Source of the DNA: Gammaproteobacteria bacterium
GTDB taxonomy: Bacteria; Pseudomonadota; Gammaproteobacteria; JAKDMP01
Reading direction: 5' to 3'
Length of the DNA stretch: 38,627 nucleotides
Assembly: GCA_030452225.1 (NCBI GenBank)
Contig: JAKDMP010000004.1
Span: 1-38,627, forward strand
The position numbers were made by a program, and so were the translations under genes. Numbering within the stretch: position 1 is the stretch's first letter; each line of letters starts with the position of its first letter. A model generated the notes under the pieces. It had not been told where the DNA came from and did not search any database. It saw only the letters and a program-made list of their open reading frames with translations. Shown piece by piece: positions 1-38,627 of the stretch.

Positions 1-2
1 TC

Positions 3-917
3 AGCCGTACCGTCAACCTGTTTTATCAGCAAGGCAATCGGTACAACATCAATACATCCTCGTTCCTGACGCGCAATTATGGTGCGAAAGTCGTTTACGG
101 TTTCCCGCTTTCGGAAGTAAACAGGTACAGCCTGGGTTTGGGCTATCGACACGGCATGATGGCCCCTTATTGCTCTTCTCCCATAGAGTTCAAGAATTTC
201 GTGGGTAATCCTGCAAACGGCCGTGTGGAAATCAACCCGTCGTTTTGCCCGGGGCTGGATCCAACGGTGCCGGTGAATGTACCGCTTCCAACCCTGACCT
301 ATGACAATATTATGGGCATGATCGGCTTCGCGCACGATACCCGGAACAGAACCGTGTTGCCGACGCGCGGCACTCTTCAGCAGCTGCAGCTTCGAGTGGC
401 CCTGCCCATCGGCAGTGAAACCTATTACAAGGCGACTTGGAGTCAGTTCACTTTTGTGCCGCTGGGCGCGGGCTTCGTTTATGGAGTCAACAGCCTTGTA
501 GGCATTGGCGGCGCCTATGGCGATACATCGTCACTTCCGCCTTACGAACATTTTTTTGCCGGTGGACCCTCGTCGGTTGCGGGTTATCAGTCCGGTACGC
601 TGACTCCGCTTGATTCCAACGGTCTGTCTTACGGCGGAGAATTCGCCACCTGGGTGCGCAACGAGTTGATCATACCGAATTTTCTCGGCGGACCGAGCGC
701 GCAGCATTCTTATCGGGTCGCGTTCTTCCTGGATGCCGGAAATGTTTTCGCAACGCCCGGAGATTTCAGTTGGGACGGCATCCGAGGTTCCTACGGGATC
801 GCCCTGACTTGGCTGACGCCCCTGGGCGCCATGCGATTCAGTTACGCTATACCCTTTCACTACCAACCGGGAGATCGGTTGGAGCGTTTTCAGTTCAGCT
901 TGGGGGCCTATTTCTGA
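3..917 (+). CDS. bamA: Outer membrane protein assembly factor BamA, C-terminal part (5' truncated by window edge)
   Basis: Open frame runs from the window edge (SRTVNLFYQQGNRYNINTSSF...); beta-barrel features FFAGGPSSVAGYQSGTL, VAFFLDAGNVF, terminal aromatic ...FQFSLGAYF; followed by skp-lpxD-fabZ-lpxA as in the conserved cluster. Confidence 0.93.
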   Translation, partial: SRTVNLFYQQGNRYNINTSSFLTRNYGAKVVYGFPLSEVNRYSLGLGYRHGMMAPYCSSPIEFKNFVGNPANGRVEINPSFCPGLDPTVPVNVPLPTLTYDNIMGMIGFAHDTRNRTVLPTRGTLQQLQLRVALPIGSETYYKATWSQFTFVPLGAGFVYGVNSLVGIGGAYGDTSSLPPYEHFFAGGPSSVAGYQSGTLTPLDSNGLSYGGEFATWVRNELIIPNFLGGPSAQHSYRVAFFLDAGNVFATPGDFSWDGIRGSYGIALTWLTPLGAMRFSYAIPFHYQPGDRLERFQFSLGAYF

Positions 918-1462
918 TGCATGCGCGCTCATTATTTCTCGTCCTCTTTTTGGCGGCCGCCGGGTTGCCGCTGCAGGGGTTGGCCGCGGACACGATGGCG
1001 GCCGTGAATTTTCAGAAGATTCTCCGCGAGGCGCCGCAGGCCAAGGCATCGCAAGAGTTGCTGGACAGGGAATTCGCCCCCCTCCAAAAATTGCTGAAGC
1101 AGCAGCAGGGAAACGTCCAGACCTTGCATGAGAAGCATCTTGGTCTCGGTCCCGGCACGAATCCGCTGAAGCGTGCGAGCGTCGAGGAACAGTATAAAAA
1201 GGCGCAAGAGAAATTGGCCGAAACGACTCGCCAATACCAGACGCGTTTGAAGTTGCGCATGACACAGTTGCGCGCCAACTTCAAGCGATTGCTTGGCAAG
1301 GAAATCGGCCTGTATGCAAGGCAGCACGGAATTACCGTGGTCGTGAACGATGGCGTCGCCTATGCGAAGAGTTCGCTGAACATTACCGACGAGATTCTGG
1401 CCTTGCTCAAGGAAGATTACCGGCAGGCTAAGGCCGCATCCGCTGGAAAGGCGCAGCCATGA
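917..1462 (+). CDS. skp: OmpH/Skp-family periplasmic chaperone
   Basis: ATG at 917 overlaps bamA TGA; signal peptide MHARSLFLVLFLAAAGLPLQGLAA, then VNFQKILREAPQAK and a coiled-coil region; synteny. Confidence 0.9.
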   Translation: MHARSLFLVLFLAAAGLPLQGLAADTMAAVNFQKILREAPQAKASQELLDREFAPLQKLLKQQQGNVQTLHEKHLGLGPGTNPLKRASVEEQYKKAQEKLAETTRQYQTRLKLRMTQLRANFKRLLGKEIGLYARQHGITVVVNDGVAYAKSSLNITDEILALLKEDYRQAKAASAGKAQP

Positions 1463-2496
1463 CCCGGACGGGCGTGAGGCTCGGGGACATTGTCGATCGA
1501 CTGGGCGGCCGGCTCGAAGGGGATCCCGAACAGCGGGTGGATGCCGTGGCCACGCTTGAGTCTGCCGGTCCGCGCACATTGAGTTTTTTGGCAAATTCCC
1601 GCTATCGCTCCCAGCTTCCCGGGACGCGGGCGGCTTGCGTAATCCTCGGCGAGGTGGATGCCGCGCAGTGCCCGGTTGCGGCGATCGTCGCCGTTGAGCC
1701 ATACGTGTACTACGCACGTGCGGCCGCCATGCTCCAGGAAGGCAGGGAGTTTCCGTCCGGCCGGCATCCCGACGCGAGTATTGCGCCGGACGCGCAGGTG
1801 GCGCAGAGTGCCTGGATCGGCGCGCAGGCTTCGATCGGCTCCGGCGCAAGGATCGGAGAAGCCGTCTTTGTCGGTCCGGGCTGCGTGGTGGGCGATGGCG
1901 TTACCGTGGGCGCACGCAGTCGGCTGAGTGCACATGTCACGATCCTGGCCGGGGCCACGATCGGCTCCGATTGCCTGTTCCACCCGGGCGTGGTCATCGG
2001 CGGGGATGGCTTCGGCATTGCCTGGGACGGCGAACGCTGGCTGAGGGTGCCACAGGTCGGCAGTGTCAGGATCGGCAATCATGTGGACATCGGCGCCAAT
2101 ACGGCCATCGATCGCGGTGCAATCGAAGACACCGTCATCGAGGAGGGCGTCAAGCTGGACAATCTCATCCAGATCGGTCACAACGTGCGTATTGGCGCGC
2201 ACACCGTCATGGCCGGGTGCTGCGGGGTGTCCGGGAGTGCCGTGATCGGCTCATACTGTCAGATAGGCGGCCAGGTCGGGATCGCCGGGCACATCCGCAT
2301 TGCCGACCATACCATCGTGACCGGCAAGACCGTCGTCAGCCATTCCATTCGCGAACCCGGAAAGCGCTATTCCGGGGCCCTCCCGATCGACGAAAGCCGT
2401 CGGTGGCAGCGCAACAGTGCACGATTCCGCTCGTTGGATAAAATGGCCAAGCGTCTGGCGCATCTGGAGCGTCTTCACAAGGACAGGAAACCATGA
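1459..2496 (+). CDS. lpxD: UDP-3-O-(3-hydroxyacyl)glucosamine N-acyltransferase
   Basis: Hexapeptide-repeat left-handed beta helix, [62 protein letters not shown]; synteny. Confidence 0.97.
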
Positions 2497-2948
2497 GCAC
2501 ATCGGAGACTTTCGATATTCATCGCATTATGGAGTATCTCCCCCATCGGTACCCGTTTCTGCTCGTGGATCGGGTGATCGAGTGCGTGCCCAATGAGCGT
2601 CTGGTCGCGATCAAGAACGTGACGATCAACGAGCCCTTTTTCATCGGGCATTTTCCCGATCGCCCGGTGATGCCGGGCGTATTGATAGCCGAGGCCATGG
2701 CCCAGGCGACCGGCCTGCTTGCCTTCCGGTCGGTGGGCGTTCCGCCCGAGCATATCCTGTACTACCTGGTGGGGATCGACAAGGCCAAATTTCGCCGCCC
2801 GGTGGAACCCGGCGACCAGCTTCGCCTGTTTGCCACGATCCGGCGTTCGCTGCGCGGCGTGTGGTGTTTTGATGTGTCCGCCGAGGTCGATGGCAAGGAG
2901 GTGGCATCGGCGGAAATCCGCTGCGCGGCGAAGGAAATCACTACTTGA
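2493..2948 (+). CDS. fabZ: 3-hydroxyacyl-[acyl-carrier-protein] dehydratase FabZ
   Basis: [42 protein letters not shown]. Confidence 0.97.
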
Positions 2949-3715
2949 TTCATCCGCGGGCGCTTGTCGACCCCAAGGCGCGTCTTGCCGAGGACGTGAC
3001 GATAGGCCCTTTTGCGGTGATCGGCGCCAATGTCGAGATCGGCGCGGGTACGGAGATCGGCGCACATGTGGTCGTGGAAGGGCCGACCGTGATCGGCAGG
3101 AACAACCGCATTTTCCCCTACGCGTCGGTCGGCCTCGCCCCGCAAGACAAAAAGTTCGCGGGAGAGCCAACCCGGCTGGTCATCGGGGACGGGAACATGA
3201 TCCGTGAGTGCTGTACCCTCAATCGTGGCACGGCGCAGGATCGCGGCGAGACGGCGATCGGATCGGACAACTGGATCATGGCCTACGTGCACATCGCCCA
3301 TGATTGCGTGATCGCCAATCACGCCATCCTGGCCAACAACGTCACCATGGGCGGCCATGTACACATTGGTGACTGGGCCATTCTCGGCGGCTTCTCGAAG
3401 ATTCATCAGTTCTGTCGCCTCGGCGCGCATTGCTTCACGCAGATGGATTGCGGTATCGGCAAGGATGTACCGCCTTACGTGATGGCCGCCGGCATGCCCG
3501 CCCGACCACGCGGGATCAACAGCGAGGGGCTCGGACGGCGCGGTTTTACCCGCGGGCAAATCCAGGCGATCAAGGATGCCTATCGCATTTTGTACCGTTC
3601 GGGGCTGCGCCTCGTCGAAGCGCGCAAAGCGCTCGAGCAACGCGCCCGGGATGAGCCCGTGCTGGCGCCGTTCGTCGAATTTTTCAAGACGAGCGAGCGC
3701 AGCATCATTCGCTAG
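2945..3715 (+). CDS. lpxA: Acyl-ACP--UDP-N-acetylglucosamine O-acyltransferase (TTG start)
   Basis: [79 protein letters not shown]; synteny. Confidence 0.97.
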
Positions 3716-3717
3716 CG

Positions 3718-4893
3718 ATGAAACCACTTCGGATCGGACTGGTCGCTGGGGAAACTTCGGGCGATCGGCTCGGCGCCGCGCTGATTGATGCGTTGCAGAA
3801 GCGCGTTCCGGAGCTGGAGGTCATCGGCGTTGCCGGCGATGCGATGCGGGCCGCCGGCTGCCGGCCGATTGCCGACATCTCCGCACTTTCGGTGATGGGA
3901 CTGACCGAGATCGTCGGCAGCCTGCCGCGACTGCTGCGTTTGCGGCACCGGCTCGTACGCGAGCTGGCCGGGGCCGCGCCCGACCTGGTGGTCGGGATCG
4001 ATGCGCCGGAATTCAACCTTGGCCTGGAGCGCGCATTGCGCGCGCGCGGTGTGCGCACGGCACATTACGTCAGCCCCTCGGTGTGGGCCTGGCGGCCGGG
4101 ACGGGTGCACACGGTAGCGCGCGCGGCGAAGGCCGTGCTTTGCCTCCTGCCATTCGAGCCCGCCTGCTATGATAGCGTACCCGTGCATGCCGTTTTTACC
4201 GGTCACCCGTTGGCTGACGAGCTTGCGCCGCAGGGCCGGGAGGCGGCGCGGGCCGCCCTGGACTTGCCGCAGGAAGGACGCGTTTTGGCCGTTCTGCCGG
4301 GTTCGCGCAGCGCTGAGGTAGAGCGTCTCGCAGTCCGCTTTCTGGATGCTGCGAGGGAGCTGGCCCGCGGGCGAGATGATTTGCGGGTGATCGTGCCGGC
4401 GGCGAATGCGAGCCTGAAGGCAAGGCTCGAAGAGCTTTGTGCGCAGCGCCCGGACGCGCCGATGAAAGTGATCGAAGAACGCGCGCACGAGGCCATCGTT
4501 GCGTCGGACGTGGTTCTGGCAGCCTCGGGAACGGTAACGCTGGAGGCGATGCTCCTGGATCGCCCGATGGTGGTTGCCTACCGCATGGCGCGCCTGAGTG
4601 CCTGGCTGCTCTTGCGCGCGGGACTGCTGCGGGCGCCGCATTTTTCCCTGCCCAACCTGTTGGCCGGCCGCGAGATTGTTCCGGAGCTGGCTCAGCAGAA
4701 TGCAAGCGTTGCTACAATCATCGCCGAGACGGCTCATCTGCTGGATGATACCGGGGCGCGCGCGGCGCAATGCGATCAATTTGCCGCTCTGCGCAGCCAA
4801 CTCGGCAAGGATGCCGCGGGCCGCGCAGCCGAGGCGCTGCTGGAACTTTTGGACGCTCAGGCGGGTGGCAGGGCTGATGAATCAGGACATTGA
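3718..4893 (+). CDS. lpxB: Lipid-A-disaccharide synthase
   Basis: IGLVAGETSGDRLGAALI; PDLVVGIDAPEFNL; YVSPSVWAWRPGRV; LPGSRSAEV; ASGTVTLEAML. Confidence 0.97.
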   Translation: MKPLRIGLVAGETSGDRLGAALIDALQKRVPELEVIGVAGDAMRAAGCRPIADISALSVMGLTEIVGSLPRLLRLRHRLVRELAGAAPDLVVGIDAPEFNLGLERALRARGVRTAHYVSPSVWAWRPGRVHTVARAAKAVLCLLPFEPACYDSVPVHAVFTGHPLADELAPQGREAARAALDLPQEGRVLAVLPGSRSAEVERLAVRFLDAARELARGRDDLRVIVPAANASLKARLEELCAQRPDAPMKVIEERAHEAIVASDVVLAASGTVTLEAMLLDRPMVVAYRMARLSAWLLLRAGLLRAPHFSLPNLLAGREIVPELAQQNASVATIIAETAHLLDDTGARAAQCDQFAALRSQLGKDAAGRAAEALLELLDAQAGGRADESGH

Positions 4894-5458
4894 GCAAGCG
4901 GGTGTGGCGGGCGTAGACGAAGCCGGCCGCGGTCCGCTTGCCGGTCCCGTGGCCGCTGCCGCCGTCATTTTGCCGTTCGGGCATGGTCTGGTGCTGGCCG
5001 ACTCCAAGCAGCTTTCCGCACGCCGGCGAGAAATGCTGGCGGGGTTGATTCGCGAGAACGCCGTGGGCTGGTCCATCGCGCTCGCCAGCGCCGCGGAAAT
5101 CGACCGACTCAACATCCATCACGCGAGCCTGCTTGCCATGAAGCGTGCGCTCGATGCGTTGTTGCCGGCGCCGGCAGGCGCCTTGATCGACGGTCGGTTT
5201 ACCCCGGTGACACCGCTGGCCTGTCGGGCCATTGTCCATGGCGATGCGCTCGAGCCCGCGATCAGCGCGGCCTCGATCCTCGCCAAGGTGTATCGCGACG
5301 CCCTCATGTGCAAGCTCGATCGGCGTTTCCCCGGCTACGGTTTCGCGCGGCACAAGGGCTACGGCACACGCGCGCATTGCGAGGCGCTCGACCGGCTTGG
5401 GCCGTGCCTGGAGCACCGTCGAAGCTTCAGGCCGGTACGCGAGGCGCTGGCATCGTGA
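4877..5458 (+). CDS. rnhB: Ribonuclease HII
   Basis: Internal ATG at 4877: MNQDIEQAGVAGVDEAGRGPLAGPVAAAAVIL; ISAASILAKVYRD; RHKGYGT. Confidence 0.95.
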   Translation: MNQDIEQAGVAGVDEAGRGPLAGPVAAAAVILPFGHGLVLADSKQLSARRREMLAGLIRENAVGWSIALASAAEIDRLNIHHASLLAMKRALDALLPAPAGALIDGRFTPVTPLACRAIVHGDALEPAISAASILAKVYRDALMCKLDRRFPGYGFARHKGYGTRAHCEALDRLGPCLEHRRSFRPVREALAS

Positions 5459-8400
5459 GCACGCCGTTCGTGCATTTGCGCCTGCACACCGAGTACTCCT
5501 TGGTGGACAGCGTCGTGCGCATCACACCGTTGATGAAGCGCGCCGCCGAACTGGGCATGCCGGCGGTGGCGATGACGGACGCCGGTAATCTCTTCGCGCT
5601 GGTGAAGTTCTACGGTGCGGCGGAGGCGGCGGGCATCAAGCCTGTAATCGGCATCGACCTCAACTTTGCCTTCGGAGCGGAGCAACCCGCGGACATCGTC
5701 ACCGCGATCGTGTGCGGACAGAAGGGCTATCGCAGCCTCTGTGATGTGGTCAGCCGCAGTTATAGCGAGGGCCAGCGCACGGGCCGCCCCGTGGTGCAGG
5801 CCGACTGGCTCGGCGAGGCGACGCCCGAGTTGATTTTGCTCGCCGGCCGGCACAGTCCGCTCGCGCGCTCCCTGGCCGGCGCCGGAGCCGATTTTGCCCG
5901 GCAACGCCTGCTTTCGCTGAAGGCGCGCTTCCCGCATGGCGTGTACCTGGAGTTGACGCGTACGGGCAGGCCGGGGGAGGAGAACTGGAACGCGTCGGCC
6001 TGCGCCCTGGCCGTCGCCACCGGTACGCCCGTGGTCGCCACCAATGACGTGCGTTTTCTCACCGCAGACGACTACGACGCCCACGAGGCAAGGGTCGCCA
6101 TCCACCAGGGTTACAAGCTCACCGATGCCGAAGGCGAAAGCGCCTACAGCCGCGAGCAGTACCTGAAAAGTGGCGACGAGATGGCCGCCGTGTTTGCCGA
6201 CCTGCCGCAGGCGCTCGAAGCGGGTGCTGCCATTGCCGAGCGGGCAAGTTTTGCCCTCGATCTCGGCCATCCGATGTTGCCGAATTTTCCACTGGCCGAT
6301 GGCGAGGACGAAAATGCGCGGCTCAGGCGCGATGCCGAGGCCGGGCTTGCAAAACGTCTCGCGTCCGGCGCGTTCCAGCCGGCGACCGAAGAAAAGGCCT
6401 ATCACGACAGGCTCGGCCGGGAACTGGAAGTCATCCTCGAGACCGGCTTTGCCGGCTATTTCCTGATCGTCGCCGACTTCATTGCCTGGGCGCGCGGCAA
6501 TGCCGTGCCGGTAGGCCCGGGGCGCGGTTCCGGCGCGGGCTCGGTGGTGGCCTGGGCGCTCGGCATCACCGATCTCGATCCGCTCGCCTACGACCTGCTG
6601 TTCGAACGCTTTCTGAATCCCGAGCGCGTGTCCATGCCGGACTTCGACATCGATTTCTGCATGGAGGGACGCGATCGGGTGATCGAGTACGTGGCCGAGC
6701 GTTACGGGCGCGAGCGCGTTTCGCAAATCATTACCTACGGCACCATGGCGGCGCGGGCGGTGGTGCGCGATACCGGCCGCGTGCTCGGCCATCCCTACGG
6801 TTTCGTGGATCGGATCGCCAAGCTCGTGCCCTTCGAAATCGGCATGACGCTGGAACGGGCGCTGGAGGAATCGGAGGAACTCGCCCAAGCCTGTCGGGAA
6901 GACGAAGAGGTCCGCAGCCTGATCGTTCTGGCGCGCAAGCTCGAGGGACTTGCGCGCAATGCCGGCAAACACGCCGGGGGAGTCGTCATCGCGCCAAGCG
7001 CGCTCACCGATTTCACCCCGCTCTACGCCGAGTCAAACGGCGCCGCGCTGGTCACCCAACTCGACAAGAACGATGTCGAAGCGATCGGCTTGGTGAAGTT
7101 CGATTTTCTCGGCTTGCGTACGCTCACCATCCTCGATTGGGCGGAAAAAGCCGTCAACGCCGCGCTCGAGCCGGGCGAACCCGAGGTGAGCGTACGCGAA
7201 CTGGCAATCGACGATCCCGATACCTACAAGCTGTTGCAGTCCTGCGAGACGACCGCCGTGTTCCAGCTCGAATCAGGCGGCATGAAAGAACTCATGGGAC
7301 GGCTGGTACCGGATCGTTTCGAGGATATCGTCGCGGTGAACGCACTCTTCCGGCCGGGGCCGTTGCAATCCGGCATGGTCGATGATTTCATCGCCCGCAA
7401 GCGCGGCGAGCAGAAGGTGGTGTACCCGCACCCGGGGCTCGAACCGATCCTCAAGCCGACCTACGGGGTGATTCTCTACCAGGAACAGGTGATGCAGATC
7501 GCCCAGGTGCTCGCGGGGTACACGCTCGGCGGCGCCGACCTTCTGCGCCGGGCCATGGGCAAGAAAAAACCCGAGGAGATGGCGCGGCAGCGGGAAATCT
7601 TCATGAAAGGGGCAACCGAAAACGGTGTGGACGAGCGGGTCGCCTCGCACATCTTCGACCTGATGGAAAAGTTTGCCGGGTACGGTTTCAACAAGTCGCA
7701 CTCGGTTGCCTATGCGCTGCTTGCCTACCAGACCGCCTGGATGAAGGCGCATCATCCGGCCGCCTACATGGCGGCGGTGCTGTCCGCCGACATGGATCAC
7801 ACCGACAAGATCGTGCGTCTGGTCGAGGAGTGCCGGCGCATGGGATTGGCCGTACTCCCGCCGCATGTCAATCACTCCGACTACGCGTTCCGGATCGAGG
7901 GCAGGCGCGCCATTCGCTACGGCCTGGGCGCGATCAAGGGGCTGGGGCGGGGCGCGGTGGAATCGTTGGTTGCCGATCGGGAGCGCCAGGGCGCATACCG
8001 GGACCTGGCGGACTTGTGCGCGCGCGCCGACCCGGGACGCCTCAACCGCCGCGCCTTCGAGGCGTTGATCCAGGCCGGAGCGCTCGATGGCTTGGGGGCG
8101 CACCGGGCCGCGATGATGATCGCCCTTGCGAGCGCGCTGGCTGCCGCCGAGCAGCGCCATCAGGCCGGGGCCAGCGGCCAGTCCGATTTTTTCGGGCAAG
8201 TGCGCCCCTCGGCCGAGGCCGTGGCCGATGTCAGGAAGTGGGGCGAACTGGAACGGCTGGCGCACGAAAAGAGTCTGCTCGGGCTTTATCTCAGCGGCCA
8301 TCCGATGCAGGTCTATGGCTCCCTGGTCGAGAAGCTGGGGGTCGAGCCGATTGCCCCCCTTGCGCGGGCGCCATCGGAGGGCGCCGGATCGCGTCCGGTT

Positions 8401-8907
8401 CGCGTTGCCGGTATCGTGAGGGAGCTGCGCCGTTTCCCCGGGCGCCGGGTTGTCACCCTGGATGACGGCGAGGGGATGATCGAGATAAAAGTCGAGGACG
8501 AGCTGGCCGAACGCGACCTCGAGCTGTTGGCGGCCGATCGCATCGTGGTCGTGGATGGGCTGTTGAAATGGGACAACTATTTCAATCGCTGGCGCGTTGC
8601 GGCCGGCGAGCTTTGCGGCATCGAATCGGTCGCCGAGCGTGAGGCGAACTGCGTATGGATCGAATGGCGCCCGAACGGCGCGCCGCCTGCCGATTGTGCG
8701 GCGCGTCTCAAGGACGCCCTCAGCGCCTATGCCGGTGGAGGCAAGGCCAGCGTGGCGTTGCGATTTCATGGCCGCGGCGCGGGTGCATGCATGCGTCTCG
8801 GGAAGGGTTGGCAGGTCTCGCCGCACCGCGAGCTGATCGCCAGCCTGAAAGGGCTCGAGGGCGTCGAGCGCGTGGAAATCACCTATCAACGTCGTTCGCC
8901 GGGCTGA
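5455..8907 (+). CDS. dnaE: DNA polymerase III subunit alpha (GTG start at 5455)
   Basis: FVHLRLHTEYSLVDS (PHP); PVGPGRGSGAGSVVAWALGITDLDP; MPDFDIDFCMEGRDRVIEY; NAGKHAGGVVIAP; GYGFNKSHSVAYALLAYQTAWMK; GTG overlaps rnhB stop. Confidence 0.97.
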   Translation: MSTPFVHLRLHTEYSLVDSVVRITPLMKRAAELGMPAVAMTDAGNLFALVKFYGAAEAAGIKPVIGIDLNFAFGAEQPADIVTAIVCGQKGYRSLCDVVSRSYSEGQRTGRPVVQADWLGEATPELILLAGRHSPLARSLAGAGADFARQRLLSLKARFPHGVYLELTRTGRPGEENWNASACALAVATGTPVVATNDVRFLTADDYDAHEARVAIHQGYKLTDAEGESAYSREQYLKSGDEMAAVFADLPQALEAGAAIAERASFALDLGHPMLPNFPLADGEDENARLRRDAEAGLAKRLASGAFQPATEEKAYHDRLGRELEVILETGFAGYFLIVADFIAWARGNAVPVGPGRGSGAGSVVAWALGITDLDPLAYDLLFERFLNPERVSMPDFDIDFCMEGRDRVIEYVAERYGRERVSQIITYGTMAARAVVRDTGRVLGHPYGFVDRIAKLVPFEIGMTLERALEESEELAQACREDEEVRSLIVLARKLEGLARNAGKHAGGVVIAPSALTDFTPLYAESNGAALVTQLDKNDVEAIGLVKFDFLGLRTLTILDWAEKAVNAALEPGEPEVSVRELAIDDPDTYKLLQSCETTAVFQLESGGMKELMGRLVPDRFEDIVAVNALFRPGPLQSGMVDDFIARKRGEQKVVYPHPGLEPILKPTYGVILYQEQVMQIAQVLAGYTLGGADLLRRAMGKKKPEEMARQREIFMKGATENGVDERVASHIFDLMEKFAGYGFNKSHSVAYALLAYQTAWMKAHHPAAYMAAVLSADMDHTDKIVRLVEECRRMGLAVLPPHVNHSDYAFRIEGRRAIRYGLGAIKGLGRGAVESLVADRERQGAYRDLADLCARADPGRLNRRAFEALIQAGALDGLGAHRAAMMIALASALAAAEQRHQAGASGQSDFFGQVRPSAEAVADVRKWGELERLAHEKSLLGLYLSGHPMQVYGSLVEKLGVEPIAPLARAPSEGAGSRPVRVAGIVRELRRFPGRRVVTLDDGEGMIEIKVEDELAERDLELLAADRIVVVDGLLKWDNYFNRWRVAAGELCGIESVAEREANCVWIEWRPNGAPPADCAARLKDALSAYAGGGKASVALRFHGRGAGACMRLGKGWQVSPHRELIASLKGLEGVERVEITYQRRSPG

Positions 8908-8985
8908 AAACGGCTTTCGGGCCGGCCGTCTCCTCCATCACTGCTACCATATAGGCTTGCGGGTATGTATTGATGCGGATGCGAC

Positions 8986-9939
8986 ATGAATCACAATTTT
9001 CTCGATTTTGAGCAACCTATCGCCGAACTGGAGGCGAAAATCGAGGAACTGCGCCATGTTGCCGACCCCAACGTGGATATCAACGAGGAAGTCGAGCGCC
9101 TGCGCAAGAAGAGCGAAAAACTGACGCGCAGTATTTTCTCTTCCCTCAACCAGTGGCAGGTCGCCCAACTGGCTCGTCATATGCAGCGGCCTTACGCCTC
9201 CGACTACATCAAGCGGATTTTCTCCGGTTTCCAGGAACTTCATGGAGATCGTCACTACGCAGACGATCCTGCGATCGTCGGCGGACTCGCAAGGCTCGAT
9301 GGCCGTTCGATAATGGTCATCGGCGAGGAGAAGGGCCGCAGCACCAAAGAGAAAATCCACCGCAATTTCGGCATGCCCCGTCCTGAAGGCTACAGAAAGG
9401 CGCTGCGCCTGATGCACATGGCCGAGCGTTTTCAGCTTCCGGTGGTCACGTTTGTGGACACCCCCGGTGCCTATCCGGGCGTCGGCGCCGAGGAACGCGG
9501 GCAGAGCGAGGCGATTGCGCGCAACCTGATCGAGATGGCGGAACTGCGCACCCCGATCGTGTGTACGGTTATCGGTGAAGGCGGCTCCGGCGGCGCACTT
9601 GCCATCGGCGTTGGAGACCGCGTGATGATGCTGGAGTACAGCATATATTCCGTCATCTCTCCGGAAGGCTGCGCTTCGATCCTGTGGAAGGACTCGGGCA
9701 AGGCCAAGGATGCGGCCGAAGCCCTGGGGGTAGGCGCCGAACGCCTGCTCAAGCTCGGCCTGGTGGACGAGGTGTTGCCGGAACCGCTGGGCGGTGCGCA
9801 CCGCAATCCCGAAGTCATGGCCGACACGGTGAGGGATGCCCTGATCCGCCAGTTCGATGCGCTGGGAAGGCTGTCGCTCGAAGAACTGCTTGCCGCCCGC
9901 GGCGAACGCCTGCGCAACTACGGCAATTACCGCGACTGA
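8986..9939 (+). CDS. accA: Acetyl-CoA carboxylase carboxyltransferase subunit alpha
   Basis: [83 protein letters not shown]. Confidence 0.97.
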
Positions 9940-10177
9940 CGGGCTTTCGCCCTCCCACGGCCTGCGTACGGCCCGCGCGGCACAGGTGGAGTCGCCTGCG
10001 CGCGCAGGATTCATGCGCCCGCGGTTTGCGCCCCGGGGCGAAGTTTTGACTTATCCGGGCAGGGGTTGTATGGTTATGGGCAGCGATTAGCGCTTATGGT
10101 CCAGCCTTCTCACATAAAGAGGACAAGAGTCAGGCTGGAAGTCGTTTGGGGTATAAGCTTCGGGGTACATTGCAGTC

Positions 10178-11494
10178 ATGGATTTTTCTCCGCAGTGGCT
10201 TGAGGGGCGCCTGAAGGCGTGGCCGGCGCCGCGGCGCTACGTGGTGCTGGCGAGCGGCGGCATGGATTCGACGGCGCTCCTGCACGCGATGGCAACCATA
10301 GCCCATCGTCTGCCCGCATCAGTGGTGGCGTTGCACTTCAATCATGGCCTGCGTTCGCAGGCCGACATCTGGCAGCGCCAGGTGGCCGATCAGGCACAGT
10401 CCCTCGGGATTCTGTTTCACAACGAGAATCTCGGCCTGGCGGCGGATCAGGGGAGCACAGAAACGCGTGCCCGGGCTGCCCGTTATGCACGCTTGCGCAC
10501 ATGGATGGCGGAAGGCGATTGCTGCCTGACGGCCCATCACGGCGACGATCAGGCCGAAACGTTTCTCCTGCAGGCGCTGCGCGGATCCGGTCCGGCGGGC
10601 CTGGCGGCCATGCCCGGATATATGCGCTTCGAGCGGGGCTGGCTGGCCCGACCGCTGCTGCCCTGGACGCGGGCGGACCTGCACAATTGGGCCTCGAAGG
10701 AGGGCCTCAACTGGTCCGAAGATCCTGGAAATTACAACTTGGACAGCCCGCGCAACCGGCTGCGGCACCGGGTTTGGCCGCAGATCGAGCAGGGATGGCC
10801 GGCTGCCGCCCGCACGCTGGGACGCAGTGCGGCACTGGCGGCCGAAGCATCGGCCCTGGCGCAAGAGGTGGCGGTCGAAACCTATAATCGCTTGCCGGAA
10901 CATCCGGCCGATCGCCTGCCGGTCGCCGCCCTGCAGGCGCTCAGTGTTCCCAAGCGCCGGGCCGTGCTGCGTTATTGGCTGGGCCGCAATGGCGTGGATC
11001 TGCCCGCGGCGGAAAAACTCCAGGAACTGGAGCATGGATTCGTGCTGCGCGATCCGGGCGCCCGTGCCCGGCTGCAGCTGGGCCTGGTGGGTATCCGGCG
11101 TTTCCGGGACTTTGTTTTCGTGGTGCGCTCTCTTCCGCGACAACCGTTCGGAAGGGCGCCGATTGACATTTGCAACCCTGTTGACATGGGCGCTCTAGGC
11201 CGTATCGGATTGGTCGCGGATCAGAATGGGCCGATGGGCCAGAACGTGGTCGACGGGGCGCTGGAATTGCGTTTTCGCCGCGGTGGGGAAACATTTCGCC
11301 CTGCGGGTTGCGCCCATCAACGTCCCCTGAAAAAAATGCTCCAGGAATGCGGCGTACTCCCGTGGATGCGGTATCGACTGCCTTTGCTGTACGTGGATGG
11401 ACAGCTTGCCGCGGTCGCCAACATGATGGTGGCGCAAGAGTATGCAGGCCAAGGATGGCGCTTGGATTGGCAGGATGCTCCTGCCCTAGAATAG
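10178..11494 (+). CDS. tilS: tRNA(Ile)-lysidine synthetase
   Basis: PP-loop YVVLASGGMDSTALLHAM; ALHFNHGLRSQADIWQ; LTAHHGDDQAETFLLQALRGSGPAGLAAM. Confidence 0.95.
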   Translation: MDFSPQWLEGRLKAWPAPRRYVVLASGGMDSTALLHAMATIAHRLPASVVALHFNHGLRSQADIWQRQVADQAQSLGILFHNENLGLAADQGSTETRARAARYARLRTWMAEGDCCLTAHHGDDQAETFLLQALRGSGPAGLAAMPGYMRFERGWLARPLLPWTRADLHNWASKEGLNWSEDPGNYNLDSPRNRLRHRVWPQIEQGWPAAARTLGRSAALAAEASALAQEVAVETYNRLPEHPADRLPVAALQALSVPKRRAVLRYWLGRNGVDLPAAEKLQELEHGFVLRDPGARARLQLGLVGIRRFRDFVFVVRSLPRQPFGRAPIDICNPVDMGALGRIGLVADQNGPMGQNVVDGALELRFRRGGETFRPAGCAHQRPLKKMLQECGVLPWMRYRLPLLYVDGQLAAVANMMVAQEYAGQGWRLDWQDAPALE

Positions 11495-11521
11495 TAGGGC
11501 GAGTCACAAGGAGTCAGCAAC

Positions 11522-13552
<2,031 letters not shown>

Positions 13553-13584
13553 ACGGGGGCCAATGCCAGCCGGTGGCATGCGGG

Positions 13585-14247
13585 TCAGCGTATGCGGCGG
13601 ACGAATACTTCTCTGGCCGAGTAGTCCTGCACGAACAATACGTAGCCAATCAAGAGTTTCTTGATGGTCACCTTGGGGTTTTGCAAATCAATGCGGAAGT
13701 AGCCGGGGCCCGCCTGCTTCCACACTTGCCCATTGGCGAGTTGAAATACGGTATTGCCGGTCCAGCCGTGGAAGACGCCGACAATCCGGCTTTCGATGCG
13801 ATCCAGCCCCGCACCGTTCGAATGTTCGGGCGCCCCGAAAGCGGCGATATCGGCACTGCTTGGGGTGGGCGCGGGAGTTTTCCCGTCGGTGCTTGCACTC
13901 TGCGTGGGCACAGCCTTGCCCGGTACAGTGGCTAAAGGGGTCGCCGCGGGCTTTGGGGCGGGCTGAGTGGCCTCGGCGGCCGAGGCGCTGCAAAGGGTCT
14001 GCACATAACGGCTGAGCCAGGCGTTGAGCGCCTCGAGTTGTTTCTGGTCCAGTTTGTCGAGACCCGCCTCTTGAAATTCGCTGACCGTCATTTGGTCGCG
14101 TACGTCCACCTGCTGAGGGCATTGCGTCATCGTGGCGGCCCGAACGGGCCCCGAAACAACAAACGCCCCCACGGCCAAGAGGGCGAACAAGGCTGGCCGA
14201 AGCGCAGTCACTGGATATGGACCCCAAATTCCACCTTGTTGCTGCAT
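13585..14247 (-). CDS. Secreted protein of unknown function (signal peptide, C-terminal conserved-looking domain)
   Basis: Signal-peptide-like N-terminus (RPALFALLAVGAFVVSGPVRAA), Pro/Ala/Thr-rich linker, C-terminal GWTGNTVFQLANGQVWKQAGPGYFRIDLQNPKVTIKKLLIGYVLFVQD; same strand and immediately downstream of the prc-like gene. Confidence 0.75.
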   Translation of the reverse strand: MQQQGGIWGPYPVTALRPALFALLAVGAFVVSGPVRAATMTQCPQQVDVRDQMTVSEFQEAGLDKLDQKQLEALNAWLSRYVQTLCSASAAEATQPAPKPAATPLATVPGKAVPTQSASTDGKTPAPTPSSADIAAFGAPEHSNGAGLDRIESRIVGVFHGWTGNTVFQLANGQVWKQAGPGYFRIDLQNPKVTIKKLLIGYVLFVQDYSAREVFVRRIR

Positions 14248-14331
14248 GCAAGCATACCATCATCGTAGCCGGAAGGGTAGTGCCCCCGGGTCGAAGGCGC
14301 GCCGAGGCATTTTGCCGGCGGCGCAGCCATA

Positions 14332-16620
14332 TCAGCGGGAACTTGCTGGAGACGGCGGGCGAAGCGTTTTGCCGCGGGACTCAGCCGAGGCGGCGTTGCA
14401 TTGGTGGAGTTCGAGGGGATTCCCCATGAAGCTCAGGCACTGTTTGGCGGCGGCCAGGTCGCCGCCGGGGCGGTGATTGAGATGGAAAGTAAAGGCGGCA
14501 CCGGGCGGAGCCTTGCCCATGTACCTGGCGAGCAATTGGATGCCGGTTTTCAGCGGTACGTCCGGGCGTGTAAAGTCCGATTGGTGCGCGGCTTCCAGGT
14601 CATCGAAAGTCGGATCGCCCTCGAGACGGCGCCAGGCATTGATGAGGTCGAGTTGCCGCGCCCGCCGGGCTTCACGCAGTGCCTTGCGCGTTTCGATGTT
14701 GAGGGAAATTTCTTCGCGTTCGGATTGTTTTTGCTGCTGCTTGACGGCCTGGAGATAGATCACGAATTGCGGCTCTTTCCGAAGCGTCGAGGTGTAGTAG
14801 TCCCGAAGCGACGGCAGCAGATCGATAATGCCTTTGTTGACCGGCGTGTACTCGGCGGCTTGGATGTGCTTCCAGGGAAGGGCGTTCGGGTAGGCGGATT
14901 CGCCGAATTTTTCCTCGTTTATCGCATCGGGGATGACGATCTGCGGCTTGACGCCGCGATGCTGTGTGCTCGAACCGTTGACCCTGAAAAACTGTGCGGT
15001 GGTAAGCTTCAGTTCCCCCGCCCTGAAGCCCGGGAGATAGCGCCCGAGTTTGATCAGTTGTTGCACCGTTCCCTTGCCCCAGGTGCGGGAGCCGATGATC
15101 AGGGCCCGATGGTAGTCCTTCATGGCCCCGGCAAAAATTTCCGTGGCCGAAGCGCTGAACCGGTTGACCAAAACGGCCAGCGGGCCGGTCCAGACCGGCG
15201 TTTCGTCACGAGGAGTGGGCAATACTTCCCGGTGATCGCCGCGTTCCTTTACCTGTACGACCGGGCCATCGGCGATAAACAGCCCCGTCATGGCCAGGGC
15301 CTCGCGCAGCGAGCCACCGCCATTGTTGCGCAAGTCCAGCAAAATGCCGGAGACTTTCTTCTTTTTCAACTTTTCGATGAGGGCGCGCACGTCCTGCGAT
15401 ACGCTGGTGTATTGTTTCCGGCCGTTGCTTTCCGCCTGGAAATTGACGTAAAAGGACGGGACTGTGATGATCCCGATACGGTAGGCGACCATGCCTTGCC
15501 GGATGGTTCTGATCTCGGCGCTGGCCCGTTCCGCGTCCAGTTCGATGGTGTCCCGTACCAGTTCGAGAATTTGTTCGCCGCCGCCCGGCAAGGCGCCCGA
15601 AGGAAGGATTTTCAATCGAACCGTGCTGCCCTTGGGCCCGCGGATCAGTTTGACGACATCGTCAAGACGCCAACCGATCACATCCACCATCTCTCCGCTC
15701 TCGCCCTGTGCGACGGCAACGATGCGGTCGCCGGCGTCGAGCGCCTTGCTCTTTGCCGCCGGCCCGCCGGGCAGAATTCGCACAACGGTGACGTAGTTGC
15801 CATGCTTGGTGAGCTGTGCGCCAATGCCCTCGAGTTGCAGGCTCATGTGGATTTGGAATTGTTCGGCGTCAAACGGCGAGAAATAGGCGCTGTGCGGGTC
15901 CTGGGTCTGCGCCAGGGCATTCATCCAGGTGTCGAACACGTCGTTGGATGTGGTGCGGTTGAGATGATTGAGCGCATAGCGATAACGCTTGACGAGCGTC
16001 TCTTTTGCCTTCTCCAGGCTTTGCCCGTCCAGAACGAGGCTGAGCAGGCCATTGGTGACCCGGTGGCGCCACAGCGTATCCAATGCCTTCTGGTTGGCGG
16101 CCCAGGGGGCATGGCGGCGCGAAAAATGAAAACTTTCCCGGCCGTCGAACTCGTAATGCTTGTTCAACAGTTCGAGTGCAAAGTGAAGTTGTTCGTGCGC
16201 CTGATCGATGTAATAACTGTAGATGTCAAAAGCCGGTTCCAGGTTGCCCTGCTTGAGGTCTTCCACCAGTCCGCCGGCATACTTCTGCATGAACCGGTCT
16301 ATTGCAGGCTGCGTGAAGTAGAAATGGGCCGGATCGATGGCGTCGAAATACTCCGTCAGCACCGCCTTTGCCAGTTGGTCGTCAAGCGGCTTCGAGGGGT
16401 AGTGATTGGCCTGCATGACCTGCACCACGGTGCGGCTGATCAGCACCTGGCGGGCCTGCGGTTTCAGCGTTGTGGCGGGGGCGACGGCGATCGTCGTGGA
16501 AGCTGCCGGCGCGCCGGTCGGACTGCCCTGTGAGGTGGCGGCCGGGGCAGCCGCCATGGCCACTCCGGTTCCCGCGGCAAGCACGAGGGCAAGCAAGAGG
16601 GTTTTAGCGTACATAAACAT
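14332..16620 (-). CDS. prc: Tail-specific (C-terminal processing) periplasmic protease, S41 family
   Basis: PDZ-like ILPGGPAAKSKALDAGDRIVAVAQGESGEMVDVIGWRLDDVVKLIRGPKGSTV; DLRNNGGGSLREAL; VLVNRFSASATEIFAGAMKDYHRALIIGSRTWGKGTVQ; signal peptide; start chosen at MFMYAKTLL. Confidence 0.93.
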   Translation of the reverse strand: MFMYAKTLLLALVLAAGTGVAMAAAPAATSQGSPTGAPAASTTIAVAPATTLKPQARQVLISRTVVQVMQANHYPSKPLDDQLAKAVLTEYFDAIDPAHFYFTQPAIDRFMQKYAGGLVEDLKQGNLEPAFDIYSYYIDQAHEQLHFALELLNKHYEFDGRESFHFSRRHAPWAANQKALDTLWRHRVTNGLLSLVLDGQSLEKAKETLVKRYRYALNHLNRTTSNDVFDTWMNALAQTQDPHSAYFSPFDAEQFQIHMSLQLEGIGAQLTKHGNYVTVVRILPGGPAAKSKALDAGDRIVAVAQGESGEMVDVIGWRLDDVVKLIRGPKGSTVRLKILPSGALPGGGEQILELVRDTIELDAERASAEIRTIRQGMVAYRIGIITVPSFYVNFQAESNGRKQYTSVSQDVRALIEKLKKKKVSGILLDLRNNGGGSLREALAMTGLFIADGPVVQVKERGDHREVLPTPRDETPVWTGPLAVLVNRFSASATEIFAGAMKDYHRALIIGSRTWGKGTVQQLIKLGRYLPGFRAGELKLTTAQFFRVNGSSTQHRGVKPQIVIPDAINEEKFGESAYPNALPWKHIQAAEYTPVNKGIIDLLPSLRDYYTSTLRKEPQFVIYLQAVKQQQKQSEREEISLNIETRKALREARRARQLDLINAWRRLEGDPTFDDLEAAHQSDFTRPDVPLKTGIQLLARYMGKAPPGAAFTFHLNHRPGGDLAAAKQCLSFMGNPLELHQCNAASAESRGKTLRPPSPASSR

Positions 16621-16722
16621 CCCTGTCTGGACCCGAATCATCGGCTTCAGGTTCCGTTTCCGTTTGAAATAAGTACCAAGCGAGTCTTGTCTCGGGCCCG
16701 ATCGGCTTGGAAGGCCGCCGAA

Positions 16723-18495
16723 TCAGGCTTGCGAAGCCTTGTCGCCGGCGACATTCAGCGCCCCGGCGACTCGTTCCCGTTCGTGCTCGAGCTTTTCAGG
16801 CAGCCGCTCGCCATAGTCGGCAAAGTACTCGGCGATTTCCTCATACTCCGAGTACCAGGCTTCGTCGTCGACCGCCAGGAGTTTGCCCATGGTCTGGTTG
16901 TCAATGTCCAGACCCTCGAGATGGATGGCTCCGCGTGCCGGCACAAAACCGATGGGCGTTTCGTCGGCGTCGCCGTGGCCTTCGCAACGCTCCAGCGCCC
17001 ACTCGAGTACGCGGAGATTTTCACCGAACCCGGGCCACAGGAACTTGCCGTCGGCGCCCTTGCGGAACCAGTTGACGTGAAAGATATGCGGCGGATGCTC
17101 GGCGCGTCGGGCGAAACTCAGCCAATACCTCCAGTAGTCGCCGTAGTTGTAGCCGCAGAACGGCTTCATGGCCATCGGGTCGCGGCGCACTTCGCCGACC
17201 TTGCCTGCGGCGGCGGCGGTCTTCTCCGAGGCCATGCCGGCGCCGATCAATACGCCGTGTTCCCAGCTCTTCGCCTCAAAGATGAGCGGCGCGAGGCTGG
17301 CGCGGCGGCCGCCGAAGAAAATGGCGGAAATCGGCACGCCCTCCGGCGCTTCGGCTTCTTCGGAGTAACTCGGGTTCTGCTGCGCCGAGACGGTAAAGCG
17401 TGAATTCGGGTGCGCCGCCGGCTCGCTGGCCGTAGCGGGGTCGTAAGGGCGGCCCTGCCAATCGGTGACGGGTTTGCCGGTTTTTTTCCCTTCCCACCAG
17501 GGCTCCATGTCTTCGGTGACGGCAACATTGGTGAAGATGGTGTTCTTCGTGATTGTGTCGTAGGCATTCTTGTTGGTTTTTTCGTTGGTCCCGGGGACGA
17601 CCCCGAAATAGCCGGCCTCGGGATTGATCGCCCACAGGCGGCCGTCATCGCCGACATGCAGCCAGGCGATGTCGTCGCCCACGGTCCAGATTTTCCAGCC
17701 GGGGTAGGCCTTCGGCGGTATCAGCATGGCAAGATTGGTCTTGCCGCAGGCCGAAGGGAAGGCCGCGGCGATGTAGCGGGTCTTGCCCTCGGGGTTCTGG
17801 ATGCCGACGATCAGCATGTGTTCGGCCAGCCAGCCTTCATCGCGCGCCTGCCAGCTTGCGATGCGCAGCGCGTGGCACTTTTTGCCAAGGAGCGCGTTGC
17901 CGCCGTAGCCCGAGCCGACGCTTTTGATCAGGCGTTCTTCCGGGAAATGCAGGATCAGCCGGTGATCCGGGGACAGGTCGCCGGTGGAGTGCAGGCCGCG
18001 CACGAAAGGCTCGCCTGCCTCGATGCGGTCGAGCGCCTGGCGACCCATGCGCGTCATGATCTTCATGTTGGCGACCACGTAGGGGCTGTCGGTAATCTCG
18101 ACGCCGAGGCGTGCGTGGGAGGACTGGATCGGCCCCATGCAGTAGGGAATGACGTAGAGGGTCCGCCCTTTCATGGCGCCCTCGAACAGGGCGTCCACCT
18201 TTTTGTGCGCCTCGTTCGGGGTCATCCAATGGTTGTTCGGGCCGGCGTCGGCCTCGTTTTCGGAGCAGATGAAGGTAAGATGTTCGACACGCGCAACGTC
18301 GGAAGGATCCGAACGGTGAAGGTAGCAGCGGGGGTAGCTCTCCCGATTCAACTCGTACAGCGTGCCGTCCGCGAGCATGCCGTCAATAAGCCGCTGAAAC
18401 TCTTCTTCGCCACCGTCGCACCAATGAACATTTTCGGGCCGGGTCAGTCGGGCTACTTCGTCTACCCATTCGGACAGTGCGCGATTGGTCGTCAT
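16723..18495 (-). CDS. pckG: Phosphoenolpyruvate carboxykinase (GTP)
   Basis: VHWCDGGEEEFQRLIDGML; AAFPSACGKTNLAMLIPP; FFGGRRASLAPLIFEAKSWEHGVLIGAGMASE; FCGYNYGDYWRYWL. Confidence 0.96.
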   Translation of the reverse strand: MTTNRALSEWVDEVARLTRPENVHWCDGGEEEFQRLIDGMLADGTLYELNRESYPRCYLHRSDPSDVARVEHLTFICSENEADAGPNNHWMTPNEAHKKVDALFEGAMKGRTLYVIPYCMGPIQSSHARLGVEITDSPYVVANMKIMTRMGRQALDRIEAGEPFVRGLHSTGDLSPDHRLILHFPEERLIKSVGSGYGGNALLGKKCHALRIASWQARDEGWLAEHMLIVGIQNPEGKTRYIAAAFPSACGKTNLAMLIPPKAYPGWKIWTVGDDIAWLHVGDDGRLWAINPEAGYFGVVPGTNEKTNKNAYDTITKNTIFTNVAVTEDMEPWWEGKKTGKPVTDWQGRPYDPATASEPAAHPNSRFTVSAQQNPSYSEEAEAPEGVPISAIFFGGRRASLAPLIFEAKSWEHGVLIGAGMASEKTAAAAGKVGEVRRDPMAMKPFCGYNYGDYWRYWLSFARRAEHPPHIFHVNWFRKGADGKFLWPGFGENLRVLEWALERCEGHGDADETPIGFVPARGAIHLEGLDIDNQTMGKLLAVDDEAWYSEYEEIAEYFADYGERLPEKLEHERERVAGALNVAGDKASQA

Positions 18496-18599
18496 TGTGC
18501 ATGGTCTCCAAGGCGAAAATGCGGGCGATGCGGCTTTGCCGCAGGTAACGTTTGGGCTGATCCCATTAATTATAACGTCCCGACCCGTTTTGGCGCGGC

Positions 18600-20510
18600 A
18601 TGAGCCTGGGTGAACAGGCCGCCGGACTTTTGGACAAAGGCGGCGCCTTTGCCGATGCCGGCGGCGATTTTACCCCGCGCGCCGGGCAGATCCGGCTGGC
18701 CCGGGAGATCGGCGAGGCGATCGAGGCGGGCGAGCACCTTGTCGCCGAGGCGGGAACCGGTATCGGCAAGACTCTCGCCTACCTGGTGCCGATCCTGGGG
18801 TGCAAAAAACGGGCGATCATCTCTACCGCGACGCGCACCCTGCAGGAGCAGATTTACAAGCAGGATTTGCCGCGCGTCGCCCGCGTTCTCGGGCGTGCGC
18901 GCCGGGTTGCGGTCCTCAAGGGCCGCGACAATTACCTCTGCCGGGAGCGCTGGTTGCGGTTGGGAGACGATTGGGTAGGCTTCGGCAATGCCGTGCTCGA
19001 TACGGCGGCGCTGACTGCCTGGGTGCGCAGTACGGAGACCGGAGATCTGGCCGAGTTGCGCGGCGCGGGCGAGCATTCCGGCCTGCGCCGGATGTTGACG
19101 GTGAGCGCCGAAGCCTGCACCGGCGCCGATTGTCCCGAGTTTTCGCGTTGCCATGTCTATATCGCGCGTGCCCGGGCCCAGGCCGCCGAGGTCGTGATCG
19201 TCAATCATCATCTTTTGCTGGCCGATTTACGCCTCAAACAGGAGGGAGCCCAGGGGCTTCTCGGTCCCGCCGGGGTGATCGTCGTGGACGAGGCGCACGC
19301 GTTGCCGGATATCGCGCGCAATGTTCTGGGGGATGCCTTGTCCCGCGCCAGTATTCAGGAATTGGCCGAGGATGCGGCTCGCCAGTTCGGCGGGGAGGAA
19401 GCGGTACGCGAGGCATTGCCGGCATTGTCCGCGGCGCTGCAATTTCGGAACCTGCCGGCCGGAACCGGAAAGTATGCCTGGCCGGAGGTCGCCGGCCGAT
19501 TGTCGGAGGATTTGGAGCGGTTGCGTGCCGCGTTGAACGAGATCGAGACGGCATTGGCGGCCTGTCCCGATGCCGAAACCCTGGTCAGGCGGGTGCAAGC
19601 CATTCTGTCACGGCTGGATGTCTTGACCGAACAGGGAGATCCATCCGATTTTCGCTGGTTCGAGACGGGTGGGCAGGGCGCCTTCGGTATCCACACAAGC
19701 CCGATCGAACCCGGAGGCACCCTCCGCAGCTGGATCGGCGAGAGTGAGGCGAGTTGGATCATGACTTCGGCGAGTCTGGCGGTGGGCCGCTCCTTCACCA
19801 GTTTCGCAAGCCAGATAGGCGTGGACGAGTATCGCAGTGTGCTGGAAGGCAGCCCGTTCGATTATCCTCGCCAGGCGATGCTGTGCTTGCCTGCCGGTTT
19901 GCCGCAGGTTCAGGCCGATGGCTATACGCAGGCGGTAGTCGCCGCGGCGGAACCCCTGCTCAAAGCGGTTGCCGGAGGCACGTTTCTGCTTTTTACCAGC
20001 CATCGAGCGCTGCAGAAAGCGGCGCTGCTGTTGCGTGAGCTCGGGCTTCGAAATCCGCTGTTCGTGCAAGGCGAAAGCCCACAGGTGCGCCTTCTGGATG
20101 ATTTCCGGGAGGCAGGAAACGGGATACTGTGCGGCACGGCCAGTTTCTGGAAGGGCGTGGACGTCAAGGGGAGCGCGCTCGAACTGGTGGTGATCGACCG
20201 CCTGCCGTTTACCTGGCCGGGCGATCCGCTTTTCAAGGCGCGTCTGGAACATTGTGCTGCGCACGGCGGCGCACCCTTCCCGGACATCCAGGTGCCCGAA
20301 GCGGTGCTGGCGCTCAAACAGGGCGCCGGACGGCTGATTCGCGACGCCGCGGATTGCGGTGTGCTGATGATTTGCGATCCGCGCCTGACAACCATGCCCT
20401 ACGGCCGTCGTTTTCTTGACAGTTTGCCCCCCATGCGGCGCACGACCAGCACGGCCGAAGCAGCCGCTTTCCTGAACCGGATACCTGCACATGAATGTGC
20501 TGGCATTTGA
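18600..20510 (+). CDS. DinG/YoaA-family (XPD-like) ATP-dependent helicase
   Basis: Walker A EAGTGIGKTLAYLVP; DEAH motif VVDEAHALPDIA; C-X-C-type cysteines (NYLCRERW, CTGADCPEFSRC) consistent with an Fe-S domain; GAGRLIRDAADCGVLMICDPR; followed by tsaB. Confidence 0.92.
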   Translation: MSLGEQAAGLLDKGGAFADAGGDFTPRAGQIRLAREIGEAIEAGEHLVAEAGTGIGKTLAYLVPILGCKKRAIISTATRTLQEQIYKQDLPRVARVLGRARRVAVLKGRDNYLCRERWLRLGDDWVGFGNAVLDTAALTAWVRSTETGDLAELRGAGEHSGLRRMLTVSAEACTGADCPEFSRCHVYIARARAQAAEVVIVNHHLLLADLRLKQEGAQGLLGPAGVIVVDEAHALPDIARNVLGDALSRASIQELAEDAARQFGGEEAVREALPALSAALQFRNLPAGTGKYAWPEVAGRLSEDLERLRAALNEIETALAACPDAETLVRRVQAILSRLDVLTEQGDPSDFRWFETGGQGAFGIHTSPIEPGGTLRSWIGESEASWIMTSASLAVGRSFTSFASQIGVDEYRSVLEGSPFDYPRQAMLCLPAGLPQVQADGYTQAVVAAAEPLLKAVAGGTFLLFTSHRALQKAALLLRELGLRNPLFVQGESPQVRLLDDFREAGNGILCGTASFWKGVDVKGSALELVVIDRLPFTWPGDPLFKARLEHCAAHGGAPFPDIQVPEAVLALKQGAGRLIRDAADCGVLMICDPRLTTMPYGRRFLDSLPPMRRTTSTAEAAAFLNRIPAHECAGI

Positions 20511-21150
20511 AACCGCGGCCGGCCGGCCGAGTGTATGTCTGAGGGCCGACGGGCGCGATGCGCGCAATTGGGTTGGACGCGAGCGCGCCGATCCTGATGT
20601 CATCATCAGGGCGGCCGGCGGCCTGATCAGCGAAGCCGGGCTGGCTCCTGCGGACCTGGACTTCGTGGCCTGCGGGCGGGGTCCGGGCGCTTTCACCGGC
20701 GTGCGATTGGGGATTGCGCTCGCACAAGGCTTTGCACTGGGTGCCGGTTGCCCGGTCGTGGGGGTGTCTGATTTGCTGGCGCTGGCCTGGAAGGCGCGGT
20801 GCGCGCGCGGCTGGGAGCGGGTGCTGGCTGTGCTCGATGCCCGCCGGGGAGAACTGTATCTGGCGGGCTACGACTTTTCGAAGAGCCCTGCGCGGGAATG
20901 CATGGCCGAAAGCCTGGTCAAGCCGGAGACGGTGCGGATTGTGGGGGAAAACTGGGCGCTTGCGGGCAGCGGCGCGGCACTGCTCGACCTGGAACCGGGG
21001 TTGCCTGTCGACACGGCCGTGGCGCCCGATGCCGAAACGGTGGCGGAATTGGCCCTGCGCGATTTTGCATCGGGCGGCTCGGTGCCGGCGGGCAAGGTCG
21101 AACCGATCTATTTGCGCGACCGGGTAGCGGTGCCGTCGACCAAGCGCTGA
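20491..21150 (+). CDS. tsaB: tRNA threonylcarbamoyladenosine biosynthesis protein TsaB
   Basis: MNVLAFETAAGRPSVCL; FVACGRGPGAFTGVRLGIALAQGFALG; overlaps upstream helicase as in yoaA-tsaB order. Confidence 0.94.
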   Translation: MNVLAFETAAGRPSVCLRADGRDARNWVGRERADPDVIIRAAGGLISEAGLAPADLDFVACGRGPGAFTGVRLGIALAQGFALGAGCPVVGVSDLLALAWKARCARGWERVLAVLDARRGELYLAGYDFSKSPARECMAESLVKPETVRIVGENWALAGSGAALLDLEPGLPVDTAVAPDAETVAELALRDFASGGSVPAGKVEPIYLRDRVAVPSTKR

Positions 21151-21159
21151 CACGCAAAA

Positions 21160-21190
21160 AAAACCCCGGCGGTTTCCCGCCGGGGTTTTT
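21160..21190. terminator. Bidirectional intrinsic terminator between tsaB and the convergent OmpA-family gene
   Basis: A-tract + CCCCGGCGG (21164-21172) TTTC CCGCCGGGG (21177-21185) + T-tract; perfect 9-bp stem. Confidence 0.92.
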
Positions 21191-21217
21191 CCATGTGTGC
21201 CCGAATGGACCTTGTGC

Positions 21218-22387
21218 CTACATATCGTCGCCGTTGAGAACATGCAGTTCCACGCGGCGGTTCTTGGCACGGCCTGCGGGGTTGTCGTGACCGTTGATGC
21301 GGTTCGGGGCAACCGGGTCGGCCTCACCAAAGCCTTTCGTGGTCAGGCGGTCGGCATCGACGCCGTGGGCGACGAGGTAATCCTTCACCGAATCAGCGCG
21401 GCCCCGCGAAAGCTTGAGGTTGTAGGCCTCGGAGCCGATGCTGTCGGTATAACCCGCGACCAGTACGTTGATCTCGGGATACTTGTTCAGCGTCGCCGCG
21501 GCATTGTCGAGGGCTTCCTGGTCTTCGGCGGTGAGTTCAGTCGAATTGAACTGGAAGTGCGTTCTGGGCAGATCGATGACGGCCTGGATGACGCAGCCGT
21601 TCACGTCCACGTCGGCACCGGCCGGAGTGTTGGGGCAGCGATCCAGGTAATTCGGCACACCGTCGCCATCGTCGTCCAGCGGGCAGCCCTGGCTGTTGAC
21701 CGAAACACCGCTAGGGGTGCCCGGGCACTGATCCAGGTTGTCGGGTACGCCGTCCCCGTCGGTGTCCGCGATCGGTGTCGGCGGCGGTGGCGGCGGTGGG
21801 GCGGCCTGCGGCGGCGAGCCGAACGGAATGGCTATACCGACGCTCGCCACAAAGTTGCCGAGCGGCTGTTCGGTCTCAACGAAATCGTTGAAGGTGCCGT
21901 TGTAGCGCAGATCCGCGCGGATGTCGAAGTAGGAGGCCACACGCCAAATGACACCGAAGCCAAAAGTGCCGAAAGCGCCATTGTCGTCACCACCCGGCTG
22001 TGTGCCGAAACGGTTGGTGTAACTGTCAAAATCCATGCGCGTATAGCCGATGCCCAGTTGGAGATAGGGATTCCAGGTTCCCCGGTGCATGAAAATGAGT
22101 GCATCGAGGCCGAGCAGCTTCTGATTGATCGGCACATCATACATCTTGACGGCATACTGCTGGTAATTCAACTCGAGACCGAAGTAGTCCGTAAAGGGTT
22201 TGGCGATACCCAGAAAACCGCCCCAGCCGTCGTTGTCGCTGGCCCCGGTGTCGATCGGGTAGCTGGCCATACCGGTGATAAACCAGCGGTTGTCGGGCGG
22301 CGTATCGTTCCGGGCCTGCGCTGCAGGCGCGAGCGCGACGCCTAAGGCAAGTGCCAAACTTGCAGTGATGAGCATTCTGGTTCGCAT
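21218..22387 (-). CDS. OmpA-family outer membrane protein with TSP3-like calcium-binding repeats and a C-terminal peptidoglycan-binding domain
   Basis: Signal peptide MRTRMLITASLALALGVALAPAAQA with GGAGG-like RBS; DTDGDGVPDNLDQCPGTP / DDDGDGVPNYLDRCPNTP; VLVAGYTDSIGSEAYNLKLSRGRADSVKDYLVAHGVDADRLTTKGFGEADPVAPN. Confidence 0.93.
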   Translation of the reverse strand: MRTRMLITASLALALGVALAPAAQARNDTPPDNRWFITGMASYPIDTGASDNDGWGGFLGIAKPFTDYFGLELNYQQYAVKMYDVPINQKLLGLDALIFMHRGTWNPYLQLGIGYTRMDFDSYTNRFGTQPGGDDNGAFGTFGFGVIWRVASYFDIRADLRYNGTFNDFVETEQPLGNFVASVGIAIPFGSPPQAAPPPPPPPTPIADTDGDGVPDNLDQCPGTPSGVSVNSQGCPLDDDGDGVPNYLDRCPNTPAGADVDVNGCVIQAVIDLPRTHFQFNSTELTAEDQEALDNAAATLNKYPEINVLVAGYTDSIGSEAYNLKLSRGRADSVKDYLVAHGVDADRLTTKGFGEADPVAPNRINGHDNPAGRAKNRRVELHVLNGDDM

Positions 22388-22572
22388 TGGTAATCCTCCG
22401 TGGAGTGAAGCCGTTGAATTATGCACGTATCAGTCCTTCAGGGGACTGCAGGGAAGCTAACACCCTTACAGGTTAGCATAATTTCGGCCAATGAATCAAA
22501 GTCGATGACGCAGGGGACCGTGCGGCGAAACGCAGATATAATGGGCTTTTGGCGTCATCAAGAACACAAGGC

Positions 22573-23133
22573 ATGATTTTGCAGACGGATCGGCTGATCT
22601 GGATTGACCTGGAGATGACCGGGCTGGATCCCGAGAAGGATCGGATCATCGAAATTGCCACGCTGGTGACCGACCAGGAACTCGATGTCGTGGCCACCGG
22701 TCCCGAACTTGCGATCCACCAGTCCGACGAGCGGCTGGCAGCCATGGACAGCTGGAACACCGAGCATCACGGCCGTTCCGGCCTGATTGACCGTGTGCGC
22801 GAGAGCAAGCTGGACGAGAAGGCTGCACAAGAGTCAACGCTGACGTTCCTGCGTGAGCATGTGACCGCCGGGACTTCGCCGATGTGCGGCAATTCGATTT
22901 GCCAGGATCGCCGCTTTCTTGCCCGCTACATGCCGGAACTGGAAGCCTATTTCCATTACCGGCATGTGGACGTCAGCACTTTCAAGGAACTGGCGCGGCG
23001 CTGGGCGCCCGACGTGGCCTCTTCATGGCACAAGAAAAGCGCTCACCGCGCACTGGCCGACATCGAGGAATCCGTCGAGGAGCTAGATTATTATCGCCGG
23101 CAATTGTTTCGTCCGGATTTCGGCGGCGGCTGA
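22573..23133 (+). CDS. orn: Oligoribonuclease
   Basis: [100 protein letters not shown]. Confidence 0.97.
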
Positions 23134-23136
23134 AAC

Positions 23137-23472
23137 TCAGGGTTCCCCGCCGGAATGGACCGGCAGGCCCGCCTGCGCCCAGGCGAGCGTGCCGCCTTCG
23201 ACGACTATGGCGTCGGGGAAATCCGCGAGTACGCGCTCGCAGGCCTCGGTGGCGCGGCGTCCGCTGTGGCAGATGAAGTAGGCGGTGGCGCCTTCGCTGA
23301 CATACTGGTTGACGCTGTCGGCATCCACCCTGGCGAGCGGCAGGAGCACGGCACCGACAGCGTGCACGCTGCGATACTCGTCCACTTCGCGCACATCGAT
23401 GATGACCGCGTTCTCGCCCCCCTTGATTCTCTCGTGCAGCGTTTCGGCGCTGATGGTATCCGGTGAGTTCAT
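23137..23472 (-). CDS. Rhodanese-like domain protein
   Basis: MNSPDTISAETLHERIKGGENAVIIDVREVDEYRSVHAVGAVLLPLARVD...AYFICHSGRRATEACERVLADF; active-site loop CHSGRRA. Confidence 0.88.
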   Translation of the reverse strand: MNSPDTISAETLHERIKGGENAVIIDVREVDEYRSVHAVGAVLLPLARVDADSVNQYVSEGATAYFICHSGRRATEACERVLADFPDAIVVEGGTLAWAQAGLPVHSGGEP

Positions 23473-23511
23473 AATGGTGGATTCGTGCGGCGGCATGAGG
23501 ATGCCAATGGC

Positions 23512-24525
23512 ATGAAGATAGCAAATCGGAAACCGGCAGGGCAACCGGAGGAAGGCATTCGGCGGGCACCGGGCAAGGCGGAAATTGCCGCGGCGCGTGC
23601 GCGGTTGGCCGGCCGGCTGCGCACGACGCCGGTACTCGCCCCGGGTGAGCTGCAAGCCAGGCTGGGGGCGCGCATTGCGCTCAAGTGCGAGCAATTCCAG
23701 GTTACCGGCGCGTTCAAGGCACGCGGCGCCATGAATGCCGTCTCTTCGCTGGGCGGCGGCGAGCGGGAGCGCGGCGTGGCGACGCATTCCTCCGGCAACC
23801 ACGGCGCCGCATTGGCCTGGGCGGCGCGAACGGCCGGGGTTCGCGCCACCATCGTGGTGCCGGAAAATGCGGTGGCGAGCAAGCGTGCCGCGATCCGGCG
23901 CTTCGGCGGCGAAATCGTCGATTGCGGCCCGGCACAGACCGATCGCGAAGCCGCGCTGGCCGAAGTGGTGGCCCGTGCTGGCGCGACCGTCGTTCATCCC
24001 TATGACGACGCGCGCGTGATCGCCGGCCAGGCGACGGCGACGATCGAGTTCCTGGAAGCGGAGCCGCGGCTGCGGCGCCTGCTGGTGCCGGTGGGCGGCG
24101 GCGGGCTCGCGACCGGTGCCATCCTCGCGGCGCGCTGGTTGAGGCGGGAGGTCGAAATCATCGGCGTCGAACCCGCGGGCGCGGACGATACCCGCCGCTC
24201 GCTCGCGGCCGGGGAACGTGTCGCACTCGAACGCGTGGACACGCTCGCCGACGGCCTGCGGGCGCAGGTGGGAGTCGCCACTTTCCCGGTGCTCCGCGAG
24301 GGTTTGAGTGACCTGGTCACGGTCGCGGACGCGGAGATCCTCGCCGCCATGCGCTGGGCATTCGAGACGATGAAGCTGGTCATCGAACCCTCGGCGGCGA
24401 CGGTGCTGGCGGCTTTGCTTGCGGGCAAGGCGGCGGCGGGGCCGGCGCCGACCGGCGCAATCCTCTCCGGCGGCAACATCGATTTTTCGGGCGAAGCCTG
24501 GCAACGGATGCGGGCATTGCCGTGA
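23512..24525 (+). CDS. PLP-dependent threonine/serine dehydratase-like protein
   Basis: LKCEQFQVTGAFKARGAMNAV (PLP lysine); VATHSSGNHGAALAWAAR; VPVGGGGLATGAIL; start uncertain (GTG 23485 or ATG 23512). Confidence 0.87.
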   Translation: MKIANRKPAGQPEEGIRRAPGKAEIAAARARLAGRLRTTPVLAPGELQARLGARIALKCEQFQVTGAFKARGAMNAVSSLGGGERERGVATHSSGNHGAALAWAARTAGVRATIVVPENAVASKRAAIRRFGGEIVDCGPAQTDREAALAEVVARAGATVVHPYDDARVIAGQATATIEFLEAEPRLRRLLVPVGGGGLATGAILAARWLRREVEIIGVEPAGADDTRRSLAAGERVALERVDTLADGLRAQVGVATFPVLREGLSDLVTVADAEILAAMRWAFETMKLVIEPSAATVLAALLAGKAAAGPAPTGAILSGGNIDFSGEAWQRMRALP

Positions 24526-24548
24526 CGAATTTGCCGGTTTGTCTTTAC

Positions 24549-24567
24549 AGGAGCGCAGTGCGCGCTC

Positions 24568-24569
<2 letters not shown>
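24549..24569. repeat. Palindromic GTAGGAGCGC...GCGCTCCTG hairpin at the 3' end of uppP
   Basis: AGGAGCGC (24549-24556) / AGTGC loop / GCGCTCCT (24562-24569), perfect 8-bp arms; overlaps the uppP TAG. Confidence 0.75.
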
Positions 24570-25410
<841 letters not shown>

Positions 25411-25495
25411 CGGACGGCGTGGAGCGGATGCGGTACACTCACAAGATCAAGTAGCGACGCCGTGCGCGTCAAATTCGTTGCCTCGGGAGATTTCA

Positions 25496-28195
25496 ATGCG
25501 TTTGTTTCGTCTGGTTCCACTGTTTTTCGCCGCGGTAGCGCTGGCAGCCTGCACCATCTCCCAGTCACCGCAAACGACGGCTCCGGCTTCGAATGCCCGG
25601 GGCATCGAAAGCGGCAAGGTGGTTCGCGCCACGCTCGATAACGGCCTGAAGGTCGTCATCGTGCCCAATGACCTGGCGCCCGTGGTCACGCAGCAGATCA
25701 CCTACATGGTGGGCGGCAACCAGGCGCCCGAAGGCTTTCCCGGCATCGCGCACGCGCAGGAACACATGATGTTCCGCGGTGCACCCGGGCTGAACGGGAA
25801 TCAACTCGCCGGTGTGATCGCCCGCATGGGCGGCGCCATGAACGCCTTTACCACCAACAACATCACCTCCTACTTCTTCATCGTCCCGAAGGGCGACGTG
25901 GGCGTGGCGCTGCATGTCGGGGCGATTCGCATGGCCGGCGTGACCGATTCCGCCGAAGCCTGGAACAAGGAGCGCGGTGCGATCGAGCAGGAAGTGGCGC
26001 GCGACCAATCCACGGCTTTCCGCCAACTGATCATGAAGACGCGTGCCGCGTTGTTTGCCGGCACGCCCTATGCGCGCAGCGCGCTGGGCACCAGCAAGTC
26101 CTTCGACAAGCTCACCGCCGGGCAGCTCAAGAAATTCCACGACGCCTGGTATGCGCCCAACAACGCCTTGATGGTGATCGCCGGCAACGTCGATCCGCAG
26201 GCGGTTCTTGCCAAGGTGAAAAAACTATACGGCGACATTCCGGCGCAGCAGATTCCCGAAAAGTCGGGAATGACCTTTGCGCCGGTGGCAGCCACCACCC
26301 TCAGCGCCCCTTCGGATTTGCCCGTCGGCATCATCGGGATCGCCTTTCGCATGCCGGGATACGAAAGCCCGAATTATCCGGCCGCCGAACTCGCCTCGCG
26401 GGTGCTTTCTTCCAAACGCGGTCCGATTGCGTCGTTGAAGTATCAGGGCAAAGCTTTGGCAACGGGCTTTCAGATGCTGACCATGCCGGATGTCGGCATG
26501 GGTTTTGCGTATGCGGTCTATCCGTCGACCGGCAATGCCGACGAAGTCAGGCAGGCGCTGGTCCATGCCATCCAGGAAGTACGCAAGGACGGCATTGCGG
26601 CCGATCTCGTGAAGGCGGCCAAGCGTCGCGCCGTCCTCGCCGGCGAGCTGCGCAAAAACTCGATTTCGGGCCTGGCGATGGCTTGGACCTCGGCCATCGC
26701 GCTGGCTGACCTCGATTCGCCCGACGAGGCGATTGCCCGCCTGCGCGAGGTGACCCCGGCGCAGGTCAACGCGCAGGTCCGCAAGCAACTCGATCTCGAT
26801 CATGCAATCACCCTGATTGCGAAGCCCACGCCGGGTTCCAAGCCGCATATGGGTGCAGGCTTCGGCGGGCCGGAATCGTTCTCGGCCAAACCCAAGGGGC
26901 CGGTCACCCTGCCGGACTGGGCGCAACAGGCGTTTGCCACCTTGCCCCACCCGAAACCCTTCCTTCATCCGGTGGATATGAAGCTCGACAACGGCTTGCG
27001 CCTGATCGTGCTGCCGTTGAATATCAGTGATTCCGTCAGCCTGTTTGGATCGGTTCACCAGAACTCCGACCTGCAGGCGCCCAAGGGCAAGAAGGGAATC
27101 GCCAGTCTGCTCGCAACGCTTTTCGAGTGGGGCCCGGAGGGCATGGGCAGGCTCACGTTCGATGCCGCCCAGGACGAGATCGGCGCCCAGCTTTCCTTGG
27201 GGCAGGACTTTTCGCTCAAGGTGCTTCCGCAGTACTTCGATCAGGGCGTGGCCCTGTTGGCGAAGGCCATGCTCAACCCGGCCTTGCCGAAGAAGGCCTT
27301 CAAGAAGATGCAATTCATGCAGGCGCGCCAGGCCGCGGGACGGGTCAACAGCCCGAAGTTCAAGTTCCGGATAGCGGTATTGAAGGCCCTGCTTCCCGAG
27401 GGCGATCCCAAGCTTCGTATCGCGACCGTCGAGAGCATCGGCTCGCTCACCCTCAAAGACCTCAAAGCCTATTACAGGAAGGTTTATCAGCCCGACGTGG
27501 CGACCATTGTCGTGGCCGGGGACATCACTCCTGCCAGGGCGAAGGCGGTCGTGAAGAAGTACTTCGGCGATTGGCATGCCTTCGGGCCCACGCCCAACCT
27601 GAATTATCCTCCGATCCCGCTATCGGAAAAGGCGCGGGTTTTCGTACCGGACGAGTTGAAAAAGCAGAACCAGGTGGTGCTGGCCGAGACGCTGCACATC
27701 AACTACACCAATCCCGATCATTTTGCGCTCGATCTGGCCAACACCTATCTTTCCGGCGGGTTCTACGCCACGCCGCTGTATCGCGTGTTGCGCGCGAACC
27801 TGGGGCTCGTCTACAACGTGGGTTCGAGTTTCGATTTCGAGCGCAACCGCGGCACTTTCAAGCTGCATTACGGCTCCTATCCGCAAAAGGTGGATGAAGC
27901 CCGCAAGGCGGCGCTGGACGTGCTCGAGAAGGTGATGAAGAAGCCATTGACCGACAAACAAATGCATCTGGCCAAATCCATGGCCCTGCGGGGGATCCAA
28001 CTTTCCAAGCGCAGCGTGAGCGGGATCGGCTGGGGCTGGATCAACCGCGTCCAGGATGGTTTGCCGCTCGACTGGAGCTACGTCATGGCGCGCCATTTCG
28101 AGAAGCTGACGGCGCCGGAAATCCACGCGGCGCTCAATAAATACTTCAATCCCGATCGGCTCTCCACCATCGTTCTCGGCCAACCGGTCGAGTAA
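25496..28195 (+). CDS. M16-family (insulinase/pitrilysin) zinc peptidase, two-domain lipoprotein
   Basis: Lipobox-like MRLFRLVPLFFAAVALAACTIS; zinc motif HAQEH (HxxEH) in GIAHAQEHMMFRG; two M16 domains. Confidence 0.92.
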   Translation: MRLFRLVPLFFAAVALAACTISQSPQTTAPASNARGIESGKVVRATLDNGLKVVIVPNDLAPVVTQQITYMVGGNQAPEGFPGIAHAQEHMMFRGAPGLNGNQLAGVIARMGGAMNAFTTNNITSYFFIVPKGDVGVALHVGAIRMAGVTDSAEAWNKERGAIEQEVARDQSTAFRQLIMKTRAALFAGTPYARSALGTSKSFDKLTAGQLKKFHDAWYAPNNALMVIAGNVDPQAVLAKVKKLYGDIPAQQIPEKSGMTFAPVAATTLSAPSDLPVGIIGIAFRMPGYESPNYPAAELASRVLSSKRGPIASLKYQGKALATGFQMLTMPDVGMGFAYAVYPSTGNADEVRQALVHAIQEVRKDGIAADLVKAAKRRAVLAGELRKNSISGLAMAWTSAIALADLDSPDEAIARLREVTPAQVNAQVRKQLDLDHAITLIAKPTPGSKPHMGAGFGGPESFSAKPKGPVTLPDWAQQAFATLPHPKPFLHPVDMKLDNGLRLIVLPLNISDSVSLFGSVHQNSDLQAPKGKKGIASLLATLFEWGPEGMGRLTFDAAQDEIGAQLSLGQDFSLKVLPQYFDQGVALLAKAMLNPALPKKAFKKMQFMQARQAAGRVNSPKFKFRIAVLKALLPEGDPKLRIATVESIGSLTLKDLKAYYRKVYQPDVATIVVAGDITPARAKAVVKKYFGDWHAFGPTPNLNYPPIPLSEKARVFVPDELKKQNQVVLAETLHINYTNPDHFALDLANTYLSGGFYATPLYRVLRANLGLVYNVGSSFDFERNRGTFKLHYGSYPQKVDEARKAALDVLEKVMKKPLTDKQMHLAKSMALRGIQLSKRSVSGIGWGWINRVQDGLPLDWSYVMARHFEKLTAPEIHAALNKYFNPDRLSTIVLGQPVE

Positions 28196-28245
28196 GTCTG
28201 CTTTTTCGCGACTCGTGAATTGGCATCCCCCGCGCCTGTGGCGCG

Positions 28246-28305
28246 ACCCCCTTCGTCCCGAAGGGGGTAAATACCCATGCTTCCCCCTTCGCTTGCGAAG
28301 GGGGA
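28246..28305. repeat. Pair of near-identical hairpins (terminator/REP-like) between convergent genes
   Basis: ACCCCCTTCG-TCC-CGAAGGGGGT (28246-28268, 10-bp perfect stem) and TCCCCCTTCGC-TT-GCGAAGGGGGA (28282-28305, 11-bp perfect arms). Confidence 0.85.
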
Positions 28306-28332
28306 TTGAGGGGGATGTCCTCGACAGGCGAT

Positions 28333-29100
28333 TCAGTCGCCAGCGGAAACCTCGCGGTGGACGGCCATCGGCCCCCAGGTCTGCGCCGTGGGCATGATCT
28401 CGATGCGGTTGACGTTGACGTGCGGCGGTTGCGCAATGGCCCACAACGTGGCGCGGGCAACGTCTTCTCCTGTCAGCGCCTCGAAGCCTCGATAGGGCGT
28501 CTTCGCCCGCTCGGCATCGCCTTTGAAACGCACCAGGGAGAACTCGGTTTCGGCCAGCCCCGGCGCGATGTCGGTCACGCGCAGGCCCGTGCCGTGCAAG
28601 TCGGCCCTGAGATTGCGGGAAAACTGCCACACGAATGCCTTGGTCGCGCCGTACACGTTGCCGCCGGGATAGGGATTGTCGGCGGCAATCGAGCCGATGT
28701 TGACGATATGGCCGCGCCCGCGCTCGAGCATGCCCGGCAACAAGGCGCGCGTCACGTACAACAATCCCTTGATGTTGGTATCCACCATCGTTTCCCAGTC
28801 TCCGGGATCGGCCTCCTGGGCAGGCTCCAGGCCGAGCGCAAGCCCGGCATTGTTAACCAGCACGTCGATGGGAAGGAAGCCATCCGGAATCGCGTCGATC
28901 GCTGCGTTGACGGCATCACGATCGCGCACGTCAAAGGTGAGCGGGAGAAAGTTGTCGCCCAGTTCCGCCCGCAGTGCCTCCAGCCGTTCGGCGCGCCTTC
29001 CGGTGCCGATCACCCGCCGGCCTTCATCGATGAATGCGCGCGCGATCGCCTCGCCGAAGCCGGCCGTAGCCCCCGTCACCAACGCCGTTTCCCCGCTCAT
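28333..29100 (-). CDS. Short-chain dehydrogenase/reductase, YdfG-like
   Basis: ALVTGATAGFGEAIARAF; VLVNNAGLALGLEPAQEAD; NIGSIAADNPYPGGNVYGATKAFVWQFSRNLRADL. Confidence 0.93.
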   Translation of the reverse strand: MSGETALVTGATAGFGEAIARAFIDEGRRVIGTGRRAERLEALRAELGDNFLPLTFDVRDRDAVNAAIDAIPDGFLPIDVLVNNAGLALGLEPAQEADPGDWETMVDTNIKGLLYVTRALLPGMLERGRGHIVNIGSIAADNPYPGGNVYGATKAFVWQFSRNLRADLHGTGLRVTDIAPGLAETEFSLVRFKGDAERAKTPYRGFEALTGEDVARATLWAIAQPPHVNVNRIEIMPTAQTWGPMAVHREVSAGD

Positions 29101-29104
29101 TGCT

Positions 29105-29929
29105 TCACTCCTTTTCTGGACACCCATTGTAGGCCGGCATGCGCGTCACGGTGTCGAACAGCAGGCGATCCAGCACGGAGAAATCCGGTCGTTGTTGCGG
29201 AGGCGGAGGCGAGTCCCGCAGCCTCTGTAATTCGGCATCAAGAAACATGTCGAGTCGGGGAATCGGCGAACCGTACCGTGATTCCGGTGAACGGCGCTTG
29301 CGTGCCAGCAAATCGTCAATGGTCGCGCGCAGCACTGTGTCGGTTACGAGCGCATCCACCAGATCGAGGAAGCGCATGGGTGGCATCGTTTTCTCGCGCT
29401 CGATCCACAGCGCAGCGAGCAGCGGGCGCAGCACATAGAGGTATTTTTTCAGCCGCACTTGATCGCGTTGCAGGAATTCGCGGTAGTTGCCGAGCGCCAT
29501 GTGCAGGTAGTGATGAAACGCGCGCTCGGGTTGGTAGCAAGTCTCCATGGCGTCGCGGAAGGCTTGCGTGAATACGGGTTCGGCGCGGTAGATGACGGGA
29601 GAGCGCAGCCATTCGTTCAGCGCGGCATTCCCTTTGCGGAGCAGAAACAGCGCCTTGCGCAGCTCCCAACCGTTGATATCAAGCTCATCGGTGATCGGCA
29701 GTTCGATCACGTCGCGCGGCGGCACCACGTGAAAGTACCACTCCGGCCGGTGAACGTATATGAAACGCACGTCATAGTCACTGTCCGGCGAGGCAAAGCC
29801 CCAGGCGCGACTCCCGGATTCGCAGGCGAACAGTACCCGCACTCCATGCTGCGCCTCAACCGCATCGAGCTCGCTCTCAATGCGATGGCGTATTGCCGGG
29901 TTGATTTCTGTAGCCGATTCCATTGCCAT
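29105..29929 (-). CDS. RlaP/YcgL-like predicted nucleotidyltransferase (pol beta superfamily)
   Basis: VRVLFACESGSRAWGFASPDSDYDVRFIYVHRPEWYFHV: GSRAWGF...DSDYDVRF is the signature; LNEWLRSPVIY. Confidence 0.86.
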   Translation of the reverse strand: MAMESATEINPAIRHRIESELDAVEAQHGVRVLFACESGSRAWGFASPDSDYDVRFIYVHRPEWYFHVVPPRDVIELPITDELDINGWELRKALFLLRKGNAALNEWLRSPVIYRAEPVFTQAFRDAMETCYQPERAFHHYLHMALGNYREFLQRDQVRLKKYLYVLRPLLAALWIEREKTMPPMRFLDLVDALVTDTVLRATIDDLLARKRRSPESRYGSPIPRLDMFLDAELQRLRDSPPPPQQRPDFSVLDRLLFDTVTRMPAYNGCPEKE

Positions 29930-29978
29930 TGAAGTTGCCCTTTATCGTGCAGTTATACGAGTAGCGTTGAAGCTGTTG

Positions 29979-31175
29979 CTAGCGCAAAGGGAATTTTACC
30001 CATTCGTATACATCACACATTCTGGTTGGCAACTTCTCGAAACGCCAGCCGTTTACAGTTTTGATGGCCGCCTGATCAAAAAGTCTGCGCGGATGAGCCT
30101 TGACCACCACGGGATGGCTGACGCTGCCGTCTTTCTCAATGCACAATCTGAGCTTAACGCGAGCTTCCGGAGGTAATCGCGTTCCGGGTGGAATGCTCAA
30201 AGATAGCTTGACAGGCTTTTGTTTCACAAGCTTTGGAACAGGAGAAGCTTCTGACAAGACCTTGAAATTCGCGGGGCCGATCAGCCCAATTATTGCTCCG
30301 GCTTTGCGGGGAGCTGCTTCAAATTGGAAGCGGATGTGCAGGCCACAAGCCAGCATTGTCCTCCCTGACACATCAAGAGCAGGGAACTTCAGCTGCTCCA
30401 ATGCACGGCGTGCCGCAAGAGCGTAGCTCGGATTCGACTTGTGCTTCCAAACTGTAATATTACGTGGATGCCCATGCGTATCGATGCATAATTCCAGCCA
30501 AATCTCGCCAGTACTCTGAGTCTGCGGTAACAAATCCAGGCCCAAGTCTATGTGGTCGGGCCCTAAGTCCATGGTTTCCCCATCTCTGGCCCCGAACCCA
30601 ATAATGGACTTGGAAGGCTTGGAGGCAGTTCCGGGTATGGCCACTACAGGCACTCCGTGCATGGGAGGCAGAGAGCACAACCAGGCTAAAGCCGCCCATC
30701 CTTCGATATCATCTTCATCAAGTTTCCCTCTGTTTATTTTCACTACGCTAAAGGATGTAAGCTCGTAGTCCAGCACTACATGAGTAGTCGGCACGGCCTT
30801 TCCATTCACCACGCGCGGGCGGAATTTCCATTCCGCAAGCTCACCCATTATGAAGAGGTCAAAAAAATTAGGATCGAGCCACTTTTCTTCAATTTTATGA
30901 GTATTGTCGGGCAAAAAGTAATGTGACCAAACATGGAAGCTCTCAGGTTTGCCTTTGGCATTAACCATGAATTCGATTCTTCCGCAAACTTGGTGGCCAT
31001 GCGTAAACGGATAGGGCTTATCTACTTTATGAATGGGATACAACGCTGAATCTTGATTTGGTCCCAACGTTACGCTTCTGTTCCAGGATTTTGACTGCGA
31101 AGGCGTCATCCCAAGCATGATAATACCAAGTATGAGTGCCATTGATACAGATAGCGTGAAGCGACCGGGATTCAT
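29979..31175 (-). CDS. Secreted protein with TonB C-terminal-like domain(s)
   Basis: Signal peptide-like N-terminus; C-terminal PPEARVKLRLCIEKDGSVSHPVVVKAHPRRLFDQAAIKTVNGWRFEKLPTRMCDVYEWVKFPLR; two further related segments upstream; AAAGGAGGT RBS ahead of ATG. Confidence 0.72.
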   Translation of the reverse strand: MNPGRFTLSVSMALILGIIMLGMTPSQSKSWNRSVTLGPNQDSALYPIHKVDKPYPFTHGHQVCGRIEFMVNAKGKPESFHVWSHYFLPDNTHKIEEKWLDPNFFDLFIMGELAEWKFRPRVVNGKAVPTTHVVLDYELTSFSVVKINRGKLDEDDIEGWAALAWLCSLPPMHGVPVVAIPGTASKPSKSIIGFGARDGETMDLGPDHIDLGLDLLPQTQSTGEIWLELCIDTHGHPRNITVWKHKSNPSYALAARRALEQLKFPALDVSGRTMLACGLHIRFQFEAAPRKAGAIIGLIGPANFKVLSEASPVPKLVKQKPVKLSLSIPPGTRLPPEARVKLRLCIEKDGSVSHPVVVKAHPRRLFDQAAIKTVNGWRFEKLPTRMCDVYEWVKFPLR

Positions 31176-31356
31176 TGATACCTCCTTTCTCAGAAGTCAA
31201 GAATATAGGCGACAGCTGTGGTATAAAAAAGTGATCGCCCAAGCTTTGGGTTGCGCTTAGCCGCATCAAGTTCGTCCACAATACGACAATGAGCAGTTGA
31301 ATCAACGCGGTGAACATCAACAGTCATGATGGTATGGTAATATAGACCGAAGATGG

Positions 31357-34035
31357 CTATGACAATGTTTTCGCAATTCCGTCCCAGTTTTTGTCCTTGA
31401 TCATCACGAAGCGGCAACGTCCGCCGCTCAGTTCCTCCCACAACCCACCGATCAAGCGATCGTCTTCCGCGCTTGCCCAGCGATCCGCGCCTTTGTATTC
31501 GACCGCGAGCACTACACCGTTCGGTAGTTTGCACATGAAATCGGGCCAGAATTTGTCCGTGGCCTTTTGCAGGAAGAAGGAGCAAGCCGGCTTGCGGGCC
31601 AGGTTCCGTACCCAGAATTCGATTTTGCCTTTCTCCGCCAGATCGTCCAGTTGCCAGGCGCACTCGTATTCTTCGCGGCTGTCGAAGGCGCCGACCGTGC
31701 CGTAGTAATGGTGGCGGAAATTGCCGGGCCCGAAATGTCCGTCATAGGTTCTGTTGGGTGCGTAGCCGTACTGCGGGAAATCGAACGCCATGCCGTTCGC
31801 GCCCACCGTCACGTGCTCGTTTTTGTGGTCGCCGAACAGCGTGTCCTGATAGGCACGGTTGATGGCCTGATTCCGCAGTTCCCGGATGCGGTTGTCGAGG
31901 AGTCCGCGCAGCAGGAATTTGTCGCGGTTCAGTCGGGCGAGGTCGAAATCCTTGCGCAGCAGTTCCTGAAGCCAGGCGGCCACGAAGGCCCGCTTGCTTT
32001 CGTGCGTGGCCGTGATGTCCCGCAGATTGCGGCATAGCCATGCGGCCAGTTTAACTTCGTTCCAGTTTTCCGGCGGCGCGGACAAGTCAAGGTCTCGTTG
32101 CAACTCACGCATGAAATTGACCGTGACGGTGCCGCTTTCCTCGTCGGTGTCCAGTGCGCCGCCTTCGCCGATTTCCGCCCCGTGCAGACGCTTCAGTTGT
32201 TCGCTCGTGGGGGTCGCTTCATAGCCGGACAGCTCCCAAGGGTAATCCAGCACCTCGGGATCGTCGAACAGCGCGAGTTCGCCCTGAACGCGAAGACCCA
32301 TTTGCGGCACCTGAAACGGCAATCCAAGCTCTGCCGGTGTCTCGAAATGGCCTTGTTCGGCCTGCTTGCGGCTCAACTCCGCCGCTTGGGCAATCTGCTT
32401 TCGTGCCGGCTCGTCCTTGAGACTGGAGGCGATTGTCTTCTCTTCCGCTTCGTCCAGCGGACTCCCTACGACCAGAACGCGCTTGTCGGTGTCCCAACTG
32501 ATTTTGTCCGCGTATTGCTTCAATACCCGGGCGGTGGGCTTTTTCGGCAATTCGACGACGATCGGCTGGAAAGTGCCCCGTTGCACGATGCGCTCGAAGT
32601 CCATGCGATGCTGTTCCGGGCGCGTGGCCGACACGAATTCCGCGGCTTCGTGCCGCTCGAAGCCCGCGCCCTTGACGAGACTCTCGCGCAGGCTGTGGGC
32701 CGTGTCACGAAAGCTGGTTGACACGACAAAAGCATAGGATTGATTCAATGCCGTCGTATCGCGGCGCTTGGCATCGGGCTGGCGCAGGATGCGCCCGAGC
32801 AACTGCTCGACGGCGGTGGCCGAGTGGACTTCTGCCATGCTGACCAGCACATACGCCGACGGGCAATCCCAGCCTTCGGCGAGCGCGCGTTGCGTGATGA
32901 CGTACTTGACCGGACAGCGCTCGTCGGCAATTCCTTCCCTGTAATCCGCCGCAATCTTCTCCAACCCCTTTTCCTCGCCGGTCGCGATGACGATTTCTTC
33001 CGCCGGCACATTCTGGTTGTCGATCAATTCTTTTCGTACGTGTTCGACGTGCCGGGAATCCCGGTTGCGGGAACGTGGTTCCGCCTGAATCAACACCACC
33101 GGCCGTAGATACGGCGCCCCGCCGCGTTGCTCGGCCCGTGCCGCCTGTTGCAGTTGCTCGCGGCGATAGAGCGCGTTCGCCAGGCATTGGCGCCAGTTCG
33201 ACTCCGTTTCGAGCAGGATCGGCAGCTTGATCATCTCTTCTGCCTTCAGCTCTGCCGCCCATACGCTGTGGAGCACGTTGCTCGGCGTTTTTGTCGTGTC
33301 CGGTGTCGCCGTCAGTTCCATGATCCCGCTCGGGCGAAAGCGCGCAAGCGTGTCGAACGCAAGTTCCGTGCGGCTGTTATGTGCCTCGTCCACGATCACG
33401 AACGGACGGCGCAGGCGCAGCACATTGGCAAGCGAGCGCGGTACGACGCCATCGTCATCCTGCAACAACTCGTCGCGTTGCTCGCTTGTCAAGCCCTCGA
33501 AGTGCGACATCAGCGCACCATCCGATTCGTATACCTTGCGGATATCGGTATTGCCGACCTGAAACGCTTGCCGCGTACAGACGATTACGGTAGTACTGGT
33601 CTCAAGCGTCGCGCGCGTGACTGACTTGGCCTCGTCCAGATCGAGCACCGTCAACGGTCCGGCATCGCGCAGGGCCGCGTGGTAGGGATGCGAGCGATCC
33701 TTCAGCGCCCTGAGCGTCTGCTCGCGGATCGCGTTCGAGGGCGTGAGCCAGAGAATGACGCTGTGACTTTCCTGCAGCAACTCCTCGTTGACGATCGCCA
33801 CGCTTTTCGCGGCGAGCCAGGTCTTGCCGCCGCCGGTCGGCACACGCAGGCAGAAATACGGCATGTCCGGATCGAAACCATCAATGGAACGAAAGGAGCT
33901 GCCTTGCCCCCAAAGGTCAAGGGTAGTGTTGTAAAAAGCCTTGTCGGCGTTCTCGAGTGCATTGCACGCGGCAAGATACTTGCTCACCGAATCGAGCACC
34001 GCCTGCTGATACTGTTTAGGGACGAATGCGCTCAT
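31357..34035 (-). CDS. Type III restriction endonuclease subunit R-like DEAD/DEAH-box helicase-nuclease
   Basis: FCLRVPTGGGKTWLAAKSV (Walker A); VIVDEAHNSRTELAF; MELTATPDTT; QRALAEGWDCPSAYVLVSM; VEQLLGRILRQP; C-terminal DFMCKLPNGVVLAVEYKG resembling a PD-(D/E)XK-type core. Confidence 0.9.
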   Translation of the reverse strand: MSAFVPKQYQQAVLDSVSKYLAACNALENADKAFYNTTLDLWGQGSSFRSIDGFDPDMPYFCLRVPTGGGKTWLAAKSVAIVNEELLQESHSVILWLTPSNAIREQTLRALKDRSHPYHAALRDAGPLTVLDLDEAKSVTRATLETSTTVIVCTRQAFQVGNTDIRKVYESDGALMSHFEGLTSEQRDELLQDDDGVVPRSLANVLRLRRPFVIVDEAHNSRTELAFDTLARFRPSGIMELTATPDTTKTPSNVLHSVWAAELKAEEMIKLPILLETESNWRQCLANALYRREQLQQAARAEQRGGAPYLRPVVLIQAEPRSRNRDSRHVEHVRKELIDNQNVPAEEIVIATGEEKGLEKIAADYREGIADERCPVKYVITQRALAEGWDCPSAYVLVSMAEVHSATAVEQLLGRILRQPDAKRRDTTALNQSYAFVVSTSFRDTAHSLRESLVKGAGFERHEAAEFVSATRPEQHRMDFERIVQRGTFQPIVVELPKKPTARVLKQYADKISWDTDKRVLVVGSPLDEAEEKTIASSLKDEPARKQIAQAAELSRKQAEQGHFETPAELGLPFQVPQMGLRVQGELALFDDPEVLDYPWELSGYEATPTSEQLKRLHGAEIGEGGALDTDEESGTVTVNFMRELQRDLDLSAPPENWNEVKLAAWLCRNLRDITATHESKRAFVAAWLQELLRKDFDLARLNRDKFLLRGLLDNRIRELRNQAINRAYQDTLFGDHKNEHVTVGANGMAFDFPQYGYAPNRTYDGHFGPGNFRHHYYGTVGAFDSREEYECAWQLDDLAEKGKIEFWVRNLARKPACSFFLQKATDKFWPDFMCKLPNGVVLAVEYKGADRWASAEDDRLIGGLWEELSGGRCRFVMIKDKNWDGIAKTLS

Positions 34036-34238
34036 TCGTCTTCACCGTAATGGGCTTCCGGCTCGGCTATATCGTGACTCCGGGGGTCGAGGTAACGAAT
34101 GCGGCCTTGCTCGGAGACGATGAGCCTCGTGCCCGTTCGAATGGCCACTTCTCGAGCCCGCAACGCCGCACGTCGCAGGGCGGCAAGAGAGTGACGAAGG
34201 TCCGGATCCTCGGCCTCCGTGATGGGTTTGTTACTCAT
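34032..34238 (-). CDS. Small (68 aa) protein of unknown function between zeta-like kinase and res
   Basis: MSNKPITEAEDPDLRHSLAALRRAALRAREVAIRTGTRLIVSEQGRIRYLDP...; TGA overlaps res ATG by 4-nt ATGA, start overlaps kinase gene end by 8 nt. Confidence 0.7.
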   Translation of the reverse strand: MSNKPITEAEDPDLRHSLAALRRAALRAREVAIRTGTRLIVSEQGRIRYLDPRSHDIAEPEAHYGEDE

Positions 34239-34761
34239 GGCGAGTACTCCAGTCGATCGCTTCCGGCAGCCTTCCGGAGTTGTCATAAATGGCCCAATAA
34301 TCGACTATTGGTGTGTAGATCGTTTTCAGGTTTTTCCAACCTGCATGGAAGCGGCGGCGAATAACGGCTTCCGGGATGTCGTGGCCACCTTGCCGGACAC
34401 GCTCCGCGACTCGCGCAATAGCCTCTTCCGGGTTATTGAGTCGGAGAAAAAGCAGTTTGGCCTTGTAACCGGCGGCACGCCATTGTGGAATCAAACGAGC
34501 GTAACCGCGGCCGGCGAGCGTCGTCTCGAAGGCGAAACTCTCGCGTGCGGCAAAATGCCGACTGATTTCATTCAGCATCAACCGCCCCGCCTGAATGCCT
34601 TCCCTGTCCGCATCGAACGGCGAAATGCCGGCCGCAATCAGATCGGCGTTGATGAATACGGGGCACCCTGCCTCTTGCGGCAGGAATTCGTTTGCAAACG
34701 TGGTCTTGCCGGCTCCGTTTGGGCCGGCAATAATCAAAACGCGAAGATCGTCGGAAGTCAC
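34231..34761 (-). CDS. Zeta-toxin-like P-loop kinase/AAA protein (GTG start)
   Basis: VLIIAGPNGAGKTTFANEFLPQEAG (Walker A); VFINADLIAAGISPF; FAFETTLAGRGYARLIPQWRAAGYKAKLLFLRLNNPEEAIARVAERVRQGGHDIPEAVIRRRF. Confidence 0.85.
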   Translation of the reverse strand: MTSDDLRVLIIAGPNGAGKTTFANEFLPQEAGCPVFINADLIAAGISPFDADREGIQAGRLMLNEISRHFAARESFAFETTLAGRGYARLIPQWRAAGYKAKLLFLRLNNPEEAIARVAERVRQGGHDIPEAVIRRRFHAGWKNLKTIYTPIVDYWAIYDNSGRLPEAIDWSTRHE

Positions 34762-34762
34762 G

Positions 34763-36487
34763 TCAAATGTCCAGCGCGTAGGGGGTTTGCTTGAAGATGA
34801 CGCCTTCGCGCCGCAGGCGCGGGGCGCCGAGGCGGCAGGCGGCGGCGTAAATCACTTTCGGTCCGTCATGCGCCGGCAGCGATGCCAGTACCGGGCCGGT
34901 CAGGACATTGCCGCCGTTCACGGATTTGTCCTTGAGGATGCCGTTGTACAAGAGATACACCGCACGCCCTTCACAAACGCCAATCAACGGTGAATTAAAC
35001 GCCGTTCGTGCTGAGCGTAGCCGTCCTTTGGACGGCGAAGTCGAAGCGCGGGCCGGCAGTCCCGAGCCAGTCTCGACAAACCACACAAACTCCGCCAACT
35101 GCGCAAACGTGACATCCTCGCGCACCGAACCGTCCGCCGCGAACAACGGTTCGTCGGACAACTTGCAGAACTGGAAGCCGCCGCCAAGCCCTTCGACGGC
35201 TTGGCCCTTGCTGTTCGTGTAGCCCTGCGCCACCCGCCGCACGCGCTCGGCCGTCACGTCGCGGGCAATCTTCTCCTCCATCTCGACGAGTATGAATTTT
35301 CGGTTGCCGCCGTCCTCGACGTTCTGCTTCAGCACCGCGTGACCCGTCGTCCCGCTACCCGCGAAGCTGTCGAGAATCAATGAATGCTTTTCGCTTCCAA
35401 TTTGGAGGATGCGCTGGATCAGGCGAGTTGGCTTGGGTGTAATGAAAACATCGTTGGATGTCTGGAATGGAACGATTGACACAAGTTCCTTCTTGGCTTC
35501 CTGGGTATGCCCGACGTCGCCGTAGAACCACATTGTCTGCGGAACTACGCCCTGCTTCACCTCTGAAAGAAACCGCTTTAACTGTGGGATGGAGTTTCCA
35601 TTTTTTCCCCACCAAATCCTGTTGTCTTGGTCAAGCTCGTCAAATCTATTTTTTGAAATTGTCCAGTAACGTCCTCGTGGGGGGGCTTCGATGACGCGAC
35701 CGGCAGGGCAAGGGATCGAATATGTGCCTTCTCCGTAGAAGTTCCGAGCCGATAGATCACTCGTCTTCCACGGGCCGCGTGGATCATTGTCCCGGTTCAT
35801 ATATGCACGATCTTGCCCCTCGTTCCGCTGGATCAGATTCGGTGACCAAGCGTCCGCCCGATTTGCGTAGAGAACGACGTAATCATGATCTTCTGATAAG
35901 TGTCGTGCGGAATTTTTAGGCGAATACACCTTTTGCCAAAGAACCGTTGCAATGAAGTTCGTTTCTCCAAAAATTTCGTCCATCAACAGTCGCAGCTTTG
36001 CAACTTCGTTATCGTCTATGGAGATGAAGATTGCACCGTCTGATCGCAGGAATTGTTTGAGGAGTACGAGGCGCGGATACATCATGCACAGCCATTTGTC
36101 GTGGCGCGAAAGGTCTTCGCCTTCGCGACCGACGACTTCGTGGAGCCACTTGCGGATCTCCGGGCTGTTGACGTTGTCGTTGTACACCCAGCCTTCGTTA
36201 CCGGTGTTGTAGGGCGGGTCGATGTAGATGCACTTGACCTTGCCGGCGTAGCGGGGCAAGAGCGCCTTGAGCGCCAGCAGGTTGTCGCCCTGGACGATGA
36301 GGTTGCCGTCATGCGCGTCACGAACGCTCGGACCCTCACCCCCGGCCCCTCTCCCGGAGGGCGAGGGGAGCGCGTCTTCGGTTGGCGAGGAGAGCGACAA
36401 GCCCGGCACCGGCTCAAGTAAGCGGTAGGGAACGTCCTTGTGATGGGTGACGACGGCTTCTTTCCCGATCCAGTCCAGCGTGGGCAT
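34763..36487 (-). CDS. Type III-like site-specific DNA methyltransferase (adenine-N6, mod subunit)
   Basis: VKCIYIDPPYNTGNEGWVYNDNVNSPEIRKWL (motif IV DPPY); APPRGRYWTISKNRFDELDQDNRIWWGKNGNSIPQLKRFL; SLILDSFAGSGTTGHAVL (motif I); start chosen at MPTLDWIGKEAVVTHHKDVPYRLLE. Confidence 0.92.
   Translation of the reverse strand: MPTLDWIGKEAVVTHHKDVPYRLLEPVPGLSLSSPTEDALPSPSGRGAGGEGPSVRDAHDGNLIVQGDNLLALKALLPRYAGKVKCIYIDPPYNTGNEGWVYNDNVNSPEIRKWLHEVVGREGEDLSRHDKWLCMMYPRLVLLKQFLRSDGAIFISIDDNEVAKLRLLMDEIFGETNFIATVLWQKVYSPKNSARHLSEDHDYVVLYANRADAWSPNLIQRNEGQDRAYMNRDNDPRGPWKTSDLSARNFYGEGTYSIPCPAGRVIEAPPRGRYWTISKNRFDELDQDNRIWWGKNGNSIPQLKRFLSEVKQGVVPQTMWFYGDVGHTQEAKKELVSIVPFQTSNDVFITPKPTRLIQRILQIGSEKHSLILDSFAGSGTTGHAVLKQNVEDGGNRKFILVEMEEKIARDVTAERVRRVAQGYTNSKGQAVEGLGGGFQFCKLSDEPLFAADGSVREDVTFAQLAEFVWFVETGSGLPARASTSPSKGRLRSARTAFNSPLIGVCEGRAVYLLYNGILKDKSVNGGNVLTGPVLASLPAHDGPKVIYAAACRLGAPRLRREGVIFKQTPYALDI
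35003..35050. repeat. Second palindromic repeat embedded in frame in the mod C-terminal region
   Basis: CGTTCGTGCTGAGCGTAGCCGTCCTTTGGACGGCGAAGTCGAAGCGCG with perfect GCCGTCC-TTT-GGACGGC stem (35020-35036); encodes RASTSPSKGRLRSARTAF in Mod. Confidence 0.72.
36332..36372. repeat. REP-like palindromic repeat inserted in frame in the mod N-terminal region
   Basis: ACCCTCACCCCCGGCCCCTCTCCCGGAGGGCGAGGGGAG; palindromic CCCCTCTCCCGGAGGGCGAGGGG; encodes LPSPSGRGAGGEGPS in Mod. Confidence 0.8.
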
Positions 36488-36525
36488 GAAGAACGTTCCT
36501 TGTTGGTTGCCGGGCGTTTGTGCGG

Positions 36526-37023
36526 TTACTTTAACGACTCGCGCAGGGTTTTCAGCGGCAGGCACAGGGTCAGTGTCTGATCCGGGAGTGGGATGAAGCC
36601 GTATTGCGCATAGTAGCGCGCAGCGGCTTCGTCCCTGGCGTCCACGAATAGGGCAACGATGCCGACCGATTCGGCCGCGGCGAGGCAACGGAGCATGGCG
36701 TCCACCATGAGCAGTCGGCCGAGTCCCTCGCGCTGGCGATTTTTCGCAATGGCGAGCCGCGCCAGTCGAGCGGCGGGAATCGTGCGGGGATATTTGCGTG
36801 CGATCCGTGACGGCAGTCGCTCAGCCTGTATCTCGCATACCGATAATGTGAAGAACCCGAGGATTTTGTCGGGTGCCGATGCATCCGTCAGCACGAAGCT
36901 GCGGGAAATGCCTTTGTCCGCGTGCTGACGCGCGGTTTCGCGGAGATAACGATTGAGCGCGGAAACGCCGCAATCGAAACCGGAGCGATCGTGATTCGGT
37001 GCAAGCGGCTCAATCCGCCGCAT
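36526..37023 (-). CDS. GNAT-family acetyltransferase, TacT/AtaT-like toxin
   Basis: FDCGVSALNRYLRETARQHADKGISRSFVLTD; RLARLAIAKNRQREGLGRLLMVDAMLRC; AARYYAQYGFIPLPDQTLTLCLPL; overlaps upstream DUF1778 gene by 14 nt. Confidence 0.92.
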   Translation of the reverse strand: MRRIEPLAPNHDRSGFDCGVSALNRYLRETARQHADKGISRSFVLTDASAPDKILGFFTLSVCEIQAERLPSRIARKYPRTIPAARLARLAIAKNRQREGLGRLLMVDAMLRCLAAAESVGIVALFVDARDEAAARYYAQYGFIPLPDQTLTLCLPLKTLRESLK

Positions 37024-37300
37024 CGGGAGCGGCTCGGCGATAGGCTTGGGCTGCGGCTCGAAGCTTGCGGTTGGCGTTCGGCGGTCGTTCCAGGGCCGCG
37101 AAGAAAGTTTCCGCGTCCTGTCGGGTGAGGCGGATCACGCTTTCGCGCTCGATGATGGCGTCGGCTTCCTTGAGCGCGGATTGAACGAGAAACTGGTTGA
37201 GCGTGGCGCCGGACAGATCGGCGGCTTGTTGCAGACGAGCACGAGTGGTTTTCGGAACCCGCGCCGTGACGCGTTCGTCCTTGGTGGCGGTGCTTGGCAT
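37010..37300 (-). CDS. DUF1778-family (ribbon-helix-helix) antitoxin, TacA-like
   Basis: DERVTARVPKTTRARLQQAADLSGATLNQFLVQSALKEADAIIERE; adjacent/overlapping GNAT toxin; alternative GTG start at 37309. Confidence 0.9.
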   Translation of the reverse strand: MPSTATKDERVTARVPKTTRARLQQAADLSGATLNQFLVQSALKEADAIIERESVIRLTRQDAETFFAALERPPNANRKLRAAAQAYRRAAPDAAD

Positions 37301-37328
37301 GATGGTCACGTCCAGGGAATTTCATCGA

Positions 37329-37359
37329 AGTATAGCATGTTGGTGCCAAAATGGCACCA
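37329..37359 (-). promoter_or_regulatory. Predicted promoter and operator of the antitoxin-toxin operon
   Basis: Perfect 8-bp inverted repeat TGGTGCCA-AAA-TGGCACCA (37341-37359) and, on the minus strand, extended -10 TGCTATACT (37329-37337); the IR covers the expected -35 position. Confidence 0.75.
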
Positions 37360-37409
37360 TTTTCCATTGAACAGAGAGAGCCGCGCTCATTGAATGGCAA
37401 AATAGGCGT

Positions 37410-38504
37410 ATGAAGGATTCGGCTTCCAAATCCCTGGAGGAGGCGCCGCCGCTCGACGAGCGCTCGCGGGCGGTACTGCACGGGCTGATCGAACGCTACG
37501 TGCGCGAAGGCCAGCCGGTCGGCTCTCGAATCCTCTCGCGTGACCTGACCCTGGGTCTTTCCCCCGCGAGTATCCGCAACGTGATGGCGGACCTCGAGGA
37601 CATGGGCCTGATCAGTTCGCCGCATGTCTCGGCGGGACGCATGCCGACGCGCCGGGGCTATCGCGTGTTCGTGGACAGCCTGCTCAAGGTCGAGACCCTG
37701 AAGCCGCCGGAATTGAAGCGCTTGCGCAGGGGGCTGAGCCGGGTCGAGGAGGGCGCGGACGAGGTCGCCGGCGAAGTCTCGCGCATGGTCGCGAAGATCA
37801 CGCGCATGGCGGGCCTGGTTACGGTGCCGCGGCGCAACAGTGCCTCTTGGCGGCATATCGAATTCATCCGCCTTTCGGACCGGCGGGTGCTCGCGGTGCT
37901 GGTGCTCGACAGCCGCGAAGTGCAGAACCGGGTACTCGAACTCGACAAGGACGTTTCCCCGGATCTTCTCGCGGCGACGGCGAATTATCTCAACGAACAA
38001 TTCGAGGGGCGAACGCTCGAGGCGGTACGGGGCGATTTGCTCAAGGGCATGCGCGAGGACATGCGCCACATGAACAGCCTCGCCCAGACCGCATTGGCAA
38101 TGGGCGAACGGATGTTCGATTCCGGCGCCGGGGGCGAGTCCAAAGCGGACTATGTACTCGCGGGCGAGACCAATCTCATGGGGCTTGCCGATCTGGCCGA
38201 CCTGAATCGGCTCAAGGCGCTGTTCGAGGCCTTCGAGCGCAAGCGCGAGATTCTCGATGTGCTCGACCGTGCGCTGGCCGCGCCGGGCATTCAGGTTTTC
38301 ATCGGCGAGGAATCGGGCTATGCCGTGCTCGGCGATTTGTCGGTCGTGGTTTCCAGTTACGGCGACGAGGATCGCCCGCTGGGCGTGGTCGGCGTGATCG
38401 GCCCGACCCGCATGGCGTACCAGAAGGTGATCCCGGTCGTGGACGTCACCGCGCGCCTCCTCGGCTCCGCCTTGCAGACAAGAGGAACGTCCCCGGAAAG
38501 GTAG
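37410..38504 (+). CDS. hrcA: Heat-inducible transcription repressor HrcA
   Basis: LSPASIRNVMADLEDMGLISSPHVSAGRMPTRRGYRVFVDSLL; FIGEESGYAVLGDLSVVVSSY; GVVGVIGPTRMAYQKVIPVVD. Confidence 0.95.
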   Translation: MKDSASKSLEEAPPLDERSRAVLHGLIERYVREGQPVGSRILSRDLTLGLSPASIRNVMADLEDMGLISSPHVSAGRMPTRRGYRVFVDSLLKVETLKPPELKRLRRGLSRVEEGADEVAGEVSRMVAKITRMAGLVTVPRRNSASWRHIEFIRLSDRRVLAVLVLDSREVQNRVLELDKDVSPDLLAATANYLNEQFEGRTLEAVRGDLLKGMREDMRHMNSLAQTALAMGERMFDSGAGGESKADYVLAGETNLMGLADLADLNRLKALFEAFERKREILDVLDRALAAPGIQVFIGEESGYAVLGDLSVVVSSYGDEDRPLGVVGVIGPTRMAYQKVIPVVDVTARLLGSALQTRGTSPER

Positions 38505-38627
38505 CGAATTGACGATGCCTCCGGCGGCATTCGCATATCGTCTCGAGAACGATCGCCGCCTCTGGTCGCGGGGGGGGGGCGCCCCCGCGCCCGCGGGGGC
38601 GGAACGAAAAATTTAAGGAGGGGCCGG

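Follow-up and report, generated by a model that had tools for sequence, protein, structure and literature searches.

The classic case of repeats within coding sequence is that of the Rickettsia palindromic elements (RPE), which lie in frame within numerous unrelated protein genes and are tolerated there at surface positions. In type III restriction-modification systems, the phase-variable mod genes modA, modB and modD carry simple tandem tracts that shift the reading frame (PMC2667262). In-frame intragenic REPs of the GTAG and CGTC super-families, many of which reside in genes for DNA repair such as uvrA and recBCD, have been described in a study that also discusses RPE; these REPs often occur as dimers or in groups, and a similar site in recB is occupied in two Xanthomonas species (PMC3733652). 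The words restriction and methyltransferase are absent from the main text of that study. The in-frame capture of repeats is a known, if little-noticed, route of protein growth. In the limited library available to us no paper was found that combines type III restriction with intragenic palindromes, and judged by titles and abstracts the matches listed for the string CCCTCACCCC, with which the repeat described here begins, included none on bacterial repeats. To judge from this limited searchable literature, the new part of the present work is a repeat family inside genes, which we call T1, and a recurrent hotspot of repeats in the type III methyltransferase Mod.

The window, i.e. the whole stretch of 38,627 nucleotides that was analysed, belongs to a gammaproteobacterial draft genome and, as read from reading frames and gene order, apparently contains an intact type III restriction-modification operon. 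Its mod gene (34763-36487, minus strand, ATG start at 36487) encodes a type III DNA methyltransferase of 574 aa, which matches Pfam N6_N4_Mtase and PADLOC MTase_III (4e-214) and has solved relatives in EcoP15I Mod and 6k0w. Next in the operon come an AAA/zeta-toxin-like ORF in the interval between mod and res (34231-34761, minus strand; Pfam Zeta_toxin and AAA_33, no PADLOC match), an ORF of 84 aa and finally res (31357-34035, minus strand), whose product of 892 aa is identified as the type III restriction subunit by Pfam ResIII and PADLOC REase_III (3e-116). Pfam, PADLOC and the solved relatives thus agree on a type III methyltransferase adjoining a type III Res, the arrangement by which a type III Mod is recognised. 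Directly upstream of mod, at 36526-37309, a GNAT acetyltransferase is paired with a TacA-type antitoxin, likely a toxin-antitoxin module.

The initial annotation had reported a REP-like repeat within mod that leaves the frame unbroken, and the quoted repeat is indeed found exactly at 36333-36370 on the plus strand, its minus-strand reading being in frame within mod as part of SSPTEDALPSPSGRGAGGEGPSVRDAH. The T1 element proper (36333-36368, plus strand) consists of the 5' tail CCCTCACCCC and the imperfect palindrome CCCCTCTCCC-GGA-GGGCGAGGGG, in keeping with the REP-like family pattern, in which CCCTCACCCC-N-CCCTCTCCC is combined with an imperfect inverted arm. Position 36333 is the sole T1 site across the whole window, res included. 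Read in the direction of mod, CTCTCCTCGCC (36373-36391, minus strand) comes before the full element; on inspection it resembles the degenerate start of another copy and may be a partial second T1. Alignment with homologues delimits an insert of residues 33-59 (insert A; 36311-36391, minus strand), which adds a net 23 codons to Mod as compared to close homologues: the block is absent from the closest of 80 fetched homologues (79% identity and below), and the Mod with 79% identity (L002) has the short linker EPVPELSCGEADSGNL. Judged from homologues no closer than this, T1 would have entered mod by an insertion event; no target duplication is visible. The same peptide inherited by descent and encoded without the repeat DNA, which would mark the block as native coding sequence, was not found among the homologues examined. 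The Mod of Tepidicella xavieri (L018) contains a similar peptide, PSPAGKGAGGEG, which is likewise built from T1-like DNA. Shared descent of the two inserts was considered because both proteins read LSL at the junction, but was rejected since plain Mods intervene on the tree; recombination may still account for the likeness. The stem of the window copy spans 10 positions with one mismatch, many other T1 copies being perfect in their arms. The folding energy of the window copy is no better than that of shuffled DNA (z -0.4 to -0.8), and the case for T1 therefore rests on the repeat family and not on hairpin energy. Rfam has no match at the site.

The count in the remainder of the genome bears out the dispersed nature of the repeat: the gapped core of T1 occurs in 17 exact copies in the 2.3 Mb draft genome, as opposed to none for a reversed-pattern control. 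Searches with ungapped patterns, at up to three mismatches, had matched the window copy alone, and the notion of T1 as a singleton was dropped with the gapped pattern; the ungapped search missed the other 16 copies because their core is 2 nt shorter (21 nt as compared to 23 nt in the window). The elements measure 33-42 nt; 16 copies have five of their six frames open and the remaining one has four, which helps to explain why genes stay readable after capture. What is not supported, for this genome, is the assignment of the repeat to the intergenic type. Ten of the 17 copies in this genome lie within open frames of recognisable genes (identified by Pfam matches on long open frames through the copies), and of these seven genes, mod included, five act on DNA. 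Besides mod, the latter are the genes for HsdM (L129), for UvrA (L130, where a contig end cuts the gene and 22 codons are seen before the repeat), for Mfd, with two copies in frame (L137), and for RecD (L139); a DUF559 protein carries one more copy at its C-terminal tail. The genes mod, hsdM and mfd can be added to the DNA-acting genes known to contain such repeats. T1 resembles the intragenic GTAG and CGTC REPs in that it is short and, imperfectly in the window copy, palindromic, that it lies in frame, and that most of its recognised host genes in this genome act on DNA. However, inspection of the 17 aligned copies reveals no GTAG or CGTC tag at their ends. With RPE and intragenic REPs T1 also shares its dispersal in multiple copies and its presence in frame in a protein gene whose homologues lack it, yet it differs from RPE, a lineage-specific family, in sequence and host range.

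A second repeat, T2, which the initial annotation does not list, is unrelated to T1 and lies near the C-terminus of the same gene. It forms insert C (35002-35049, minus strand), a stretch of 48 nt that contributes a net 16 extra residues around 481-496, as defined by homologue alignment and genome copies. T2 too was at first taken for a singleton, until a relaxed search gave two further copies in this genome; four other genomes of the class yielded none. In an AlphaFold model of Mod built with 42 sequences (mean pLDDT 82), the pLDDT falls below 50 at residues 38-58 of insert A and 481-495 of insert C and otherwise only at 94-108, at 118-129 and at both ends, so that both inserts are predicted to be disordered. 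The earlier proposal that T1 sits in a linker that precedes the methyltransferase core is supported by this prediction and by the close homologues that do without the peptide.

Repeats in Mod are not peculiar to this genome. Across the 84 Mod homologues compared, which come from many phyla, three loops repeatedly harbour repeats, and these are of several unrelated kinds; the loops are termed site A (after residue 32), site B (about residue 427) and site C (about residue 480). The fewest changes on the tree number 5 for site A, 3 for site B, 10 for site C and 8 for any T1-type insert, the insert-bearing Mods being scattered. Repeats of the T1 type are present in the Mods L017, L018, L029, L034, L052, L060, L068 and L086. 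In a Halothiobacillus Mod (L017:5077-5556), six exact T1 cores lie within a 143-aa insert at site C. At the same site L034 has two repeats of the form ATTCCCGC...GCGGGAATGACG, of which one encodes SRLRGND; L033 and L059 contain repeats of the type CCCCCC...AAAGGGGGG, and L052 carries a GACCCGACAGGTCT palindrome at site A. Of 20 repeat-like inserts that were scored, all picked by the analyst, 11 reached a stem score of 9 or more, as compared to 1.8% of random 90-nt mod windows. Unrelated repeat families thus use the same three Mod loops in different phyla, which sets these inserts apart from the GTAG and CGTC REPs and amounts to a natural map of where type III methyltransferases tolerate insertions.

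The exact T1 sequence occurs in 12 copies, in 6 genes, over 130 kb of homologous mod sequence and in none over 561 kb of flanks, a comparison of mod with its own flanks rather than with other loop-rich proteins. The genomes whose Mods hold T1-type inserts possess 2 to 126 T1 copies each. From such genome counts 0.21 mod hits would be expected as opposed to the 6 genes observed (P about 1e-7); this expectation rests on 676 copies outside the present genome, leaves out 15 homologue genomes, mostly of Bacteroidota, assumes uniform insertion, which may not hold, and concerns loci chosen by similarity to a repeat-bearing Mod. A phylum sample of 399 genomes contained few close Mods and yields no unbiased rate.

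Taken together, we consider it highly probable (roughly 0.8) that T1 is a dispersed REP-like repeat captured in frame in the linker of mod, that T2 was captured likewise, and that such captures are recurrent in Mods. A copy of the T1 family would have entered mod with the frame left intact and would have been kept because it falls into the flexible linker that connects the N-terminal segment to the methyltransferase core; a C-terminal loop would have captured T2 likewise. Most likely, repeats insert widely and the survivors are those of a net length divisible by three and with a stop-free frame that happen to lie in loops. A betaproteobacterial mod (L016:4001-4300), in which a site A insert with several short palindromes breaks the frame, exemplifies the failed outcome. 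The inserts would be nearly neutral for the enzyme, Mod presumably continuing to function, and insertion would be brought about in trans, by a Y1/RAYT transposase or by template switching. T1 shares with the RAYT-associated REPs that it is short, dispersed and imperfectly palindromic, and genes for Y1-type transposases are present in most T1-bearing genomes, the present one having three PF01797 matches, two of them over the cut-off. Then again, unlike for RAYT-associated REPs, at least one T1 genome (G095), with nine copies, has no PF01797 match. If this reading is correct, a defence enzyme has repeatedly gained new peptide from dispersed palindromic repeats.

But were the repeats captured where they are now found? 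They may instead have been captured in another repeat-rich lineage, and mod may have arrived by horizontal transfer with the repeats in place, so that the local T1 copies were not their source. We regard this as a possibility to be taken seriously, even if we do not favour it. The 23-nt core of the window copy, as compared to the 21-nt cores of the 16 local ones, suggests that its source may lie outside this genome, and cores of 23 nt are common in other genomes, for example G097-G099 and G122. The mixing of phyla on the Mod tree is also in line with transfer, and a genome of the same family (G001) has no Mod match at E 1e-50. However, both T1 and T2 are resident in the present genome, and the failure to find T2 in the four other genomes of the class likewise speaks against transfer.

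A different question is whether the inserts are put to use, be it that they lengthen and diversify Mod or that they serve as substrates of recombination or slippage for switching, like the tandem tracts of phase-variable mod genes. The strong recurrence at the same Mod loops, with none in the flanks, would fit such a role, and the six T1 copies within the 143-aa stretch of the Halothiobacillus Mod could expand or contract; changes in their number could be frame-neutral or could switch mod. In both the window mod and the phase-variable genes repeats are found within the coding sequence of a type III mod, yet the dispersed palindromes of the former keep the frame. Speaking against such a use, the inserts vary in sequence, orientation and length, most Mods do well without any, and no switching was seen. 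T1 is also present in many unrelated genes: in other genomes it lies in the frames of a UvrD-type helicase, HsdR, NadA, TatD and a menaquinone-biosynthesis protein, so that Mod is one target among many. We therefore think it unlikely that the inserts are used, and we are similarly doubtful of the wider proposition that a cross-phylum hotspot in Mod preferentially captures unrelated repeats and that the captures diversify or switch the methyltransferase, beyond mere tolerance. The captures in the Mod loops are countable and lend themselves to testing whether an intragenic repeat is neutral or of use. Finally, that insert A is native ancestral coding sequence resembling a repeat by chance, as might be imagined for a Pro/Gly/Ser-rich linker in a GC-rich gene, is hardly credible given that the T1 core is common to 16 other loci of the genome while the control matches none, that the block is absent from homologues, and that dinucleotide shuffles of the window yielded no match to the 23-nt core even at three mismatches.

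The two remaining host frames of T1 in the present genome each combine two products. One, of 842 codons (L127:154-2679), joins a multicopper oxidase and CopB (copA/B), with T1 inside the oxidase part, and is a possible gene fusion. The other (L131:2-3019) comprises hydantoinase A and B and contains three T1 copies in a stretch that extends between and within the domains, one copy lying between the two; repeats may here have joined the two hydantoinase genes. In a Gallionella genome, whose Mod has inserts at all three sites A, B and C, T1 is also found in frame within a type I HsdR (L121:1-2655).
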